Below the pieces are notes generated by a model, which ran no database searches, was not told the origin of the DNA, and worked only from the letters and a program-made list of their open reading frames with translations. A stretch of 64,000 bases of DNA from Sinomonas sp. ASV486. Lineage in GTDB: Bacteria > Actinomycetota > Actinomycetes > Actinomycetales > Micrococcaceae. The translations under genes and the position numbers were made by a program. Shown in pieces: positions 1-64,000 of this stretch; within the stretch, counting starts at the first letter, position 1; each line of letters opens with the position of its first letter. The DNA is taken from the NCBI RefSeq assembly GCF_030908215.1, contig NZ_JAVFJK010000004.1:1-64000 (forward strand). Direction: 5' to 3'.

Positions 1-1112
1 TCGGCGAGGATCTCGCCGGTGCCGTGCTCGATGGCGGTGGCCTCGGCGTCGTGGACGAGCAGGATGATGCGTTTGTGCCTGTGGGCGCGGCCGATGCCGA
101 GGTGACGGAGGCGTCCCGCGTGGCGGAGGGTGACCTTGCCGTCGGCGTCGACGCGGTCGGTCCGGACGCGGAAGTGTGCCCCCTGGGCGGCGGCCGCGGG
201 GCCGGCCTTGGGGGTCTGGGCGTAGGCCTCGGCGGGTGTGTGCCTGCCGAGCGCGCGGTGGGGGCGTTCGTGGTTGTAGACGTGGCGGAATCTGGTGAGC
301 TGGTCGTTCAGGTCCTCGATGGTCTGGGCCGGAGGCTGGCTGTGGAGCCATTTCTTCAGGGTCTGGTGGAAGCGCTCGATCTTGCCCTGGGTCTGGGGGT
401 GGCCGGGGGATCCGTTCTTCTGGACGATCCCGAGCCCTGCGATGAGGCTCTCGAAGGCGTTGCGGCCTCCTTTCCCGCCGGCCAGGCGGGTGGTGTAGAC
501 CATGCCGTTGTCGGTCAGGGTGCTGGCGGGCAGGCCGTGTTCCTGTGCGGTGTCCAGGAAGGCGTCCACGACGATGGCGCCGGTCGTCCTGGGGTGGGCG
601 GTGAGGTGGAGCAGGCAGCGGGAGTGGTCGTCGAGGAAGTCGATGATCTCGGTGTCGGTGCCGTCGGCCAGGTGCCAGTGGGTGAAGTCGGACTGCCAGG
701 TCTCGTTGGGCTGGGCCGCGGCGAAGCGTCGCAGGGAGGACTTGGGACGCTTGTGGGGTTCGGGGGCGACCGCGCCGGCGGCCCGGAGGATGCGGTGGAT
801 GGTGGTGCTCGCGGGCACCGGGAGGCCCTCGCGTCCGAGATGGGCAGCGATGGTCTCGGCCCCGGAGTCCAGGCCCTTGGCCTGCAGGTCGGCGCGTAGG
901 ACCAGGATCCTCTCCTGAACGTTGGCCGGCGTCTGCTGCGGGCTGGTGCGGGGCCGCCGGGAGCGGGCCTCGAGGCCGGCCTCTCCTTCGGCTGCGTGGC
1001 GGGCGATGAGTTGGTGGACCCATTGGCGGCTGATGCCGTACCGGCGGGCTGCTTCGGCCTTGGACATCCCACCCTCCAGGACTGCGAGGACGATGACCTT
1101 GTTCTTCGACAT
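1..1112 (-). CDS. IS481-family DDE transposase (partial, runs off window)
   Basis: Reading the minus strand from ATG at 1112 gives about 370 open codons with no stop before the window edge. The start is MSKNKVIVLAVLEGG, followed by a helix-turn-helix (KAEAARRYGISRQWVHQLI, about residues 17-36). The rve/DDE integrase core follows, with the three acidic positions in WQSDFTHW, LTDNGMVYTT and GKIERFHQTLK. The C-terminal part contains the YNHERPHRALG block typical of IS481/IS3-like transposases. It catalyses cut/strand transfer of the element. The visible length already matches the family, so only the last residues should be missing. No frameshift is seen, so it may be active. Confidence 0.85.
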   Translation of the reverse strand, partial: MSKNKVIVLAVLEGGMSKAEAARRYGISRQWVHQLIARHAAEGEAGLEARSRRPRTSPQQTPANVQERILVLRADLQAKGLDSGAETIAAHLGREGLPVPASTTIHRILRAAGAVAPEPHKRPKSSLRRFAAAQPNETWQSDFTHWHLADGTDTEIIDFLDDHSRCLLHLTAHPRTTGAIVVDAFLDTAQEHGLPASTLTDNGMVYTTRLAGGKGGRNAFESLIAGLGIVQKNGSPGHPQTQGKIERFHQTLKKWLHSQPPAQTIEDLNDQLTRFRHVYNHERPHRALGRHTPAEAYAQTPKAGPAAAAQGAHFRVRTDRVDADGKVTLRHAGRLRHLGIGRAHRHKRIILLVHDAEATAIEHGTGEILA

Positions 1113-1135
1113 GGCAGAAGCCCAATGGGCGAGGT

Positions 1136-1240
1136 GTCAACGATGTCCCGCGACATGCCGGAAGGCGTCAACGATGTCCCGCCACAGCAGTCAACTGTCA
1201 CCTGTCAACGATGTCCCGCCACATGCGTCAACGATGTCCT
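1136..1240. repeat. Four direct repeats of GTCAACGATGTCC in the IS end
   Basis: GTCAACGATGTCC occurs at 1136, 1167, 1204 and 1227 on the plus strand, between the transposase start and the element end. Spacings are 31, 37 and 23 bp. Such repeated subterminal sites may be transposase-binding sites; that role is inferred. Confidence 0.7.
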
Positions 1241-1276
1241 GACATCACACACCTCTGGGCGCACAGATGTGAAGAG

Positions 1277-1309
1277 AGAAGCCCCCCAGCCTAAGGCTGG
1301 GGGGCTTCT
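1277..1309 (-). terminator. Rho-independent terminator downstream of nanR
   Basis: A 15-bp perfect stem with a three-base loop (arm AAGCCCCCCAGCC) is followed by a pyrimidine-rich run on both strands. It lies 78 bp past the stop codon of the minus-strand regulator gene and just outside the insertion sequence, so it most likely ends the regulator transcript. It could act in both directions. Confidence 0.75.
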
Positions 1310-1386
1310 TCGTCCTCCCCTGCCGGGGCCAAGAGCCAGCCCAGGGTCCCTCCTGCGCGGACGGACCGACTACCGCCCGCCGGGCA

Positions 1387-2115
1387 CTACCCGTCGGCGT
1401 GGGCCTGAAGCATCCGGCGGATGCCGTCGAAATGCCGGTTGAGCAGCTCGGACGCCGCAGCCTTGTCCCCCGCGCCCACGGCCTCGAGGATGCGACGGTG
1501 CGCGGCCGCCGTCTCGACGAGATCCGCGTTGGAGGGTCCCACCTCCGCGTGGATCTTGCGGTAGACCTTCCAGAAGACGCCCATGAGGTTCAGGAGCAGT
1601 TCGTTGTCGAGTGGTTCGAAGAGCAGGCGATGGAACAGTGCATCCGCCTCAGAGAACTCGTCCCCGCGCTCGGCCGACTCCTCCATCGTGACGACGACAG
1701 CCTCGATGCGCGCGAGCTGCTCCTGAGTGATGACGTCGATCGACGCTCCGACAAGCCCCGACTCGAGCGCCTGGCGGACATCGACGAGCTCCATCGCCTC
1801 ATGCCCCTTGTGGCGGAGAGACAGCCGGCCGCGGAAGGAGAGCCCATCGGCGAGCGCATCGAAATTGCTCGGCGCAACGAACATGCCAAACCCGTGCCGG
1901 ATCTCCACCACCCCGAGCGCCTGCAGGACCTTGAGGCATTCACGCAGGGTATTCCTGCCGACCCCGAGGGTCGCCGTCAGCTCGCTCTCCGTGGGCAACG
2001 GGTCGCCCGCTTCAAGTCCTCGGTCGAGGATAAGGTCCATGATCTCCGCCTGAAGCGCTCGGAGCCGCGCCTGCGCGCTGAAGCGCGCCGCGGGAGCCGA
2101 CGTCGTCGTGGCCAT
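1387..2115 (-). CDS. nanR: FadR-type GntR-family regulator, probable sialic acid repressor
   Basis: A 242-residue one-component regulator. Residues about 15-80 form the GntR winged helix (PTESELTATLGVGRNTLRECLKVL), and about 95-235 form an FCD ligand-binding domain with the metal-site pattern D-x3-H (ADALFH), then two further histidines (AAAHRRIL and LNRHFDGI). A good ribosome site (GGAGG) precedes the ATG. It is divergent to the sialic acid transporter and catabolic genes, and the shared intergenic region carries a perfect 10-bp inverted pair suited to a dimeric GntR protein. FadR-type NanR proteins repress sialic acid genes in other bacteria. The substrate assignment here comes from the neighbourhood. 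Confidence 0.8.
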   Translation of the reverse strand: MATTTSAPAARFSAQARLRALQAEIMDLILDRGLEAGDPLPTESELTATLGVGRNTLRECLKVLQALGVVEIRHGFGMFVAPSNFDALADGLSFRGRLSLRHKGHEAMELVDVRQALESGLVGASIDVITQEQLARIEAVVVTMEESAERGDEFSEADALFHRLLFEPLDNELLLNLMGVFWKVYRKIHAEVGPSNADLVETAAAHRRILEAVGAGDKAAASELLNRHFDGIRRMLQAHADG

Positions 2116-2205
2116 GGAATCCTCCAGTTAGCATGAGAGTGCTGCGTACCGAAGGCACGCAGAGGGACGCTTCGGACCTGTGCTCGGCATCACTTCGGGC
2201 CATGA

Positions 2206-2320
2206 TATCGGATGTCCCACTTCCGGGCCCAGAGGTCCACCGGGCCAGCCCTTCGCCCTTGACTCGTGATTGTGATGAGCCTTACAGTTGCCGAGAACCT
2301 CGGACATCCCACATCCGATA
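2206..2320. promoter_or_regulatory. sat/nan promoter and probable NanR operator pair
   Basis: The 10-mer TATCGGATGT at 2206-2215 recurs in perfect inverted form (ACATCCGATA) at 2311-2320. Between them lies a promoter-like pair, TTGACT (2259-2264) and TACAGT (2283-2288), with an 18-bp spacer. This puts the start point near 2295, so the second half-site would lie just downstream of it. The arrangement fits repression by the divergent GntR regulator; the binding is inferred. Confidence 0.55.
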
Positions 2321-2405
2321 AGTGCTTTCCTGAGGGCACTCCGGACTCGGTCCACGAGGCCACGCACCCGGATCCACAGAGCCATCAACACGAACGGTGA
2401 GGTAC

Positions 2406-4028
2406 ATGAGCAACCCCATCTCCCCGCTGGTCAATGACGCCAGCCGCAGGAACTTCCTCAAGCTCAGCGGAGCGATCGGCGCCGCCGCGGCGTTCACGGC
2501 GTCCCTGGCCGCATGCTCGCCCGGCGGCACGCCGGCCTCCGCGGTCACGAGCGGCGGAGCGGTCGACCCGACCAAGGAGCTCGTCGCCGGCATCTCATTC
2601 GCCCTCTCGACCGGCTTCGACCCGATCGCCGCGAGCGGTGCGACGCCTCAGGCGGCCAACAACCACCTCTTCGAGGGCCTCGTGGACCTCCACCCGGCGA
2701 CCCGACAGGCCTACCTGGCCCTCGCGGCGTCGGACCCGAAGAAGGTCGACGACACCCACTGGGAGGTCGAGGTCAAGCAGGGCGCGACGTTCCACGACGG
2801 CACGCCCGTGACCGCGGACGACGTCGTGTGGTCCTTCAACCGCACCCTCGATCCGGCGAGCAAGTCCCTCTTCGCGGGGTTCATCCCGTTCATCAAGGCC
2901 GTGTCCAAGAAGGACGACAAGACGGTCGCATTCGAGCTGAAGGCCCCGTTCGCTGGCTTCAAGGAGCGCATCGCTGTGGTCAAGGTCGTCCCCAAGGCCC
3001 TCACGGACACCGCAGAGAAGGCCAAGGCCTTCGACGCGAAGCCGATCGGCTCGGGCCCGTACAAGTTCGTCTCCGCGACCAAGGAAGACAAGATCGTCTT
3101 CGCGAAATTCGACGGCTACAAGGGCCAGTACCCGGCCCGGTCGAACAACATGACGTGGCTCCTCATCGCCGACGGCTCCGCTCGGGTGAACTCGATCCCG
3201 TCCCGCGCCCAGGCCATCGAGGACGTGCCATATCTCGACATCGACTCGCTCAAGAGCAAAGTCACTGTCGAGGCGGTACAGTCCTTCGGGCTCCTGTTCC
3301 TCATGTTCAACACCGCCAAGGCGCCGTTCAGCGACAAGCGCGTCCGTCAGGCGCTCTTCTACGCCACGGACACCCAGAGCGTCATCAACAAGGCCCTGCT
3401 CGGCAACGCGACACCGGCGACGTCCTACCTGCCCAAGAACCACCCGGCCTACCATCAGGCCGCGACTCAGTACTCGTACAACCCGGACAAGGCCAAGCAA
3501 CTGCTCTCCGACGCCGGCGCGTCCAACCTGAGCTTGCGCCTCACCTCGACCCAGAACTCCTGGATCGACAAGTGCATGCCGCTCATCAAGGAGAACTGGG
3601 ACGCGATCGGCGTCAAGACGACCCTCGACATCGTCCCCTCGGCGACGGTCTACAGCGCCCAGCGCGCTGACGGCGGCGGCGACTTCGACGTCGTCTGCGC
3701 ATCGGGCGACCCGAGCGTGTTCGGGAACGACGCCGACCTCCTCCTGAGCTGGTTCTACCGCGCCGGCGTGTGGCCGACGGCGCGCTACCGCTGGACCGGC
3801 ACCCCCGAGTACAAGCAGGTGCAGGACCTCCTCGCCCAGGCCGCCTCCGCCGACGCGGCCCAAGCCAAAGACCTCCAGGGCCAGATCATCGACCTCGTGG
3901 CCGAGCAAGTGCCGCTGTACCCGCTGTTCCACCGCAAGCTGCCGACGGCCTGGGACCCCACTCAGCTCGACGGCTTCCAACCGCTGCCCACGACCGGTCT
4001 GTCCTTCATCGGCGTCGGTCGCAAGTAG
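2406..4028 (+). CDS. satA: Sialic acid ABC transporter, family 5 substrate-binding lipoprotein
   Basis: A 540-residue extracytoplasmic solute-binding protein of family 5 (DppA/OppA fold). The N-terminus has a twin-arginine motif (SRRNFLK, residues 13-19) followed by a hydrophobic stretch and a lipobox ending LAAC at Cys37, so it should be exported folded by Tat and lipid-anchored. ATG at 2406 is preferred over an in-frame GTG nine bases upstream because GGTGAGG lies correctly before it. Alone this would be called a peptide-binding protein. The genes after it (fused permease-ATPase, then lyase, kinase and epimerase) match the SatABCD/SiaEFGI sialic acid transporter layout, so N-acetylneuraminate is the probable ligand. 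Confidence 0.8.
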   Translation: MSNPISPLVNDASRRNFLKLSGAIGAAAAFTASLAACSPGGTPASAVTSGGAVDPTKELVAGISFALSTGFDPIAASGATPQAANNHLFEGLVDLHPATRQAYLALAASDPKKVDDTHWEVEVKQGATFHDGTPVTADDVVWSFNRTLDPASKSLFAGFIPFIKAVSKKDDKTVAFELKAPFAGFKERIAVVKVVPKALTDTAEKAKAFDAKPIGSGPYKFVSATKEDKIVFAKFDGYKGQYPARSNNMTWLLIADGSARVNSIPSRAQAIEDVPYLDIDSLKSKVTVEAVQSFGLLFLMFNTAKAPFSDKRVRQALFYATDTQSVINKALLGNATPATSYLPKNHPAYHQAATQYSYNPDKAKQLLSDAGASNLSLRLTSTQNSWIDKCMPLIKENWDAIGVKTTLDIVPSATVYSAQRADGGGDFDVVCASGDPSVFGNDADLLLSWFYRAGVWPTARYRWTGTPEYKQVQDLLAQAASADAAQAKDLQGQIIDLVAEQVPLYPLFHRKLPTAWDPTQLDGFQPLPTTGLSFIGVGRK

Positions 4029-4101
4029 CGCACCTCGGGGCGGATGACGGCGACCCCGACGCCGTCATCCGCCCCTTACGAGCAGTTTGGAGTTCTTCAC
4101 C

Positions 4102-5061
4102 GTGTCAACGCTGCTGAGACTGCTGGGCCGGAGGATCGCCGTCCTCCCCTTCATGCTGTTGGGCGTCACGATCCTCGTGTTCCTCGTCCTCCAGGTGGCC
4201 CCGGGCGACCCCGCGACGTTCGTCCTGGGGCCCGATGCCTCGGAGGACGCGAAGAACGCATGGCGCGAGGCCCGCGGGCTCAACGATCCGCTCATCATCC
4301 AGTTCTTCCACTACGTAGCCAGACTCGTCACCCTCAACTTCGGCGTGACCAACCCGCCGGAGGAGCCCGTGGGCATCCGCATCGCGGCCGCCTTCCCCGT
4401 GACGCTCCAGCTCACGCTCCTGGGTGTGCTCATCGCCGTCGTGATCTCGCTTGTCCTCGGCATCCTCGGCGCGCTCTACCGCGACAAGTGGCCAGACCAG
4501 CTCATCCGCGTGTTCTCGATCGCGGCCATCGCGACGCCGTCGTTCTGGCTCGGCATCCTCCTCATCCAGTGGTTCGCCCTCCCGAAGGGCTCGCTCTTCC
4601 CGGTGGGCGGCATGGCGTGGGCCGAGCAGTACGGCTTCGTCGGCTGGGCCTACTCGATGGCACTGCCCGCCCTTGCCCTCGGCCTGCCCGTCGCAGCGTC
4701 CCTCATCCGCGTGGTGCGCACGTCGATGGTCGAGGAGCTCGACAAGGACTACGTCCGCACAGCCATCGGCAACGGCGTCCCGTACCGCACGGTCGTGGCG
4801 AAGAACGTGCTCCGCAATGCCCTCGTCACCCCGGTCACGGTACTCGGCCTCCGCGTCGGCTACCTCTTGGGCGGCGCCATCGTGATCGAGCGCATCTTCG
4901 ACCTCAAGGGCATGGGCGGGCTCATCATCAACGGCCTCAACGGCAAGGACGTCAACCTCGTTGCCGGCGGTGTCATCACGATCGCCGCGACCTTCGTCCT
5001 CGTCAACATCGTGGTGGACGTCCTCTACCTGCTCATCAATCCCCGGATCCGGACGGTCTGA
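4102..5061 (+). CDS. satB: Sialic acid ABC transporter permease
   Basis: A 319-residue DppB-type inner-membrane permease with about six membrane segments. The first is at residues 12-33 (IAVLPFMLLGVTILVFLVLQ). The EAA-type loop that contacts the ATPase is DYVRTAIGNGVPYRTVVAKN. GTG at 4102 is chosen because GGAG sits nine bases upstream; a TTG at 4087 is the alternative and would add five residues. It lies between the binding protein and the fused permease-ATPase and should pair with the permease half of the latter. Confidence 0.8.
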   Translation: MSTLLRLLGRRIAVLPFMLLGVTILVFLVLQVAPGDPATFVLGPDASEDAKNAWREARGLNDPLIIQFFHYVARLVTLNFGVTNPPEEPVGIRIAAAFPVTLQLTLLGVLIAVVISLVLGILGALYRDKWPDQLIRVFSIAAIATPSFWLGILLIQWFALPKGSLFPVGGMAWAEQYGFVGWAYSMALPALALGLPVAASLIRVVRTSMVEELDKDYVRTAIGNGVPYRTVVAKNVLRNALVTPVTVLGLRVGYLLGGAIVIERIFDLKGMGGLIINGLNGKDVNLVAGGVITIAATFVLVNIVVDVLYLLINPRIRTV

Positions 5062-5062
5062 C

Positions 5063-7201
5063 ATGTCGCATCCATCCCGCCCAACCGGCACCCTCGCGCC
5101 CCGCGCCGGCCTCGCGAACCGTCTCGCCGATCAGGGCGCCCGCTTCAGGGCGATGCCCACCGGCTCTAAGATCGCGCTAGCCTTCCTCATCTTCATTGTC
5201 CTCGTCGCGATCATCGGCCCCTTCATCGCCCCCTACGGCGAGAACGAGTCGTTCATCCCCAAGACCCCGCCGGGGCCGGACCACTTCTTCGGCACCGACG
5301 TCGGCGGCCGCGACGTCTTCACACGCATGCTCTACGGGGCACGCATCTCGATCATGATCGGCCTGGGGGCGGTTGCCCTCGCCGTCATCATCGGCGCCGC
5401 ACTCGGCGCTGCCGCCGCGACGGGCCGCAAGTGGGTCGACGAGACGATCATGCGCATCCTCGACGTCCTCATGGCTTTCCCGGGCATCGCCCTGGCCGCG
5501 GCGCTCCTGTTCGCGCTCTCGAGCGCCTCGGCCAACATCTTCGGCTCGACAGTCCCCGTCATCATCCTCGCGATCGCGATCGTCTACTCGCCGCAGCTCG
5601 CCCGTGTGGTCCGCGCCAACGTCCTCGCGCAGTACGGCGAGGACTACGTCCGGGCGGAACGGGTCATCGGTGCCGGACGCTTCTACATCCTCGTCAGGCA
5701 CATCGTCCGCAACACCGCCGCCCCGGTGCTCGTGTTCGCCACGGTCATGGTCGCCGACGCCATCATCCTCGAGGCATCCCTCTCGTTCCTCGGCGCGGGC
5801 GTGCAGCAGCCGGCCGCCTCGTGGGGCAACGTCATGAGCGACGGCCGCGAGCTCGTCAACTCCGGAGGGTGGTGGCCCACGACGTTCGGCGGCATCACGA
5901 TCCTGCTCACCGTCCTCTCGCTCAACATCCTCGCCGAGGGGCTCACGGATGCGATGGTGAACCCGCGCCTCCGCGGTACACCGAAGGTGAAGGACGACGA
6001 CGGCTCGGCGGCCGCCGCTGCGGCCGCGGCTGCCGCTGACCTCGCCTCGGTCGAGGCCGCCCGGGCCCTCGGCGCCGGAACGCTGGGCGACGAGGCGTTG
6101 GCCGCCGTCGTGCGTCTCGACGAGAACCCGCACGCGCTGCTCGACCTCGAGCTCGAGCGGCTCTCGGCCGTCGAGGCGCGCCGCACCGACCGCCTCCCGC
6201 AGGTCGGGGCCAGCGCGAAGACGATCCTCGAGGTCACCAACCTGTCGATCCGTTTCCCGCACCGCTACGGCAGCACCGCGATCGTGGACAACGTCTCCTT
6301 CTCGGTCCGCGAGGGCGAGACGATGGCGCTCGTCGGCGAGTCGGGCTGCGGCAAGTCGATCACCTCCCTCGCAATCATGGGCCTCCAAGCGCCGTCGGCC
6401 GTCCTGTCAGGCTCGATCGCGTACGAGGGCCGCGAGCTGCTCACGAACTCGCCCAAGGAGCGCGAGCAGCGCTACGCAGGCCTGCGGGGACAGGAGATCG
6501 CGATGATCTACCAGGACTCGCTCAGCGCACTCAACCCGTCCATGCTCATCAAGGACCAGCTCGAGCAGCTCACCCGTCGCAACGGACGCAAGACGCCGCG
6601 CGAGCTCCTCGAGCTCGTCGGTCTCGACCCGAACCGCACGCTCAGGTCCTACCCGCACGAGCTCTCAGGAGGCCAGCGGCAGCGCGTGGTCATGGCCATG
6701 GCACTCTCACGCTCCCCCAGGATCGTGGTTGCCGACGAGCCCACGACGGCGCTCGACGTCACCGTGCAGAAGCAGGTCATCGACCTTCTGAACGAGCTGC
6801 GCGAGCAACTCGGCTTCGCGATGGTGTTCGTGAGCCACGACCTCGCGCTCGTGGCCTCCCTCGCGCATCGCGTCGTGGTCATGTACGCCGGCCAAGTCGT
6901 CGAGACCGCCCCGACCGCGGCGCTCCTGCGCAGCCCGAAGCACGAGTACACGCGCGGCCTCCTCGGCTCCGTCCTGTCCGTCGAGGCCGACGCGCCGCGC
7001 CTGCACCAGATCCGCGGGACCGTCCCATCACCGCGGGACTTCGCGCCCGGCGACCGCTTCGCCGAACGGTCCCTGCGCCCGGACGCGGACCCGAGGCAGC
7101 TGCTCGAGTTCGTCGAAGTTCCCGGCGATCCCGGGCACTTCTGGGCGAGCCACGAGAAGACGGCCCGCACCGGCGAGCTCATCAAGGAAGGTGCCCAATG
7201 A
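5063..7201 (+). CDS. satC: Fused permease-ATPase of the sialic acid ABC transporter
   Basis: A 712-residue fusion. Residues about 25-300 are a DppC-type permease (six membrane segments; EAA-type loop DYVRAERVIGAGRFYILVRH). Residues about 310-395 are an alanine/acidic linker that includes ten or more consecutive alanines. Residues about 395-712 are an OppD-type ATPase with Walker A GESGCGKS (near 424), signature LSGGQRQR (near 533) and Walker B VVADEPTTALD (near 555). The same permease-ATPase fusion is known in SatC of Haemophilus and the SiaEFGI system of corynebacteria, which supports the sialic acid assignment. It starts at ATG one base after the satB stop. No frameshift is needed, so the fusion is real and not two merged genes. 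Confidence 0.85.
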   Translation: MSHPSRPTGTLAPRAGLANRLADQGARFRAMPTGSKIALAFLIFIVLVAIIGPFIAPYGENESFIPKTPPGPDHFFGTDVGGRDVFTRMLYGARISIMIGLGAVALAVIIGAALGAAAATGRKWVDETIMRILDVLMAFPGIALAAALLFALSSASANIFGSTVPVIILAIAIVYSPQLARVVRANVLAQYGEDYVRAERVIGAGRFYILVRHIVRNTAAPVLVFATVMVADAIILEASLSFLGAGVQQPAASWGNVMSDGRELVNSGGWWPTTFGGITILLTVLSLNILAEGLTDAMVNPRLRGTPKVKDDDGSAAAAAAAAAADLASVEAARALGAGTLGDEALAAVVRLDENPHALLDLELERLSAVEARRTDRLPQVGASAKTILEVTNLSIRFPHRYGSTAIVDNVSFSVREGETMALVGESGCGKSITSLAIMGLQAPSAVLSGSIAYEGRELLTNSPKEREQRYAGLRGQEIAMIYQDSLSALNPSMLIKDQLEQLTRRNGRKTPRELLELVGLDPNRTLRSYPHELSGGQRQRVVMAMALSRSPRIVVADEPTTALDVTVQKQVIDLLNELREQLGFAMVFVSHDLALVASLAHRVVVMYAGQVVETAPTAALLRSPKHEYTRGLLGSVLSVEADAPRLHQIRGTVPSPRDFAPGDRFAERSLRPDADPRQLLEFVEVPGDPGHFWASHEKTARTGELIKEGAQ

Positions 7202-8025
7202 CCCGCACTCCCATCGACGGTGCACTCGCGTCCGGCGCACCCGTGCTCGAACTCAAGGGCCTCACCGTCCACTTCCGGGCCCGCGGCGGGAAACTCTTCC
7301 GGCCCACGATCGTCAAGGCGGTCGACGGGATCGACTTCTCGGTGCGCCGCGGCGAGACCGTCGGGATCGTCGGCGAGTCCGGCTCGGGCAAGTCCACCCT
7401 CGCCTCGGTGCTCGTCGGCCTGCAGGCCCCGACGTCCGGGACGCTCGCGTTCCAGGGCAGGCCCGTCAAGCGGCTCGACGGGCGCCTCCGACGGGAGTTC
7501 GGGCGGACGGTCTCGGTCGTCTTCCAGGACCCCGCGACGGCGCTCAACCCGCGCATGACCATCGAGGACATCCTCCTGGACCCGCTCGTGGTCCACGGGA
7601 TGGGCAACGACACTTCGCGCCGCGCCCGGGTCAAGGAGCTCCTCTCCCTCGTGGGGCTCCCGCAATCCGCGGCCGAGGTCACGCCGTCGAACGTCTCGGG
7701 CGGCCAGCGTCAGCGCGTGGCGATCGCCCGCGCGCTGGCCCTCGAGCCCGAGCTCATCATCGCCGACGAGCCCACGAGTGCACTCGACGTCTCGGTGCGC
7801 GCGCAGGTGCTCAACCTGCTCTCGGACCTCAAGCGCCAGCTCAACCTCGGCATGGTGTTCATCAGCCACGACATCCAGACCGTGCGCTACATCTCCGACC
7901 GCATCTGCGTCATCTACCAGGGCAGGATCGTCGAGGAGGGCACCGCCGAGGACGTCTTCGACCACCCCACCCATGACTACACGCGCAAGCTGCTCGGCGC
8001 CGCGCCCAGCCTCCTGCACGTCTGA
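7198..8025 (+). CDS. satD: Sialic acid ABC transporter ATPase
   Basis: A 275-residue OppF-type ABC ATPase. It has Walker A GESGSGKS (near residue 58), a Q-loop, signature VSGGQRQR, Walker B LIIADEPTSALD and the H-loop FISHD. The ATG overlaps the satC stop as ATGA, indicating translational coupling. It should form a heterodimer with the ATPase half of satC. The protein is slightly shorter than OppF because the C-terminal oligopeptide-transporter extension is brief. Confidence 0.85.
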   Translation: MTRTPIDGALASGAPVLELKGLTVHFRARGGKLFRPTIVKAVDGIDFSVRRGETVGIVGESGSGKSTLASVLVGLQAPTSGTLAFQGRPVKRLDGRLRREFGRTVSVVFQDPATALNPRMTIEDILLDPLVVHGMGNDTSRRARVKELLSLVGLPQSAAEVTPSNVSGGQRQRVAIARALALEPELIIADEPTSALDVSVRAQVLNLLSDLKRQLNLGMVFISHDIQTVRYISDRICVIYQGRIVEEGTAEDVFDHPTHDYTRKLLGAAPSLLHV

Positions 8026-8070
8026 GACCCACTCGCTTCCCGTTCCGCCCGCCCACCCTCAGGAGAACCT

Positions 8071-8991
8071 GTGCCCACCGCATTCCACGGCGTCATCCCA
8101 CCCGTCATCACGCCCCGCCATGCCGACGGGAGCATCGACGTCGAGTCGCTGCGGAGCGTCACCAAGCACCTCATCGACGGCGGCGTGACCGGGCTCTTCG
8201 CGCTCGGCTCCTCCGGCGAGGTCCCCTACCTGACGAACGCCGAGCGCGAGCTCACCGTCACCACGATCGCCGAGGCCAACGCCGGCACGGTCCCGCTCGT
8301 GGTCGGCGCGAACGAGCAGACCACCCACCGCGTCATCGAAGAGTCCAGGAAGATGGTGGACCTCGGCGCGGACGCGCTCGTCGTCACGTCGATGTACTAC
8401 GCCCTCGGGAACGCAGCCGAGACCGAGGCCCACTTCCGTGCGATCCACGAGGCTGTCACCACGCCGATCTTCGCCTACGACGTCCCCGTCCGGACGCACT
8501 TCAAGCTGCCCACCGACGTGCTCGTGCGCCTCGCGGAGGACGGCGTGATCGTGGGGGTCAAGGACTCCTCGGGGGACGATGTCTCCTTCCGCCAGCTGCT
8601 CCTGGCCACGAAGGATCTTCCCGGCTTCTCGGTGTTCACGGGCCACGAGGTCGTGGTGGACGGCGCGCTCCTGGGCGGGGCACACGGCGTGGTGCCGGGC
8701 CTCGGCAACGTGGATCCCGCCGGCTACCGCAGGCTCTATGACCTCGCCAGGGCCGGGGACTGGGCTGGAGCCGCCGCCGAGCAGGACCGCCTCGCCCGCC
8801 TGTTCGGCATCGTCTTCGCACCCAACGGCCGGGTCTCGGGCGGCGCCGCCGGCCTCGGCGCGTTCAAGACCGCGCTGGCGCTCATGGGCGTCATCGAGTC
8901 CAACACCATGAGCACTCCCATGCTCTCGCTCAACGAAACCGAGGCGGAGACCATCCGCGGGATCCTCGTCGAGACCGGCATTCTCCGGTGA
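8071..8991 (+). CDS. nanA: N-acetylneuraminate lyase (DHDPS/NAL family)
   Basis: A 306-residue class I aldolase of the dihydrodipicolinate synthase/NAL family. It would cleave N-acetylneuraminate to N-acetylmannosamine and pyruvate. The phosphate/carboxylate-binding motif is GSSGE, the catalytic tyrosine lies in AYDVPVR and the Schiff-base lysine in GVKDSSGD. The GTG start at 8071 has AGGAGA four to nine bases upstream. Family membership alone cannot separate lyase from dihydrodipicolinate synthase or a keto-sugar aldolase, but the adjoining ROK kinase and NanE-type epimerase make NanA the best reading. Confidence 0.82.
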   Translation: MPTAFHGVIPPVITPRHADGSIDVESLRSVTKHLIDGGVTGLFALGSSGEVPYLTNAERELTVTTIAEANAGTVPLVVGANEQTTHRVIEESRKMVDLGADALVVTSMYYALGNAAETEAHFRAIHEAVTTPIFAYDVPVRTHFKLPTDVLVRLAEDGVIVGVKDSSGDDVSFRQLLLATKDLPGFSVFTGHEVVVDGALLGGAHGVVPGLGNVDPAGYRRLYDLARAGDWAGAAAEQDRLARLFGIVFAPNGRVSGGAAGLGAFKTALALMGVIESNTMSTPMLSLNETEAETIRGILVETGILR

Positions 8992-9039
8992 CGTCTGCCC
9001 CAGCACCCCAGCAGCCCAGGACTTAAGGAGGCCCCCAGC

Positions 9040-10020
9040 GTGCGGCACGCGATCGGCGTCGACCTCGGCGGAACGAAGACCGCCGCGGGACTCGTCACCG
9101 AGCACGGCGACCTCGTGTTCTCGGCAACCATCCCGACGCTCTCGCGCGAGGGCGGCGAGGCGATCCTCAACGCCACCGCCGAGCTCGTCCTGCGCCTTCG
9201 CCGTCGGGCCGCGTCTGCGGGGCTTGGCGTGGCCGGGACCGGAGTCGGCTCGGCCGGGGTCATCGACGCCGCGCGCGGAACAGTCGTGTCCGCCACGGAG
9301 GCGATCCGCGGTTGGGCCGGCACCGAGGTCGCCGGCGGCCTGGCGCGCCGGACCGGGCTGCGCACCGCCGTCATCAACGATGTCCACGCCCACGCCCTCG
9401 GCGAGGCGTGGCGCGGTGCTGCCGCCCCGACGTCGTCCTCCCTCCTCATCGCCTTCGGCACCGGGGTGGGCGGCAGCTTCGTGGTCAACGGCCGGCCGCT
9501 CCTGGGGCACCGGTGGGTGGGCGGCCACGTGGGGCACCTCGCCTCGCCGTTCGCGCACGACGCCGATGGGTCGCCGCTGCCGTGCGTGTGCGGCGCCGCC
9601 GGGCACGTCGAGGCGATCGCCTCCGGCCCTGCACTGCATGCCGAATACCTCCGTCGCGGCGGCGATCCCGCCGTGGCGGACGCCCGGGGGGTCTTCGCAC
9701 TCGCGCAGGGTGCGGGCGGGTCGGCGGGCGATCCCACGGCGCGGGCGGCCGTCAGCGTGGCCGCGCGGGCCGCCGGCCAGGCCGCCGGCGGGCTCGCGAA
9801 CGCTCTCGATCCCGAGGCCATCGTGATCTCCGGCGGGCTCGCCGATGCCGGACCCCTCTGGTGGGATGCCATGGAGGCAGCCTTCCGGGCCGAGCTCATG
9901 CCGCCGCTGGCGTCGATGCCGCTCCTGCGGGCCTCGCTCGGCGGGGCTGCGGCGCTCATCGGTGCGGCGCGGCTCGTCCTCACACCCGAAATCCTCACCC
10001 CCGCGAAAGGCCTGCTGTGA
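9040..10020 (+). CDS. nanK: ROK-family kinase, probable N-acetylmannosamine kinase
   Basis: A 326-residue ROK sugar kinase with the N-terminal phosphate loop VDLGGTKTAAG and the GTGVGGS adenosine loop. It would phosphorylate ManNAc at C6. The ROK zinc signature reads CVCGAAGHVEAIAS: the usual third cysteine (CxCGxxGC) is histidine here, while the upstream zinc histidine (GHVGHL) is kept. GTG at 9040 has AAGGAG ten bases upstream. The gene lies 48 bp after nanA and overlaps nanE, consistent with one operon. Confidence 0.8.
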   Translation: MRHAIGVDLGGTKTAAGLVTEHGDLVFSATIPTLSREGGEAILNATAELVLRLRRRAASAGLGVAGTGVGSAGVIDAARGTVVSATEAIRGWAGTEVAGGLARRTGLRTAVINDVHAHALGEAWRGAAAPTSSSLLIAFGTGVGGSFVVNGRPLLGHRWVGGHVGHLASPFAHDADGSPLPCVCGAAGHVEAIASGPALHAEYLRRGGDPAVADARGVFALAQGAGGSAGDPTARAAVSVAARAAGQAAGGLANALDPEAIVISGGLADAGPLWWDAMEAAFRAELMPPLASMPLLRASLGGAAALIGAARLVLTPEILTPAKGLL

Positions 10021-10700
10021 TCCTCACGCCCCAAGCCCTCGAGGCCCTCCGCGGCCAGCTCATCGTCTCCTGCCAGGCGAACCCCGGCGAGCCGCTGCGG
10101 GAGCCGCACATCACGGGGCAGATGGCCGCTTCGGTGGTGCGCGGCGGGGCCGCGGCCGTCCGGGTCCAGGGCGTCGCCGACGTCCAGTTCACGCGCTCGG
10201 CCGTCGACGTGCCCGTGATCGGGTTGTGGAAGGACGGGCATGAGGGCACCTTCATCACACCGACGCTGCGGCACGCGCTCGCCGTCGCCGCTGCAGGGGC
10301 GCATGTTGTGGCGATCGACGGCACGCGGCGCCCGCGGCCGGACGGGCTCTCCCTCGCCGCGACGGTGGCCGAGATCCACGGCGAGTCGCACGCGCTCGTC
10401 ATGGCCGACTGCGGGTCGCTGGAGGACGCCCGTGCCGCCGCCGAAGCCGGTGCAGACCTCATCGGGACGACGCTTGCCGGGTACACCGGGGAACGGCCCA
10501 AGACCGATGGTCCGGACCTCGAGCTCCTCGCCGCTGTGGCCGCGGCGGACCTCGGCCGCCCGCTCATCGCCGAGGGCCGCATCCACACGCCCGCCCAGGC
10601 GCGGGCCGCCGTCGATGCGGGCGCGTTTGCCGTCGTGGTCGGCACGGCGATCACGCATCCCGCGACGATCACTGGCTGGTTCCGCGACGCCCTCGCCTGA
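10017..10700 (+). CDS. nanE: N-acetylmannosamine-6-phosphate 2-epimerase
   Basis: A 227-residue TIM-barrel epimerase of the NanE family converting ManNAc-6-P to GlcNAc-6-P. It starts with LRGQLIVSCQANPGEPLRE; the conserved lysine lies in IGLWKDG, the acidic catalytic region is MADCGS, and the phosphate-binding end is VVVGTAITHP. The GTG start at 10017 overlaps the nanK stop as GTGA. A longer in-frame reading upstream is only the shadow of nanK. The next steps (NagA, NagB) are not in this window. Confidence 0.85.
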   Translation: MILTPQALEALRGQLIVSCQANPGEPLREPHITGQMAASVVRGGAAAVRVQGVADVQFTRSAVDVPVIGLWKDGHEGTFITPTLRHALAVAAAGAHVVAIDGTRRPRPDGLSLAATVAEIHGESHALVMADCGSLEDARAAAEAGADLIGTTLAGYTGERPKTDGPDLELLAAVAAADLGRPLIAEGRIHTPAQARAAVDAGAFAVVVGTAITHPATITGWFRDALA

Positions 10701-10722
10701 CGCGCCCCCGCCCCCGCAACCC

Positions 10723-10851
10723 CTGCGATCTGAGGTCACCTCCCTGCGATGCGGAGTCACCTCCCCGCGATGCGGATTCACCTCTCTAGAACGCGTTTGG
10801 GCACGTTAGAAGCTGACCCCGGATCGCTGGAAGCTGACCCCGGGTCGGGCA
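10723..10851. repeat. Palindromic element of 21-bp units after nanE
   Basis: Three contiguous 21-bp units begin at 10723, 10744 and 10765 and share the core GATGCGGxGTCACCTC. About 25 bp of spacer (TCTCTAGAACG ... CGTTAGA) follows, then two units of opposite sense with AAGCTGACCCCGGATCG, again exactly 21 bp apart (10814, 10835). The same architecture recurs at 60550-60662. It lies past the nan operon stop and before the next gene. A terminator, RNA-stabilising or REP-like role is possible but not shown. Confidence 0.75.
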
Positions 10852-10869
10852 CGGCGTCAACGGCTCCCG

Positions 10870-10875
10870 TAGCAT
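10870..10875 (+). promoter_or_regulatory. -10 hexamer of a probable leaderless transcript
   Basis: TAGCAT ends six bases before the GTG of the flavin reductase and no ribosome site is visible. Transcription would start at or near the start codon. Confidence 0.45.
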
Positions 10876-10881
10876 GCTGGG

Positions 10882-12294
10882 GTGGACAGCGAGTATGACG
10901 TCATTGTGGTCGGCGGCGGCGCGGCCGGCGAGAACGCCGCGGACCGTGCAGTCAAGGGTGGCCTCACGGCGGCGATCGTGGAAAAGAGCCTGCTGGGCGG
11001 AGCGTGCTCATACTGGGCATGCGAGCCGTCCAAAGCCCTCCTGCGCCCAGGCACCGCGCTCCACGCCGCGCGCCGCGTCCCGGGCTCGCGCGAGGCAGTC
11101 ACGGGCCAGCTCGACGTTCCCGCCGTCCTGGCCCACCGCGACGAGGCCTCAAGCCATTGGGACGACTCGGGTCAGGCCCAATGGGCCGAGGGCGTGGGGA
11201 TCAAGGTTATCCGCGGCACGGCCCGACTCACGGGCGCGAGACGCCTCTGGGTGACAGACGACGACGGCAACCACTTCACGCTCACGGCGCGCCACGCCGT
11301 CGTGCTCGCGACCGGCTCGCTGCCGGTCATCCCCAAAGTCCCGGGCCTCCACAACGTCCGTGTCTGGACCACACCGGACGCGACGAGCACGCAGGAGGTC
11401 CCGGAGAGCCTCGCGGTCATCGGCGCGGGCGTTGCGGGCGCGGAGCTGGCCCAGGCGTTCGCGCGGCTCGGCTCGAAGGTCACGATGCTCGCCCGCGGCT
11501 CGTTCCTCAGCGCCTTCCCCGAGGACGCCCGCAACCTCGTGGCCGAGGGCCTGCGCGCGGACGGCGTCGAGATCCTCGAGGGCGTCTCCCCCGAATTCGC
11601 GGAGCGGACGGACGACGGCGCCGTGCGGCTCACGCTCCCCGGTGACCGGACGCTCAAGGCGGAGCGGCTGCTCGTGGCGGCCGGACGCCGCCCGGCACTC
11701 GACGGCCTCGGCCTGCCGGCCTTCGGGATCGAGCCGCACCTGCTGCGCATCGACGAGAGCGGGCGCGTCCAAGGCCTCTCGTGGCTCTATGCCGTGGGCG
11801 ACTGCTCGGGCGGCGCGAAGCTCACGCATCAGGGCAAGTACCAGGCCCGCATCACGGGGGACGCGATCGTTGCCCGCTCGCGCGACGAGCTCGACGCCGA
11901 TGTGGAACCGTGGAGCCGTTGGGCCCGCACCGCCGACGTCCTCGCTGTGCCGCACGTGGTCTTCACCGACCCCGAGATCGCGTCCGTGGGCCTCACCGAG
12001 GAGGACGCGTGGGAGGCGGGCATCAGAGTGCGCGCCGTGGAGCTGCCGATCTCCGTGGCCGGCGCGTGGCAGCACGCCGAGGACTACGAGGGCTGGGCGC
12101 AGTTCCTCGTGGACGAGGACGCGCGGACGCTCATCGGGGCGTGCTTCGCCGGGCCGGACGTCGCCGAGCTGCTGCATGCGGCCACCATCGCGATCGTCGG
12201 AGAGGTGCCCCTCGAGCGCCTGTGGCACGCGACGCCGTCCTTCCCCACCGTAAGCGAGATCTGGCTCCGGTTCCTCGAGGCCTACGGCCTCTGA
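10882..12294 (+). CDS. FAD-dependent pyridine nucleotide-disulfide oxidoreductase
   Basis: A 470-residue class I flavin disulfide reductase related to dihydrolipoamide dehydrogenase and mercuric reductase. The FAD-binding motif is VIVVGGGAAGENAA (residues 7-20), the redox pair sits in ACSYWACEPSKALL (C-x4-C), the NAD(P) motif is AVIGAGVAGAELAQ, and the second FAD motif is LYAVGDCSGG. The C-terminal dimerisation domain ends in WHATPSFPTVSEI, where the usual HPHPT active-site block is altered to HATPSFPT. There is no heavy-metal domain and no adjacent lipoyl enzyme, so the substrate is unknown. The start is GTG, apparently leaderless. It is transcribed convergently with the aldo/keto reductase. 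Confidence 0.75.
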   Translation: MDSEYDVIVVGGGAAGENAADRAVKGGLTAAIVEKSLLGGACSYWACEPSKALLRPGTALHAARRVPGSREAVTGQLDVPAVLAHRDEASSHWDDSGQAQWAEGVGIKVIRGTARLTGARRLWVTDDDGNHFTLTARHAVVLATGSLPVIPKVPGLHNVRVWTTPDATSTQEVPESLAVIGAGVAGAELAQAFARLGSKVTMLARGSFLSAFPEDARNLVAEGLRADGVEILEGVSPEFAERTDDGAVRLTLPGDRTLKAERLLVAAGRRPALDGLGLPAFGIEPHLLRIDESGRVQGLSWLYAVGDCSGGAKLTHQGKYQARITGDAIVARSRDELDADVEPWSRWARTADVLAVPHVVFTDPEIASVGLTEEDAWEAGIRVRAVELPISVAGAWQHAEDYEGWAQFLVDEDARTLIGACFAGPDVAELLHAATIAIVGEVPLERLWHATPSFPTVSEIWLRFLEAYGL

Positions 12295-12314
12295 CGCGTC
12301 AGAGGCCGTAGGCC
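12279..12314. terminator. Perfect 36-bp palindrome between convergent genes
   Basis: The half-arm GGCCTACGGCCTCTGACG is followed directly by its exact reverse complement. It overlaps the last codons and stop of the flavin reductase and ends nine bases before the aldo/keto reductase stop. It probably serves as a shared bidirectional terminator, though there is no clear T-run. Confidence 0.6.
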
Positions 12315-12322
12315 ATCCCAGA

Positions 12323-13165
12323 TCAGAGCTGGGTGTGGACCGCCGTGGCAGGGTCGCCGCCGATGCGTTCCCCCGTCTCGAGCTCGCCGATCGCAGCGGC
12401 CTCGGCTTCGCTCAGGGTCAACGCGGCGGCCGCAAGGTTCTCCCGCATGCGCCCGGGCGTGGCCGTCTTCGGGATGACGATGGTTCCCTGGGCGAGGTGC
12501 CAAGCGAGCACGGCCTGCGCCGGGGACGCTCCGTGCGCGGCGGCGGCCTCCAGCACCGCCTCGGCGCCAAGGTCCGCACCTTGTCCGAGGGGGCTGTACG
12601 CCTCGACGGCGATCCCCCGCGACCGGGTCGCAGCGGCCAGACTGCGCTGCTGGAAGGTCGGATGGAGCTCAATCTGGTTCACCGCCGGCGTCACCCGCGC
12701 CGATGCCGCGAGCGTCTCGAGGTGCTCGGTGAGGAAATTGGAGACGCCGATAGCACGTGCCTGCCGCCGGTCGTAGACCTCCTCGAGGGCCCGCCACGCC
12801 GAGGCGTACAGCGCCTGGGACGGCACGGGCCAGTGGATCAGGTAGAGGTCCACGTAGTCCAGGCCAAGCGCCGCGAGGCTGTCCTCGAAGGCCTCGCGGG
12901 GCCTGCTCTGGTCGCCATTGCGGAGCTTCGTGGTGATGAAGAGATCCTCCCGCGGGATGCCCGAGGCGGCGATCCCGGCACCGACCCCGGCCTCGTTGCG
13001 GTACGCGGCGGCGGTGTCGATGTGCCGGTACCCGGCTTCGAGCGCGGCCTCGACCGCACGCTGGGTCTCCTCCGGCGGAACCTGGAAGACGCCGAAGCCG
13101 AGCTGCGGGATCTCGACGCCGTTGTTGAGCGTGACGGTGGGAACGATGATCTCAGGGGTGTGCAT
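12323..13165 (-). CDS. Aldo/keto reductase
   Basis: A 280-residue NADPH-dependent AKR of the 2,5-diketogluconate reductase/prostaglandin F synthase-like group. The catalytic tetrad is visible: Asp and Tyr in HIDTAAAYRNE, Lys in TTKLRNGD and His in LIHWPVP. The NADPH site VIPKTATPGRMREN lies near the C-terminus. ATG at 13165 is chosen because GGAGGAAG stands before it; a longer in-frame reading to 13375 has no support. The substrate is unknown. A small gene lies 46 bp upstream on the same strand, and a divergent XRE regulator of a type often found beside such oxidoreductases lies beyond it. Confidence 0.82.
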   Translation of the reverse strand: MHTPEIIVPTVTLNNGVEIPQLGFGVFQVPPEETQRAVEAALEAGYRHIDTAAAYRNEAGVGAGIAASGIPREDLFITTKLRNGDQSRPREAFEDSLAALGLDYVDLYLIHWPVPSQALYASAWRALEEVYDRRQARAIGVSNFLTEHLETLAASARVTPAVNQIELHPTFQQRSLAAATRSRGIAVEAYSPLGQGADLGAEAVLEAAAAHGASPAQAVLAWHLAQGTIVIPKTATPGRMRENLAAAALTLSEAEAAAIGELETGERIGGDPATAVHTQL

Positions 13166-13211
13166 GGGGTCTTCCTCCGTGTCGTGTTCTCCAGAAGCAG
13201 GGGCTGAAGCG

Positions 13212-13439
13212 TTACGAGGACGACGGCGCGAGGCGCGCGGCCGCCGTCGTCCAAGGGTTCGGCTCGACCGCCCAGGCCGCTCGGTGCAGCGCCGTGGCGA
13301 GCCGCGCGCGGGCCGCGGCGAGCCTCGGGGTATGACCCCGGCCGTCGTCGACGATCGGGGCGTTCGGGAGCGCACTGCGGCTCTCGTCGTTCAGGGTGGG
13401 GATGATGAGCGCAAAGGCGATCAGCGCTGAGTGTTCCAT
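13212..13439 (-). CDS. Small protein of unknown function upstream of the aldo/keto reductase
   Basis: A 75-residue product beginning MEHSALIAFALIIPTLNDES, with a short hydrophobic start and an Ala/Arg-rich C-terminal half. A purine-rich ribosome site (GAAGAAGG) precedes the ATG, and the gene is colinear with the reductase 46 bp downstream. No family is recognised. It could instead be part of the reductase leader. Confidence 0.4.
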   Translation of the reverse strand: MEHSALIAFALIIPTLNDESRSALPNAPIVDDGRGHTPRLAAARARLATALHRAAWAVEPNPWTTAAARLAPSSS

Positions 13440-13456
13440 GGTCCTTCTTCTTCACG

Positions 13457-13474
13457 GTCCACCGGGTGGTGGAC
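13457..13474. promoter_or_regulatory. Inverted repeat in the divergent reductase/XRE region
   Basis: GTCCACC and GGTGGAC are separated by four bases. It lies just upstream of the minus-strand small gene and 122 bp from the plus-strand XRE regulator, a position suited to an operator for that regulator. Binding is inferred. Confidence 0.35.
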
Positions 13475-13595
13475 GACTCGCCTTCAACGCTATGCGGCTC
13501 CGGGCACGGAAGTCATGGCAGGAGCCGCACCCTGTGCTTCCTAGGAGTCGCAGGCCTACCTTCGGCCATGGAGGAGCACCGCGACCCCGGTCAGA

Positions 13596-14513
13596 ATGGA
13601 TGCTATGGGTCAGAGTGCTGAGTTCGGAAGGTTCCTCAAGGCGATGCGGTCGCGCCTGTCCCCCGACGAGGCGGGGATCCCGGCGGCCTCGACCGGGCGC
13701 CGCGTCCCCGGGCTGCGGAGGGAGGAGATCGCCCTCTTGGCCGGGGTGAGCACGGACTACTACTCACGTCTCGAGCAGGGGCGGAACATCCACCCCTCGC
13801 GGTCGGTGCTCGACGCCGTGGCGCGGGCACTGCGTCTGGATGAGGGCGAGCGCGCCCACATGATCGATCTCCTCGAGCACTGCGCCAAGTCGCAGAGGAC
13901 GCCGATCCACACGGAGAGCGTGCGCGCTGCATTGCGCCAGCTCCTCGAAGCCGTGGGCAACGTGCCCGCCCTCGTCCTCGGCCGCCGCACCGACGTGCTC
14001 GCGGGCAATCGCCTCGCCTACCTCCTCCTCGCCGACTTCCCTGCACTGCCCGTGGAAGAACGGAACCTCACACGCTGGATCATCCTGGATCCGGCCGCAC
14101 GCGAGCTGTTCACCGATTGGCACGCCGTGGCGGCCGAGGCTGCGGGAGCCCTGCGGGTCGACATCGGCCGGCACCCGAGCGACCCTCAGGCCAACCAACT
14201 CGTGGGCGATCTCGCTGTTCACAGCGAGGACTTCCGCCGCTGGTGGGCGGGTCACCGCGTGATCACAACGCACGCCGGAACCCTGCGTATGCGCCATCCG
14301 GTGGTGGGCGATCTCGAGCTGGCCTTCGAGGACCTCGCCCCGCTGCACGATCCCGACCAGACGCTGCGCGTGTTCACGGCCAAGCCCGGCTCCCCATCCG
14401 AGGACTCGCTCGCACTGCTCGGCAGCTTCGGGGCGGAGGGACCTTCCGTGCGCGAGGTGCCGCGCGAGGGCAAGCGCGGCGCCGATCGGCCGGCTACCCG
14501 CGAGCTGCCCTGA
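13596..14513 (+). CDS. XRE-family regulator with MmyB-like ligand-binding domain
   Basis: A 305-residue one-component regulator. Residues about 30-85 carry an XRE helix-turn-helix (LRREEIALLAGVSTDYYSRLEQGR). Residues about 105-275 form the MmyB-like (MLTR-type) ligand-binding domain with the conserved stretches NRLAYLLLADFP, NLTRWIILDP, DFRRWWAGH and HPVVGDLEL. An in-frame ATG three codons later (13605) is an alternative start. In actinobacteria these regulators commonly stand beside oxidoreductases they control, here the divergent aldo/keto reductase. The ligand is unknown. Confidence 0.8.
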   Translation: MDAMGQSAEFGRFLKAMRSRLSPDEAGIPAASTGRRVPGLRREEIALLAGVSTDYYSRLEQGRNIHPSRSVLDAVARALRLDEGERAHMIDLLEHCAKSQRTPIHTESVRAALRQLLEAVGNVPALVLGRRTDVLAGNRLAYLLLADFPALPVEERNLTRWIILDPAARELFTDWHAVAAEAAGALRVDIGRHPSDPQANQLVGDLAVHSEDFRRWWAGHRVITTHAGTLRMRHPVVGDLELAFEDLAPLHDPDQTLRVFTAKPGSPSEDSLALLGSFGAEGPSVREVPREGKRGADRPATRELP

Positions 14514-14551
14514 GCCTGAGGTTCACTCCCGCGCTGGGCGCGCTCCCGGAT

Positions 14552-14580
14552 TTGTACTGACCGGTCAGTTTTCCTACAAT
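14552..14580 (+). promoter_or_regulatory. TetR-controlled promoter, leaderless
   Basis: TTGTAC (14552-14557) and TACAAT (14575-14580) have an ideal 17-bp spacer. The A of the ATG at 14588 would be the first transcribed base. A perfect 14-bp palindrome, ACTGACCGGTCAGT (14556-14569), overlaps the -35 and spacer, a classical TetR operator position. The TetR gene is the third gene of the same operon, so autorepression is likely. Confidence 0.8.
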
Positions 14581-14587
14581 TGAGAGT

Positions 14588-15403
14588 ATGCTTTCAGTTC
14601 GTGATTTGACGGTTGCCGGGCGTCACAGCGATCTCGTCCCGCGCACCTCGTTCGAGGCCCGTCGCGGCGAGCTCCTCCTCGTTCGCGCGGACGGCCAGGG
14701 ACACCGCACGGCCCTCGCCCTCGCCGCGGCCGGCCGGCTCGCGCCGACCGACGGAACGGCAGCCTGGGGCAGCCACTCGGGAAAACCCGTTCGGGATCTC
14801 AAGGGACTGCGCCGCGTGGGCGCCTTCGTGGATGCGCCAGCGATCAACGAGGCCGAGCTCCACCTGCGCGTCAAGGATCTCGTAGCCGAGGACCTCGCCC
14901 TGCTCCCCCGGCGCCACCGCGGCCCCGGCAAGCCAGACGCCTGGCTCACGGTCAACGCCTTCGCGGACATCGCCGACAGCTGGGCCCAGGACCTGCCCGC
15001 AGCCCGACGCACCGAGCTCCTCACAGCACTGGCCCTTGCCAACCCCGAGACGGAATTGCTCGTCCTGGACTCCCCCGACCGCCACTCGGACGATCCCGCC
15101 GACTGGCTCCCGTTCCTCGCCGGGACGGCAGCACGCGGGGGCCGGCCGCTCGCCGTCGTCGCCGTCGTCGCGACGTTCCCTGAGCACTGGGCGGGACCGG
15201 CCGCCGTCGTGGGCAATTCGATCCGGCGGCTGGCCGCACAGGGTGACCTCGCCGCCAGACCGGGTGACCTCGGCGCCCCACGGGGTGACGTCGCCGCCAG
15301 ACCGGGTGACCTCGGCGCCCCACAGGGTGACGTCGCCGCCACACCCGGTGACCTCGCCGCCACACGCGGTGACCTCGCGCTGGGCGAGGGGGTCCGCGCG
15401 TGA
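14588..15403 (+). CDS. ABC-ATPase-like protein with degenerate Walker A and heptapeptide tail
   Basis: A 271-residue protein resembling an ABC ATPase but with a broken P-loop: the Walker A region reads RADGQGHRTALAL, with His where the catalytic Lys is expected. The Walker B-like strand is ELLVLDSPDRHSDD. It probably binds or regulates the Pip/YhgE membrane protein encoded next, with little or no ATPase activity. Residues 219-267 are seven tandem heptapeptides of the form GDLAARP, GDLGAPR or GDVAATP, encoded by exact 21-bp units. The ATG at 14588 seems leaderless, and the stop overlaps the next gene (GTGA). Confidence 0.65.
   Translation: MLSVRDLTVAGRHSDLVPRTSFEARRGELLLVRADGQGHRTALALAAAGRLAPTDGTAAWGSHSGKPVRDLKGLRRVGAFVDAPAINEAELHLRVKDLVAEDLALLPRRHRGPGKPDAWLTVNAFADIADSWAQDLPAARRTELLTALALANPETELLVLDSPDRHSDDPADWLPFLAGTAARGGRPLAVVAVVATFPEHWAGPAAVVGNSIRRLAAQGDLAARPGDLGAPRGDVAARPGDLGAPQGDVAATPGDLAATRGDLALGEGVRA
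15242..15388 (+). repeat. Seven in-frame 21-bp tandem units in a coding tail
   Basis: GGTGAC starts at 15242, 15263, 15284, 15305, 15326, 15347 and 15368, a strict 21-bp period over 147 bp. The units vary between GGTGACCTCGCCGCC and GGTGACCTCGGCGCC types and lie in codon frame, encoding GDL/GDV heptads. The period and GGTGAC core match the intergenic elements at 10723 and 60550. Confidence 0.9.
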
Positions 15404-17562
15404 CGGTTCTCCGGCTGGCCCGCTCCGAGCTCAAGCGGATGACCTACGGGCTGCTGCCCAAGCTCACGATCCTCGCCCTCGTGACCGTGCCTCTCCTGTA
15501 CGGGGCCGTCTACCTGTACGCCAACTGGGACCCGTACAAGAACATGAACCAGATCCCGGCCGCCCTCGTGGTCGAGGACCAAGGCGCCGACTCGACCGAC
15601 GGCACGCGCCTCGAAGCAGGAAGCCAGGTAGCCCAGAACCTCGTGGACGGCCACCTGTTCGACTGGCACCGCGTGGGCACCGCGGCCGAGGCCGAGGAGG
15701 GCGTCCGCAACGGCACCTACGGCTTCTCGCTCACCCTCCCGGCCGACTTCTCCTCGAACCTCGTCTCCCCGGCGAGCTTCGACTCCGCTCGCCAGGCCAT
15801 GCTCAAGGTCACCACGAACGATGCCAACAACTACCTCCTGAGCACGATCGTCGACAAGGTCACGACGGCCGTGCACGACGCCGTCGCAAGGCAAGTAGGC
15901 ACCGAGACGGCCGCCCGCCTCCTCACCGGCTACGGCGTGATCCACACCCAGCTCGCCACCGCGGCCGACGGCGCCACGAGGCTGGCCAGCGGGCTCGACC
16001 AGCTCACGGACGGTTCCTCCCAGCTCGCGGACGGTGCTGGCCAGCTCCATACGGGCGCCGAGCAGCTCACGACCGGTGCAGACCAGCTCAGCAGCGGCGC
16101 ATCCCGGCTGAGCGCGGGCGCGAACCAGCTCGTCGCGGGCCAAGAGCAGCTGGTCACCGGAGCACAAGCGCTCAGCACCGGCGCATCGCAGCTCTCCTCC
16201 GGCCTTGGAACGCTCCAGCAGAAGACGGCGTCCCTGCCCGCCGACACGCAGAGGCTCGCGGCCGGCGCGGCGCAGGTCGCGGCAGGCAACGCCCAGCTGA
16301 ACGCAAAGGTCCAGCAGGCCGTCACCGCAGCCGACTCCGCCGACGCCGCGCTGCAGGGCACGGTGACCACGAGCGCGCAGAAGCTCGTGGCCGCAGGCGT
16401 GCTCACGCAGTCCCAGGCCGACCAGCTCCTGACGCAGGTCGCCACGCTCCAGGCCTCGACGCCGATCGCCGACGCCCGATCCCAGCTCCACACGGCCGCA
16501 GGGCAGGTCCAGCAGCTCGCAACAGGTTCCCAGCAGGTTTCGGACGGCGCCGCCCAGCTCGCAGACGGCATGCCGGCCCTGACGTCCGCGATCTCGCAGG
16601 CGCACGACGGCGCGGCGCAGCTCTCGACGGGAGCGAACCAGCTGGCGGCGGGCGAGCAGCGCGCCGTGGACGGGTCGAAGTCCCTCTCGTCGGGCGCGTC
16701 CCAGCTCTCCGACGGAGCCGCCCAGCTTGCCGACGGCGCGGGCCGGCTCGCGGACGGCGCCGCCCGCCTCGACACCGGCGCGGCCCAGCTGCGGGACGGT
16801 TTGGCGCAGGCCGACGACGGCGCCCACCAGCTCGCCGACGGCCTGAACGCGGGCGCCGGGAAGGTTCCGAATCCGTCGCAGAAGCAGGTCACGGATGTCT
16901 CGAATGTCATGGGCGACCCGGTCGCCGTCGACCACGCCTCGCAGACCAAGGCGGCGTCCTACGGAGCGGGCCTCGCGCCGTTCTTCCTCTCCCTCGCGAT
17001 GTGGGTGGGCATCTTCATGCTCATGCAGGCCATGCGCCCCTTCACGGTCCGCGCGCTCGCCTCGAACGCTCCACCGTGGAAGATCGCGCTCGGTGGCTGG
17101 CTGCCGTTCGCGGTGGTGGCGTCGGTCCAGGCGACGCTCCTGACCACCGTCGTGGACTTCGCTCTCGGCCTCGACCCCGCGCATCCCGTGCTCATGTGGC
17201 TCTTCCTGCTGCTGGGCGGAATCGCGTTCAGCGCGATCATCCACGGGATCGTCGCGCTCCTTGGCACGTCCGGGAAGTTCGTGGTGCTGATCCTGCTCAT
17301 CCTCCAGCTCGTCTCCTCGGGCGGAACGTTCCCCTGGCAGATGACGCCGGAGCCGTTCCGGATCGCCCATCAGGTGCTGCCGATGGGCTACGTGGTCCAG
17401 GGCATGCGCCACCTCATCTATGGCGGCGACCTGTCCGGGATCCTGCCGATCGTCCTCGGCCTAGTCGGCTACACAGTCCTCGGCGGCGTCCTCAACTTCG
17501 CCGGAACACGGAAGAACATGACGTGGCGCCTCAAGACCCTCCAGCCCGAGATCGCAGTGTGA
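15400..17562 (+). CDS. YhgE/Pip-family membrane protein with ABC-2-type C-terminus
   Basis: A 720-residue protein. One membrane segment lies near residues 14-38, then a roughly 480-residue extracytoplasmic region, then five or six membrane segments from about residue 525 to 710. The outer region is built of repeats of the LxDGAxQLxxG kind, for example ASQLSDGAAQLADGAGRLADG, predicted to form long helices. This is the Pip/YhgE architecture, related to ABC-2 permeases and to type VII/ESX-associated proteins; its substrate is not established. GTG at 15400 overlaps the upstream stop, so it is coupled to the ATPase-like gene and probably regulated by the TetR gene after it. Confidence 0.8.
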   Translation: MTVLRLARSELKRMTYGLLPKLTILALVTVPLLYGAVYLYANWDPYKNMNQIPAALVVEDQGADSTDGTRLEAGSQVAQNLVDGHLFDWHRVGTAAEAEEGVRNGTYGFSLTLPADFSSNLVSPASFDSARQAMLKVTTNDANNYLLSTIVDKVTTAVHDAVARQVGTETAARLLTGYGVIHTQLATAADGATRLASGLDQLTDGSSQLADGAGQLHTGAEQLTTGADQLSSGASRLSAGANQLVAGQEQLVTGAQALSTGASQLSSGLGTLQQKTASLPADTQRLAAGAAQVAAGNAQLNAKVQQAVTAADSADAALQGTVTTSAQKLVAAGVLTQSQADQLLTQVATLQASTPIADARSQLHTAAGQVQQLATGSQQVSDGAAQLADGMPALTSAISQAHDGAAQLSTGANQLAAGEQRAVDGSKSLSSGASQLSDGAAQLADGAGRLADGAARLDTGAAQLRDGLAQADDGAHQLADGLNAGAGKVPNPSQKQVTDVSNVMGDPVAVDHASQTKAASYGAGLAPFFLSLAMWVGIFMLMQAMRPFTVRALASNAPPWKIALGGWLPFAVVASVQATLLTTVVDFALGLDPAHPVLMWLFLLLGGIAFSAIIHGIVALLGTSGKFVVLILLILQLVSSGGTFPWQMTPEPFRIAHQVLPMGYVVQGMRHLIYGGDLSGILPIVLGLVGYTVLGGVLNFAGTRKNMTWRLKTLQPEIAV

Positions 17563-17576
17563 GTGGGGTGGCCAGG

Positions 17577-18251
17577 ATGAGCACGCGAACAGAGGCAACC
17601 CGGCAGCGGCTCTTCGATGCCGCGATGGAGCTCATCGGCCAGCGCGGTGCCGAGGCGGTCACGGTCGACGAGATCGCGGCCGCGGCCGGCGTCGCCAAAG
17701 GCACCGTCTATTACAACTTCGGCAGCAAGAACGAGCTGGTGGCCCAGCTGCTCCAACACGGCATGGGGATGCTCATGGCCGCCTTGGCCCCAGCCGGCCG
17801 TGCAGAGCCAGCGCAGCATGCCGCGCACGACGCCGGTCCCTCGCCCCACGCGCGCACCTCACCTGAGCGCGGCGCTGTCGCTGCGCCGAGCCCAGCGGAC
17901 GACACCTTCCACGAGGTCCGGGGAATGGTCACCCGCGCGCTGAGGTTCATCGAGGCGTACCCCGGGTTCGTCCGGCTATGGATGGGCGAGCAGTGGCGGG
18001 GGGACGGGACGTGGCACACGCTGCTCGCTGCGAGGCGCGCCGAGGTTCTCGTGGTGATCCGCGGGGCCCTCGACCGAGTCGCGGCGCGCCGCGAACCCGC
18101 GCCCGGCCAGGACCTCGACGTCGTCGCGACGGCCCTGTTCGGCGCAGCTTTCATGGTCGGCATGGACCGCGTCTCGACGACGCCTCCGAAACCGCTGGCT
18201 CCGGCTGCCGAGGCGATCACAGCCCTCGCCATTGGGGCCTTCGGCGGCTGA
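17577..18251 (+). CDS. TetR-family transcriptional regulator
   Basis: A 224-residue regulator. The N-terminal helix-turn-helix spans about residues 5-50 (AVTVDEIAAAAGVAKGTVYYNFGSKNEL). The ligand domain starts near residue 65 with an unusually Pro/Ala/His-rich 45-residue insert before the helical core resumes at DTFHEVRGMV. It lies 14 bp after the Pip/YhgE gene. The perfect TetR palindrome at the operon promoter (14556-14569) is the likely target. The inducer is unknown. Confidence 0.85.
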   Translation: MSTRTEATRQRLFDAAMELIGQRGAEAVTVDEIAAAAGVAKGTVYYNFGSKNELVAQLLQHGMGMLMAALAPAGRAEPAQHAAHDAGPSPHARTSPERGAVAAPSPADDTFHEVRGMVTRALRFIEAYPGFVRLWMGEQWRGDGTWHTLLAARRAEVLVVIRGALDRVAARREPAPGQDLDVVATALFGAAFMVGMDRVSTTPPKPLAPAAEAITALAIGAFGG

Positions 18252-18316
18252 GCCCAGCAGTCCAGTCGAGGCCGGCATCCGGGGCCCAACAGCCAGGCGA
18301 CACGAAACTCACACAG

Positions 18317-18331
18317 GTAACAGCAGTAACA
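18317..18331 (+). promoter_or_regulatory. Two GTAACA direct repeats upstream of a membrane-protein gene
   Basis: GTAACA occurs twice with a 9-bp period, 36 bp before the ATG at 18367. A similar pair stands at 20592 and 20612. GTAAC-type direct repeats are bound by MtrA-like response regulators in actinobacteria, though usually with a different spacing, so this is only a candidate. Confidence 0.25.
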
Positions 18332-18366
18332 CCAGAAACAGGAGAAACTCCTGTCACACTGGATTC

Positions 18367-18957
18367 ATGGCCTCCCGCTTCAAGCCCCTGCGCACGGGCG
18401 CCCGCGCAACTCTCTGGGCCGCGGGCGCGTCTGTGGCCGCCACCGCGATCGCGGGAGTGACCCTCGACGCCACGGCCGTCTCGCTCGCGCTCGTGGCGCT
18501 CGGCGCCTTCGTGGCCTGCGCGCTGTACGCCGTGCTGAGCCTGTCACGGTATGCCGTGGCTGTCGTGGCCGCCGCCGGCTCTTCGCTCGCGATCGGCTCG
18601 GCCCTCGCCTTCCTCCGGCTCCTCGGCCTCGCGTGGGATCAGGACCCGGAAACGGTGACGACCGTCTCGGGCGCGGACGCTGACCCCTACTTCTTCGGCG
18701 CGGTGGCGGCAACTGCCGCCACCCTCGCGGTGCTGTTCGGGAGCGCTGTGTGGCCCGAGCGGCGCCGCGCCTCAAGGCATTCCCCAAGGCTCGGATCAGC
18801 GGGCGCGGCCGCTCGCCGCCCTCAGAGGGCGCCGTCGTCCGCGTTCCGCACGCCGGGACCGAGCACACCGCATTCCACGACGCCGGTGCGCAAGGCAGGG
18901 GCCACGAACCGACCCCGGATCAGCGCCTCTTCTTTGCGCGGGGCGAGGCGAACCTGA
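18367..18957 (+). CDS. Hypothetical membrane protein with four membrane segments
   Basis: A 196-residue protein. Four hydrophobic segments lie at about residues 13-33, 36-58, 61-85 and 105-124, followed by a basic, Ser/Pro/Arg-rich tail of about 70 residues without features. No family is recognised. The tail overlaps the end of the convergent phosphatase gene by 38 bp, so the true protein may end earlier than the frame suggests or the two genes overlap. No ribosome site is seen. Confidence 0.5.
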   Translation: MASRFKPLRTGARATLWAAGASVAATAIAGVTLDATAVSLALVALGAFVACALYAVLSLSRYAVAVVAAAGSSLAIGSALAFLRLLGLAWDQDPETVTTVSGADADPYFFGAVAATAATLAVLFGSAVWPERRRASRHSPRLGSAGAAARRPQRAPSSAFRTPGPSTPHSTTPVRKAGATNRPRISASSLRGARRT

Positions 18958-19456
18958 CGAGCCGGGCGTCCTGTCCGTCGAGCTCTGCCCAGGGGGCCTC
19001 GGTCTCGAAGACCGCGAAGCCTGCGGTCGGGAAGTGGCTCGCTGCATCCATATAGGCCTCCTGATCGGAATCGCGCGAGGCGAGCCGCAGAGCGAGGTCC
19101 TGGACGCCGGGCATGTGGGAGACGATCAGGAGCGAGCGGACCGTCTCGGGAACGTGGTTCACCACGGCTAGCATCTGCGACGCGCTGGCCGCGTACAGTC
19201 CGGACTCGAGCTTCGGGGTCGGTGCCTTGTCGCCGAGCTCCTCGCAGACCCATGTGGTGGTCTGCCGGGTGCGCAGCGCCGTGGAGCAGAGGATGAAGTC
19301 AGGGACGAAGTCGTGCTTGAGCAGCCATCTGCCAGCCTCTTGGGCGTCGGCATGCCCTCGCTCGGCGAGGGGCCTGTCAGCATCCGCGACCCCCTCGGGC
19401 CAGGCGGCCTTGGCATGGCGCAGGACGATGAGGTGCTTCACGTGATGCTTGCTCAC
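18920..19456 (-). CDS. SixA-type histidine phosphatase
   Basis: A 178-residue member of the histidine phosphatase superfamily. The catalytic motif LRHAKAAW (RHG-type, residues 12-15) is near the N-terminus, followed by the arginine block STALRTRQT and the second catalytic histidine in IVSHMPGVQDLA. The length fits SixA, the phosphohistidine phosphatase of phosphorelays, but the family also includes small-molecule phosphatases and no partner is evident nearby. It is divergent from nothing close; the wHTH gene follows on the same strand 65 bp upstream of its stop. Confidence 0.8.
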   Translation of the reverse strand: MSKHHVKHLIVLRHAKAAWPEGVADADRPLAERGHADAQEAGRWLLKHDFVPDFILCSTALRTRQTTTWVCEELGDKAPTPKLESGLYAASASQMLAVVNHVPETVRSLLIVSHMPGVQDLALRLASRDSDQEAYMDAASHFPTAGFAVFETEAPWAELDGQDARLVRFASPRAKKRR

Positions 19457-19521
19457 CCCCCTAGCCTACGGGCAGCGGTGCCTCCCCGGATCCGCGGAGA
19501 CCGGCGCCGCTGCGCCCGAGG

Positions 19522-20358
19522 CTAGATCGAGTACTCGGGCGCAGCCCAGACGATGACCTCGGGGTGCTCGTAGAACCGGTAGCCCTGGCCACGGACCGTG
19601 CGGACCGTGTTGGCGAGGCGGCCGAGCTTGGAGCGCAGGCGACGGATGTGCACGTCGATCGTGCGCTCGTTGGGGACCTCCTCGGCGTTCTTCCAGAGGC
19701 TCTCGAGCAGCTCGTCGCGGCTCACGGTGCGGGTGCCGTTCTCGACGAGGTAGTTGAGGAGCTCGAACTCCTTGAAGGTGAGGTTCAGAGAATCGCCGTC
19801 GAGGTGGACCTCGCGGCGGGCCAGGTCGATGAGCACGCCTGACGGCCGGGCGTCAGGCGCCGCGGCCGATCGGGGTTCGATGCGCTGCTGCCGGGACGCG
19901 ATGGTCGGGTCGCCGAACGTCGAGCGCACGACGTCGAGCGAGGAACCGGTGGCGCCAGCCGGAGCCACAGCCACGGCGGCATAGCTCTCGAGGCCCTCGA
20001 CGAGGGTCTGCGCGTAGGCACGCAGCTCCTGGGCGATGCGCGCGATCGAGGTGCCGGCGCCCGCCGCCTCCTGCTCGGAGAGGCCCACGTAGACCACGAA
20101 GCCGTGCGCCACGTTGTCCGCAGCAACGGCGCGGATGGGCTCCGCACCGGGCTGCACCACGGGCGTGGGCGCCGTCATGGGCGCTGGCTCCTCGACGGGC
20201 CGGAGGGGCTGTGCCGCGCGCAGCGGTGCTGCGGCGTTGTGCTGGTAGGTCTCGGGTGCGGGGGCGAACCGGGAGCCGAGCGGCTGGCGGTAGCCGGGGT
20301 TCTGGGCCTTCTGGGCGTTGCGGACTGAGATGTGGACGTAGCCGGATGCAACAGACAT
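19522..20358 (-). CDS. Winged-helix regulator with PhoB-type output domain but no receiver
   Basis: A 278-residue protein. Residues about 172-267 form an OmpR/PhoB-type winged helix (LTFKEFELLNYLVENGTRTVSRDELLESLW, then RTIDVHIRRLRSKLG and VRTVRGQGYRF). The N-terminal 165 residues have no Asp-phosphorylation receiver. They contain a Pro/Ala-rich segment (30-75) and a predicted alpha/beta stretch (80-130; HGFVVYVGLSEQEAAGAGTSIARIAQELRAY is part of it in outline). It therefore cannot be a classical response regulator. Target genes are unknown. It is preceded by a long regulatory region shared with the divergent transglycosylase gene. Confidence 0.75.
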   Translation of the reverse strand: MSVASGYVHISVRNAQKAQNPGYRQPLGSRFAPAPETYQHNAAAPLRAAQPLRPVEEPAPMTAPTPVVQPGAEPIRAVAADNVAHGFVVYVGLSEQEAAGAGTSIARIAQELRAYAQTLVEGLESYAAVAVAPAGATGSSLDVVRSTFGDPTIASRQQRIEPRSAAAPDARPSGVLIDLARREVHLDGDSLNLTFKEFELLNYLVENGTRTVSRDELLESLWKNAEEVPNERTIDVHIRRLRSKLGRLANTVRTVRGQGYRFYEHPEVIVWAAPEYSI

Positions 20359-20911
20359 GGGATCAACCTCGAGATGAACTAGCCGTGATGGCTTCGAATG
20401 CGGAAGCAGTGCGCCCGCGAGGGGGATGGTGCCCGACGCTGGGCGGCGAAAAGACTGACGCTGGTTGCTGGGGCGGTGCCGTCAGCTCGACATTCGACAG
20501 GAGCACATGGCGCGGCCGGCGGGTGTGCCGACGAGGTGTTCTGCGGCTGCAGGTGCTGCTGAGTCTTTGTTCACACTGAGAAGTGTGGCCCGTAACAATG
20601 CCTACAGGCAAGTAACAAAGTGTGGATCGTCTCACGATGCGAGATAGGCCCGGACTCGTGTGGGGCATCTCACCATTCGATGAATGCCCGATATGAACGC
20701 ATATTTTCACATCTTGACCAGTCGCGACGACCTGCACCGAACATTGTTCGACAACTTCCCCCTATGGTTCTCAATGACGCACCAGTGGCGGACATCTCAC
20801 AATGCGGACATGACTCGACACGCCTCGTCGAGCTGTCAAGTCGGTTGGACTTCGATCCTTTCACTGCGCTAGTCGTGCGGGGGCATCGCTCCAATCTGTC
20901 GTTATCTAAAT
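20359..20911. other. Long intergenic region with repeated short motifs, no gene supported
   Basis: About 550 bp, less GC-rich than its surroundings, lies between the divergent wHTH and transglycosylase genes. It holds an inverted repeat CACACTGAGAAGTGTG (20572-20587), GTAACA at 20592 and 20612, and three copies of TCTCACxATxCG at 20630, 20668 and 20795. Short open frames occur on both strands but lack ribosome sites and coding character. This looks like a multi-site regulatory region. Confidence 0.5.
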
Positions 20912-20940
20912 GTGACAATCATGAGATCTTCCCGTAGGGT
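20912..20940 (+). promoter_or_regulatory. Promoter for the riboswitch-transglycosylase transcript
   Basis: GTGACA (20912-20917) and TAGGGT (20935-20940) have a 17-bp spacer. Transcription would begin near 20947, about 35 bp before the riboswitch core. Confidence 0.5.
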
Positions 20941-20979
20941 GATCTGGTGCCCGCCCCACGGTGTGCACCCCCCAGGCCC

Positions 20980-21156
20980 TGTTCGCCGAGCTCTGCCGAC
21001 TGCCTGGGAGGACATGTCAAGGCAGAGACGGAGGACCCACAACCGGGCTGCGCCCGCTCGTCACGAGCGTGTGGTGCGGCCTTGGGGTGAAGCCCAGGCC
21101 ATTGGCCGGGCCGGATGACTCTCATTCGAACCCGACAGCTAACTTCGCAGGCGCCA
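20980..21156 (+). ncRNA. c-di-AMP riboswitch (ydaO/yuaA type)
   Basis: The 5' leader of the transglycosylase gene contains the hallmark blocks of the ydaO motif in order: CGCCGAGCTCTGCC (from 20984), GGAGGACCCAC (21030-21040), TTGGGGTGAAGCC (from 21082) and the highly conserved CGAACCCGACAGCTAAC (21127-21143) followed by TTCGCAGGC. This riboswitch binds cyclic di-AMP and in actinobacteria typically controls cell-wall hydrolase or resuscitation-promoting-factor genes, usually switching them off when ligand is high. The gene after it is a secreted wall-lytic-type protein, which fits. Confidence 0.88.
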
Positions 21157-21174
21157 ACGAGAGGCCCTACCGTT

Positions 21175-21936
21175 TTGAGCAAGTCCCCCGCCCGCGCTGC
21201 CGCACGCCCTCATGGCCGACGCCGCGCTATTGCCCCCGCCACGTCCGCCCTGGCCCGCGCAGCCTCCAAGTCCGGCATCAAGCCCGGATCCGACCGCTTC
21301 GGCCACCGCAGCGCGGTGGTTGCCCTCTCCCTCGGCCTCCTGGCTGTAGCAGGAGGCGGCGCCGCTGCGACCGCCAACGCGACTGATCTGGCCCGCACCT
21401 CGACGACCACGCCGACGGCGTCAGCCTCTGCCACCGCTGAGGGTCCGAGCGAGCAGAGCGTCCTCGCCCAGGCCGCCGCCGAGGCACGGACCGCGGCCGA
21501 GGACAAGGCGGCGGCCGACAAGGCTGCTGCCGATCAGGCCGCAGGAGCGAAGGCCGCGGCTGACAAGGCTGCCGCGGACAAGGCCGCTGCCGACGCCGCC
21601 GCGCAGGCCGCACCGCCGCAGGCCGTCACTGACCCGGCCGGCGCACAGGCGTACGCCGCGAGCCGCCTCGCCGCCTACGGCTGGGGCCAGGATCAGATGA
21701 GCGCTCTCATCACACTCTGGAACAAGGAATCCGGCTGGTCCACGACCGCCACGAACGCCTCGAGCGGCGCTTACGGCATTGTCCAGTCCCTCCCAGGCAG
21801 CAAGATGGCCAGTGCCGGCGCCGACTGGCAGACCAACTACAAGACCCAGATCGAATGGGGCCTGAACTACATCAAGGAGCGCTACGGCTCCCCCGCCAAC
21901 GCCCTCGGCTGGCACCTCGCCCACAACTGGTACTGA
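21175..21936 (+). CDS. Secreted lytic-transglycosylase-like protein under riboswitch control
   Basis: A 253-residue protein from a TTG start at 21175, chosen because GAGAGG precedes it and the frame before it overlaps the riboswitch. A basic N-terminus is followed by a hydrophobic signal/anchor segment at about 46-70, an Ala/Lys/Asp-rich helical linker (90-150, repeats of AADKAAADKA) and a lysozyme-like C-terminal domain (155-253). The putative catalytic Glu lies in LWNKESGWS, followed by GAYGIVQSLPGSKM, WQTNYKTQIEWGLNYI and the ending LGWHLAHNWY. It should act on peptidoglycan outside the membrane. The domain resembles the C-terminus of aggregation-promoting/Rpf-like factors. Confidence 0.8.
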   Translation: MSKSPARAAARPHGRRRAIAPATSALARAASKSGIKPGSDRFGHRSAVVALSLGLLAVAGGGAAATANATDLARTSTTTPTASASATAEGPSEQSVLAQAAAEARTAAEDKAAADKAAADQAAGAKAAADKAAADKAAADAAAQAAPPQAVTDPAGAQAYAASRLAAYGWGQDQMSALITLWNKESGWSTTATNASSGAYGIVQSLPGSKMASAGADWQTNYKTQIEWGLNYIKERYGSPANALGWHLAHNWY

Positions 21937-22004
21937 GCCGCCACCTTCCCCCGTTGCGGGGGGCCCGGCCCCGGGCGCCGGGCCCGGCGGCGGGGGCCCC
22001 CCCC

Positions 22005-22052
22005 CACGACGGCGCCGCTCGCCTCACGCTCGAGGTGGGCGGCGCCGTCGTG
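22005..22052 (+). terminator. Strong hairpin after the transglycosylase gene
   Basis: A 14-bp perfect stem (arm CACGACGGCGCCGC, 22005-22018; partner 22039-22052) with a 20-base loop follows a C/G-only stretch at 21951-22004. It lies between two convergent genes and may terminate both. Confidence 0.6.
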
Positions 22053-22131
22053 CGTCACCGCCCACATCGACCGCTCCCGCGCTGCTGGGTTGAGGCACGG
22101 CGAAGGCTCATCGCGGCCGAGGCCGACGTGG

Positions 22132-22527
22132 CTATCCGCGGCCGGCGAGGGCGAGAGAGACGAGCGAGAGGAGCGGCAGCACGCCTTGGACCGTCGCGGC
22201 CCGGGCCTTGGTGCTGTCGCTGAGGATCAGGACGATCGCCGCGGCGAACATGGAACCACAGGCCATGACGAGGAGTGCGCGGGCCGCCTGATGGAAGGCC
22301 GGGACCCAGAGGACCAGGCCCGCCCCCACGAGTGCGCCGACCGCGAGGAACAGGTTGTAGAAGCCCTGATTGAACGCGAGGAGCCGCGTGGTCTCAGCCT
22401 CGTCGCGGCTGCGGACGCCGAACGTGCGCATGGTCGATGGGTGGGTCCAGCGGACCGACTCGAGCACGAAGATGTACACGTGCAGCGCGCCGGCCATCGC
22501 GGCGAGGACAGCTGAGGCGATGAGCAT
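22132..22527 (-). CDS. DUF1304-family small membrane protein
   Basis: A 131-residue protein with four predicted membrane segments (about 4-24, 50-74, 80-100 and 108-128). The conserved DUF1304 features are visible: GALHVYIFVLESVRWTHPSTMRTFG near the N-terminus and NQGFYNLFLAVGA in the second segment. The biochemical role of the family is unknown. It lies 50 bp downstream of the DUF5666-like gene on the same strand and may be cotranscribed. Confidence 0.8.
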   Translation of the reverse strand: MLIASAVLAAMAGALHVYIFVLESVRWTHPSTMRTFGVRSRDEAETTRLLAFNQGFYNLFLAVGALVGAGLVLWVPAFHQAARALLVMACGSMFAAAIVLILSDSTKARAATVQGVLPLLSLVSLALAGRG

Positions 22528-22577
22528 GGCGCCAGCCTATGCTCATCGCCTCAGCGAGGGTCCCGCGGGCGGGGGTG

Positions 22578-23657
22578 TCAGTTGGTCCCGGTGATCGCGA
22601 TCGTCTGGGCGGCGAGGCCGTCCTTGAGCGCGATGACCATGACGGTCTGGCCCTGGGCCAGCGAGGTCGTGGTCGAGGACTGGCTGCCGCTGCCCGAGCC
22701 AGCCTGGCCTCGCACGGCACGGGCCCCGATCTGGGTGCTGGAGGAGATCGCGTAGGACTGCTCGAACCCGTCGGTGCTCTTGACGGTCACCGACTGCCCC
22801 GAGACGGCCGTGACGGTGCCCGTCTGCTCGACCATGGTCACGTTGGTGTTGTTCTGCACGACGACGAACTCGCCATGCAGCACCTGGCCGAGCAGGCCCA
22901 TGCCGAGCCCCGCCGCGCCGAAGCCGCCGCGCGCGCTGCCGTCCTGGCTGCCGAGGCCCTGGCCGTTCTGCGCGCCGTTCTGGCCGCCCGGCCCACCCTG
23001 GGCCGCGCCTTGGCCGCCGAATCCCTGGCCTCCGGCGGCGAGCCCGTTCGCGTCCGCCGAGGATGAGGTCGCCGCCCACACCGCGGCGCCGGCACCGCCC
23101 GCGATCACCACCGCCGCGGCCGCGGCCGCCAGACCCTTCTGAGTCGTGGTCAATCCGTGCCAGCGGCTGCCCACCGATCGGGGGCCCGACGGGAGCTGCG
23201 CGCCCCACCCCGTGCCCTGCTGGGGATAGAGCTGCTCGGGACCGCCCCAGCCTTGCGCGGGCTGACCCGGCTGACCGTATGCAGGCTGGCCCTGCTGCGG
23301 CGCACCCCAGCCCTGCGCGGGCTGACCCGGCTGACCGTATGCAGGCTGGCCCTGCTGCGGCGCACCCCAGCCCTGCGCGGGCTGACCCGGCTGACCGTAC
23401 GCAGGCTGGCCCTGCTGCGGCGCACCCCAGCCCTGCGCGGGCTGATTCGGTTGGTTGTAGACGTTCTGGTCCTGCTGCGGCGCACCCCAGCCAGCGGCGG
23501 GCTGCCCGCCTGCTGCCGGCTCGGCGTCGTGCGTCGCGGCGCCATCGGCGACGGGGCCCTGCTTCGGGGAGCCCCACCCGACCGCAGGCTGCGGCACGGT
23601 GCCCTCGGGCGGAACCTGGTTCCCCGGGGCTGGCGCGTTCGCTGGATCGTTCGACAT
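22578..23657 (-). CDS. Repeat-rich membrane-anchored protein with DUF5666-like outer domain
   Basis: A 359-residue protein. Residues about 40-140 are Gln/Gly/Pro-rich repeats of about 20 residues (GWGAPQQGQPAYGQPG type). One membrane segment follows at about 175-197 (GLAAAAAAVVIAGGAGAAVW), then a Gly/Gln-rich linker and a small beta-rich domain (GEFVVVQNNTNVTMVEQTG, then AVSGQSVTVKSTDGFEQSY) resembling DUF5666. The repeats should be cytoplasmic and the beta domain outside. It is divergent from an OmpR-type two-component system that may control it. Function is unknown. Confidence 0.65.
   Translation of the reverse strand: MSNDPANAPAPGNQVPPEGTVPQPAVGWGSPKQGPVADGAATHDAEPAAGGQPAAGWGAPQQDQNVYNQPNQPAQGWGAPQQGQPAYGQPGQPAQGWGAPQQGQPAYGQPGQPAQGWGAPQQGQPAYGQPGQPAQGWGGPEQLYPQQGTGWGAQLPSGPRSVGSRWHGLTTTQKGLAAAAAAVVIAGGAGAAVWAATSSSADANGLAAGGQGFGGQGAAQGGPGGQNGAQNGQGLGSQDGSARGGFGAAGLGMGLLGQVLHGEFVVVQNNTNVTMVEQTGTVTAVSGQSVTVKSTDGFEQSYAISSSTQIGARAVRGQAGSGSGSQSSTTTSLAQGQTVMVIALKDGLAAQTIAITGTN
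23241..23500. repeat. 60-bp tandem repeats in a coding region
   Basis: Units of exactly 60 bp start near 23241, 23301, 23361 and 23421. The central copies are almost identical at DNA level (one or two differences), and the outer copies are diverged. They encode the 20-residue Gln/Gly/Pro repeat of the membrane-anchored protein. The near-identity indicates recent duplication or gene conversion. Confidence 0.9.
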
Positions 23658-23882
23658 GAGGCATCCTTCGTCGTCTGGTCAGGTGACTACCCCAGAATCC
23701 AGAACCACCCTGTGCTCCCCCTGTGCCGCTCGAATGGGCCGGCTGTGGTTTGCAGGGCGTCCTGCGGCGGCAGAAGCCATGGGTCCCCGGGATACGCGAC
23801 GTCGCGGCGCTAGGCTTGCCTCCACAGTCCATTCACAGCCGCCGCTCAGGCTCGGGCTACATCTCACAGGGAGGCTGGAACC

Positions 23883-24623
23883 ATGGCAAGCCCCTTCTCC
23901 ACCAACAATCTGCCCGCCCTCACCCACCCGGATGGCACGCCCATCCGTGCCCTCGTGGTCGACGACGAGCCGAGCCTCTCCGAGCTCATGAGCATGGGCC
24001 TGCGCATGACGGGATGGAGCGTCCAGGTGGCGTCCGACGGTCCTTCCGCAGTCAAGGCCGCGAGGGAGTTCAGGCCGGACGTCCTCGTGCTGGACGTCAT
24101 GATGCCCGGGTTCGACGGGGTCGAGGCCCTCACGCGCATCCGGCAGTTCCTGCCCGAGGTACCCGCACTGTTCCTCACGGCGAAGGACGCTGTCGAGGAC
24201 CGCATCACGGGCCTCGCGGCGGGCGGCGACGACTACGTCACCAAGCCGTTCAGCATGGAGGAAGTCATGCTCCGCCTGCACCGGCTCGTGCAGCGCTCCG
24301 GTGTGGCCGCGCAGGACGACGCCGAACTCGTCGTCGGCGACCTCGTGCTGAACACGGACACCCGCGAGGTGACCCGCGGCGGCGAGGACATCCAGCTCAC
24401 GGCCACCCAGTTCGAGCTCCTGCGCTACCTTATGGAGAACCCCAAGCGCGTGGTGAGCAAGTCCCAGATCCTCGACCGGGTGTGGCAGTACGACTTCGGC
24501 GGACAGGCCAACATCGTGGAGCTCTACATCTCCTACCTGCGCAAGAAGATCGATGTGGACCGTGCGCCCATGATCCACACCGTCCGCGGCGCCGGCTACG
24601 TCATCAAGCCAGCCGAGGCGTGA
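23883..24623 (+). CDS. OmpR-family response regulator
   Basis: A 246-residue response regulator. The receiver domain (about 21-135) has the acidic pair Asp27-Asp28, phosphorylation site Asp71 (VLDVMMPG), Thr99 and Lys121 (TKPF). The winged-helix output domain (about 145-240) has QLTATQFELLRYLMENP and VRGAGYVIKP. The translation start overlaps the histidine kinase region downstream, so the two are coupled. It resembles the TcrA/MprA/PrrA-type systems of actinobacteria, but the stimulus is unknown. The divergent DUF5666-like membrane protein is a candidate target. Confidence 0.88.
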   Translation: MASPFSTNNLPALTHPDGTPIRALVVDDEPSLSELMSMGLRMTGWSVQVASDGPSAVKAAREFRPDVLVLDVMMPGFDGVEALTRIRQFLPEVPALFLTAKDAVEDRITGLAAGGDDYVTKPFSMEEVMLRLHRLVQRSGVAAQDDAELVVGDLVLNTDTREVTRGGEDIQLTATQFELLRYLMENPKRVVSKSQILDRVWQYDFGGQANIVELYISYLRKKIDVDRAPMIHTVRGAGYVIKPAEA

Positions 24624-24640
24624 ACACCCAGGAACGAGGC

Positions 24641-26191
24641 GTGAACGTGGGAAAGCTCTCGGGCGCCGAGCCGCGTTCGGGGCGCAGCTGGCTCCATCCC
24701 GACACCTGGCACCTGCGCACCAAGCTCGTCATCGTGACGACGCTGCTGCTCGTGGGGATCTGCACGGTGGTCGGGGCCCTCCTCTACGCAACGATGGACC
24801 GGGTCCTCACGCAGCAGCTTGACGGGCAGCTCGCCCAGGCGAGCTATCGGGCCGCCGAGTACGGCACACCCGGCCGCTCCTCGGGACCGAGTCGCGACCC
24901 CCTCGACGCGCCCGGCCAGGGTGCCGGGACGCTCAACGCGCGCATCAGCAACGGCGTCCTCGTCACGAGCGGGCTGCGGACCTCCGACGGCACGCGGGTG
25001 GCGCTCACGCCGTCCGACGCAGCAACGCTCGCGTCGCTTCCCGTGGCCTCCCAGCAGACCGGCGGGCCGGGCGCAGACCTTCCGACCGCCGTCGAACGCC
25101 GTCTGAGCGCGGGCTCCTACCGTCTGGTCGCGGTCAAGACGGCCTACGGCGACGTGGTTGTGACCGGCCTGCCGCTCGCGTCCACGGAGTCGACGCTCAA
25201 CTCCCTCGTGCTCACAACCGTGCTCGTCTCCCTCGGCGGGCTCGTGCTTGTCGGGCTGATCGGCACCGTGGTAATCCGGCGCACCATGAAGCCTTTGGAC
25301 GAGCTCTCACGCGTTGCCGGACAGGTCGCCCAGTTGCCCCTCGACGCCGGCGAGGTGGCCCTCGCGATGCGTGTGCCGCAGGCCGCCGCGAACCCCGGGA
25401 CCGAGGTGGGGCAGGTGGGCAATGCCCTCAACCGCATGCTCGACAACGTCGCCGGGGCCCTCGAGGCGCGGCAGGCCTCTGAGATGAAGGTGCGGCAGTT
25501 CGTCGCCGATGCCTCGCACGAGCTCCGCACTCCACTCACGGCCATCCGGGGGTACACGGACATGCTCAAGCTCACGGAGCCGCTCACGGACCAGGGCGCC
25601 GAGTCGCTGGGCCGGGTGGAGACGCAGTCCCTGCGCATGTCCCGGCTCGTCGAGGACCTCCTCACGCTCGCGCGGCTCGACGAAGGGCAGCCCCTCAAGC
25701 GCGGCCCCGTGGACCTCACGCAGCTGCTCGTCGAGACGGTCACGGACCAGAAGGTCATTTCGCCGGACCATGTCTGGCGGCTCAACCTCCCGGAGGATCC
25801 CGTGGAGATCACGGCCGACGGCGCGAAGCTCCACCAGGTGCTCGTGAACCTGCTCAGCAATGCACGCAAGCACACCCCGGCGGGCACCACCGTGACCGCG
25901 TCCGCCGGGCGGTCCGCCCGCGGCGACGCCGTCCTGACGGTGACCGACAACGGGCCCGGGATCCCGGCTGACCTCCAGAGCACGGTATTCTCGCGATTCG
26001 CTCGGGCAGACAAGGCCCGCACGTCTGGGGGCGAGGGGTCCACGGGGCTCGGCCTTTCGATTGTCGACGCGATCGTCAAGGCCCACGGCGGGTCGATCGA
26101 CCTGACTTCCAAGCCGGGCCGGACCGAGTTCGCGGTGTACCTGCCGGGGGCGTTGAGTACAGCGGCGCCGGCGCCCGCACCCGCCGGGTAG
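24641..26191 (+). CDS. Sensor histidine kinase, partner of the OmpR-type regulator
   Basis: About 516 residues from GTG 24641. GTG 24620, overlapping the regulator stop, is an alternative that adds seven residues. Two membrane segments (about 25-50 and 185-210) enclose a roughly 130-residue outer sensor region. HAMP, HisKA (phospho-acceptor His in DASHELRTPLTAIRGY) and HATPase_c (N-box LSNARKHTPAG, then DNGPGIP and GLGLSIV) follow. This is the EnvZ-like layout. It ends with a short Ala/Pro tail. Confidence 0.86.
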   Translation: MNVGKLSGAEPRSGRSWLHPDTWHLRTKLVIVTTLLLVGICTVVGALLYATMDRVLTQQLDGQLAQASYRAAEYGTPGRSSGPSRDPLDAPGQGAGTLNARISNGVLVTSGLRTSDGTRVALTPSDAATLASLPVASQQTGGPGADLPTAVERRLSAGSYRLVAVKTAYGDVVVTGLPLASTESTLNSLVLTTVLVSLGGLVLVGLIGTVVIRRTMKPLDELSRVAGQVAQLPLDAGEVALAMRVPQAAANPGTEVGQVGNALNRMLDNVAGALEARQASEMKVRQFVADASHELRTPLTAIRGYTDMLKLTEPLTDQGAESLGRVETQSLRMSRLVEDLLTLARLDEGQPLKRGPVDLTQLLVETVTDQKVISPDHVWRLNLPEDPVEITADGAKLHQVLVNLLSNARKHTPAGTTVTASAGRSARGDAVLTVTDNGPGIPADLQSTVFSRFARADKARTSGGEGSTGLGLSIVDAIVKAHGGSIDLTSKPGRTEFAVYLPGALSTAAPAPAPAG

Positions 26192-26364
26192 GGCCTGCCT
26201 TGCGCTGGCGGCGCCCGTCGGGCCGATGGCCGGCGCCCGGCGCATGGCATGCCCTGACCGGCATGACAGGCGCTTCCGCGGGCCTGTTGTGCCGCGCAGG
26301 GCCTGTTGTGCCGCAGAGGCGGTCATGGAACGCACGGCTCGCGATGACCGCGCGAGGCCAGGAC

Positions 26365-27273
26365 TCAGGTCGGGGACTGGGCCGACTCGGCGCGGGCAGA
26401 AGCGCGGGGGCCGGGCTCCGTCTCGTGCAGGCTGCTGCGCGTCGCCATGAATACGCCCGCGAGGACGAGGACAGCGCCGACGACGATAAGCGGCGTGAGC
26501 GGGTCGCCGTGCAGGCTCACGCCGAGCGCGAGGGCCACCACCGGGTTCACGTACGCGATCGCGGTGGCCCGCGCGGGCCCGGCGTCGGCGATGAGCCGGA
26601 AGAACAGCAGGAACGCTATGGCTGTGCACACGAGGCCCAAGAGCACGAGCGATCCGATGGCCAGCCCGGACGGGGTCTCGGCGGGCCAGGACAGGGCCGC
26701 GAACGGCGCCGAGATGAGCGCGGTGACACTCAGGCACGCTGCGGTCAGGGGCAGGGTGGGGACGCCCCGAAGCCTGGTCGCGGCCACCTGCGGCGCCACC
26801 GCGTAGCAGACCGCCACCAGCATCATCTCGATGACAGGCCACGGGCCGGAGGCCTCCATGCCGCCCCCGCCGAGGGCCGCCACGCCTCCGATGGCCACCA
26901 CAAGCCCCACGATCCGCAGCGTCCCGATTCTCTTCTCGAGCCCGATGAGACGGGCCACGACGAGCGCGAGCACGGGAGCGAAGGCGATGAGGAGTCCGGC
27001 GAGGGAGCTCGTGATGAAGCGCTCGGCATCGCTGAGCAGGAACCACGCACCGACCATCTCAAGCAGGGCGAAGACGAGAACGGGCCACCGGTGCTGCCAC
27101 ACGGTGCGCATGCCGCGCAGGGCGAAGGGCAGGAGCACGACGGCGCCGATCGCCGTACGCGCAAACACGACGACGGCGGGGCTCACCTCGGCGACGGCCT
27201 GGCTGATGAGCAGGTAGGGGATCCCCCAGATGAGGCTCATGGCCACAAAGAGGATCCAGGCTCGGCGGCTCAT
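26365..27273 (-). CDS. EamA-family (DMT) transporter
   Basis: A 302-residue protein with ten predicted membrane segments arranged as two EamA repeats (about 5-135 and 150-285), typical of drug/metabolite exporters such as RhaT/YdcZ-like permeases. It begins MSRRAWILFVAMSLIWGIPY, the usual conserved first helix, and the second repeat includes IAYVNPVVALALGV. The long in-frame extension upstream, into the glycosyltransferase region, is an antisense shadow. The substrate cannot be told from sequence. Confidence 0.82.
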   Translation of the reverse strand: MSRRAWILFVAMSLIWGIPYLLISQAVAEVSPAVVVFARTAIGAVVLLPFALRGMRTVWQHRWPVLVFALLEMVGAWFLLSDAERFITSSLAGLLIAFAPVLALVVARLIGLEKRIGTLRIVGLVVAIGGVAALGGGGMEASGPWPVIEMMLVAVCYAVAPQVAATRLRGVPTLPLTAACLSVTALISAPFAALSWPAETPSGLAIGSLVLLGLVCTAIAFLLFFRLIADAGPARATAIAYVNPVVALALGVSLHGDPLTPLIVVGAVLVLAGVFMATRSSLHETEPGPRASARAESAQSPT

Positions 27274-27453
27274 GCGGGGATCACCCGAGCAGCAGTGGTG
27301 TATGTCACGAGCACACTCTAGGCCCGCCCTCCGACATCTCTGAACGATTCGGCCCACACCGAATCCTCCCCGCCCCCGCGCGCTCTTGCCCCTCACAGTC
27401 GGCGCACAGGATCGCTCTAAGGCCGTCACAACCCCGAACGGGACAGTGGATTC

Positions 27454-28869
27454 ATGACGCTCACGGACCCCACCCTCACGGAAGCCGCCGCCAGCGCCCC
27501 GGCCACGGGAACAAACCCGGCCACGGGCTCCGGCGGGCCGATCCCGCAGGCGGCGAGCGGCGTCGTCGTTCATCCCGGATTCCACGCCGACACGCCCCAG
27601 CTTCCCCGCCTTCGGCCGGGCACGGCGATCGATGTCGGCGCGCTCGACGCCGCCGGCATCCCGGTCCTCGACGTGACGATCCCCGTGTACAACGAGGAGA
27701 CGGACCTCGAGGAGTGCGTGCGCCGGCTCCACGCCCACCTCGGACGAGCCTTCGAGCACGGCTTCCGCATCACGATCGCGGACAACGCCTCGACGGACGG
27801 CACACTGCGCGTGGCTGAGCGGCTGGCCCGCGAGCTGCCCGAGGTCCGCGCGGTGCATCTCGAACGCAAGGGCCGCGGCAACGCGCTGCGCACCGTGTGG
27901 CTCGCCTCGGACGCACCGGTCCTCGCGTACATGGACGTGGACCTCTCGACCGACCTGAACGCGCTCGGCCCGCTCGTGGCCCCGCTGCTGTCCGGCCACT
28001 CGGACCTCGCGATCGGCACGCGCCTCGCGCGGACGTCCCGCGTGGTGCGCGGGCCCAAGCGCGAATTCGTCTCGCGCTCCTACAACTTCCTCCTGCACTC
28101 CCTGATGGGCGCCGGCTTCTCCGACGCGCAGTGCGGGTTCAAGGCCATCCGGGCCGATGTGGCCCAGCAGCTGCTCCCCCACACCCTCGATACGGCGTGG
28201 TTCTTCGACACCGAGCTGCTGGTGATCGCCGAGCGCTGCGGGCTGCGCTGCCACGAGGTTCCTGTGGACTGGACGGACGATCCCAACTCGAAGGTCGACA
28301 TCGTCCGCACCGCCCTCGACGACCTCCGCGGCATGTACCGCCTCACCACGGACATGGCCCGCGGCCGGATCCCCCTCACCGAGCTCCGCGCGGCTCTGGC
28401 CCGCGGTCCGCTGCCGGCCGGCGAGCGCCTGGCCGAGGCCGGCCCTCGGCAGAGCCTCTTCGGGCAGCTCGCGCGGTTCGCGGTGATCGGTCTCGTCTCG
28501 ACCCTCGCCTACGCGGCGCTGTACGTGCTCGGCCGCGAGTTCATGGATGCCCAGGCATCCAACTTCGTCGCCCTCCTCATCACGGCGGTGGCCAACACGG
28601 CAGCGAACCGGCGCTTCACGTTCGGCGTGCTCGGTTCAGCACGGCTCGGCCGTCACCATTTCGAGGGGCTCATCGTCTTCGCGATCGGCTGGGCGCTCAC
28701 GGCGGGTGCCCTCATGTGGGTCCATTCGCTCACCCACCCCGCCACGTGGATCGAGCTCGGCGTGCTCATCGTCGCCAACCTCGCCGCGACCGCCGTCAAG
28801 TTCCTCCTCTTCCGCCATTGGGTCTTCCGACGCCGCCCACACCCTCAGGGTGTGACCTCCAGAAGGTGA
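27454..28869 (+). CDS. GT2 glycosyltransferase fused to a GtrA-like membrane domain
   Basis: A 471-residue protein. After a low-complexity N-terminus, residues about 68-300 are a GT-A fold family 2 transferase (VTIPVYNEETDLEECV, ADNASTDGT, DVDLS as the metal-binding acidic motif, and QCGFKAIR). Residues about 345-465 form a four-helix GtrA domain (FAVIGLVSTLAYAALYV, NFVALLITAVANTAANRRFTFG). Such DPM1-like proteins make polyprenyl-phosphate sugar, and GtrA domains are linked to its flipping. It directly precedes two GT39-like enzymes that use such lipid-linked sugars outside, so the three genes probably form one wall or protein glycosylation route. Confidence 0.85.
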   Translation: MTLTDPTLTEAAASAPATGTNPATGSGGPIPQAASGVVVHPGFHADTPQLPRLRPGTAIDVGALDAAGIPVLDVTIPVYNEETDLEECVRRLHAHLGRAFEHGFRITIADNASTDGTLRVAERLARELPEVRAVHLERKGRGNALRTVWLASDAPVLAYMDVDLSTDLNALGPLVAPLLSGHSDLAIGTRLARTSRVVRGPKREFVSRSYNFLLHSLMGAGFSDAQCGFKAIRADVAQQLLPHTLDTAWFFDTELLVIAERCGLRCHEVPVDWTDDPNSKVDIVRTALDDLRGMYRLTTDMARGRIPLTELRAALARGPLPAGERLAEAGPRQSLFGQLARFAVIGLVSTLAYAALYVLGREFMDAQASNFVALLITAVANTAANRRFTFGVLGSARLGRHHFEGLIVFAIGWALTAGALMWVHSLTHPATWIELGVLIVANLAATAVKFLLFRHWVFRRRPHPQGVTSRR

Positions 28870-28893
28870 CCACCAGAAGGTGACCCCCAGACG
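28852..28893 (+). repeat. Three 14-bp GTGACC units at the end of the GT2 gene
   Basis: GTGACCTCCAGAAG, GTGACCACCAGAAG and GTGACCCCCAGACG follow each other from 28852. The first unit is coding and the stop codon lies in the second. The GTGACC core is shared with the 21-bp elements elsewhere in the window. Confidence 0.7.
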
Positions 28894-28920
28894 AAACCTG
28901 CTGACCGAAAGGCCAACCCC

Positions 28921-31134
28921 ATGACCACCTCCGTAGCCCCCGGCACCACGTCCTCCCCCACCCCAGGGTCCCCGGATGACACCACCGAGTCTCCAGCCAT
29001 CCGCGGCGAGCGGACGACGTCGGGCGCCTCCCGCCGTCGTCCGCTCACCGCAGGCGCCGGAGGGCGGCCCGATTGGCGCCGCGTCGCGTTCGGCCTGGAC
29101 CAGCCCCGGTGGGTACGCCCGTCGGCGTTCGGCCTCATCGTCGCCTCGGCGTTCGTCTACCTGTGGAACCTCACCAACTCCGGCTGGGCCAACGAGTTCT
29201 ATGCCGCCGCGATCCAGGCCGGCAGCAAGGACTGGACTGCGTGGTTCTTCGGCTCGATCGATGCCGGCAACGCCATCACCGTGGACAAGCCCCCGGCCGC
29301 GTTCTGGATCCCCGGCCTGTTGGGACGCATCTTCGGCTTCAACTCGTTCACGATGCTCCTGCCCGAGGCGCTCATGGGCGTCGCGTCGGTGGCCCTCATG
29401 TACGCGGCGGTCAAGCGCGTGAGCGGCCCCGCGGCGGGGCTCATCGGGGGCGGCGTGCTCGCGGCCACACCGGTCGCGGCGCTCATGTTCCGGTTCAACA
29501 ACCCGGACGCGATGCTCACGTTCTGCCTCGTGCTCGCCGCCTACCTGACCGTTCGCGCGATCGAGAAGGCCGGCTGGAAGTGGCTCGCTGCCGCAGGTGC
29601 AGTCATCGGCCTCGCGTTCCTGACCAAGATGCTCCAGGGCGTCGTCATCGTCCCCGCCCTCGGGCTCGCGTACCTGTGGGCCGCGCCGACCACGCTGCGC
29701 CGACGCCTCGCGCACCTGTTCGGCGCGCTCGGCGGAATCATCGCCGTCGCAGGCGCTTACATCCTCGCGTTCACACTCACCCCGACGAGCATTCGCCCCT
29801 ACATGGCGGGCTCGCAGACCAACAGCTTCCTCGAGCTCACGTTCGGCTACAACGGCCTTGCGCGCATCTTCGGCACCCGCGGAGCGGGAGGCCAGGCGGG
29901 AGGGCAGGCGGGCTTCGGCGGCGCGACTCGGGGAACCGGGTCCGCGGCCGACGCCGGTGCTGCCGCCGCCTCGGGCGGTCTGGGAGCCTCTGGCGCCGGC
30001 GGCTTCGCGGGCGGCGCGCCGGGAGGCGGCGGACCGGGTGGCGGCAACGCGGGCTTCGGCGGGAGCGCCGGGATCCTGCGCATGTTCGGCTCGAGCTTCG
30101 GCACCGAGATCTCGTGGATCCTGCCTGCAGCACTCATCCTCCTCGTGGCCGGCCTCTGGTTCACCCGCCGCGCGGTCCGCACCGACCGCGTCCGCGCGTC
30201 CCTCATCGTGTGGGGCGGATGGACGCTCGTGACCGCAGGCGTGTTCAGCTTCATGACCGGCACCGTGCACCCCTACTACGCGATTGCCCTCGCCCCCGGC
30301 ATTGCCGGTGTGGTGGGCATCGGCGCGGCCGAGCTGTGGCGAGGGCGTGCGTACTGGCCCTCGCGGATCGTGCTCGCCGTCGTGGTGCTCGGCACGAGCC
30401 TCTGGGCCGCAATGCTCCTCGGGTCCAACGCGTCCTGGCTCCCGTGGCTGCGCGTCGTGATCGTGGTGCTCGGGGTCCTGGCGGCCGCCGGATTCGTGAT
30501 CCGGGTGGACCGCCTCCAGTCCGGCCGGTTCAAGACGGGCGCGGTGGCCCTCGCCGTCGCCGCGCTCCTGGCCGGTGGACTGGGCACGGCCTCGTTCACG
30601 CTCGCCACGGCCTCCATCGGGCATAGCGGCGCGATCCCCACGTCCGGTCCCACAGGCAGCGGCGGCTTCGGCGCCCGCGGCGCGGGCTTCACCCAGTTCC
30701 GCGACCGCACCGGTTCCGGGACCTCGGCTACGGGCACCGGCAATGGATCGGCCACGCAGGCCGGCGCGGGACAGCAGGGCGGCCCCGAGGGCGGCACGGC
30801 GTCGAGCGAACTCGTCGCACTCCTGCAGCAGACCACCACCAAGTGGTCCGCGGCGACCAACGGCTCCAACTCGGCGGCGAGCCTCGAGCTCGCCTCGAAC
30901 ACGAACGTGATCGCCATGGGCGGCTTCACCGGCAGCGACCCGTACCCGAGCCTCGACGAGTTCAAGGCACTCGTGGCCAAGGGCGATGTCACCTACTTCA
31001 TCGCCGGCGGGGGCATGGGCGGCGGATTCGGCGGCCGCGGGGGCAGCGACACCTCGGCGATCACCCAGTGGGTCGAGGCGAACTTCCAGGCGCAGACCGT
31101 TGGCTCCACCACCGTCTACAAGCTGGTGGGCTGA
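28921..31134 (+). CDS. GT39/PMT-like membrane glycosyltransferase, copy 1
   Basis: A 737-residue multi-pass protein of the PMT_2/ArnT-like superfamily, using polyprenyl-phosphate sugars on the outer face. About 11-12 membrane segments lie between residues 75 and 570. The first outer loop holds the conserved block GWANEFYAAAIQAGS and then TVDKPPAAFWIPGL, with the family's acidic residue (Glu) in NEFY. A Gly/Ala-rich insert of about 60 residues (about 320-380) and a second Gly-rich C-terminal region precede a soluble end domain. The acceptor is unknown. The gene starts 51 bp after the GT2 gene and overlaps copy 2 by one base. Confidence 0.8.
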   Translation: MTTSVAPGTTSSPTPGSPDDTTESPAIRGERTTSGASRRRPLTAGAGGRPDWRRVAFGLDQPRWVRPSAFGLIVASAFVYLWNLTNSGWANEFYAAAIQAGSKDWTAWFFGSIDAGNAITVDKPPAAFWIPGLLGRIFGFNSFTMLLPEALMGVASVALMYAAVKRVSGPAAGLIGGGVLAATPVAALMFRFNNPDAMLTFCLVLAAYLTVRAIEKAGWKWLAAAGAVIGLAFLTKMLQGVVIVPALGLAYLWAAPTTLRRRLAHLFGALGGIIAVAGAYILAFTLTPTSIRPYMAGSQTNSFLELTFGYNGLARIFGTRGAGGQAGGQAGFGGATRGTGSAADAGAAAASGGLGASGAGGFAGGAPGGGGPGGGNAGFGGSAGILRMFGSSFGTEISWILPAALILLVAGLWFTRRAVRTDRVRASLIVWGGWTLVTAGVFSFMTGTVHPYYAIALAPGIAGVVGIGAAELWRGRAYWPSRIVLAVVVLGTSLWAAMLLGSNASWLPWLRVVIVVLGVLAAAGFVIRVDRLQSGRFKTGAVALAVAALLAGGLGTASFTLATASIGHSGAIPTSGPTGSGGFGARGAGFTQFRDRTGSGTSATGTGNGSATQAGAGQQGGPEGGTASSELVALLQQTTTKWSAATNGSNSAASLELASNTNVIAMGGFTGSDPYPSLDEFKALVAKGDVTYFIAGGGMGGGFGGRGGSDTSAITQWVEANFQAQTVGSTTVYKLVG

Positions 31135-33242
31135 TGTCCAGCTCGCTCGACTACGAGTCCCCCGTCTCAACCCCGCCCGGGGGTCGGACGCCCCGCCCGA
31201 ACCGTCTGGGAGTCACCTCCTGGAGGTCAAGTCTCGCGGGTTCCGCGGTGCGGCAGGCTGCGGCGGCCGGAGCCGTCCGGCGGCGGCTGGAACTCGTCGT
31301 CGTGCTCGTGGCGATGGCCGCTCTCTACCTGTGGAACCTCTCGGCGAACGGCTGGGCCAACGCCTTCTACTCGGCGGCCGCCCAGGCCGGGAGCCAGAAC
31401 TGGGAGGCGTTCTTCTTCGGATCTTCGGATGCGGCGAACTCGATCACGGTGGACAAGCCCCCCGCCTCGCTGTGGATCACGGCCGTGTCAGTGCGGGTCT
31501 TCGGGCTCAGCTCATGGTCAATCCTCATCCCCGAGATCCTCATGGGCATGGCCACGGCGTGGATCCTCTACCTCGCCGTGCGGCGCGCCGTCCGCCCAGC
31601 GACCGGAAGCGAGACCGCAGCCCACCGCGCGGGCCTGCTGGCCGCCGTCGTGCTCGCCCTGACGCCGGTCGCGGCGCTCATGTTCCGGTTCAACAACCCG
31701 GACGCGCTTCTCGTGCTGCTCATGACCGCGGCGGCCTACGCCACCGTGCGCTCCGTGCAGGATGCGAAGGCGAGGTGGATCGTCCTCGCCGGTGTCCTGC
31801 TCGGGCTCGGGTTCCTCACGAAGCAGCTCCAGGTGCTGCTCGTGGTGCCGGGGTTCGCCCTCGCGTACGTGTGGGCGGCCCCGCACGGGCTCGGGCGCCG
31901 GCTCCTCCACCTGCTGGCCGCGCTTGGGGCGATGATCGTGGCCGCGGGCTGGTGGATCGCTGCGGTCGAGCTCACTCCGGCGAGCGCGCGGCCGTTCATC
32001 GGCGGCTCCCAGACCAACTCGATCCTCGAGCTCACGTTCGGGTACAACGGCTTCGGCCGGCTTGACGGCAGCGAGGTCGGCTCGGTGGGCGGCGGCAATG
32101 GCTGGGGCCAGACCGGGCTCATGCGGCTGTTCTCCGACTCCTTCGGCGGCCAGATCGCATGGCTCCTGCCCAGCGCGCTCCTCGTGGGCGCAGCCGTCCT
32201 GTGGGCCGGCCGACGCGCGCCGCGCACCGATCCAGTGCGTGCCTCCGTGATCCTGTGGGGCAGCTGGGTCCTCGTCACGGGCCTCACGTTCAGCCTCGCG
32301 GCGGGCATCATCCACGAGTACTACTCGGTGGCACTCGCCCCCGGCATCGCGGCGCTCGTCGGCATCGGCGGCGGGATCCTGTGGCAGCGCCGGCGCGCGC
32401 GGTTCGAGGCCGCAGCACTCGCCGCGGGGGTTCTGGCCTCGGGCCTCATGGGCGCCCTCCTGATGGGCCGCGCGACGGGCTTCCTCGCGTGGCTGCCGCC
32501 CGTCCTCGTCGTGGCGGGGATCCTCGCGGCCCTCGGCGTGCTGGCCCCCGCATTCGGCGCCCGCCTCGCCCCGCGCTGGGTGGCGTGGGCTCCGCGCACG
32601 ACGGCGGCACTCGCCCTCGTCGCGTCCCTCGCCGGGCCCTTCGCGTTCACCGTGCAGACCGTCTCGACCCCCCACACAGGCGCGATCGTGAGTGCCGGGC
32701 CGTCCTCAGGATTCGGGTTCGGGGGCCGCGGCGGGTTCAACCCAGGGCTCGGCCAGGCCCAGCGGCAGTTCGGCCAGGGCGGCGCCGCAGCCCCGCAGGG
32801 CTTCGGCCAGACGGGTGGGACGGGCCCCGGTGGCACGGGCCCCGGAGGGACGAGCCAAAGCGGCTTGGGCGGCGGTCGCGGAGGCGCCGGCGGGCTCCTC
32901 GGCGCGAGCACGCCGTCGTCCGGGCTCACGGCCGCCCTGCAGAATGACGCGTCCGCGTACACGTGGGCCGCGGCGGTCGTCGGATCCAACAACGCAGCCG
33001 GCTACCAGCTGGCGTCCGGCCTGCCCGTCATGGCGCTCGGCGGGTTCAACGGCACCGACCCCTCGCCCACCCTCGCCGAGTTCCAGCAGCTCGTGGCGCA
33101 GAAGAGGATCCACTGGTTCATCCCCGCGAGCATCATGGGAGGCAGCTCCGGCTCGAATGCGGCTGCGCAGATCGCGGCGTGGGTCCAGGCGAACTACACG
33201 GCACAGACCATCGGCGGCGCCACGGTATACCAGCTGGGGTGA
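31134..33242 (+). CDS. GT39/PMT-like membrane glycosyltransferase, copy 2
   Basis: A 702-residue paralogue of the gene before it, sharing the membrane plan, the VDKPPASLWI block, the MFRFNNPDALLVLLM stretch, Gly-rich inserts and the soluble C-terminal domain. In the first outer loop it reads GWANAFYSAAAQAGS, with Ala at the position where copy 1 has Glu. If that residue is the catalytic acid, copy 2 may have altered activity or depend on a nearby acid. The start overlaps the stop of copy 1 (TGATG). The tandem arrangement shows duplication within one operon. Confidence 0.8.
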   Translation: MSSSLDYESPVSTPPGGRTPRPNRLGVTSWRSSLAGSAVRQAAAAGAVRRRLELVVVLVAMAALYLWNLSANGWANAFYSAAAQAGSQNWEAFFFGSSDAANSITVDKPPASLWITAVSVRVFGLSSWSILIPEILMGMATAWILYLAVRRAVRPATGSETAAHRAGLLAAVVLALTPVAALMFRFNNPDALLVLLMTAAAYATVRSVQDAKARWIVLAGVLLGLGFLTKQLQVLLVVPGFALAYVWAAPHGLGRRLLHLLAALGAMIVAAGWWIAAVELTPASARPFIGGSQTNSILELTFGYNGFGRLDGSEVGSVGGGNGWGQTGLMRLFSDSFGGQIAWLLPSALLVGAAVLWAGRRAPRTDPVRASVILWGSWVLVTGLTFSLAAGIIHEYYSVALAPGIAALVGIGGGILWQRRRARFEAAALAAGVLASGLMGALLMGRATGFLAWLPPVLVVAGILAALGVLAPAFGARLAPRWVAWAPRTTAALALVASLAGPFAFTVQTVSTPHTGAIVSAGPSSGFGFGGRGGFNPGLGQAQRQFGQGGAAAPQGFGQTGGTGPGGTGPGGTSQSGLGGGRGGAGGLLGASTPSSGLTAALQNDASAYTWAAAVVGSNNAAGYQLASGLPVMALGGFNGTDPSPTLAEFQQLVAQKRIHWFIPASIMGGSSGSNAAAQIAAWVQANYTAQTIGGATVYQLG

Positions 33243-33294
33243 TCCGCGGGAGAACGGTACGCCCCGGGGGCCCGCCCCAAGGGCGAGCGCTTGC

Positions 33295-34551
33295 TCAGCC
33301 GCCGCCGAGCCTGCGTTCGAGGTAGGCCCGCTCGACCTCGTTGTCCGTGAGAACGAGCGCCTCCTCGTAGGCGATCCGCGCCTCGTCGAGCCTCCCGATG
33401 CGCCGCAGGAAGTCGGCTCGGGCGGCTGCCAAGTAGCCATAGCGGGCGAGCTGCGGCTCGAACTCGAGCCGGGCCATGGCAGCGAGACCCGCCGCGGGGC
33501 CGTCCGCGAATCCGACGGCGACGGCCCGGTTGAGCGCCACGACGGGGGACGGCCAGAGCCCGAGGAGAACGTCATACAGTCCGACGATCTCGCGCCAATC
33601 CGTGGCCTCCCAACTCGACCCCTCGTCATGCACCGCCGCGATGGCCGCCATGAGCGCAAACCGGCTCAGGGGGCGACGGCGCAGCGCCTCCTTCGCGAGC
33701 GCCGTCCCCTCCCGCATGGCCCGGCGGTCCCACAGGGCGCGGTCCTGGTCCTCGAGGGGGATGAACGCGCCGTCCGCCCCGAGGCGGGCGGCGCGCCGCG
33801 CGTCCGTGAGGACGATGAGCGCGAGGAGTCCGGCAGGGCCGGGCTCCTCAGGGAGGAGGCGGTGGAGCAGGCGGGCCGTCTCGTGGGCTCGCTCCATCAG
33901 ATCGGCCCGCACGAGGTCTTCTCCGGCGGGGGCCGTGTGGCCGACCGTGAAGATCATGTGCACCACGTCGAGGACCGTCTCCAGCCGCTCGGGGAGCTCG
34001 TCGATGCCCGGGACGCGGTAGGGGATACGGGCCTGTGCGATCTTCTTCTTGGCGCGCGTGATCCGGGCGGCCATCGTCGGCTCCGAGACGAGGAAGCAGC
34101 GCGCGATCTCCGCCGTCGTGAGGCCGCACAGGAGCCGGAGCGTGAGCGCCGCGCGTGCCTCGGGCGCCAGCGCCGGGTGGCAGCACGTGAAGATGAGGCG
34201 GAGCCTGTCGTCGGCGGGGCTGTCCGAGCCCCACGGACCATCGGACGGGTCCGCGGGTTCCGGGCCGGGGTCGTCCTGCCCGACAAGCTCGGGGAGATGG
34301 CGGGCTGCGGTCGCGTCGCGGCGACGCGCGTCGAGCAGGCGGCGACGGGCCGTCGTCGTCAGCCAGGCCCCGGGCCGGGCGGGGATCCCCGTGGACTCCC
34401 ATGCGGCGAGGGCGCGTACGTAGGCGTCCTGGACGGCGTCCTCCGCCTCGTCGATGCTCGCGGCGAAGCGGAGGGTCGAAGCGAGGACGAAGCCCCACTC
34501 CGCCCTGTGCGCCTCCGCCACCGCGGCGGCGACCTCCGCCCGTGTCGGCAC
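33295..34551 (-). CDS. ECF42-type sigma factor with TPR-like C-terminal extension
   Basis: About 418 residues from GTG 34551, two bases after the partner stop. ATG 34599 would add 16 residues and overlap the partner gene. Sigma region 2 (AEDAVQDAYVRALAAWESTGIPARPGAWL in outline) and region 4 (TTAEIARCFLVSEPTMAARITRAKKKI) are followed by a roughly 220-residue helical extension with TPR-like repeats (VALNRAVAVGFADGPAAGL). This matches ECF42, where the C-terminal domain replaces an anti-sigma factor and the gene is paired with a DGPF/YCII protein, as here. Confidence 0.85.
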   Translation of the reverse strand: MPTRAEVAAAVAEAHRAEWGFVLASTLRFAASIDEAEDAVQDAYVRALAAWESTGIPARPGAWLTTTARRRLLDARRRDATAARHLPELVGQDDPGPEPADPSDGPWGSDSPADDRLRLIFTCCHPALAPEARAALTLRLLCGLTTAEIARCFLVSEPTMAARITRAKKKIAQARIPYRVPGIDELPERLETVLDVVHMIFTVGHTAPAGEDLVRADLMERAHETARLLHRLLPEEPGPAGLLALIVLTDARRAARLGADGAFIPLEDQDRALWDRRAMREGTALAKEALRRRPLSRFALMAAIAAVHDEGSSWEATDWREIVGLYDVLLGLWPSPVVALNRAVAVGFADGPAAGLAAMARLEFEPQLARYGYLAAARADFLRRIGRLDEARIAYEEALVLTDNEVERAYLERRLGGG

Positions 34552-34553
34552 CG

Positions 34554-34895
34554 TCAGGACCGGACCCGCAGCGGACGCACCTCCACCCCGCCGCCCCACG
34601 GCTGCGGGATCTGCCGCGCGACCGAAATCGCGGCGTCAAGATCCGGGACGTCGATGAGGAAGTACCCGCCGAGGGCTTCCTTCGTCTCAGCGAACGCCCC
34701 GTCCGTGACGGCGAAGCTGCCGTCACCGTCGCGGCGGACGGTCGTGGCCGTCCCAGTGCGCTGCAGGCCGGCGCCGCCGAGCAGCACGTGCTGGTTGTCG
34801 GACATGAACTTCAGGAAGCTGGGATCGACCTCGTCACCCACCGGCTCGGGGAAGCGAGCCTCGTCGGTGTAGATGAGGATCAGGTATTCGGACAT
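34554..34895 (-). CDS. YCII/DGPF-domain protein, ECF42 partner
   Basis: A 113-residue protein with the YCII-related alpha+beta fold. It starts MSEYLILIYTDEARFPEP and includes GGYFLIDVPDLDAAISVARQIPQ, close to the DGPF signature region. A good ribosome site (GGAGGAA) precedes the ATG. It is immediately upstream of, and coupled to, the ECF42 sigma gene. Such proteins are the conserved neighbours and probable targets of ECF42 factors; a biochemical activity is not established. Confidence 0.82.
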   Translation of the reverse strand: MSEYLILIYTDEARFPEPVGDEVDPSFLKFMSDNQHVLLGGAGLQRTGTATTVRRDGDGSFAVTDGAFAETKEALGGYFLIDVPDLDAAISVARQIPQPWGGGVEVRPLRVRS

Positions 34896-35103
34896 CGTGT
34901 TCCTCCTTGTAAGGATGGGACCGGGCTGGCCCTCACCTACCCGACGCGTACGACCTTGCGCAATCGACAGCCCAGACCATCTCGGGCCCCTGCCACCACG
35001 CTAGGGGCGCACGACGCCGCGTGGAACCTCCCGCGGACCGCCGCCTCGTGGACATCCGCGGGCTCGGGTGAGCGTGGGGTGCCGCAAGAGCTGCTGCGGC
35101 GGC

Positions 35104-35109
35104 TACCGT
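35104..35109 (+). promoter_or_regulatory. -10 hexamer of a probable leaderless transcript
   Basis: TACCGT ends eight bases before the ATG of the polymerase-ligase gene, with seven bases between, and no ribosome site is present. Confidence 0.4.
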
Positions 35110-35116
35110 TGGGCGC

Positions 35117-37294
35117 ATGGCGGATTCTGAGATCCTGCACGTGGACGGGCCCGACGGCGCTCGAGACGTCAAGCTGAGCAGTCCCGACAAGGTGCTGTGG
35201 CCCGGCGTCGAGGGCGGCGGACCCATCACCAAACGCGACCTGGCCCAGTACCTGATCGCGGTGGCATCCCCGTTCCTGCGCCTCAACGGCGATAGGCCCA
35301 TGACGCTGCAGCGCTTTCCAGAGGGGATCGAGGGGGAGGAGTTCTTCTCGAAGCGTCCGCCGCGTGGCGCGCCGCCATACCTGAGGACTGTGACGTGCAC
35401 CTACCCGTCGCATCGGCGTCACGACCAGCTCGTCTTCGATGAACCCGCTGCGCTGGCCTGGGCAGCACAGATGGGAACGGTCACGTTCCACCCGTGGCCG
35501 GTGCGCACGGCCAATCTGGACAACCCGGACGAGCTCCGCATCGATCTGGACCCGCAGCCCGGCCGGGCGTTTGGCGACGCCGTCATCGCGGCCCAGGCCC
35601 TGCGCGAGGTCATGGCAGAGGCCGGCCTCACCGCCTATGCGAAGACCTCAGGCAATCGGGGGGTCCACGTCTACGCGCGCATCCGGCCCACGCACGAGTT
35701 CCAGGATGTGCGGCACGCCGTCATCGGCATCGCACGCGAGTTGGAGCGGCGCATGCCGGAACTGGTGACGACGTCCTGGTGGAAGGAGGAGCGCGGCGAA
35801 CGCGTCTTCGTCGACTTCAATCAGGCCAACCGCGACCGCACGATCGCCGCCGCCTACTCGCCCAGGCCCCTGCCGCACGCGCCGGTCTCCACCCCGCTGA
35901 CGTGGGACGAGCTGGCCGAGGCGGACCCTCGCGACTTCACGGTCCGCACGGTTCCGGCGCTCCTGTCCTCGCGGGACTGCCCGTGGGCGGACATCGACGC
36001 CGCTCCCGGCGATGTCGCTGGCGCGCTGGCCCTGTGGGAACAGGACCTCGAACGCGGACTCGGTGAGCTCAACTTCCCGCCCGACTACCCCAAGATGCCC
36101 GGCGAACCGCCGCGGGTCCCGCCGAGCCGGCGCAAGGCTGACCGTGCGGACTCCGAATACACGGCGCCGAAGGCGGAGCGGGACGCCGAGTGGGGCACCG
36201 CCATCGCGCCGCCGTATGGGCCGATGCTGGCGAAGCCGGTGAAGAAGCTCCCCGAAGGCGACTTCCTGTACGAGCCCAAGTGGGATGGCTTCCGCTCCAT
36301 CGTGTGGCGCTCCGGCGACCGGGTAGAGATCGGATCGCGGAACGCCCTGCCCATGACCCGCTACTTTCCGGAACTCGTCGAAGCCTTCGTGCGGAACCTG
36401 CCCGACCACTCCGTCATCGACGGCGAGATCATCCTGATCGACCCCGCGTCCGGGGATCGGCTCAACTTCGACGCCCTTCAGCAGCGCATCCACCCGGCGG
36501 CCTCGCGCGTCGCCAAGCTCAGCGCTGCGACGCCCGCCAGCTTCGTCGCGTTCGACCTGCTCGCGCTGGGGCAGGTCGACTACGTCGCGCGTCCCTTCCG
36601 AGAACGGCGCACGGCGCTCGAGGAGGCGCTGAAGGACGCCGAGCCGCCGGTCTACCTCACCCAGGCGACCAAGGACCCCGCTCTGGCCCTCGAGTGGTTC
36701 AGTGCGTTCGAGGGGGCTGGCCTGGACGGCATCATCGCCAAGCCCCTCGGAGAGCTCTACGCCGAGGACAAGCGGGTCATGTCCAAACTCAAGCATGAGC
36801 GAACGGCGGACTGCGTCCTCGCCGGCTACCGGCTGTACAAGGACGAGCCCGACGCCATCGGGTCCCTGCTCCTGGGCCTGTACGACGCGGGCGGCCAGCT
36901 GTCTTCGGTGGGGGTCATCGGGGCCTTCCCGATGACCCGCCGCCGCGAGCTCTTCACGGAGCTGCAGCCACTCGTCACGACGTTTGACGGCCATCCGTGG
37001 GCCTGGGCGCAGCCCGCAGACGTGACCCCCGACAACCGCGACCAATCGATCCCCCGCACTCCGACGGCGGCGGCCCACTCCCGCTGGAACGCGAACAAGG
37101 ATCTCTCCTTCTCCCCGCTGCGCCCGGAACGGGTCATCGAGGTGCGGTACGACCACATGGAGGGCGACCGTTTCCGCCACACCGCACAGTGGGTGCGGTG
37201 GCGGGAGGACCGCACGCCTGAGTCGTGCACCTATGGCCAGCTCGAGGAGCCGGTCAACTACGACCTCTCCTCGGTGCTGGCCGGGAACCAGTAG
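35117..37294 (+). CDS. ligD: LigD-like polymerase-ATP-dependent DNA ligase fusion
   Basis: A 725-residue protein. Residues about 10-300 are a LigD-type primase-polymerase domain; the catalytic acids are in RIDLDPQPG (Asp143, Asp145), and conserved KTSGNRGVHVY and DFNQANRDRTIAAAYSPR follow. Residues about 365-720 are an ATP-dependent DNA ligase with adenylation Lys388 in YEPKWDGFR, GEIILID, FVAFDLL, GIIAKP and an OB-fold with the ADCVLAGYR block. There is no phosphoesterase domain, unlike the three-domain mycobacterial LigD. It should act in end joining, but no ku gene is seen nearby. The ligase half resembles LigC-type enzymes, so the symbol is provisional. Confidence 0.82.
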   Translation: MADSEILHVDGPDGARDVKLSSPDKVLWPGVEGGGPITKRDLAQYLIAVASPFLRLNGDRPMTLQRFPEGIEGEEFFSKRPPRGAPPYLRTVTCTYPSHRRHDQLVFDEPAALAWAAQMGTVTFHPWPVRTANLDNPDELRIDLDPQPGRAFGDAVIAAQALREVMAEAGLTAYAKTSGNRGVHVYARIRPTHEFQDVRHAVIGIARELERRMPELVTTSWWKEERGERVFVDFNQANRDRTIAAAYSPRPLPHAPVSTPLTWDELAEADPRDFTVRTVPALLSSRDCPWADIDAAPGDVAGALALWEQDLERGLGELNFPPDYPKMPGEPPRVPPSRRKADRADSEYTAPKAERDAEWGTAIAPPYGPMLAKPVKKLPEGDFLYEPKWDGFRSIVWRSGDRVEIGSRNALPMTRYFPELVEAFVRNLPDHSVIDGEIILIDPASGDRLNFDALQQRIHPAASRVAKLSAATPASFVAFDLLALGQVDYVARPFRERRTALEEALKDAEPPVYLTQATKDPALALEWFSAFEGAGLDGIIAKPLGELYAEDKRVMSKLKHERTADCVLAGYRLYKDEPDAIGSLLLGLYDAGGQLSSVGVIGAFPMTRRRELFTELQPLVTTFDGHPWAWAQPADVTPDNRDQSIPRTPTAAAHSRWNANKDLSFSPLRPERVIEVRYDHMEGDRFRHTAQWVRWREDRTPESCTYGQLEEPVNYDLSSVLAGNQ

Positions 37295-37327
37295 CATTCC
37301 CCGGGCGCCTGCTCCCCCGCCCCGGGT

Positions 37328-37702
37328 TCAGCCGTTGGGACGGTTCGGCAGATACTGGATGGCCCACCGGTTGCCGTCGGGATCCTCGAACCTCACAAAG
37401 TGCCCCCAGTCCAGGATCTGGACATCGCTCACGGCCACCCCCCGCGAGGCGAGCTCGTCATGGGCCTGGTTGATGTTGCCTACGACGATCTGGAGCGCCG
37501 AGGTGCCCGGCGGGACGGGCGCGAGGCCCTCGCCGAACGCGATCGAGCACGCGGACCCGGGCGGCGTGATCTGCACGAAACGCAGGTTCTCGTTCACACG
37601 CTGGTCATAGTCGAGGTGGAAGCCCACCTTGTTGACGTAGAAGTCGATCGAGCGGTCGACGTCGCTGACGGGGATGAAGGCCAATTCGAGTTTCCAGTCC
37701 AT
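37328..37702 (-). CDS. VOC-family (glyoxalase/bleomycin-resistance-like) protein
   Basis: A 124-residue vicinal-oxygen-chelate protein. It has two beta-alpha-beta-beta-beta modules (MDWKLELAFIPVSDVDRSIDFY and LQIVVGNINQAHDELASRGV) and ends in FVRFEDPDGNRWAIQYLP. ATG at 37702 is chosen because the conserved domain begins there. The metal-ligand set is incomplete at sequence level, so activity cannot be assigned. It is convergent with the polymerase-ligase gene. Confidence 0.82.
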   Translation of the reverse strand: MDWKLELAFIPVSDVDRSIDFYVNKVGFHLDYDQRVNENLRFVQITPPGSACSIAFGEGLAPVPPGTSALQIVVGNINQAHDELASRGVAVSDVQILDWGHFVRFEDPDGNRWAIQYLPNRPNG

Positions 37703-37893
37703 GCGGCCAACGCTAGAGGCGCACGACGGCGGGCGGAACCTTTCGCGGGCGCGCTGCGGACAGTATTGGTCCGCAGCCCCGCTGAGGATTCTTTTCCGCG
37801 GCGAGTGACCTTTCCGGGCTGCGGGTCGGTTCAGAGCATGTAGGCCGCCGCAGCGCGGCCTGTCCACTGGCCTCGAACCCCCAGGAGCTTTCC

Positions 37894-38553
37894 ATGTCTG
37901 TCTTCACCGTGCTCGCCTCGAGCAAGATCGCGGCGGGCGCAGCCGCCCTCGGCGCCCTGACTGTTGGCGGCGTCGGCACCGCTGCCTACACCGGCGCGCT
38001 GCCCACCGATGCCCAGCAGGTCGCGCACCAGATGATCGGCGCCCCCGCCCCGGAGCCTGTCCAAGACGCGCAGGCCGCCGCGTCGGCCGCGGCGGCAAAG
38101 GCCGCTGCCGACAGCCAGGCCCGCGGAGCCCAGACCGCTGGCTCGGCCACCTCCACGACCTCCGAGGCCGCCAGCGACGCGGCGGCACACGCCGCGCAGT
38201 CTGCCACGGCGTCGGGGGCCGCAGACCTCGACGTCGTCGGGCTCTGCCACGCGAACGCGCAGGGAAGCCTCGACGCGGCCTCGGCGGGCTACAAGAGCCT
38301 GGTCCTTGCCGCGAAGGGCGAGGCCAACCTGTCCGCCTACTGCAGCGGTGCCGGCCAGTCCGCCTCCGCCCAGGGAGCAGGGTCCGGGGACATGAACGCG
38401 GCCCTCCCCAACACGCCGGGACTGCCGTCCGCGTCCTCCCTCCCGGGCCAGGGCACGCTGCCGTCGGAGCCATCGGTACCGGCGTCCACCCCGTCCCTCC
38501 CGGCCACCGTGCCGGCGCTCCCGGCAGCAGCCCAGCCGGGAACTCACCAGTAA
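37894..38553 (+). CDS. Secreted or membrane-anchored Ala/Ser-rich protein
   Basis: A 219-residue protein. The N-terminal hydrophobic segment (about 7-33) can act as a signal or anchor, followed by an Ala-rich helical region (57-110) and a short conserved-looking part with two cysteines (VVGLCHANAQGSL and ANLSAYCSGAG) that could form a disulfide outside. The C-terminus is Pro/Ser-rich. No family is recognised. It lies directly before an ECF sigma/putative anti-sigma pair and may belong to that regulon. Confidence 0.6.
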   Translation: MSVFTVLASSKIAAGAAALGALTVGGVGTAAYTGALPTDAQQVAHQMIGAPAPEPVQDAQAAASAAAAKAAADSQARGAQTAGSATSTTSEAASDAAAHAAQSATASGAADLDVVGLCHANAQGSLDAASAGYKSLVLAAKGEANLSAYCSGAGQSASAQGAGSGDMNAALPNTPGLPSASSLPGQGTLPSEPSVPASTPSLPATVPALPAAAQPGTHQ

Positions 38554-38563
38554 CACCCCGTAG

Positions 38564-38569
38564 TAGGCT
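38564..38569 (+). promoter_or_regulatory. -10 hexamer before an ECF sigma gene
   Basis: TAGGCT ends nine bases before GTG 38578, consistent with a leaderless or near-leaderless transcript; no ribosome site is visible. Confidence 0.4.
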
Positions 38570-38577
38570 GGCTCACC

Positions 38578-39267
38578 GTGCCAGCGGGGTCCCGCCGGAA
38601 GCGGGACCCCGCTGACACCGCCCAGGCGCGCGGCGGGGTCGCTCCCCGACTGCGGACGCGCCGAAAGTCAAAGAACAGGATGCGCTGGTTGCAGACAGCA
38701 GAAGGCCCCGGGCCCGTCGACACTGTGGAAGGCCACGGTGGCCCGACCGCGCTCTTCACGGCCGCCTACCGCGCGTTTTCGGGTCCCGTCAGGGGTTATC
38801 TCCACGCGCGGGGCGTCGACGACCCAGACGCCGTCACGCACGATGTCTTCCTCGCGCTCTACACCAGGATGAAGCCGCCCAAGGGTGCGGGCTCGCCGGG
38901 GGTCTCCGGCGGGCTCGACGGCGCCAAGGCGCTCGCCTTCACGATCGCCCACGGCCGCGCGGTAGACCACCACCGGCGCCGCGCACGGACCCCGCACCTC
39001 GTACCGCACGAAGCGGAGACCGACCCTCGCCGGGCCCCCACGACCCCCGAGGACTCAGTGGTCGAGACCAGCGGTGCGCTCGAACTCCTCGACATCCTCC
39101 CCGACGACTACCGCGAGGTGCTCCTCCTGCGTGTAGTCGCGGACCTCTCGATCGAGCAGACTGCGGCGATCATGGATCGGACCGCCGGAGCGGTCAAGCA
39201 GCTCCAGCGCCGGGCCCTTACAGCACTCCGCAACCACGTGCCCACAACAGAACTGAGCAGGCCATGA
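38578..39267 (+). CDS. ECF sigma factor
   Basis: A 229-residue sigma-70 family factor. A basic N-terminal extension of about 55 residues precedes region 2 (YRAFSGPVRGYLHARGVDDPDAVTHDVF in outline) and region 4 (LPDDYREVLLLRVVADLSIEQTAAIMDRTAGAVKQLQRRAL). The next gene overlaps its stop and encodes a single-pass membrane protein that looks like an anti-sigma factor, so this is probably a signal-responsive ECF factor. The start could instead be an internal codon after the basic extension. Confidence 0.8.
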   Translation: MPAGSRRKRDPADTAQARGGVAPRLRTRRKSKNRMRWLQTAEGPGPVDTVEGHGGPTALFTAAYRAFSGPVRGYLHARGVDDPDAVTHDVFLALYTRMKPPKGAGSPGVSGGLDGAKALAFTIAHGRAVDHHRRRARTPHLVPHEAETDPRRAPTTPEDSVVETSGALELLDILPDDYREVLLLRVVADLSIEQTAAIMDRTAGAVKQLQRRALTALRNHVPTTELSRP

Positions 39268-39941
39268 CTTCTGCACATGATCCGGACGAGACGAGCGTCG
39301 TCGACGAGATCCTCGCCGGCATGGAGGCCGGGGACGCCCACTCGCTGCGGCCGGTCCTCGCCGAACTGCGCTCACTCGCGGAGGCAGGTCCGGTCCCTCC
39401 GAACCGCCGGCTCGCCGCGCTGCTGGCCGAGGCAGAGTCCAAGCCCGCGCCCGTCGTGGACCTCGCGGCCGCCCGGAACGCGCGCACAGCCTCCGCCCGC
39501 TCGTGGCGTCGCCGCCCGGTCGTGACGGCAGTGGCCGTTGCCTTCGCTGCGGCGGCCGCGACGGCGGGGGCTGCCGCCGTCGCCCAGAACCGCGTGGATG
39601 CCGACGGAGCCATCTCGTCCATCATCAGTTCCGTCGCTGGGCATCCGAGCACGGCTGCCACGACGGCTCCGGGCACACCGCCAGCCGTCGAGACCCATCT
39701 GGCCCCCGCTGCGCCCTCCCAGGACAGCACGACCGCGCCAGCGTCGAACCCCCCAACCGTGGCCAGGGATTCCACCGTGCCGAACGGCCGGTCATCCGCC
39801 AGCGCGCTGCCGCTTCCCACGCTGCCGGTGGACGGGACCTCAATCGCGCCGAGCCCGGCGCCTTCGTCGCCGAACCTCGTCCCGCTGGCGAAGCCTTCGG
39901 GGATCCTTCCGAGCGCCCCGCCACTTCCTGGTCTGCCCTGA
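39264..39941 (+). CDS. Putative membrane anti-sigma factor
   Basis: A 225-residue single-pass protein. A cytoplasmic N-terminal domain of about 75 residues (DEILAGMEAGDAHSLRPVLAELRSLAEAG) is followed by a basic stretch, one membrane segment at about 88-110 and an outer Thr/Pro/Ser-rich region. The ATG overlaps the sigma stop (ATGA), the normal arrangement for sigma/anti-sigma pairs. It lacks the zinc-binding HxxxCxxC motif of ZAS anti-sigma factors. The role is inferred from position and topology. Confidence 0.6.
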   Translation: MTSAHDPDETSVVDEILAGMEAGDAHSLRPVLAELRSLAEAGPVPPNRRLAALLAEAESKPAPVVDLAAARNARTASARSWRRRPVVTAVAVAFAAAAATAGAAAVAQNRVDADGAISSIISSVAGHPSTAATTAPGTPPAVETHLAPAAPSQDSTTAPASNPPTVARDSTVPNGRSSASALPLPTLPVDGTSIAPSPAPSSPNLVPLAKPSGILPSAPPLPGLP

Positions 39942-39983
39942 CGCCTGGGTCACCGCACCCGAGGAGCCAGGGCAGAACCTCGG

Positions 39984-40619
39984 CTACTTGGCGAGGCCGT
40001 AGAGGCGGTCGCCGGCGTCCCCGAGGCCCGGCACGATGTAGGACTTCTCATTGAGGCGCTCGTCAACCGAGGCGAGGACGATCCTGACATTCGCATCGCC
40101 GAGGCTGTCCTCGAGCCGCTTGAGGCCCTCGGGCGCGGCGAGCAGGCAGATGCACGTGATCTCGCTTGCTCCCCGGCGGAAGAGGAACTTCATGGCCTCG
40201 ATGAGGGTGCCGCCGGTGGCCAGCATGGGGTCGAGCACAAACACCTGACGGCCCGTGAGGTCCTCGGGGAGGCGCTCGGCGTACGTGACGATGTCGAGGG
40301 TCTCCTCATCCCGCGCCATGCCGAGGAAGCCGACCTCTGCCGTCGGAACGAGCTTGACCATGCCCTCGAGCATGCCGAGGCCCGCTCGGAGGATCGGCAC
40401 CACGAGCGGAGTCGGCTTCGTGAATGCGGTGCCGACCGTCGTGGTGATGGGCGTTTCGATCGTGACCGGCTCGGTGCGCACTTCCCGGGTCGCCTCGTAG
40501 GCCAGAAGGGTCACGAGCTCTTCGGTCAGCTGGCGGAAGACGGGGCTGGGCGTGTTCTTGTCCCGCAGGACGGTCAGCTTGTGGGCCACGAGGGGGTGCT
40601 CGACGACGAGAGTTCGCAT
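39984..40619 (-). CDS. upp: Uracil phosphoribosyltransferase
   Basis: A 211-residue type I PRTase that makes UMP from uracil and PRPP (pyrimidine salvage). It begins [20 protein letters not shown]; the PRPP loop is [13 protein letters not shown], and the uracil-binding end is [16 protein letters not shown]. Length and motifs match the family closely. Confidence 0.95.
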
Positions 40620-40651
40620 GCCAGAGAAACTACCAGTCCCCCGCGTACACC

Positions 40652-41446
40652 TCACCCCTGCTGGGAGGAGGCCGACGGCGGCAGTCCGGCACCGCCGTCG
40701 TGCGCGCCCGGCGCACGGGCCGCAGCATTGCGCGACTGCCGAACGAGATGGAAGAACTGGTGCGCCATGACCACGATTGTCAGCCACGCACACCCAAGGA
40801 ACCATGCGGCGACAACGTCGGTGAGCCAGTGGTGGCCCAGGAACACCCGCGAGAGCCCGATCGCGAGCGCGTACAGTCCGCCGAGGCCGATCGCGACCGC
40901 GCGGACCCAAGCGTGGTGCACTTGGAGGCAGATGAGGTAGACGACGATCCCGGCGAGAACAGTCGCGTTGAGGGTGTGGCCGCTCGGGAACGACGGCGAA
41001 TGCTCGTAGGGCGGGACTGCGAGGTCGAGCGGCGGGCGGGCGCGGTCGGTGACCTGCTTGCCGAAGACGGTCACGAGCAGCGCCCCGATCCCTGCAGCCG
41101 GGATGAGGACGAGGGGGAGCCAGTGACGCATCCACACGGCGAGGATGATCATCGCCACGGCGGCGACGATCGGCGCGATCACAGCGCCGCCGACGTCCGT
41201 GAAGGCGGTGACGGCGGCATCGGCCCAGGGCGTGCGGAGGGTGATGGCGAAGTCGAGGACAGGCTTGTCGAGCGCCCCAAGCGCATCATGCTCGACTACC
41301 GACTCGTACACCTCGCCGCCAGCCCACGAGAACCCGACGACGAGGGCCGCGCCCACCCCGAGGAGCATCCACATGGACGCGTTGGGGCCGACTCTCCGGG
41401 CCAGGGCATCGACGAAGCGGTGCAGCGCACTCCGCTCCCGCATCAT
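40652..41446 (-). CDS. PAP2-family membrane phosphatase
   Basis: A 264-residue protein with about six membrane segments and the complete PAP2 signature: [23 protein letters not shown] and [15 protein letters not shown], carrying the catalytic histidines. It would dephosphorylate lipid phosphates such as undecaprenyl diphosphate or phosphatidate at the outer face. Two ATG codons are adjacent, and the first (41446) has GAGGGAGG upstream. It is divergent to tadA. Confidence 0.85.
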
Positions 41447-41484
41447 GCCTCCCTCGCTGTTCCTCGGCTGCCTCGGCCCGAACC

Positions 41485-41490
41485 TATCAT
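41485..41490 (+). promoter_or_regulatory. -10 hexamer of a leaderless tadA transcript
   Basis: TATCAT is followed by seven bases and then the ATG of tadA; no ribosome site is present. Confidence 0.5.
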
Positions 41491-41497
41491 TGGTGCC

Positions 41498-42001
41498 ATG
41501 CCCGCCACCCGACCCAACTCGCCTGCGCCGGAGACTCTCCACGAGTCGTGGATGCGGCGTGCGCTCCATGAGGCACAGGCGGCAGAGACCACGGGGGACG
41601 TGCCCATCGGTGCCGTCGTGATCGGGCCGGATGGCCGCGTGCTCGCCGCAGGGCGCAACGAACGCGAGGCGACCGGCGACCCGACGGCGCACGCCGAGGT
41701 CCAGGCGATCCGCGCCGCCGCTGCCGCCCTCTCGCACGACGGCGCGGGCGACGGCTGGCGTCTGGCCGACTGCACTCTGGTGGTCACTCTCGAGCCGTGC
41801 GCGATGTGCGCGGGGGCAATCGTGCTCGCACGCATCCCGCGGGTCGTGTTCGGGGCATGGGACGAGAAGGCAGGGGCGGCGGGGAGCGTGTTCGACATCC
41901 TGCGCGAGCGCCGGCTCAACCACTGGGTCGAGGTGTACCCGGGCGTCCTCGAGGAGGAGTGCGGGACGATCCTACGGGAGTTCTTCGCGGCGCACCGCTG
42001 A
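41498..42001 (+). CDS. tadA: tRNA-specific adenosine deaminase
   Basis: A 167-residue zinc deaminase that makes inosine at the wobble position of tRNA-Arg(ACG). The zinc/catalytic motifs HAEVQAI and EPCAMCAGA are present, followed by VVFGAWDEKAGAAGS and the ending NHWVEVYPGVLEEEC, typical of TadA. ATG at 41498 fits both the family start and a -10 hexamer placed for a leaderless mRNA. Confidence 0.92.
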   Translation: MPATRPNSPAPETLHESWMRRALHEAQAAETTGDVPIGAVVIGPDGRVLAAGRNEREATGDPTAHAEVQAIRAAAAALSHDGAGDGWRLADCTLVVTLEPCAMCAGAIVLARIPRVVFGAWDEKAGAAGSVFDILRERRLNHWVEVYPGVLEEECGTILREFFAAHR

Positions 42002-42013
42002 CGTCCCGCGGCT

Positions 42014-42850
42014 TCACGGCTGCTCGCGGCGGGCCGCGCGCCGGTAGCCGAGCCCCGTGACGACGGTCATGAGCACGAACCATCCGACGACGATGCTCCA
42101 ACTGCGCAGGGGGCTGAAGTCCGCGGAGACCCCCAGGAAGTGGAGTTCGTCCTTCGGCGCGAGCGAGGTCCAGACCAGGAGGCCCAGATGGTGCGTCGGG
42201 ATCCACGGGGCGACGTCGCTGAAGACCTTGGGAAGCACGGACAGGGGCATGAAGTACCCCGACAGGAAGGAAAGCGGGAGGAACACGAGGTTGACGATCG
42301 TCGTGGCGGCGCGTGTGCGCACCCAGTAGGCGATGGCCGTCCCCGTCGTGGCGAACGCGACCGACCCCGTCACCGCGATCGCCGATGCCGCGGCCCACGG
42401 CCCGAGCTCGAACCTGATCCCGCCGAACAGGGCGACGGCGCTGATGAGCAGCACGATGCCTACGGAGAAGACGATATTGAGCACGAGCTTGCCCACGAAG
42501 TAGGCGATCATCGGCATGGGCGTCGCGAAGAGCCGTCGCAGCCAGCCCTTGGCGCGTTCCTGCGCAATGTCGCCGCCCATCGAGAAGAGTGCCTGGCTCA
42601 CGACCCCGTAGCAGGAGAACGATCCGAAGAGGATTACGCCGACCCCCGTCCCCGACGGCAGTCTCTGGCTCGACTGGGCGAGGCCGAACATCGCGAAGAG
42701 GATGGCCGGCAGCACCACGACGCCGACCAGGTACTCGGGCGTGCGGAGCACCTTGACGACCTCGGTCCAGCTCTGCGCCCACAGCGCGGCCGCGAGGCCG
42801 CCTCCCCGGCGGGCGGTCGGGCTCAAACGACGTTCCGGAAGGGCGGTCAA
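42014..42850 (-). CDS. ABC-2-type exporter permease
   Basis: A 278-residue permease with six predicted membrane segments (first at about 38-58). It is translationally coupled to the ATPase gene upstream (four-base overlap). The family exports drugs, polysaccharide or lipids; the substrate here is unknown. Its topology begins with a cytoplasmic tail (MTALPERRLSPTARRGGG). Confidence 0.82.
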   Translation of the reverse strand: MTALPERRLSPTARRGGGLAAALWAQSWTEVVKVLRTPEYLVGVVVLPAILFAMFGLAQSSQRLPSGTGVGVILFGSFSCYGVVSQALFSMGGDIAQERAKGWLRRLFATPMPMIAYFVGKLVLNIVFSVGIVLLISAVALFGGIRFELGPWAAASAIAVTGSVAFATTGTAIAYWVRTRAATTIVNLVFLPLSFLSGYFMPLSVLPKVFSDVAPWIPTHHLGLLVWTSLAPKDELHFLGVSADFSPLRSWSIVVGWFVLMTVVTGLGYRRAARREQP

Positions 42851-43821
42851 GGCGTTCCCCCATCGCTTGGCTGCGGCTTGGTCGTTCGGTCGGTCAGGTG
42901 CAGGAAGGCATCCTCGAGCGTCGCCTCGGTGACCGTCAGGTCCGCAACGCTCCAGCCCTCCGTGAAGAGCCTGCGCAGGAGTGCCTCCGGGCTGTTGCAG
43001 CGCACGACGGCGGCGCGCGCCTTCCCCGGCAACGCTGAAGTGGGCGGCGGGTCGCCGCCGTCGAACTCGGCGTGGATGACTCCCGCGGTCGTCGACAGGA
43101 CGTCGAGCGGTGCGTCGGTCGTGAGGGCCACCCGGCGGCCGGCCACGAGGCGCTTGGCGGCCTCGGGCGTGCTGTCCTGGATGACGCGGCCGCTGTCCAG
43201 GAGGATGAGGCGCTGGGCAAACTCATCGGCCTCGGAGAGGTTGTGCGTCGAGAAGAGGATCGTCTTGCCAAGGCCGGCGAAGCCCTGCACCTGCGTCCAG
43301 AATTCGCGCCGCGCGGCGACGTCGAGAGAGGCTGTCGGTTCGTCGAGGTACATGAGGTCGGGGTCCCCGACGACTGCCATGGCGAACGAGAGCCGCTGCC
43401 GCAGACCGCCAGAGAGCTCGTTGGTCTTCTTGCGCAGGTGTTCCGTGAGGCCGGCGCGCTCGAGGGCCTCGGCCACAGGAATCCCCACCGGATAGTAGCT
43501 CGAGACCAGGGTGACGATCTCCCTGACGGTGAGGCCATCCGGCGCTCCGGTGTCCTGGAGCATGGCGCCCACCCGGGACTTGACTGCTCTCGAGGACGGC
43601 GATGCACCGAACACTTCGATCGTGCCGGCCGTCGGGGTCCTCATGCCCAGCAGGAGCTCGATCAGGGTGGTCTTTCCGGCGCCGTTCGGACCGAGAACGG
43701 CGGCGACCTCGCCGGGCGCGATCATGAGTGAGATGCCGTCGAGGGCGAACTTGTCGCCGTAGCGCTTGGTGAGTGATGAGATGGCGATGGCTGGCGGGCC
43801 GCCGCTGTGCGTTTCCCCCAT
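42847..43821 (-). CDS. ABC-2-type exporter ATPase
   Basis: A 324-residue ABC ATPase. Walker A is GPNGAGKTT, the signature is LSGGLRQRL, Walker B is LMYLDEPTASLD and the switch is FSTHN. A C-terminal region of about 90 residues ends in a domain common to DrrA/CcmA-like exporters (LEDAFLHLTDR). ATG at 43821 is chosen because the domain starts there; a TTG 33 codons upstream is unlikely. It is divergent to the ECF sigma gene of the alkylation operon. Confidence 0.84.
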   Translation of the reverse strand: MGETHSGGPPAIAISSLTKRYGDKFALDGISLMIAPGEVAAVLGPNGAGKTTLIELLLGMRTPTAGTIEVFGASPSSRAVKSRVGAMLQDTGAPDGLTVREIVTLVSSYYPVGIPVAEALERAGLTEHLRKKTNELSGGLRQRLSFAMAVVGDPDLMYLDEPTASLDVAARREFWTQVQGFAGLGKTILFSTHNLSEADEFAQRLILLDSGRVIQDSTPEAAKRLVAGRRVALTTDAPLDVLSTTAGVIHAEFDGGDPPPTSALPGKARAAVVRCNSPEALLRRLFTEGWSVADLTVTEATLEDAFLHLTDRTTKPQPSDGGTP

Positions 43822-43960
43822 GGCCGAGACCCTAGCAGCGGGCACCGACGCTCCAGTAGGGCCCAAGGTTGGGCACCTTCGGCGCCGTCCACCGGTGCGT
43901 CGGTGGAAAGATAGTCGCAATACACCCCGACCTCACACTTCCGGCCCCTGCAGCGTCTAC

Positions 43961-44473
43961 ATGGTGATGGACACGAAACAGCCCTTCGAAAAGCTCGTCG
44001 AGCTCCACGGCGCCGCGGTGCTGCGCGTCTGCCGCGCAGTCGTCGGCCCGCTTGACGCCGACGACGTCTGGCAGGAGACCTTCATCTCCGCACTGCGGGC
44101 CTACACCGAGCTACCGGCAGACGCGAACATCGAGGCGTGGCTCGTGACCATCGCTCACCGGCGCTCCCTGGACTCCGTCCGGGCCTCGGCTCGGCGCGCC
44201 GTTCCGATCGAGTCAGTCCCGGACCGCGAATCGCCTCTGGGGATTCCGGACCCGCCCGGTGACGGTGTCTGGAACCACGTCGCCCGGCTGCCCGACAAGC
44301 AGCGGCGGGTCATCGCCTACCGCTACCTGGCCGATCTTCCCTTCACCGAGATCGCCGCAATCGTTGGCGGCACGCCTGCCGCGGCCCGCCGTTCCGCGGC
44401 GGACGGCATCAAGAAGCTCCGCATCCTCACCTCGGCAGATCTGCCCGAAGGAGACAGTCATGAACAGCACTGA
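43961..44473 (+). CDS. ECF sigma factor heading the alkylation-repair operon
   Basis: A 170-residue sigma-70 family factor. Region 2 is DADDVWQETFISALRAY with IEAWLVTIAHRRSLD, and region 4 is LPDKQRRVIAYRYLADLPFTEIAAIVGG with a helix-turn-helix that ends in an alanine/arginine-rich recognition helix. ATG 43967 is an alternative start that fits a leaderless transcript. Its stop lies inside ogt (14-bp overlap), and no anti-sigma gene is present. The four genes after it all encode alkylation-damage repair enzymes, so this factor probably directs its own repair operon. Confidence 0.83.
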   Translation: MVMDTKQPFEKLVELHGAAVLRVCRAVVGPLDADDVWQETFISALRAYTELPADANIEAWLVTIAHRRSLDSVRASARRAVPIESVPDRESPLGIPDPPGDGVWNHVARLPDKQRRVIAYRYLADLPFTEIAAIVGGTPAAARRSAADGIKKLRILTSADLPEGDSHEQH

Positions 44474-45155
44474 CACGAACAACCACGCGCCGACGGGCAC
44501 CGCTGAGACCGTGCCGCCTGACCAGACGGCGTCAGTGGACGGGCCGGGCCCGGTCGACCTTGCCTTCCCTCCGTACCTCACGGTCATCGAGCCGGGCACG
44601 CTTGAGCGTCTGCGTGGTTCCCTTGCTGCTGAGGCAAGCCGCGAGGGCCTCGTGGACGTGGCGTACCGCATCGTCGATTCCCCGGTGGGCCGGCTCCTCG
44701 TCGCCGCGACAGACCGCGGAATCGTCCGCGTCGCGTACGAGCGCGAAGGTCTCGACGCGGTGCTGCAATCACTCTCGGACAAGCTCAGTCCCCGCATCCT
44801 TGAAGCACCCGCACGCCTTGGATCCGCGGCGCGCGAGATCGAGGAGTACTTCTCCGGCAAGCGCATGCGCTTCGACCTCCCCCTCGACCTGCGGCTTTCA
44901 GCCGGGTTCCGCCGCACGGTCCTTGCCCACCTGGGCGATATCCCGTTCGGGCGCACCGAAAGCTACACCGAGGTGGCGCGCGCAGTGGGCAACCCCAAAG
45001 CGGTGCGTGCGGTGGGTACGGCGTGCGCCACCAATCCCCTGCCCGTCGTGGTGCCCTGCCACCGGGTCCTACGCTCCGATGGCAGTCTGGGCGGGTACAT
45101 CGGCGGCCTTGAGGCAAAGGCAACTCTGCTGGCGCTAGAGGCGGCGGCAGCGTGA
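44460..45155 (+). CDS. ogt: O6-alkylguanine-DNA alkyltransferase with N-terminal extension
   Basis: A 231-residue suicide methyltransferase. The acceptor cysteine is Cys200 in VVVPCHRVL, with the preceding helix RAVGTACATNPL and the end SLGGYIGGLEAK. Typical Ogt proteins have about 170 residues. Here an extra N-terminal stretch of about 60 residues (Thr/Pro-rich, then LAFPPYLTVIEPGTLERLRGSL, 20 or so conserved-looking positions) precedes the usual start at VAYRIVDSPVGRL. It overlaps the sigma gene by 14 bp and alkB by four. The extension could contact the sigma factor; that is speculation based on the arrangement. Confidence 0.88.
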   Translation: MNSTDTNNHAPTGTAETVPPDQTASVDGPGPVDLAFPPYLTVIEPGTLERLRGSLAAEASREGLVDVAYRIVDSPVGRLLVAATDRGIVRVAYEREGLDAVLQSLSDKLSPRILEAPARLGSAAREIEEYFSGKRMRFDLPLDLRLSAGFRRTVLAHLGDIPFGRTESYTEVARAVGNPKAVRAVGTACATNPLPVVVPCHRVLRSDGSLGGYIGGLEAKATLLALEAAAA

Positions 45156-45844
45156 CAACGGCTCTGTTCGGCGACGAGCTCCTCGAGCGGCCCCGCCGGG
45201 AGCTGGCCCCCGGCGCAGTCCACGTGCCCGGCTGGCTGAGCCTTACTCAGCAGGCATGGATGGCTGACCGCTTCCGCGAATGGTCGGCCGGGCCTGTCCC
45301 CCTCCGGGCGGCGAGCGTGCGCGGCCATGAAATGTCCGTCAAGACCGTCTGCCTCGGCTGGCACTGGCAGCCGTATCGCTACACGCGCGAGGCAATCGAC
45401 GTGAACGGAGTCCGCGTCTCGGCCTTACCGGAGTGGCTCGTGCGAGTGGGGCGCCTCGCGGTGGCCGAGGCCTATGGGAACGACCCGGAGGCCGCGGGCT
45501 ATGCGCCGGATACCGCACTCGTGAACTACTACGACGATGCTGCCAAGATGGGCATGCACCAGGACAAGGATGAAATCTCGCTCGAGCCCGTCGTCTCCCT
45601 GTCTATCGGCAACTCGTGCCTGTTCCGCTTCGGCAACACCGAGACCCGCACCAGGCCCTATGAGGACCTGACTCTCGCCTCCGGCGATCTGTTCGTTTTC
45701 GGTGGGCCGTCCCGCCTCGCCTACCACGGAGTCATGAAGACCTACCCCTGCAGTGCACCCGCCGGATGCGGCATGGGGGCCGGGCGCATCAACATCACCC
45801 TGAGAGTCACCGGACTGGAGCAGAAGGAGAGCACCCATGAGTGA
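45152..45844 (+). CDS. alkB: AlkB-type 2-oxoglutarate/Fe(II) dioxygenase
   Basis: A 230-residue oxidative demethylase for 1-methyladenine and 3-methylcytosine in DNA. The iron ligands are His136 and Asp138 (GMHQDKDE) and the histidine in LAYHGVMK. The 2-oxoglutarate site is RINITLR (N-x-T-x-R), and LVNYYDDAAKMG precedes the metal site. GTG at 45152 overlaps the ogt stop as GTGA. Length and motif spacing match bacterial AlkB. Confidence 0.92.
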   Translation: MTTALFGDELLERPRRELAPGAVHVPGWLSLTQQAWMADRFREWSAGPVPLRAASVRGHEMSVKTVCLGWHWQPYRYTREAIDVNGVRVSALPEWLVRVGRLAVAEAYGNDPEAAGYAPDTALVNYYDDAAKMGMHQDKDEISLEPVVSLSIGNSCLFRFGNTETRTRPYEDLTLASGDLFVFGGPSRLAYHGVMKTYPCSAPAGCGMGAGRINITLRVTGLEQKESTHE

Positions 45845-46442
45845 GGCAGCACTCGTCACGGGCGAGGACGGCCTCGCGAGGCCGTCCTGGGCCAGCGTGG
45901 ACACCCTCATGCGCGAGTACTACGACACCGAGTGGGGCATGCCCGTGACGGACGAGCAGGGTCTCTACGAACGCATCTCCCTCGAGGGCTTCCAGGCGGG
46001 CCTGTCCTGGGCCACGATCCTTCGGAAGCGGCCGGCATTCCGCGCAGCGTTCGCGGACTTCGATCCGGAGGCTGTGGCCCTCTTCACGCAGGACGACGTC
46101 GAGCGGCTCATGCTCGACGCGGGCATCGTGCGGAACCGCGCCAAGATCAATGCGGCCATCACCAACGCCAAGGCCACCCTCGCTCTGCGCGAGGAGGGCG
46201 GCCTCGTGGAGTTCGTCTGGTCGTTCCAGCCCGCCGAAACACCGGCTCCGCGCTCATTCGCCGACATCCCCTCCTCATCCCCTGAGTCGGTGACCCTCTC
46301 GAAGGCCCTCAGGAAGAAAGGATTCGCTTTCGTCGGACCGACCACCATGTTCGCCCTCATGGAGGCCATCGGCATCATCGACACCCACCTCGTGGGCAGC
46401 CACCGGCGCGGCAGCTCGGGCATCTGGACGGAAGCCAGCTGA
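45837..46442 (+). CDS. tag: DNA-3-methyladenine glycosylase I
   Basis: A 201-residue Tag-family HhH glycosylase that excises 3-methyladenine. Characteristic blocks are EYYDTEWGMPVTDEQGLYERI in outline, SLEGFQAGLSWATILRKRPAFR and KKGFAFVGPTTMFALMEAIG. Tag zinc ligands at the far ends are not obvious, as in many actinobacterial members. It overlaps alkB by eight bases and is followed at two bases by alkA. Confidence 0.9.
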   Translation: MSEAALVTGEDGLARPSWASVDTLMREYYDTEWGMPVTDEQGLYERISLEGFQAGLSWATILRKRPAFRAAFADFDPEAVALFTQDDVERLMLDAGIVRNRAKINAAITNAKATLALREEGGLVEFVWSFQPAETPAPRSFADIPSSSPESVTLSKALRKKGFAFVGPTTMFALMEAIGIIDTHLVGSHRRGSSGIWTEAS

Positions 46443-46444
46443 CG

Positions 46445-47362
46445 GTGGCCGGGCCCAGCGAAGCAAGACCCCCGGTCATCGAGCGCTGGGAAGCGGAGTC
46501 AAGACCCATACACCTCGAAGCCAACGGGGGCCTTGAGCCCGCCGCGATGCTCGCGAGCCTGGCCGCACACTCGATTCCGGGCGCCGAGCGCACGCAAGCA
46601 GGCGCGGGCATCCACGAGCGGCTCGTCTGCACGACCCAGGGCCCTGTGGCCGCGTCGGTCAGACTGCGTGCGTCGGGCGTGGACGTAACCCTGGAGGGTC
46701 CCCGGGAAGCCGAAGGAGAAGCCCTGGCTGCCGTCCGAACGTGGCTCGACCTCGACGCGGATCTGGACGACGTGCGGGCCGCGCTGGTCGGCGACCCCGA
46801 TCTCCGGCCCCTCGTCCTGGCCCGCCCGGGCCTGCGGGTCATCGGCACAACGAACGTGTTCCAGACAGTCGTCACGACAGTCCTGGGGCAGCAGGTATCG
46901 CTCGCGGCCGGTCGGACCTTCGCTGGCAGGCTCGTGGCCTCCTACGGCACGCCCGGACCAGGCGGCCTCCTGCTCTTCCCGCGCCCCGCGCACCTCGCCG
47001 GCACAGATCCCGGGGAGCTACGGGCCGCCGTCGGGCTCACGGCGGCGAGGGCGCGGACGGTGCATGCGGTGGCGCTGGCCTTCGCCGATCGCCGCGGGGC
47101 CGAGAACACCACGGAGAACGATGCCGCAACGCCTCACCTCACCAGGGACGAGTTGCTCGCGCTGCCCGGAATCGGACCGTGGACGGTCGACTACCTCGAG
47201 GTTCGCACCGGCAACCCTGACGCGTTCGCGCCGGGCGATCTGGTGCTCCGACGCGCACTCGGGGGGATATCGGCCGCGCAGGCGGCGGCCCGCAGCGAGG
47301 TCTGGCGCCCGTTCCGCGCGTATGCCCTGGTCCATCTGTGGACGGCCGCCGCGTACCTCTGA
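46445..47362 (+). CDS. alkA: DNA-3-methyladenine glycosylase II
   Basis: A 305-residue HhH-GPD glycosylase with broad alkyl-base specificity. An N-terminal AlkA-type beta domain (residues about 10-110) precedes the helical core (TTNVFQTVVTTVLGQQVS). The hairpin is LLALPGIGPWTVDYLEVR, followed by the catalytic aspartate in AFAPGDLVLRRAL. GTG at 46445 lies two bases after tag, so the operon is tightly packed. It ends 34 bp before the promoter of the tRNA gene. Confidence 0.9.
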   Translation: MAGPSEARPPVIERWEAESRPIHLEANGGLEPAAMLASLAAHSIPGAERTQAGAGIHERLVCTTQGPVAASVRLRASGVDVTLEGPREAEGEALAAVRTWLDLDADLDDVRAALVGDPDLRPLVLARPGLRVIGTTNVFQTVVTTVLGQQVSLAAGRTFAGRLVASYGTPGPGGLLLFPRPAHLAGTDPGELRAAVGLTAARARTVHAVALAFADRRGAENTTENDAATPHLTRDELLALPGIGPWTVDYLEVRTGNPDAFAPGDLVLRRALGGISAAQAAARSEVWRPFRAYALVHLWTAAAYL

Positions 47363-47395
47363 CCCACCCGACACGGGCGCCTCAGGATCCTCAGT

Positions 47396-47424
47396 TTGGC
47401 GCAGAAGCCACCGCCCGGTAGAGT
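47396..47424 (+). promoter_or_regulatory. tRNA-Ser promoter
   Basis: TTGGCG (47396-47401) and TAGAGT (47419-47424) have a 17-bp spacer, placing the start about five bases before the mature tRNA. Confidence 0.65.
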
Positions 47425-47435
47425 TGATGCCTGCT

Positions 47436-47520
47436 GGTGGTGTGTCCGAGCGGCCGAAGGTGCATCACTCGAAATGATGTTTGGGGCAACCCAACGGGGG
47501 TTCAAATCCCTCCACCACCG
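47436..47520 (+). tRNA. tRNA-Ser (anticodon CGA)
   Basis: An 85-nt tRNA with a long variable arm. The acceptor stem GGTGGTG pairs with CACCACC, the anticodon loop CTCGAAA gives CGA (reads UCG), the T-loop is GGTTCAAATC and the discriminator is G. The 3' CCA is not encoded (CCC follows). Confidence 0.93.
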
Positions 47521-47529
47521 CCCAGCACG

Positions 47530-47571
47530 AAGGCCCCTGCGGCCCCGGTATCCCGGGGAAACAGGGGCCTT
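47530..47571 (+). terminator. Terminator after tRNA-Ser
   Basis: The arm AAGGCCCCTG pairs with CAGGGGCCTT around an inner CCCCGG/CCCGGGG hairpin, followed by TCGTCATCTC. It lies ten bases past the tRNA. Confidence 0.75.
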
Positions 47572-47641
47572 CGTCATCTCCCCGACCGCCAGCTCTCCAG
47601 CGTATGATGCAGGCCACACGAGGTCGAAGAGGAGAGCGTCA

Positions 47642-48058
47642 ATGGGTGGGAAATCGGAGAACGGGAAGCCGCTGGCCGTGAAATGGCTCGACGAGCCGGA
47701 AGAGCATGACTACCCCGCCGCCGCGGCCTACCTTGAGCTCCTTGCGAGGCCCAAGAATGTCAAAACCCTCGTCGAGGCGCTCCGCAAGGCACCGGTCACG
47801 CACCAGAAGGCCAAGGACATCCTCCGTGCCTCCGGTCTCGCGCTGCTCGAGGAAACGAACGCCCACGTCCGGTCCGACCTCGTCAAGGTCCACAAGGGCG
47901 ACAAGCTCTCCCCCATCCTGCTCGTCCGCGGAGACCTCTCCTCTGGGAAGGTGCTGCAGGTTGCCGACGGCTACCACCGGGTGTGTGCGAGCTACCACGT
48001 GGACGAGAACACGGACATCCCCGTGAAGATCGCGGACTTCCCCGCCCGGAGCGCGTGA
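47642..48058 (+). CDS. Small protein with a ParB/Srx-like motif
   Basis: A 138-residue soluble protein. The C-terminal half contains LSPILLVRGDLSSGKVLQVADG followed by YHRVCASYHV, resembling the ParB/sulfiredoxin motif (D-G-x-H-R), and the N-terminal half is helical (PKNVKTLVEALRKAPVTHQKAKDILRA in outline). Proteins of this type are common in actinobacteria, but a function is not established. It is followed at 12 bp by the antiporter gene and may share its transcript. Confidence 0.65.
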   Translation: MGGKSENGKPLAVKWLDEPEEHDYPAAAAYLELLARPKNVKTLVEALRKAPVTHQKAKDILRASGLALLEETNAHVRSDLVKVHKGDKLSPILLVRGDLSSGKVLQVADGYHRVCASYHVDENTDIPVKIADFPARSA

Positions 48059-48070
48059 GGCCCGGCCCAC

Positions 48071-49252
48071 GTGTCGTTCGTTGAGCTCTCCCTCATCTGT
48101 GTCGTCGCGCTCCTGGGCCCCGCACTTGCCGCAAAGCGGTCATGGCACCTCCCGCTCGTCCTGGGCGAGCTCCTCGCGGGTGTCATCGTCGGCAAGTCAC
48201 TTCTGGGTTGGGTCAACGCGGGCAACGAGACGTTCACGTTCCTGGCGGATATCGGCTTCGCGCTCATGATGTTCGTTGCCGGCACGCACGTGCCGATGCG
48301 CGACCGCACGATCCGCGACGCGGTCGGCAAGGGCGCGCTCCGCGTCGTCATCACGGCGGTCCTGGCCGCGGCGCTCGGAATCGGCGTCGCCATACTCTTG
48401 GGGTCGGCGAATGCGCCGCTGTACGTGGTTCTCATGGCGTCGTCGTCGGCCGCCTTGGTCCTGCCCATCGTCGACTCGCTCAAGCTCAGCGGTCCGAGCG
48501 TCCTCGAACTGACCGCACAGGTGGCCCTCGCGGACGTCGCCGCGATCGTTGCACTCCCACTGGCCATCGATCCCGCCAACGCCGGTCCGAAAGCCCTCGG
48601 AGCTCTCGCGGTGGCCGTGTGCGCCATCGTCCTCTGGTGGGGGCTGCGGCGCTTCGAGAACGACGGATCACGCCAACGCCTCCACGACATGTCGGAGGCG
48701 AGGAAGTTTGCGCTCGAGCTGCGCATCCAGCTGTCAATCCTGTTCGCGCTGGCCGGTCTGGCCGTTTTCACCCACGTGTCGATCATGCTCGCGGGGTTCG
48801 CGTTCGGCCTCGCGGTCTCCGCGGTCGGGGAGCCGCGCCGCCTCGCTCGGCAGCTGTTCGCGCTCAACGACGGCTTCCTCGGCCCGGTCTTCTTCGTCTG
48901 GCTGGGCGCGTCGATCGACCTCCGCCAGCTCGGCGGCCACCCGCAGATGATCCTGCTCGGCCTGCTCCTTGGCGTCGGCGCAGTCGTGGCACACGCTGCC
49001 AACCGGCTCGCGGGCCTTCCGCTGCCATTCGCGATCGCCTCCGCGGCGCAGCTCGGCGTGCCCGTGGCCGCCGCGACGATCGGCCACAGCCTCGGCGTGC
49101 TCGCGCCTGGGGAGGACGCCGCCCTCCTGTTGGGAGCGCTGGTCACGATCGGAGGCACTACCGCGGCAGCCTCCTGGGCCGCCAAACGTGCAGCGGCGTC
49201 TGGGCCGCCAACAGCGAGCGCACGCGGAGGCCAGGCCCAGCCGGCGGGCTGA
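48071..49252 (+). CDS. CPA2-family cation:proton antiporter (KefB-like membrane domain)
   Basis: A 393-residue protein with 11-12 membrane segments and no C-terminal TrkA-N domain. It begins SFVELSLICVVALLGPALAAKR, with LPLVLGELLAGVIVGKSLLG typical of Na+/H+ or K+/H+ exchanger family CPA2. The start is GTG. Ion specificity cannot be told from sequence. It ends in a low-complexity tail. Confidence 0.82.
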   Translation: MSFVELSLICVVALLGPALAAKRSWHLPLVLGELLAGVIVGKSLLGWVNAGNETFTFLADIGFALMMFVAGTHVPMRDRTIRDAVGKGALRVVITAVLAAALGIGVAILLGSANAPLYVVLMASSSAALVLPIVDSLKLSGPSVLELTAQVALADVAAIVALPLAIDPANAGPKALGALAVAVCAIVLWWGLRRFENDGSRQRLHDMSEARKFALELRIQLSILFALAGLAVFTHVSIMLAGFAFGLAVSAVGEPRRLARQLFALNDGFLGPVFFVWLGASIDLRQLGGHPQMILLGLLLGVGAVVAHAANRLAGLPLPFAIASAAQLGVPVAAATIGHSLGVLAPGEDAALLLGALVTIGGTTAAASWAAKRAAASGPPTASARGGQAQPAG

Positions 49253-49383
49253 GAACGGTGACGGCCGGGGCCCGGACACGAACAATCCACAGAAGCCTCT
49301 TTCAGGTAGACGTCTGCAGCGAGCTCTACGGTCGGTAGAATTGGCCTCCACACCACGGGGACCGGCCAAGAGCAGGGAGGCAC

Positions 49384-50043
49384 ATGACGCGTCGACGCGA
49401 CACCGTGCCCGCCCCCGGCTCCCTCCGGCGTTCCCTGCGCACGACGGCGCTCGGCGGCTCGGTCACGGCCCTCGCCGCCGGGGCGCACGCGTGGGCGGGC
49501 GGCGACCTCCCGCACCCGCTCATCCTCGGCGCGCTCGTCGCCCTCACAGTCCTGGTGTCGGCAGCGGTCGCCCGACTGCCGCTGCGGCTCCCCGGGCTCA
49601 TCGCGGCCCTCGGCGCAGGCCAAGTGGTCCTGCACGAGGCGTTCACCGCGCTCGCCCCGGCGGGTGCCGCCGCGCCGTCGGCCGCCTCGGCGCTCGCGAG
49701 GGGACGGCACCAGCACAGCGCCGACGCACTGTCGGCGCTCGAATCGCTCGGAGCCGAGCCGTCCCTCTCCGCGGCCAACGATCACGCTTCCCCGCTCATG
49801 CTCGGACTGCACATCGCCGCGACGCTGGCCTGTGCCCTCGCGATCCGGAAGGTCGAGCAGGCCCTGGCCGCCATGGCCGAGTGGCTCCGGCCCCTCACGC
49901 ACCTGCCGGAACCGGTCGCCGTCATGCCTTCTGCCCCGCCCCGGCCGTTCGCCGCAGCCCCCGTGCGCCACGCGCGGACGTGGCGCGAGCTGGCGCCGCC
50001 GCCCCAACGCGGGCCGCCCCGCGCAGCACCCGCCTTCGCCTGA
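49384..50043 (+). CDS. Hypothetical membrane protein upstream of ycnI-like gene
   Basis: A 219-residue protein with four predicted membrane segments (about 22-42, 48-66, 72-90 and 132-152) and a His-containing loop (ARGRHQHSADAL). The C-terminus is Pro-rich. A ribosome site (AGGGAGG) precedes the ATG, and TAGAAT about 50 bp upstream may be the -10. No family is recognised. It lies 82 bp before a YcnI-type copper protein gene, and such small membrane proteins often accompany copper-handling genes; that link is inferred. Confidence 0.65.
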   Translation: MTRRRDTVPAPGSLRRSLRTTALGGSVTALAAGAHAWAGGDLPHPLILGALVALTVLVSAAVARLPLRLPGLIAALGAGQVVLHEAFTALAPAGAAAPSAASALARGRHQHSADALSALESLGAEPSLSAANDHASPLMLGLHIAATLACALAIRKVEQALAAMAEWLRPLTHLPEPVAVMPSAPPRPFAAAPVRHARTWRELAPPPQRGPPRAAPAFA

Positions 50044-50125
50044 CCAGCGCCCCGGCTTCCGGCGGCGCCGCCACTGGACCCTTCTGACACGCCGGCGCGC
50101 TGCTGCGCGCCGCGAAAGGCATGCT

Positions 50126-50878
50126 GTGAACACCACCACCCAGACCACCCGAACCCGCCGCGCCACCCGCGCCGTTGCCCCCGCCGTCGTCGCCGGCGGG
50201 CTCCTCCTGGCCGCAGCCGGGGCCGCATCCGCGCACGTGGGGATCGACCCCACGTCCACCGCGGCGGGCTCGTCCACCCTCCTCACCCTGGCCATCCCGC
50301 ATGGCTGCGGCGACAGCCCCACCACGAAGCTCACGATCTCGCTCCCCGCCGAGATCCCTGACGCCACGCCCACGGTCAATCCGAACTGGATGGCCGAGAA
50401 GGTCACGCAGAAGCTCGACACGCCGCAGAAGACGGCCGACGGCGCGACCATCACCCAGCGGACCGGGCAGATCGTCTACACGGCCAAGACACCGCTGGAC
50501 CCCCACCAGCGCGACACGTTCGTTCTGAGCCTCAAGCTCCCGGCCGACGCCGCGGGCCGGTCGCTGTACTTCCCGACGCTGCAGACCTGTGAGCAGGGCC
50601 AGACCGATTGGAAGGAGATCCCGGCTGCTGGCCAGGACCATGACTCGCTCAAGGCACCCGCGCCCTCGATCACCGTGACGGCGGCGGCCACGGCGGCCAG
50701 TGCGGGCGGCACCCACACGGGCCACACCGCCACCGAGGCCCTTGCCACCGCCGAACCGGCGTCCTCGACGACCGCCGAGGGTAGCAGCGCCGCAGGCTGG
50801 GTGGGCCTCGGCGCCGGCCTGGCCGGGCTGCTCCTCGGCGGCGTGGCACTCTTCCGGACGCGGGGCCGCAGGGCGTAG
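50126..50878 (+). CDS. YcnI-family (DUF1775) copper-associated protein
   Basis: A 250-residue exported protein. After a signal peptide (to about residue 36), the mature N-terminus would be His (SAHVGIDPTSTAAGS), the copper-binding histidine of YcnI proteins. The DUF1775 domain (about 37-175) includes IPHGCGDSPTTKLTISLP and a conserved tryptophan in NPNWMAEKV. A Thr/Ala linker and a C-terminal membrane anchor (about 222-243) follow. GTG at 50126 has GAAAGG upstream. The protein probably binds or delivers copper at the outer face. Confidence 0.82.
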   Translation: MNTTTQTTRTRRATRAVAPAVVAGGLLLAAAGAASAHVGIDPTSTAAGSSTLLTLAIPHGCGDSPTTKLTISLPAEIPDATPTVNPNWMAEKVTQKLDTPQKTADGATITQRTGQIVYTAKTPLDPHQRDTFVLSLKLPADAAGRSLYFPTLQTCEQGQTDWKEIPAAGQDHDSLKAPAPSITVTAAATAASAGGTHTGHTATEALATAEPASSTTAEGSSAAGWVGLGAGLAGLLLGGVALFRTRGRRA

Positions 50879-51014
50879 TCGGCCACTCGCAGCCGTTGCA
50901 GCCCGGGTCGGTCCGCGTGCACCCCACGCGGTCCGACCCCGTTGGCCGATGTGTCCTCGGACCGTGGTCGTATTGTGCCTTGACGCCAGTGTGACTGGAG
51001 TGAATCGTGGGACT

Positions 51015-51653
51015 ATGAACCGCTTCCAACGCGCCTTCGTCCTCGCGTCACCCCTCGTGCTCGCTGCGGCGCTTGCCGGCTGCGGCTCGGGAGGGACGGC
51101 ACCGTCCTCGTCGCAGACCGCCGGATCGCCGTCGCCCTCAGCAACCCAGTCCCCGAGCGCTTCGCCTAGCGGGACGCCGTCAGGCGGCGGCTCCGGGTCA
51201 CCGAGCGATACGGGCACCCCCGTCGCGGGCGGCCCTGCGCGGTGCCTTTCGACCCAGCTCGAGGGAAGCCTCCAGCCCGGCGGTGGCGGAGCCGCGGGAA
51301 CCGTCTACCAGAAGATCGCCCTGAAGAACACGTCGCAGACGGCGTGCCTGCTCGAGGGCTTCGCCGGGGTCTCCCTCACGAACGGGCCCACGGGCGATCC
51401 GATCGGTGCGCCGGCGGACAGGGACACATCGGTGGCCGTCGTGCCGATCGTGCTCCAGCCGGGACAGAGCGGGGCCGCGGACTTCGGCCTGCATCAGGCG
51501 GGCAACTTCCAGGGCTGCACCGTCGTCACGGCCGCCGGCTACCGCGTGTACCCGCCGGAGGACTACGGCTCGCTGTTCATCCCCGCCCCCGCAACGGCGT
51601 GCAGCAATGCAGACATCCACCTCCTGACACTCAGGGCGTTCCAGCCGTTCTGA
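51015..51653 (+). CDS. DUF4232-type lipoprotein
   Basis: A 212-residue lipoprotein. The signal peptide ends in the lipobox LAGC at about residue 23, followed by a Ser/Pro/Gly-rich linker (25-75) and a roughly 135-residue beta domain with four cysteines. It has RCLSTQLEGSL and KNTSQTACLLEGFAGVSLT, typical of DUF4232. Such domains are found on many actinobacterial lipoproteins; function is unknown. Confidence 0.8.
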   Translation: MNRFQRAFVLASPLVLAAALAGCGSGGTAPSSSQTAGSPSPSATQSPSASPSGTPSGGGSGSPSDTGTPVAGGPARCLSTQLEGSLQPGGGGAAGTVYQKIALKNTSQTACLLEGFAGVSLTNGPTGDPIGAPADRDTSVAVVPIVLQPGQSGAADFGLHQAGNFQGCTVVTAAGYRVYPPEDYGSLFIPAPATACSNADIHLLTLRAFQPF

Positions 51654-51718
51654 CAGCGGGCGTCCCTGCGGCGCCGCATGTCGCGTGAAGATCCGCTCCC
51701 CCGAGGACTGTCGGTGGG

Positions 51719-54700
51719 GTGGAGGATGATGGTGCCGTGATTCGGGAACCGGGCGGAGAGCCTCGCGGGGGCAGCACAGCGGTCATGGACCGTTTCGGTG
51801 CTGCGACGCGCGCGTGGTTCCTCGGCTCCTTCCGGGAGCCCACGCCCGCTCAGACGGGCGCGTGGGAGGCGATCTCCTCGGGCCGCCATGCGCTCGTCGT
51901 TGCCCCGACCGGGTCCGGCAAGACGCTCGCGGCGTTCCTGTGGTCCCTCGACCGGCTCCTGGCGCACGACGTCGCGGGGTCGCCGGGCGCTTCCGGCGCA
52001 CCTCATGCGGTGGGAGCCGAGCGCGGAGACGCGCTTCCGGGGCTGGACGCCACCGCACTGCCGGCGGCCCCGGACGCGGGCGAGACGGCCGCGCGGGGCG
52101 GGCGGCGCCGTCGTGCGCCCAAGAACCACACCAGAGTCCTGTACATCTCCCCCCTCAAAGCCCTCGGCGTGGACGTCGAGCGGAACCTGCGGGCCCCCCT
52201 CATCGGCATCTCGCAGACCGCGCGCCGGCTCGGCCTGCCCGCCCCGGCGGTGAGCGTCGGGGTGAGGAGCGGAGACACGTCCGCATCGGACCGGCGCGCG
52301 CTCCTGACGAACCCGCCGGACATCCTCATCACCACGCCCGAGTCGCTGTACCTCATGCTCACCTCGCAGGCTCGTGAGACCCTGGCCGAGGTCGAGACGG
52401 TGATCGTCGACGAGGTGCACGCAGTTGCCGGTACGAAACGGGGCGCCCATCTGGCCGTCTCGCTCGAGCGGCTCGACGCGATCCTCGCCAGGCCCGCCCA
52501 GCGGATCGGGCTCTCGGCCACCGTGGAGCCGCGCGAGCTGGTCGCGCAGTTCCTGGCGGGGCAGGCACCGTGCGAGATCGTCGCGCCTCCGGCCGCGAAG
52601 ACGTGGGAGCTCACCGTCACGGTGCCGGTCGAAGACATGAGCGACCTGGCCGGCGCGGCCGCTGCGCATGACATGGGGCCGGCGTCGGGCCTGCAGCCGC
52701 AGGCGTCGATCTGGCCGCACGTCGAGGAGAAGATCGTTGACCTCATCCTCGCGAACCGCTCAACGATCGTGTTCTCGAACTCGCGCCGCCTCGCCGAACG
52801 GCTCACGGGGCGTCTCAACGAGATCTACGCCGAGCGGATGCAGCCGAGCGTGTGGGATGAACCGCTCCCAGACGAAGAACGCGGGATCACGAGCGCGGGC
52901 CGCGCCGTGTCCACCGTGGTTGAGCGGAGCCGAAACCAGACCCGCACGCCCGCCGAGATGATGGCGCAGGCTGGCCAGACCGCTGGCGCGGACCCGGTCC
53001 TCGCACGCGCCCACCACGGCTCCGTGTCGAAGGAGCAGCGCGCTCAGATCGAGGACGACCTCAAGACTGGGCGCCTGCGCTGCGTCGTCGCGACAAGCAG
53101 CCTCGAGCTCGGCATCGACATGGGGCTCGTCGACCTCGTGATCCAGGTCGAGTCGCCACCCTCGGTCGCCTCGGGGCTCCAGCGGGTCGGACGCGCGGGG
53201 CACCAGGTCGGGGAGGTCAGCCAGGGCGTCCTGTTCCCCAAGCACCGGGCGGACCTCGTGCACACGGCCATCACGGTAGAGCGCATGCTCGCGGGTCAGA
53301 TCGAGGCCCTGCGCATCCCCGCCAACCCGCTGGACATCCTCGCACAGCAGACCGTGGCGGCCACCGCGCTCGGGCCCATCGACGTCGAGGAGTGGTTCGA
53401 TACCGTGCGCCGGTCCGCGCCGTTCGCGACCCTGCCGCGCTCCGCCTTCGACGCGACCCTCGACCTCCTCTCAGGCAAGTACCCCTCCGACGAGTTCGCC
53501 GAGCTGCGCCCCCGCATCGTGTGGGACCGCACCGAGGGCTCCATCGAAGGCCGACCGGGGGCGCAGCGGCTGGCCGTCACGAGCGGCGGGACGATCCCGG
53601 ACCGCGGGCTCTTCGGCGTCTACATCGTGGGTACCGAGCAGGAGGCGCCCGGCGCCGGGTCCGCAGCGTCGCAGGCCGCCAAGGGTGGGCGCCGCGTGGG
53701 CGAGCTCGACGAGGAGATGGTCTACGAGTCCCGGGTCGGGGACGTCTTCGCCCTCGGCGCGACGAGCTGGAAGATCGAAGACATCACGCACGACCGAGTC
53801 CTCGTCTCCCCCGCGTTCGGCCAGCCCGGCAAGCTGCCGTTCTGGAAGGGGGACGGCCTCGGCCGGCCCATCGAGCTCGGGCGAGCGCTCGGCGCATTCC
53901 AGCGGGAGGTCTCGGGCGCGGACGGGGAACGGGCGACGGCGCGCATCGAGGCTGCCGGACTGGACGCCTTCGCGACCGGGAACCTGCTGCAGTACCTCGA
54001 CGAGCAGAAGCATGCCACCTCGATCGTCCCGAGCGACCGGACCCTCGTGGTCGAACGGTTCCAGGACGAGCTCGGGGACTGGCGGGTGGTGCTGCACTCC
54101 CCCTTCGGAATGCCGGTGCACGCGCCGTGGGCCCTCGCCGTCGGGCGGCGGCTGAGCGAGCGGTACGGGCTCGACGGCTCGGCGATGGCCGCGGACGACG
54201 GGATTGTGCTGCGCGTTCCCATGATGGAGGACGAGCCGCCCGGCGCCGAGCTGTTCGTGTTCGAGCCCGACGAGCTCGAGGGGATCGTGACCGAGGAGGT
54301 GGGCGGGTCCGCCCTGTTCGCCGCGCGATTCCGCGAGTGCGCCGCCCGCGCGCTCCTCCTGCCCCGCCCGAACCCCGGCAAACGGCAGCCGCTGTGGCAG
54401 CAGCGGCAGCGCTCCTCCCAGCTCCTCGACGTCGCCAAGAAGTACCCCCAGTTCCCGATCATCCTCGAGGCAGTGCGCGAATGCCTCCAAGACGTCTACG
54501 ACCTCCCCGCGCTCCGCGAGGTCGCGGCCGCCATGGAGCGGCGCGAGCTAAGGCTCGTCGAGACGACCACCCAGCAGCCCTCCCCGTTCGCCCGTTCGCT
54601 CCTGTTCGGGTACGTCGCCCAGTTCCTCTACGAGGGCGATTCGCCCCTCGCCGAGCGCCGCGCCGCCGCCCTGTCCCTCGACTCGACGCTCCTCAACGAG

Positions 54701-56791
54701 CTCCTCGGCCGCGCTGAGCTCAGCGAACTCCTCGACCCCAAGGTCATCGAGCAGACCGAGCGCGAACTGCAGCGGCTCGCCGAGGACCGCAAGCTCAAGG
54801 GGCTCGAGGGCGCCGCGGACCTGCTCCGGCTGCTCGGGCCGCTGTCCGTCGACGAGGTCGCGGAGCGGCTTCGCGCCTCCGACGGGGAGGGGGCCGCCGC
54901 CCCCTTCGCGGACGCCCCCCACGCCCGCAGCCCCCTCCCCGTCTCCGGCGCTTCGGAGCACCTCACCGAGGTCTCTGCTTACCTTCACGAGCTTGTCGCT
55001 GCCCGGCGGGCCCTTGTCGTGAACATTGCGGGCGCCGAACGGTATGCCGCGATCGAGGATGCCTCCCGGCTACGGGACGCCCTCGGCGTTCCCCTGCCCA
55101 TCGGCGTTCCCCTCGCGTTCATCGAGCCCGTGGGCGATCCGCTCGGGGACCTCGTCGGGCGCTACGCGCGCACCCATGGACCGTTCGCGGCGGGCGAGGC
55201 TGCCGCGCGGCTGGGGCTCGGCGTCGCCGTCGTGCACACGACGCTCAGGCGGCTCGCCGCCGACGGCCGCGTCGTCGAGGGGAGCTTCCGGCCCCGCAGC
55301 GGCGACGCCGCGCCGTCGCCCGCCGAGGAATGGTGCGACGCCGAGGTCCTGCGGAAGATCCGGCGCCGCTCGCTCGCGGCCCTGCGGGCCGACATCGAGC
55401 CCGTGGACCAGAGTGCGTTCGCCCGGTTCCTCGCGTCGTGGCAGCACCTCGGCCAGATTCAGGACGGCAGGCGGGACGGCCATGGACAGGGGCGCCCGCG
55501 CGGCTCCCTCAAGGGGCACGACGGCGTGCTGACCGTCGTCGACCAGCTCGCCGGCGTGCCGATCCCCGCGAGCGCGTGGGAGCCGCTCGTCCTGCGATCG
55601 CGCATTCAGGACTACTCCCCCTCGCTCCTGGACGAGCTCATGGCCAGCGGCGAGATCCTGTGGACGGGTGCTGGCTCGCTCCCCGGCAATGACGGCTGGA
55701 TCAGCCTGCACGTGGCCGATTCGGCTGCCCTGACGCTGGCCCCCGACACCGACTTCACCCCCGACGACGCCCAGCAGCGCATCCTCGACTTCCTCGCCGG
55801 GGGCGGAGGGTACTTCTTCCGCCAAGTGGCCGAAGCGGGCGCAGCCCGCGCAGGACAGATGGACTCAGTGCTCTCGGACGAGGCAGCGATCCAAGCCATC
55901 TGGGACCTCGTGTGGGCCGGCCGCCTCACCGGCGACACGTTCGCCCCCGTCCGCGCCATGCTCGACGCGGGCCACACCGCGCACCGGCAGCCGTCGCGGA
56001 CCCCGAGGGTCCGGTCCTACGGGTACGGGCGGCCGCCGCGCACCGGCCGGCTCGGAGGGCTGGGCGGCCGCGGGTTCGAACCGCTCGCGGCCCCGACGCC
56101 CCCCATGGCCGTGGGACGCTGGTCCGCGGTCCCCCACACTGACCTCGACACGACTGTCAGGATGCACGCTCTCGCCCAGCTGCTCATGGACCGCTACGGC
56201 GTGCTCACCCGCGGCTCGGTTACCGCCGAGAATGTCGCCGGCGGATTCGGGCTGCTGTACAAGGTCCTCTCACGGCTCGAGGAGTCTGGGGTGTGCCGGC
56301 GCGGCTACTTCGTCGACAGGCTTGGCGCGGCCCAGTTCGCGGTCCCCGCCACCGTGGACCGCCTGCGCACGTTCTCCCGCGACGATGTGCTCTCAACCGA
56401 TCCGGGCCAGGCTCCCGCGCACGGCGCGCTTGCCCTCGCGGCCACCGACCCGGCCAACCCGTACGGCGCCGCGCTCGCGTGGCCCGAGGTCCCGGGCGCC
56501 GCGACGGGGCACCGACCCGGACGGAAGGCGGGAGCGCTCGTCGTGACGGTCGACGGCGCGCTCACCCTGTACGTGGAACGCGGCGGGAAGACGCTGCTCG
56601 CCTTCACGGACGACGAGGACGTCCTGGCCCCAGCCGCGCGTGCTCTCGTCGACGTGGTGCGCGGCGGGGCGGTGGACAAGCTCGCAATGGAGAAGGTCAA
56701 TGGCCACGACCTCCTCGACACTCCCCTCGCCCGGGCGCTCACCTCCACGGGTGCGTATTCAACACCGCGCGGCATGAGGATACGGGCGTGA
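51719..56791 (+). CDS. lhr: ATP-dependent helicase Lhr
   Basis: A 1690-residue superfamily 2 DNA helicase. Walker A VAPTGSGKTLAAF lies near residue 62, the DEVH box in VIVDEVHAVAGTKRG near 227, and motif VI in LQRVGRAGHQVG near 490. The winged-helix and large Lhr core (GSALFAARFRECAARALLLPR) follow, then a long actinobacterial C-terminal region. It translocates 3' to 5' and is linked to DNA damage responses (mitomycin C, UV). The start is a GTG; later in-frame starts such as before MDRFGAAT are possible. nei follows 27 bp downstream, as in mycobacteria. Confidence 0.92.
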   Translation: MEDDGAVIREPGGEPRGGSTAVMDRFGAATRAWFLGSFREPTPAQTGAWEAISSGRHALVVAPTGSGKTLAAFLWSLDRLLAHDVAGSPGASGAPHAVGAERGDALPGLDATALPAAPDAGETAARGGRRRRAPKNHTRVLYISPLKALGVDVERNLRAPLIGISQTARRLGLPAPAVSVGVRSGDTSASDRRALLTNPPDILITTPESLYLMLTSQARETLAEVETVIVDEVHAVAGTKRGAHLAVSLERLDAILARPAQRIGLSATVEPRELVAQFLAGQAPCEIVAPPAAKTWELTVTVPVEDMSDLAGAAAAHDMGPASGLQPQASIWPHVEEKIVDLILANRSTIVFSNSRRLAERLTGRLNEIYAERMQPSVWDEPLPDEERGITSAGRAVSTVVERSRNQTRTPAEMMAQAGQTAGADPVLARAHHGSVSKEQRAQIEDDLKTGRLRCVVATSSLELGIDMGLVDLVIQVESPPSVASGLQRVGRAGHQVGEVSQGVLFPKHRADLVHTAITVERMLAGQIEALRIPANPLDILAQQTVAATALGPIDVEEWFDTVRRSAPFATLPRSAFDATLDLLSGKYPSDEFAELRPRIVWDRTEGSIEGRPGAQRLAVTSGGTIPDRGLFGVYIVGTEQEAPGAGSAASQAAKGGRRVGELDEEMVYESRVGDVFALGATSWKIEDITHDRVLVSPAFGQPGKLPFWKGDGLGRPIELGRALGAFQREVSGADGERATARIEAAGLDAFATGNLLQYLDEQKHATSIVPSDRTLVVERFQDELGDWRVVLHSPFGMPVHAPWALAVGRRLSERYGLDGSAMAADDGIVLRVPMMEDEPPGAELFVFEPDELEGIVTEEVGGSALFAARFRECAARALLLPRPNPGKRQPLWQQRQRSSQLLDVAKKYPQFPIILEAVRECLQDVYDLPALREVAAAMERRELRLVETTTQQPSPFARSLLFGYVAQFLYEGDSPLAERRAAALSLDSTLLNELLGRAELSELLDPKVIEQTERELQRLAEDRKLKGLEGAADLLRLLGPLSVDEVAERLRASDGEGAAAPFADAPHARSPLPVSGASEHLTEVSAYLHELVAARRALVVNIAGAERYAAIEDASRLRDALGVPLPIGVPLAFIEPVGDPLGDLVGRYARTHGPFAAGEAAARLGLGVAVVHTTLRRLAADGRVVEGSFRPRSGDAAPSPAEEWCDAEVLRKIRRRSLAALRADIEPVDQSAFARFLASWQHLGQIQDGRRDGHGQGRPRGSLKGHDGVLTVVDQLAGVPIPASAWEPLVLRSRIQDYSPSLLDELMASGEILWTGAGSLPGNDGWISLHVADSAALTLAPDTDFTPDDAQQRILDFLAGGGGYFFRQVAEAGAARAGQMDSVLSDEAAIQAIWDLVWAGRLTGDTFAPVRAMLDAGHTAHRQPSRTPRVRSYGYGRPPRTGRLGGLGGRGFEPLAAPTPPMAVGRWSAVPHTDLDTTVRMHALAQLLMDRYGVLTRGSVTAENVAGGFGLLYKVLSRLEESGVCRRGYFVDRLGAAQFAVPATVDRLRTFSRDDVLSTDPGQAPAHGALALAATDPANPYGAALAWPEVPGAATGHRPGRKAGALVVTVDGALTLYVERGGKTLLAFTDDEDVLAPAARALVDVVRGGAVDKLAMEKVNGHDLLDTPLARALTSTGAYSTPRGMRIRA

Positions 56792-56818
56792 GGGCAGAGG
56801 CGATGTGCGGGGCGGTCC

Positions 56819-57673
56819 ATGCCCGAGGGTGACAACGTCTACCAGGCCGCCACGGCCATGCACGCGGCCCTCGCGGGAAAGCGCCTCGCCGCGAGCGACT
56901 TCCGTGTCCCCGCCTTCGCGACGCTGGACCTCGCGGGCTGGACCGTGATCGAGGTCATCTCCCGCGGCAAGCATCTCCTGCACCGGCTCGCCCCGCCGGG
57001 ATCCGGCGGGCAGCACGAGCACGACGACGCCGGGCGCCTCAGCATCCACTCCCACCTATCGATGGAGGGCAGCTGGCAGGTCTACGCGGCCGGGCAACGG
57101 TGGCGCAAGCCCGGCCACACGGCCCGGGTCGCGCTCACGGCCGAAGACGGCACGAGCGCCGTCGGGTTCTCGCTCGGTGTGCTGGAGGTGATCCCGACAG
57201 CGCAGGAGGGCAGCGCCGTCGGGCATCTCGGGCCGGACCTGCTGGGACCCGATTGGGACGCGGCCCGTGCCGAGGCGAACGTGCGCCGCCAGCCGGAGCG
57301 CGCCGTCGGCCTCGCGTTGCTCGACCAGCGGAACCTCGCGGGGATCGGCAACATCTACCGCTGCGAGGTGTGCTTCCTCGGGCGAGTCCACCCGGCGACG
57401 CCGGTCGGACGGGTGCCGGACCTGCCCGGCATCATCGCGACGGCCAAGCGGCTCCTCGAGGCCAACAAGTCCCGCCCGAGGAACACGGTGGGCGGATTCG
57501 GGCCGCCCAACAGCACGTGGGTCTATGGGCGTGCGGGCCAGCCGTGCCTCCGCTGCCGCACGAGGATCGAGCACAGCACTCTGGCCGAGCCGACCCCCGG
57601 CACTGGAACCCACATCGGCGAAACCCGGGAGCGGGACATCTGGTTCTGCCCCAGCTGCCAGCCGCTCCGCTGA
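56819..57673 (+). CDS. nei: Endonuclease VIII-like glycosylase (Nei2)
   Basis: A 284-residue Fpg/Nei-family bifunctional glycosylase. The catalytic N-terminal Pro2-Glu3 is intact (MPEGDNVY), the H2TH region is LLDQRNLAGIGNIYRCEVCF, and the zinc finger is CLRCRTRIEH with FCPSCQ. It removes oxidised pyrimidines. The start is fixed by the MPEG sequence. It is the expected partner of lhr in actinobacteria. Confidence 0.92.
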   Translation: MPEGDNVYQAATAMHAALAGKRLAASDFRVPAFATLDLAGWTVIEVISRGKHLLHRLAPPGSGGQHEHDDAGRLSIHSHLSMEGSWQVYAAGQRWRKPGHTARVALTAEDGTSAVGFSLGVLEVIPTAQEGSAVGHLGPDLLGPDWDAARAEANVRRQPERAVGLALLDQRNLAGIGNIYRCEVCFLGRVHPATPVGRVPDLPGIIATAKRLLEANKSRPRNTVGGFGPPNSTWVYGRAGQPCLRCRTRIEHSTLAEPTPGTGTHIGETRERDIWFCPSCQPLR

Positions 57674-57771
57674 CCACACACCGCCCACGCCACGACCGCC
57701 TTCCGCCACCTGTTGCGCTCTGCAGGGTGCGATGGCCCCAGACCGTGCAGAACCCACCCGGTGCGCGGGGG

Positions 57772-60510
57772 TCAGCGGGGCCCGGCCGCCCGCCCGTTCA
57801 CGGGCGGGCGGCGGAACCGCGGCCTGCCAGTGTGGACAAGGAAAGGCGCGGCGCGGCGGCGGACCCGCGCGTGGCCGTGGTGCAGGCCCACGGCCTTCGC
57901 GGCCGCGAACTCCTTAGCCCGGGTCGGCGCCTCGCGGGCCGCCCGGGCGTCCTCGGCCCTGTAGTAAAAGTGCTTGGCCGTCTCCACGAGCACGAGGTAC
58001 AGGAGCACCATGCCCACGAGCGCCAGGAAGAAGTCCGCCGGGAGCGGCCGGAATCCCACGACGTCGCCGATGGGTGTGTACGGCAGGATGGCGCCGATCG
58101 CCACCACGGTCAGGACGCTCGCGGTGAGCGCGGCCGAGGCCCGGCTGCGCATGAAGGGGATGCGCCGCGTGCGGATCACGAAGACGATAAGGGTCTGGGT
58201 CGCGAGCGACTCGACGAACCAGCCCGCCCGGAACTCCTCGGGCGCGGCCTGGAACACCCACAGCATGAGGCCGAACGTAGCGAAGTCGAACAGCGATGAG
58301 ATCGGGCCGAAGGCGATCATGAAGCGCCGGATCCCGGCGATGTCCCAATGCGCGGGCTTGCGCAGCTGCTCGCGATCCACCTCGTCGGTCGGGATGGCGA
58401 GCTGGCTCGAGTCGTAGAGCAGATTGTTGAGCAGGATCTGACCGGGCAGCATGGGCAGGAAGCTCAGGAAGGCGCTCGCTGTGGCCGCAGAGAACATGTT
58501 GCCGAAGTTGCTGCTCGTGCCCATGAGCAGGTACTTGATCGTGTTGGCGAAGATGCGCCGGCCGCCCATGACGCCGTCGGCGAGGACGTCGAGGTCCTTC
58601 TCGAGGAGCACGACGTCGGCCGCATCCTTCGCGACGTCCGTCGCCGAATCGACGGAAATGCCGACGTCGGCGCGGTTGAGCGCGAGGGCGTCGTTGACGC
58701 CGTCGCCGAGGAACCCGACGGAGTGCGTGCGCCGCAGGACCGTCACGATGCGGGCCTTCTGCTCCGGGGAGACTCGAGCGAAGATCCGCGCGCCGGGCGC
58801 GGCGGCGGCGAGGGCGTCGTCGTCCATCGCCTCGATCTCGGTGCCGGTCAGGGTGGTTCCGGGGTCCATCTTGAGCACAGAGACGACGTGCTCGGCCACG
58901 AGCGCGTTGTCTCCCGTGGCGACCTTGAGGTCCACCGCGAGGCTGGCGAGCCTCGCGAGCGACGCCCGGGCGTCCGCCTTGGGCCTGTCGAAGAAGCTCA
59001 GGAAGCCGTCGAGCGTGAGAGGCGCGGCGGCGTCGTGCGTCCCGTCCGCGGAGGCCGGCCCGCTCGCAACGGCGACCACGCGTGCACCCCGACGAAACAG
59101 CTCGTCAAGGGCGCCGCGGTCCTCGTCGGACACGTTCGTGCAGGCCGTGATGACCGCCTCGGGCGCGCCCTTGAGGATGCGCACGGGCCCGATCGCCGAG
59201 GCTACGACGGTCTCCATGGTGCGTGTCTCGTGATCGAAGGGGCGGATGGACCGGCGTGTGCGACCGGTCAGCCCGGCGGGGAGATCGGGGAAGGCCTCCC
59301 AGAGGGCCTCGTCGACCGGGTTCTGGCCGGCGCCTGTCGCGCCGGGGACTGAGGGATCGACCTCGCAGCACAGCAGAGCGAGCTCGGTGAGCCGGCGCAC
59401 CGCGTCGTCCGAGGGCACCCCTGCGGGCGCCCCCGCCGCGGGAACGGCCTCCTCGAAGCCGATCCGGCCTTCGGTGAGCGTCCCCGTCTTGTCCGTGATG
59501 AGGACGTCGAGGTTGCCGAGGTCCTCGATGGCGAGGAGCCGCTTGACCAGGACGCCGCGCTGTGCAAGGAGCCGCGAGCCGGCGGCGAGGGACGTGCTCA
59601 CGACGGCGGGCAGCAGCTGCGGTGTGATGCCCACCGCAATCGCGAGGGAGAACAGGACCGAGTCGAGGAAGGGCCGCTGCAGGAGCAGGTTGATGACGAG
59701 GATGCCGACCGTGAGGAAGACTCCGACCCACAGGAGCATGAGCGAGAACTCCTTGAGTCCCCGCTGGAATCCCGTCTCCGGCACGCCCTGGGCGAGCCCC
59801 GCGGCGATCCTGCCGAACTCGGTCTCGTGGCCCGTCGCAGTGACGACCGCGCGGGCCGAGCCCGCATGGATCACGGTGCCCATGAGGAGGCAGTCGGTCA
59901 GGTCGGCGAGATCCGGTCGGGCGCCACCAGGGCCCTCGGGAACAGGGTCCGCGGACTTCTCGACGGCGGCGGACTCGCCCGTGAGGACGCCCTCGTCCGC
60001 TTCGAGGCCTATGGCTTCGAGCACGCGGGCATCGGCGGGGACGATGTTGCCGAGGCCGATCCTGATGATGTCCCCTGCAACGAGCTCGCGCACGGGGAGC
60101 TGGCGCTCTGCACCGTCGCGAACCACCACGACGGTGTGGGAGATCCGCTCGTGGAGGTCCGCCGCGGTCTTCTCGGCGCGGAACTCGTTGGCGAATCCGA
60201 GCAGCGCACTGCCGAGGAGGATCGCGATGATGATGGTCGCGTTGAGCTGGTCCCCTGTTGCGAACGACATGGCCGCGGCGGCCACCAGAAGCGCCTGGAG
60301 CGGGCTCGCGAACTGCCGCACGAGCACGTGGAACCAGCTCACACGATGGGCCTCAAGCACGTTCGCGCCCTGCGCGAGGCGCCGCGCGGCCTCCTCCTCG
60401 GTCAGGCCGCGCACCGAGGTCCCCAGCGCTGCCAGGACTCCCTGCGCCGGCATGGCCGCGGCCTCCGCGACCGCCAGCTGAAGTCTCTCTGAGACCGTCT
60501 CTGTGCTCAC
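57772..60510 (-). CDS. mgtA: MgtA/MgtB-type magnesium-translocating P-type ATPase
   Basis: A 912-residue P-type ATPase. The phosphorylation site is VLITDKTGTLTEG, with TGES in the actuator domain and GDGVNDALAL in the P-domain. Membrane segments are at about 60-95, 250-305 and 690-870. The family imports Mg2+. The usual C-terminus is reached near KHFYYRAEDARAAR, after which about 45 basic residues continue to the stop. This tail is encoded partly by a perfect 12-bp hairpin (57785-57812) and may be a read-through extension. It begins with ATPase-like N-terminal sequence GVLAALGTSVRGLTEEEAARRL. Confidence 0.88.
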   Translation of the reverse strand: MSTETVSERLQLAVAEAAAMPAQGVLAALGTSVRGLTEEEAARRLAQGANVLEAHRVSWFHVLVRQFASPLQALLVAAAAMSFATGDQLNATIIIAILLGSALLGFANEFRAEKTAADLHERISHTVVVVRDGAERQLPVRELVAGDIIRIGLGNIVPADARVLEAIGLEADEGVLTGESAAVEKSADPVPEGPGGARPDLADLTDCLLMGTVIHAGSARAVVTATGHETEFGRIAAGLAQGVPETGFQRGLKEFSLMLLWVGVFLTVGILVINLLLQRPFLDSVLFSLAIAVGITPQLLPAVVSTSLAAGSRLLAQRGVLVKRLLAIEDLGNLDVLITDKTGTLTEGRIGFEEAVPAAGAPAGVPSDDAVRRLTELALLCCEVDPSVPGATGAGQNPVDEALWEAFPDLPAGLTGRTRRSIRPFDHETRTMETVVASAIGPVRILKGAPEAVITACTNVSDEDRGALDELFRRGARVVAVASGPASADGTHDAAAPLTLDGFLSFFDRPKADARASLARLASLAVDLKVATGDNALVAEHVVSVLKMDPGTTLTGTEIEAMDDDALAAAAPGARIFARVSPEQKARIVTVLRRTHSVGFLGDGVNDALALNRADVGISVDSATDVAKDAADVVLLEKDLDVLADGVMGGRRIFANTIKYLLMGTSSNFGNMFSAATASAFLSFLPMLPGQILLNNLLYDSSQLAIPTDEVDREQLRKPAHWDIAGIRRFMIAFGPISSLFDFATFGLMLWVFQAAPEEFRAGWFVESLATQTLIVFVIRTRRIPFMRSRASAALTASVLTVVAIGAILPYTPIGDVVGFRPLPADFFLALVGMVLLYLVLVETAKHFYYRAEDARAAREAPTRAKEFAAAKAVGLHHGHARVRRRAAPFLVHTGRPRFRRPPVNGRAAGPR
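57785..57812 (-). terminator. Perfect GC hairpin at the mgtA 3' end
   Basis: The 12-bp stem GCCGCCCGCCCG with loop TTCA lies in the last codons of mgtA, between convergent nei and mgtA. It has terminator shape but no T-run. Confidence 0.5.
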
Positions 60511-60549
60511 GGGGTCATGCTACGCGGCCCGGATGACCGTTCAGCGACC

Positions 60550-60662
60550 TACCGATGCGGGGTCACCACCCAACGATGCGGGGTCACGTCTCTATGACGG
60601 CGAATGCCCCGTTTAGAGAGGTGACCCCTCATCCCGGATAGGTGACCCCGCAACAGGCTGTC
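60550..60662. repeat. Palindromic element of 21-bp units between mgtA and an SRPBCC gene
   Basis: Two units with GATGCGGGGTCAC (TCAC at 60564 and 60585, 21 bp apart) face two units with GGTGACCCC (60621 and 60642, also 21 bp apart) across a spacer whose ends, TCTATGACGG and CCGTTTAGAGA, are themselves inverted. The sequence and architecture match the element after nanE. It lies just past the stop of the minus-strand SRPBCC gene. Confidence 0.75.
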
Positions 60663-60666
60663 GTTG

Positions 60667-61407
60667 CTAGGCGTAGAGCTTCCCGAGGTAGGCGCCCCAC
60701 GCGGCGGCGTGGTGGTCCGCGAGAGCCGTCCGGGCGGCGTCGTCCGCGGTGGTGCCGCCACCGACCGAGTCGCCGGACCCGAGCGAGAAGTCATGGACGG
60801 TCAGGCCCACGCGGTCGCCGAGGAGGTTGCGGCCGAACACGCGCACCATCGCATCCGCAGTGCGCAGGCCGAGGAAGTACTCGTTGGCGTAGTCAACAGT
60901 CGCCTCGACTGGCCCGAGGCCGGGCACGTCCAGATCCTTCTTCTCGCCGGGAATCACGCCGCTGAGCCCGAACGAGGCGAGGAAGGCCTCGAAGGCGTCG
61001 GGCGCGGTCGCGCCGTCGGGTCCCTGGACGTCCACGAAGACCACAGCGCGGCCGTCGAAGTGCGTGAGGTACTCGCCGAGCGTGTGGAGGTAGAAGGCGG
61101 TGTGCTTGGCGGCGCCGTCGTACTGCTGCTCCCAGTTGTCGGTGAGGACGCCGGAGTGGACGTAGTGCAGGTGGGCGCCGTCCGGTCCCGCGGTGATGAC
61201 GTGCTCGAGCTGGTTGAACCAGCCGTCCGGTCCCTCCATGCGGGTCACGAGGTGCGCGGGGCGCTCGTCGACGGTTCGCACGGCCGGCCATTGGTCGGTC
61301 GGGAACATCCACGCGGCGGTGTCGTCGGTGACGGCCTTCCAGATCCGCTCCGGCGCGGCGGCCAGCTCAACGTCCTGGACGATCTCGAAGGGATGGTTCT
61401 CGGTCAT
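60667..61407 (-). CDS. SRPBCC (START/AHSA1-like) domain protein
   Basis: A 246-residue protein with a helix-grip fold. The N-terminal module contains VQDVELAAAPERIWKAVTDDTAAWMFP, typical of AHSA1-like SRPBCC proteins, followed by a second half with less clear family features. Its ATG overlaps the stop of an ArsR-type regulator gene (four bases), a frequent pairing in actinobacteria. The ligand is unknown. Confidence 0.8.
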   Translation of the reverse strand: MTENHPFEIVQDVELAAAPERIWKAVTDDTAAWMFPTDQWPAVRTVDERPAHLVTRMEGPDGWFNQLEHVITAGPDGAHLHYVHSGVLTDNWEQQYDGAAKHTAFYLHTLGEYLTHFDGRAVVFVDVQGPDGATAPDAFEAFLASFGLSGVIPGEKKDLDVPGLGPVEATVDYANEYFLGLRTADAMVRVFGRNLLGDRVGLTVHDFSLGSGDSVGGGTTADDAARTALADHHAAAWGAYLGKLYA

Positions 61408-62015
61408 GGCTGCACTTCCTTGGGTTGATTCTGGTCTTCTCTGAGGGTCGGATGAAGCGCGACGACGAGGCGGTGCTTCCGTCCGCCTGGCGCCTCTGGT
61501 TCGTGGTATTTCTTGGCCAGCCGCGCCACCTCGGCCGCGAGTTCCTCTGCGAAGTCGGCCCGTGAGGCCGCGGACGCGAAGGTGATCTCGCCGTCGACCG
61601 CAAAGGTGGCTAACGGCTGCTTGGCCGCGACGGCTCCCGAGAGCAGCCGCCCCACCTCGCGCACGAGCCGCGCGGCGAGGGCCAGGAGCCAGTAGGCGCT
61701 GAAGCGGTCGCGGAGGTGCTCGGGGTCGGGCTGGACCACCGCGAGCGCCGCGGGCGAGATGACGTAAGCGGCAGCCGTGGCCTGGAGCACGCGCTCCATG
61801 ACGTTGCCCTTGCGCCGCTCCTCGACGAGCGCCACGAGCCCGTGCTCCTCGAGCGAACGCAGATGGTAGTTGACCTTCTGCCGCGGCAGGCCCACCCTCG
61901 CGGCGAGGCTGGCGGCGGACGACGGCGTAGCCAGCTCCCGCAGGAGCCTCGCCCTGAGCGGGTCAAGACTCGCGGCGGCGGCGGCCGCATCCTCGATCAC
62001 GACGACATCTTGCAT
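61404..62015 (-). CDS. ArsR-type winged-helix regulator
   Basis: A 203-residue regulator. The winged helix is at about residues 15-80 (LLRELATPSSAASLAARVGLPRQKVNYHLRSLEEHGLV in outline). The C-terminal 100 residues are helical and probably handle dimerisation or sensing. No metal-binding cysteine motif is seen, so it is not a metal sensor. The overlapping SRPBCC gene is its likely partner, and its own promoter carries an inverted repeat, suggesting autoregulation. Confidence 0.83.
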   Translation of the reverse strand: MQDVVVIEDAAAAAASLDPLRARLLRELATPSSAASLAARVGLPRQKVNYHLRSLEEHGLVALVEERRKGNVMERVLQATAAAYVISPAALAVVQPDPEHLRDRFSAYWLLALAARLVREVGRLLSGAVAAKQPLATFAVDGEITFASAASRADFAEELAAEVARLAKKYHEPEAPGGRKHRLVVALHPTLREDQNQPKEVQP

Positions 62016-62021
62016 GTCTCC

Positions 62022-62051
62022 AGTGTGCCAACCGACAAATTAGTTTGTCAA
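62022..62051 (-). promoter_or_regulatory. ArsR-type regulator promoter with overlapping operator
   Basis: On the minus strand TTGACA (62051-62046) and CACACT (62027-62022) are 18 bp apart, and the ATG follows after six bases. A 16-bp inverted repeat GACAAA-TTAG-TTTGTC (62034-62049) overlaps the -35 and spacer. Leaderless expression and autorepression are inferred. Confidence 0.6.
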
Positions 62052-62131
62052 GGAGATTTCAACTGTCTGTGCGAGCGGGCGTTTACCCTTGAATCAGCTG
62101 AGGCTGGGCGGCATCCGGTGAAGGAGCAGCT

Positions 62132-62800
62132 ATGCGCACGGACAGCAGTCCCCTCGGCCAGCACCCCCAGGACCTTCCCGCGGGCGTTGCCGCATACACG
62201 GCGGCCGGCCTCGGAATCGTCGCCGTGGCGGCGCTCGGCGCCATGTACGCCGTCGAGGTGCCCCGCGGCGGGCCCTACATCTTCGGCGGAATCAACGACT
62301 TCACCGGCGGACTGTTCTTTCTGGCCGCGATCCCGCCCATCATCCAGGTCCACCGCCGGCTCGGTGATGGACCGTGGAGCAGGACGGCTCTCGCGGCCAC
62401 GGCCGCCGGATCCGTCGCGGCGGCCGCAAGCGGCATCCTGATCTCCTTCCACATGATCCCGTTCGGCCCCTCGACCGCGGTGTCGATGGTCGGCATCATC
62501 GGCCAGGCCCTCTGGGCGGCCGTGGCCAACCACAAGCTCGCGAACCGCCCCCGGTACCCGCGCCGGCTCGCCCAGTGGGGCCGCGCGATCGGGCTCGGGA
62601 TGCTCGTGGCCCTGCCGATCGTCGGCGCCGGATACGCCGCCGGAACCGTGCCCGCACTCCAGACGGTGCTCTACGCCGTGGGCGGTGCGATCGGAGGGGC
62701 GGCCTACCTCGGGTGGCCCCTCTGGCTCTTGGCGGTGGGCCGACGCCTAGCGGGCCGCACCGAGGGGGCACGCCGGCGGCCGGCCGCACGCCCCGCATAA
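62132..62800 (+). CDS. Hypothetical membrane protein
   Basis: A 222-residue protein with about six membrane segments (about 20-38, 55-75, 85-108, 112-130, 150-168 and 178-205). A ribosome site (GAAGGAG) precedes the ATG. No family is recognised. It is divergent from the ArsR-type operon and could share its operator region. The C-terminus is basic. Confidence 0.65.
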   Translation: MRTDSSPLGQHPQDLPAGVAAYTAAGLGIVAVAALGAMYAVEVPRGGPYIFGGINDFTGGLFFLAAIPPIIQVHRRLGDGPWSRTALAATAAGSVAAAASGILISFHMIPFGPSTAVSMVGIIGQALWAAVANHKLANRPRYPRRLAQWGRAIGLGMLVALPIVGAGYAAGTVPALQTVLYAVGGAIGGAAYLGWPLWLLAVGRRLAGRTEGARRRPAARPA

Positions 62801-62856
62801 GCGCCTTGTGACAGTCCTAAGTCCCTAGCGCGCCCCATGCTGCGCGCACAGAATGG

Positions 62857-62862
62857 GACAAT
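62857..62862 (+). promoter_or_regulatory. -10 hexamer before the LuxR-type response regulator
   Basis: GACAAT is followed by seven bases and then ATG 62870, suiting a leaderless transcript and favouring that start over ATG 62864. Confidence 0.4.
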
Positions 62863-62869
62863 CATGGTG

Positions 62870-63571
62870 ATGGCGAGGGAGAGGACGAGCGCAGTGCTGG
62901 ACGAATCGCCGACGCGGGCTGCAGGGACAGATCGCCTTCGCGTCTTCATCCTCGACGATCACGAACTGGTGCGACGGGGGCTCCAGGAACTGCTCGAGGA
63001 CGAGGGATTCGAGGTCGTCGGCACCTCGGGGACGGCAGCAGAGGCTGCGCGCAGGATCCCTGCGCTCAAACCCGATGTGTCCGTCTTGGACGTCCGGCTG
63101 CCGGACGGCACCGGGATCGAGGTGTGCCGAGACATCCATGCGGTCGACCCGACCCTGCCGTGTGTCATGCTGACGAGCTACAACGACGAGGACTCCCTGC
63201 GCGGGGCCATCCTCGCGGGCGCCAACGGCTACGTGCTCAAGGAGATCCGCGGCACCGAGCTCATCACGGCCCTCCGCCGTGCGGCACGCGGCGAGTCCCT
63301 CTTCGATCCGGCGCTCAAGTCGAAGGTCCTCGCGGGCCTCGCACCGCGGGAAGAACCCGAGGATCCCCGGCTCGAGATCCTCAGCCCGCAGGAGCGCCGC
63401 GTCCTGGCACTCATCGGGGAGGGCATGACCAATCGGGAGATCGGCGAGAGGCTCTTCCTCGCGGAGAAGACGGTCAAGAACTACGTCTCCTCGCTCCTGG
63501 CCAAGCTCGGCTACGAAAGGCGCACGCAGGCCGCACTGTTCATCGCCCGCAACGGCGCGCACGGCCACTGA
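62870..63571 (+). CDS. NarL/LuxR-family response regulator (DevR-like)
   Basis: A 233-residue response regulator. The receiver domain has the acidic pair in FILDDHELV, the phospho-acceptor Asp in SVLDVRLPDG and the switch lysine in YVLKEIRG. The GerE/LuxR helix-turn-helix is at about 165-225 (LSPQERRVLALIGEGMTNREIGERLFLAEKTVKNYVS in outline). The sequence resembles DevR/DosR-type hypoxia regulators. The convergent histidine kinase fragment is its likely partner. Confidence 0.88.
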   Translation: MARERTSAVLDESPTRAAGTDRLRVFILDDHELVRRGLQELLEDEGFEVVGTSGTAAEAARRIPALKPDVSVLDVRLPDGTGIEVCRDIHAVDPTLPCVMLTSYNDEDSLRGAILAGANGYVLKEIRGTELITALRRAARGESLFDPALKSKVLAGLAPREEPEDPRLEILSPQERRVLALIGEGMTNREIGERLFLAEKTVKNYVSSLLAKLGYERRTQAALFIARNGAHGH

Positions 63572-63597
63572 CGGCCTCAGCGTTCAAGCCGCTGGCC

Positions 63598-64000
63598 TCA
63601 ACGCCTGCCGACGGGAACTACCCAGCGCAGCCGCGTGCCGCCGTCCTCGGCGGGACCGACTTCGAAGGTGCCGCCGAGCGCTTCGGCACGCTCTTCGACG
63701 TTCTTCAGTCCGCTGCGGCGCGTGATCTCGCCGAGTCCGTACCCGTCGTCGGCCACCACGATCTCGAACTCGCCGTCGGACACGGTAGCCGTGACCCACA
63801 GCGAATCGGCGTGCGCGTGCCGCACCACGTTGGAGACGCCCTCCGTGAGCACCGCGAGCGCCTGATCGCCCACGGCCGTCGGCACGGCCGAGTCGATCGG
63901 GCCCAGGAGCTCGACGCGGGGGGTCGTCGGGAGGTCTCCGGTGGCCTCCTGCACCACGCGCACCAACCGCGCGCTCAGGCTGTCCCTGCCCTTGGCCTCG
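63598..64000 (-). CDS. DevS-like sensor histidine kinase (partial, C-terminal)
   Basis: The 3' part of a gene that enters from beyond the window, with about 134 codons visible. The HATPase_c domain is present: LTEGVSNVVRHAHADSLWV (N-box), VADDGYGLG and a C-terminal GLKNVEERAEALGGTFEVG with RWVVPVG. This type belongs to HisKA_3 kinases such as DevS/DosT, which fits the adjacent NarL-type regulator. The sensor part is not visible. Confidence 0.82.
   Translation of the reverse strand, partial: EAKGRDSLSARLVRVVQEATGDLPTTPRVELLGPIDSAVPTAVGDQALAVLTEGVSNVVRHAHADSLWVTATVSDGEFEIVVADDGYGLGEITRRSGLKNVEERAEALGGTFEVGPAEDGGTRLRWVVPVGRR

What the first reader, a model, noticed from the sequence alone, without database searches (positions are those of the whole stretch)
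43961..47362. ECF sigma factor heading a five-gene alkylation-damage repair operon
The sequence shows a sigma factor gene overlapping ogt, then alkB, tag and alkA, with overlaps or gaps of only a few bases. Together these enzymes cover O6-alkylguanine, 1-methyladenine/3-methylcytosine and 3-methyladenine repair. The classical adaptive response uses the Ada activator; here no Ada regulatory domain and no anti-sigma gene is visible, so the sigma factor may itself be the regulator. I do not know of a named system with this order, but related gene pairs may already be annotated in other actinobacteria.
Basis: partly seen in the sequence, partly recalled or inferred. Interest (0 to 1): 0.78.

Follow-up and report, generated by a model that had tools for sequence, protein, structure and literature searches.

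The report
Sigma factor paired with alkylation-repair enzyme
A soil bacterium, probably a Sinomonas, carries a gene cluster for repairing chemically methylated DNA that seems to switch itself on: its sigma factor gene is almost always followed, in other genomes too, by a repair enzyme that may also be its damage sensor, which could be a second way, besides the textbook Ada protein, to run this response.

Summary
The operon is real: ECF sigma factor, O6-alkylguanine-DNA alkyltransferase (Ogt), AlkB, Tag and AlkA, overlapping or 2 bases apart. The window is very probably Sinomonas; its genome shows no Ada zinc domain and no second Ogt.

Comparison went further. (1) This sigma type is followed by an Ogt in 75 of 75 named genomes with room downstream; alkB, tag and alkA were found in 34, 28 and 9. 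(2) That Ogt carries an N-terminal helix: 80 of 83 held-out sigma-linked Ogts, 0 of 54 Ogts upstream of the sigma gene. (3) A private promoter, TCACR-N16-CGTY, heads the operon in 151 of 165 loci, and in 41 of 44 of a later, mostly new sample (0.2 expected by shuffling). Its fuller form occurs once in the own genome at one mismatch or fewer: window 43931-43960. (4) Five divergent second ogt genes carry their own copy.

So the sigma factor very probably switches on its own repair operon, and the linked Ogt is the best candidate sensor, most likely an anti-sigma factor released when alkylated. That step is inferred; coevolution was inconclusive. The sigma-Ogt association is already catalogued (ECF122, mechanism unknown). 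Promoter, helix and operon structure were in no paper I found.

The parts
43931..43960 (+). ECF-type promoter: -35 CCTCACA (43931-43937), -10 CGTCTAC (43954-43960)
   Evidence: Strict TCACR-N16-CGTY; conserved at the head of this operon across the phylum; sole match at <=1 mismatch of CCTCACRTT-N14-CGTYTWC in the own genome.
43967..44473 (+). ECF sigma factor (in-frame upstream starts at 43961 and 43964); ECF122-like
   Evidence: Pfam Sigma70_r2 and r4; orthologues lead an ogt. Start set by promoter position (inference).
44460..45155 (+). ogt-H: O6-alkylguanine-DNA alkyltransferase with N-terminal extension; acceptor Cys200 at 45057-45059
   Evidence: PF01035, PF02870; solved relatives are alkyltransferases.
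44598..44642 (+). codons of the N-terminal helix (residues 47-61) typical of sigma-linked Ogts
   Evidence: AlphaFold2 model, mean pLDDT 92.0; helix profile test.
45152..45844 (+). alkB, 2-oxoglutarate/Fe(II) DNA dealkylase
   Evidence: PF13532 1.7e-45
45837..46442 (+). tag, 3-methyladenine DNA glycosylase I
   Evidence: PF03352 5.6e-66
46445..47362 (+). alkA, DNA-3-methyladenine glycosylase II
   Evidence: PF06029 2.1e-16, PF00730 7.1e-9

Best explanation
A self-activating, Ada-independent alkylation-damage regulon. The ECF sigma factor directs RNA polymerase to one private promoter type (CCTCACRTT-N14-CGTYTAC) in front of its own operon, so that sigma, alkyltransferase and whatever further repair genes a lineage has added are made together. 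Without damage the loop is held shut by the co-translated Ogt-H, which binds the sigma factor through its N-terminal helix. When Ogt-H takes an alkyl group from O6-alkylguanine onto Cys200, an irreversible step, it changes shape or is degraded and frees the sigma factor; the loop fires, and fresh, unalkylated Ogt-H closes it once damage is gone. Shown by comparison: operon, near-invariant pairing, helix nearly confined to linked Ogts, private promoter. Inferred: that the sigma factor reads this promoter, that Ogt-H binds it, that binding is inhibitory, and that alkylation releases it. Confidence in autoregulation by the sigma factor is about 0.9; in Ogt-H being its regulator about 0.55 (the figure given below); in the anti-sigma sign of that regulation about 0.4.
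For: Pairing: relatives, 29 of 30 loci. Phylum sample: 29 of 29 loci at E<=1.6e-42, then 28 of the next 39 places; the 11 without lie at E 1.0e-23 to 2.3e-21. Named genomes: 75 of 75 with >3.5 kb downstream. Class sample: 44 of 45, the exception at a contig end. Cargo varies: alkB 34, tag 28, alkA 9 of 75. A start codon overlapping the sigma stop by 4 nt (ATGA, GTGA, TTGA) in 71 of 88, 71 of 79 and 36 of 44 loci of three overlapping sets. Helix: held-out linked Ogts 80 of 83 above 8 bits (median 40), upstream Ogts 0 of 54, unlinked 3 of 25, two of them cut by contig ends. A second Ogt lies just upstream in 41 of 75, so Ogt-H is kept where such repair is already present. Acceptor Cys in 164 of 167 linked Ogts, the other three truncated or out of frame. 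Promoter: within 120 nt in 113 of 165 against 3.65 expected, spacer exactly 16 in 107 of 113; 151 of 165 in wider windows that include the upstream ogt (no shuffle control); 41 of 44 in the class sample, 0.2 expected, 3 on the reverse strand. In 38 relatives the fuller pattern has 24 matches, 18 at the operon head, 2 for the reversed control; the 15 sigma-free genomes have none. All five divergent second ogt genes seen have their own copy (L039, L259, L156, L140, L266). No sigma-70-like promoter in 43700-47700.
Against: No direct evidence of binding. Coupling analysis on 205 pairs (Neff 141) was inconclusive: mean of the top ten inter-protein scores 6.40 against 3.1-5.2 for six full shuffles but 3.6-7.1 for six clade-preserving swaps, and the top pairs sit largely at termini. 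The helix was not shown to resemble an anti-sigma domain. L182 keeps Ogt-H with helix although the sigma gene is largely deleted, and L016 has sigma and promoter without ogt. The motif was not found in 14 of 165 loci, 10 of them outside the class; in the relatives 5 of 23 sigma+ genomes lack it at <=1 mismatch and 6 of 24 matches lie elsewhere. With a looser pattern 27 sigma+ genomes gave 71 matches against 15 for the reversed control, mostly unread, so other targets are not excluded. Sigma+ genomes are only weakly depleted in Ada: 7 of 59 against 60 of 237 at E<=1e-20, Fisher p 0.036, not corrected for phylogeny; 10 of 59 against 84 of 237 if weak Ada matches are counted.
Confidence: 0.55

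Rival explanations
1. Ogt-H is a positive partner: only alkylated Ogt-H binds the sigma factor or its holoenzyme and activates it, as methylated Ada activates RNA polymerase; there is no sequestration.
For: Same pairing and helix evidence. Some kinship to Ada: 119.3 bits with the Ada model against 72.7 with the PRK10286 model, both below their cut-offs; the Ada C-terminal domain 1sfe is first by Foldseek E-value, 41% identity. Methylated Ada activates transcription (PMC4437013 passages).
Against: Kinship is mixed: by TM-score and by profile search of PDB sequences M. tuberculosis Ogt is closer than 1sfe. Position after the sigma gene with a 4-nt overlap fits a stoichiometric inhibitor; an autoactivating sigma factor with an acidic region 2.2 (DADD) needs a brake. 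Neither point is decisive.
Confidence: 0.18
2. Ogt-H is only cargo: the sigma factor is controlled otherwise (proteolysis, low basal level with positive feedback, an unlinked regulator), and the pair is kept because O6-alkylguanine repair is the core task.
For: The sigma factor sits with repair genes and no anti-sigma family was found among the five proteins. Coupling analysis gave no clear interface. L182 keeps Ogt-H without an intact sigma gene.
Against: The helix is nearly confined to sigma-linked Ogts, and cargo genes come and go while this one does not, even where a second Ogt lies in the same operon.
Confidence: 0.3
3. The sigma factor itself senses alkylation through the conserved cysteine of region 2.1 (Cys24 counted from ATG 43961).
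For: Cys24 is invariant in the first 29 sequences.
Against: Replaced by L, A or V in 49 of 165 linked sigma factors.
Confidence: 0.03
4. The operon is constitutive and the sigma gene a chance neighbour.
For: No expression data were available.
Against: Pairing across classes and a private promoter found mainly at this operon.
Confidence: 0.02

Closest known systems
ECF122 group of ECF sigma factors (Casas-Pastor 2021 classification, seen only through the review PMC8999054)
   Same: ECF sigma factor without anti-sigma factor, 6-O-methylguanine DNA methyltransferase conserved in its neighbourhood, model member in Cellulomonas sp. Root930. A Cellulomonas locus here (L173, strain Root485) has the same sigma-Ogt pair.
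   Different: The review gives mechanism unknown. The promoter, the Ogt helix, the variable alkB/tag/alkA/PF09859 cargo and the second Ogt are added here. The group's own model could not be run.
Ada adaptive response (E. coli ada-alkB, alkA, aidB; PMC4437013 passages)
   Same: Co-regulates an O6-alkylguanine alkyltransferase, AlkB and AlkA, with positive feedback.
   Different: No Ada zinc domain in this genome; the transcription switch is a sigma factor with its own promoter type; the supposed sensor would take alkyl groups from O6-alkylguanine, whereas Ada's switch is its N-terminal cysteine (recalled).
ECF sigma/anti-sigma pairs with short helical anti-sigma factors (class II CnrY, class III RsbN; PMC7406223 passages)
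   Same: Two-gene unit with a helical segment in the second protein; autoregulated promoter (the last recalled).
   Different: The second protein is a repair enzyme with one main N-terminal helix; binding not shown.
Mycobacterium tuberculosis Ogt (4bhb) and other free-standing Ogts
   Same: Alkyltransferase fold and PCHR acceptor site.
   Different: By sequence the profile aligns with single-enzyme chains only from position 32 or later, after the helix; two tagged fusion chains start earlier, at 8 and 24.

Membership tests
ECF sigma factor | Sigma regions 2 and 4 only | tested here: met
   PF04542, PF04545/PF08281 above cut-off, 170 aa.
ECF122 | 6-O-methylguanine DNA methyltransferase conserved next to the sigma gene | tested here: met
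   75 of 75 named loci with room.
ECF122 | No anti-sigma factor gene | tested here: inconclusive
   None among the five window proteins; neighbours of other loci were annotated only in part; Ogt-H may itself be one.
ECF122 | Match to the group's sequence model or to WP_057211282.1 | not testable with these tools
   The classification paper is not held and the protein was not at hand; the link rests on partner gene and genus Cellulomonas.
Ada adaptive response | Ada protein with N-terminal zinc/phosphotriester-sensing domain | tested here: not met
   PF02805 absent from G000 at E<=1e-8; 20 of 24 candidates scored.
Ada adaptive response | Induction by methylating agents | not testable with these tools
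   Needs expression data.
O6-alkylguanine-DNA alkyltransferase | Acceptor cysteine in PCHR | tested here: met
   PCHR in the window and in 162 of 167 linked Ogts; two of the other five keep the Cys (ACHR, GCHR), three are truncated or out of frame.
anti-sigma factor | Binds and inhibits its sigma factor | not testable with these tools
   Coupling analysis inconclusive.
ECF autoregulation | Group-specific promoter upstream of the sigma operon | tested here: met
   That the sigma factor uses it is inferred.

The most novel reading that the evidence does not exclude
A suicide DNA-repair enzyme is the anti-sigma factor: Ogt-H holds the ECF sigma factor by its N-terminal helix, and the irreversible transfer of one alkyl group from DNA to its cysteine is the event that frees the sigma factor. 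Sensor, repair enzyme and brake would be one protein, and an Ada-free adaptive response would be widespread in Actinomycetota.
Probability: 0.38. Interest if true: 0.85.

Novelty: new variant of a known kind. Interest (0 to 1): 0.64.

Why it matters
The alkylation response is taught through Ada, yet 202 of the 296 genomes sampled across this phylum gave no Ada zinc-domain match at E<=1e-8. This module offers some of them a different switch (59 of the 296 carry the linked pair by the count), and gives ECF122, listed in print with unknown mechanism, a concrete model: a defined promoter, a defined partner and a defined part of that partner (the helix) to delete. If Ogt-H is the brake, one alkylation event would count directly as one freed sigma factor, a simple damage counter also useful as a sensor for alkylating chemicals.

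Tried and rejected
Sigma cysteine as sensor: looked invariant in 29 sequences, fell to 116 of 165 with more distant ones. Sigma-Ogt coevolution: 205 pairs, Neff 141, inconclusive. Wider regulon: at two mismatches the own genome has five further sites against two for the reversed control; two of the five were looked at by eye and no repair gene was recognised. In 27 other sigma+ genomes a looser pattern gave 71 matches against 15 for the control; only those near sigma loci were read. Ada exclusion: weak only. A natural sigma-Ogt fusion was looked for in 86 loci and not found. Ogt-H-like genes outside sigma loci were checked in 20 fetched places. Literature searches. Of PMC8999054 I read one part of one section and found passages; of PMC4437013, PMC7406223 and PMC8103513 found passages only (for the last); the other listed papers were seen as search listings. 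That promoter, helix and operon are not in print means: not found by these nine searches in open-licence papers.

Limits of the counts. The sets overlap: Sinomonas genomes probably occur both among L002-L015 and L102-L107, and L232, L234, L243, L251 of the class sample (4 of 45) were fetched before. Seven of the 52 class genomes with the sigma factor had been fetched earlier and are not in the 45. Loci in one genus are not independent, and the helix test's held-out half contains close relatives of its training half. Eight of the 54 upstream Ogts and one of the 25 others got no helix score and count as below 8 bits. Start codons were chosen by script. alkB, tag and alkA were sought with the window's own proteins within the DNA held, so those counts are lower bounds. 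Gene finding was crude. In one search sequences outside a length range were dropped (162 kept) and L268 and L273 were left out. Sigma and Ada lists were typed; they count two weakly scoring linked pairs (G136, G284) as sigma+ and only Ada matches at E<=1e-20.
Full report
What is there. The window carries five genes on the + strand: ECF sigma factor, ogt, alkB, tag and alkA, all above Pfam cut-offs. Overlaps are 14, 4 and 8 nt and the last gap is 2 nt. A tRNA-Ser follows at 47435-47524. The genome (4.28 Mb, 19 contigs) has one match to this Ogt and no Ada zinc domain at E<=1e-8. The best sigma hits among named genomes are six Sinomonas, first Sinomonas atrocyanea at 85%, so the window is very probably Sinomonas.

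How far it is spread. Among 58 relatives 32 have a sigma match at E<=1e-20; 29 of the 30 returned loci have ogt directly downstream. In an even sample of 296 genomes of the phylum, the matches returned as L033-L061 (E<=1.6e-42) have it in 29 of 29. Of the next 39 places fetched (L062-L100) 28 have it; the 11 without lie at E 1.0e-23 to 2.3e-21. Two more linked pairs score weaker still (L184, L194). In 394 genomes of the class 52 have the sigma factor at E<=1e-28; of 45 of these loci 44 have ogt and the other ends at the contig end. In the named set the tool kept 80 loci; 79 have ogt downstream and the other (L166) ends with its contig. 75 have more than 3.5 kb downstream. They include Sinomonas, Arthrobacter, Paenarthrobacter, Streptomyces, Mycobacterium, Amycolatopsis, Rhodococcus, Microbacterium, Leifsonia, Clavibacter, Cellulomonas, Kocuria and Tsukamurella. 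One exception is L016, a sigma gene with promoter but no ogt in reach, in a genome of 450 contigs at 92% completeness.

What varies. Behind sigma-ogt come alkB in 34, tag in 28 and alkA in 9 of 75; a second Ogt stands just upstream of the sigma gene in 41 of 75. The order ogt-alkB-tag-alkA of the window occurs in 8 of 75. In 11 named loci a further gene follows ogt; the three members scanned match PF09859, an oxygenase acting on damaged DNA by its Pfam description. The core is sigma plus Ogt; the rest is interchangeable repair cargo.

The promoter. Upstream of the sigma start the same two boxes recur: CCTCAC(A/G)TT and CGT(C/T)TAC. TCACR and CGTY, 15 to 22 nt apart, lie within 120 nt of the chosen start in 113 of 165 loci, 3.65 expected from dinucleotide shuffles; the spacer is exactly 16 in 107 of the 113. 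Many of the rest have the motif in front of the upstream ogt, where the operon then begins; in these wider windows 151 of 165 have the strict form TCACR-N16-CGTY, without a shuffle control. In narrow windows on three sets the strict form is found in 68 of 87 (0.1 expected, 1 on the reverse strand), 67 of 79 (0.6; 3) and, in the class sample, 41 of 44 (0.2; 3). With the fuller pattern at <=1 mismatch the own genome has one match, the window operon. In 38 relatives there are 24 matches: 18 at operon heads, 6 elsewhere, and 2 for the reversed control. Of 23 genomes with the sigma factor 18 have a match; of 15 without it none has. All five divergently placed second ogt genes seen carry their own copy: L039, L259, L156, L140, L266. 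In five genomes of one genus (L258, L260, L261, L262, L266) a copy also stands after ogt, ahead of what looks like a short-chain dehydrogenase gene; a sixth (L256) does not show it. No sigma-70-like promoter was found in 43700-47700. The promoter position implies a leaderless sigma mRNA starting near 43967 (inference).

The Ogt partner. Sigma-linked Ogts have an N-terminal extension. A profile of it made from every second linked locus scores 80 of 83 held-out linked Ogts above 8 bits, none of 54 Ogts upstream of the sigma gene, and 3 of 25 others, two of which are cut by contig ends; the third is L182. AlphaFold2 gives helix 47-61 followed by the usual fold, mean pLDDT 92.0. Solved single-enzyme alkyltransferases align by sequence only after it. 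By Foldseek E-value the Ada C-terminal domain comes first (41% identity), by TM-score M. tuberculosis Ogt does, as it does in the sequence search. 164 of 167 keep the acceptor cysteine and the other three are truncated or out of frame. The ogt start overlaps the sigma stop by 4 nt in 71 of 88, 71 of 79 and 36 of 44 loci of three overlapping sets, and in another way in most of the rest. In L182 the sigma gene appears reduced to a short remnant (read by eye), the -35 box is one base off while the -10 box fits, and Ogt-H remains; a genome of the same genus has the full set (L245). That fits a promoter serving only this sigma factor, but it is one case and one base.

Mechanism. Autoregulation by the sigma factor is the natural reading of a private promoter that comes and goes with it. 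A self-activating sigma factor needs a brake or a gate. The one protein present almost every time is Ogt-H, co-translated, with an added helix, and kept even where a second Ogt is at hand. I therefore take Ogt-H as the regulator and, as the likelier sign, as an anti-sigma factor released by alkylation. The co-activator model is the main alternative of sign; the cargo model remains possible. A test for residue coupling between the two proteins did not settle it, and the sigma cysteine idea failed.

What is known. A review names ECF122 as a group without anti-sigma factor, with 6-O-methylguanine DNA methyltransferases among its conserved neighbours, mechanism unknown, model member in Cellulomonas sp. 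Root930 (PMC8999054). Our Cellulomonas locus L173 is another strain with the same pair. The term ECF122 occurs in no other paper of the library. I found no experimental study of this module, within open-licence papers only. The classical response uses methylated Ada as activator (PMC4437013).

Verdict.

Noticed in passing
L222 (G007, same genus), site at 1501: A second exact copy of the fuller promoter pattern about 8.8 kb downstream of the operon, ahead of a small ORF and a protein that looks like an Lhr-type helicase (by eye, not searched).
   Followed up: partly
L258, L260, L262, L266 (about 100 nt), L261: Promoter copy ahead of what looks like a short-chain dehydrogenase gene following ogt; five genomes of one genus.
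   Followed up: partly
L117, L128, L130, L135, L141, L181 and five more: Gene after ogt matching PF09859 'Oxygenase-NA' in the three members scanned, a further possible repair member of the operon.
   Followed up: partly
L182 (G193) around 2209-2354, minus strand: Sigma gene apparently mostly deleted, -35 box one base off; Ogt-H retained.
   Followed up: partly
L273 (G624): Sigma match split in two pieces, a frame break or sequencing error; ogt and promoter present. Described only.
   Followed up: no
L083-L086, L090, L184, L194: Deep-branching sigma-Ogt pairs without the standard promoter; they may use a different one.
   Followed up: no
G251 contig C21, about 59407-59562: A weak Ada zinc-domain match (E 2.9e-9) directly behind this genome's sigma-Ogt-H pair.
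   Followed up: no
G129, G510, G592: A near-identical loose promoter match (TTCACGAAAGCCG...TTTTCGTCTAC) recurs, twice each in G129 and G510; possibly a repeated element or a shared target.
   Followed up: no
window 47435-47524: tRNA-Ser (cga) directly after the operon.
   Followed up: no
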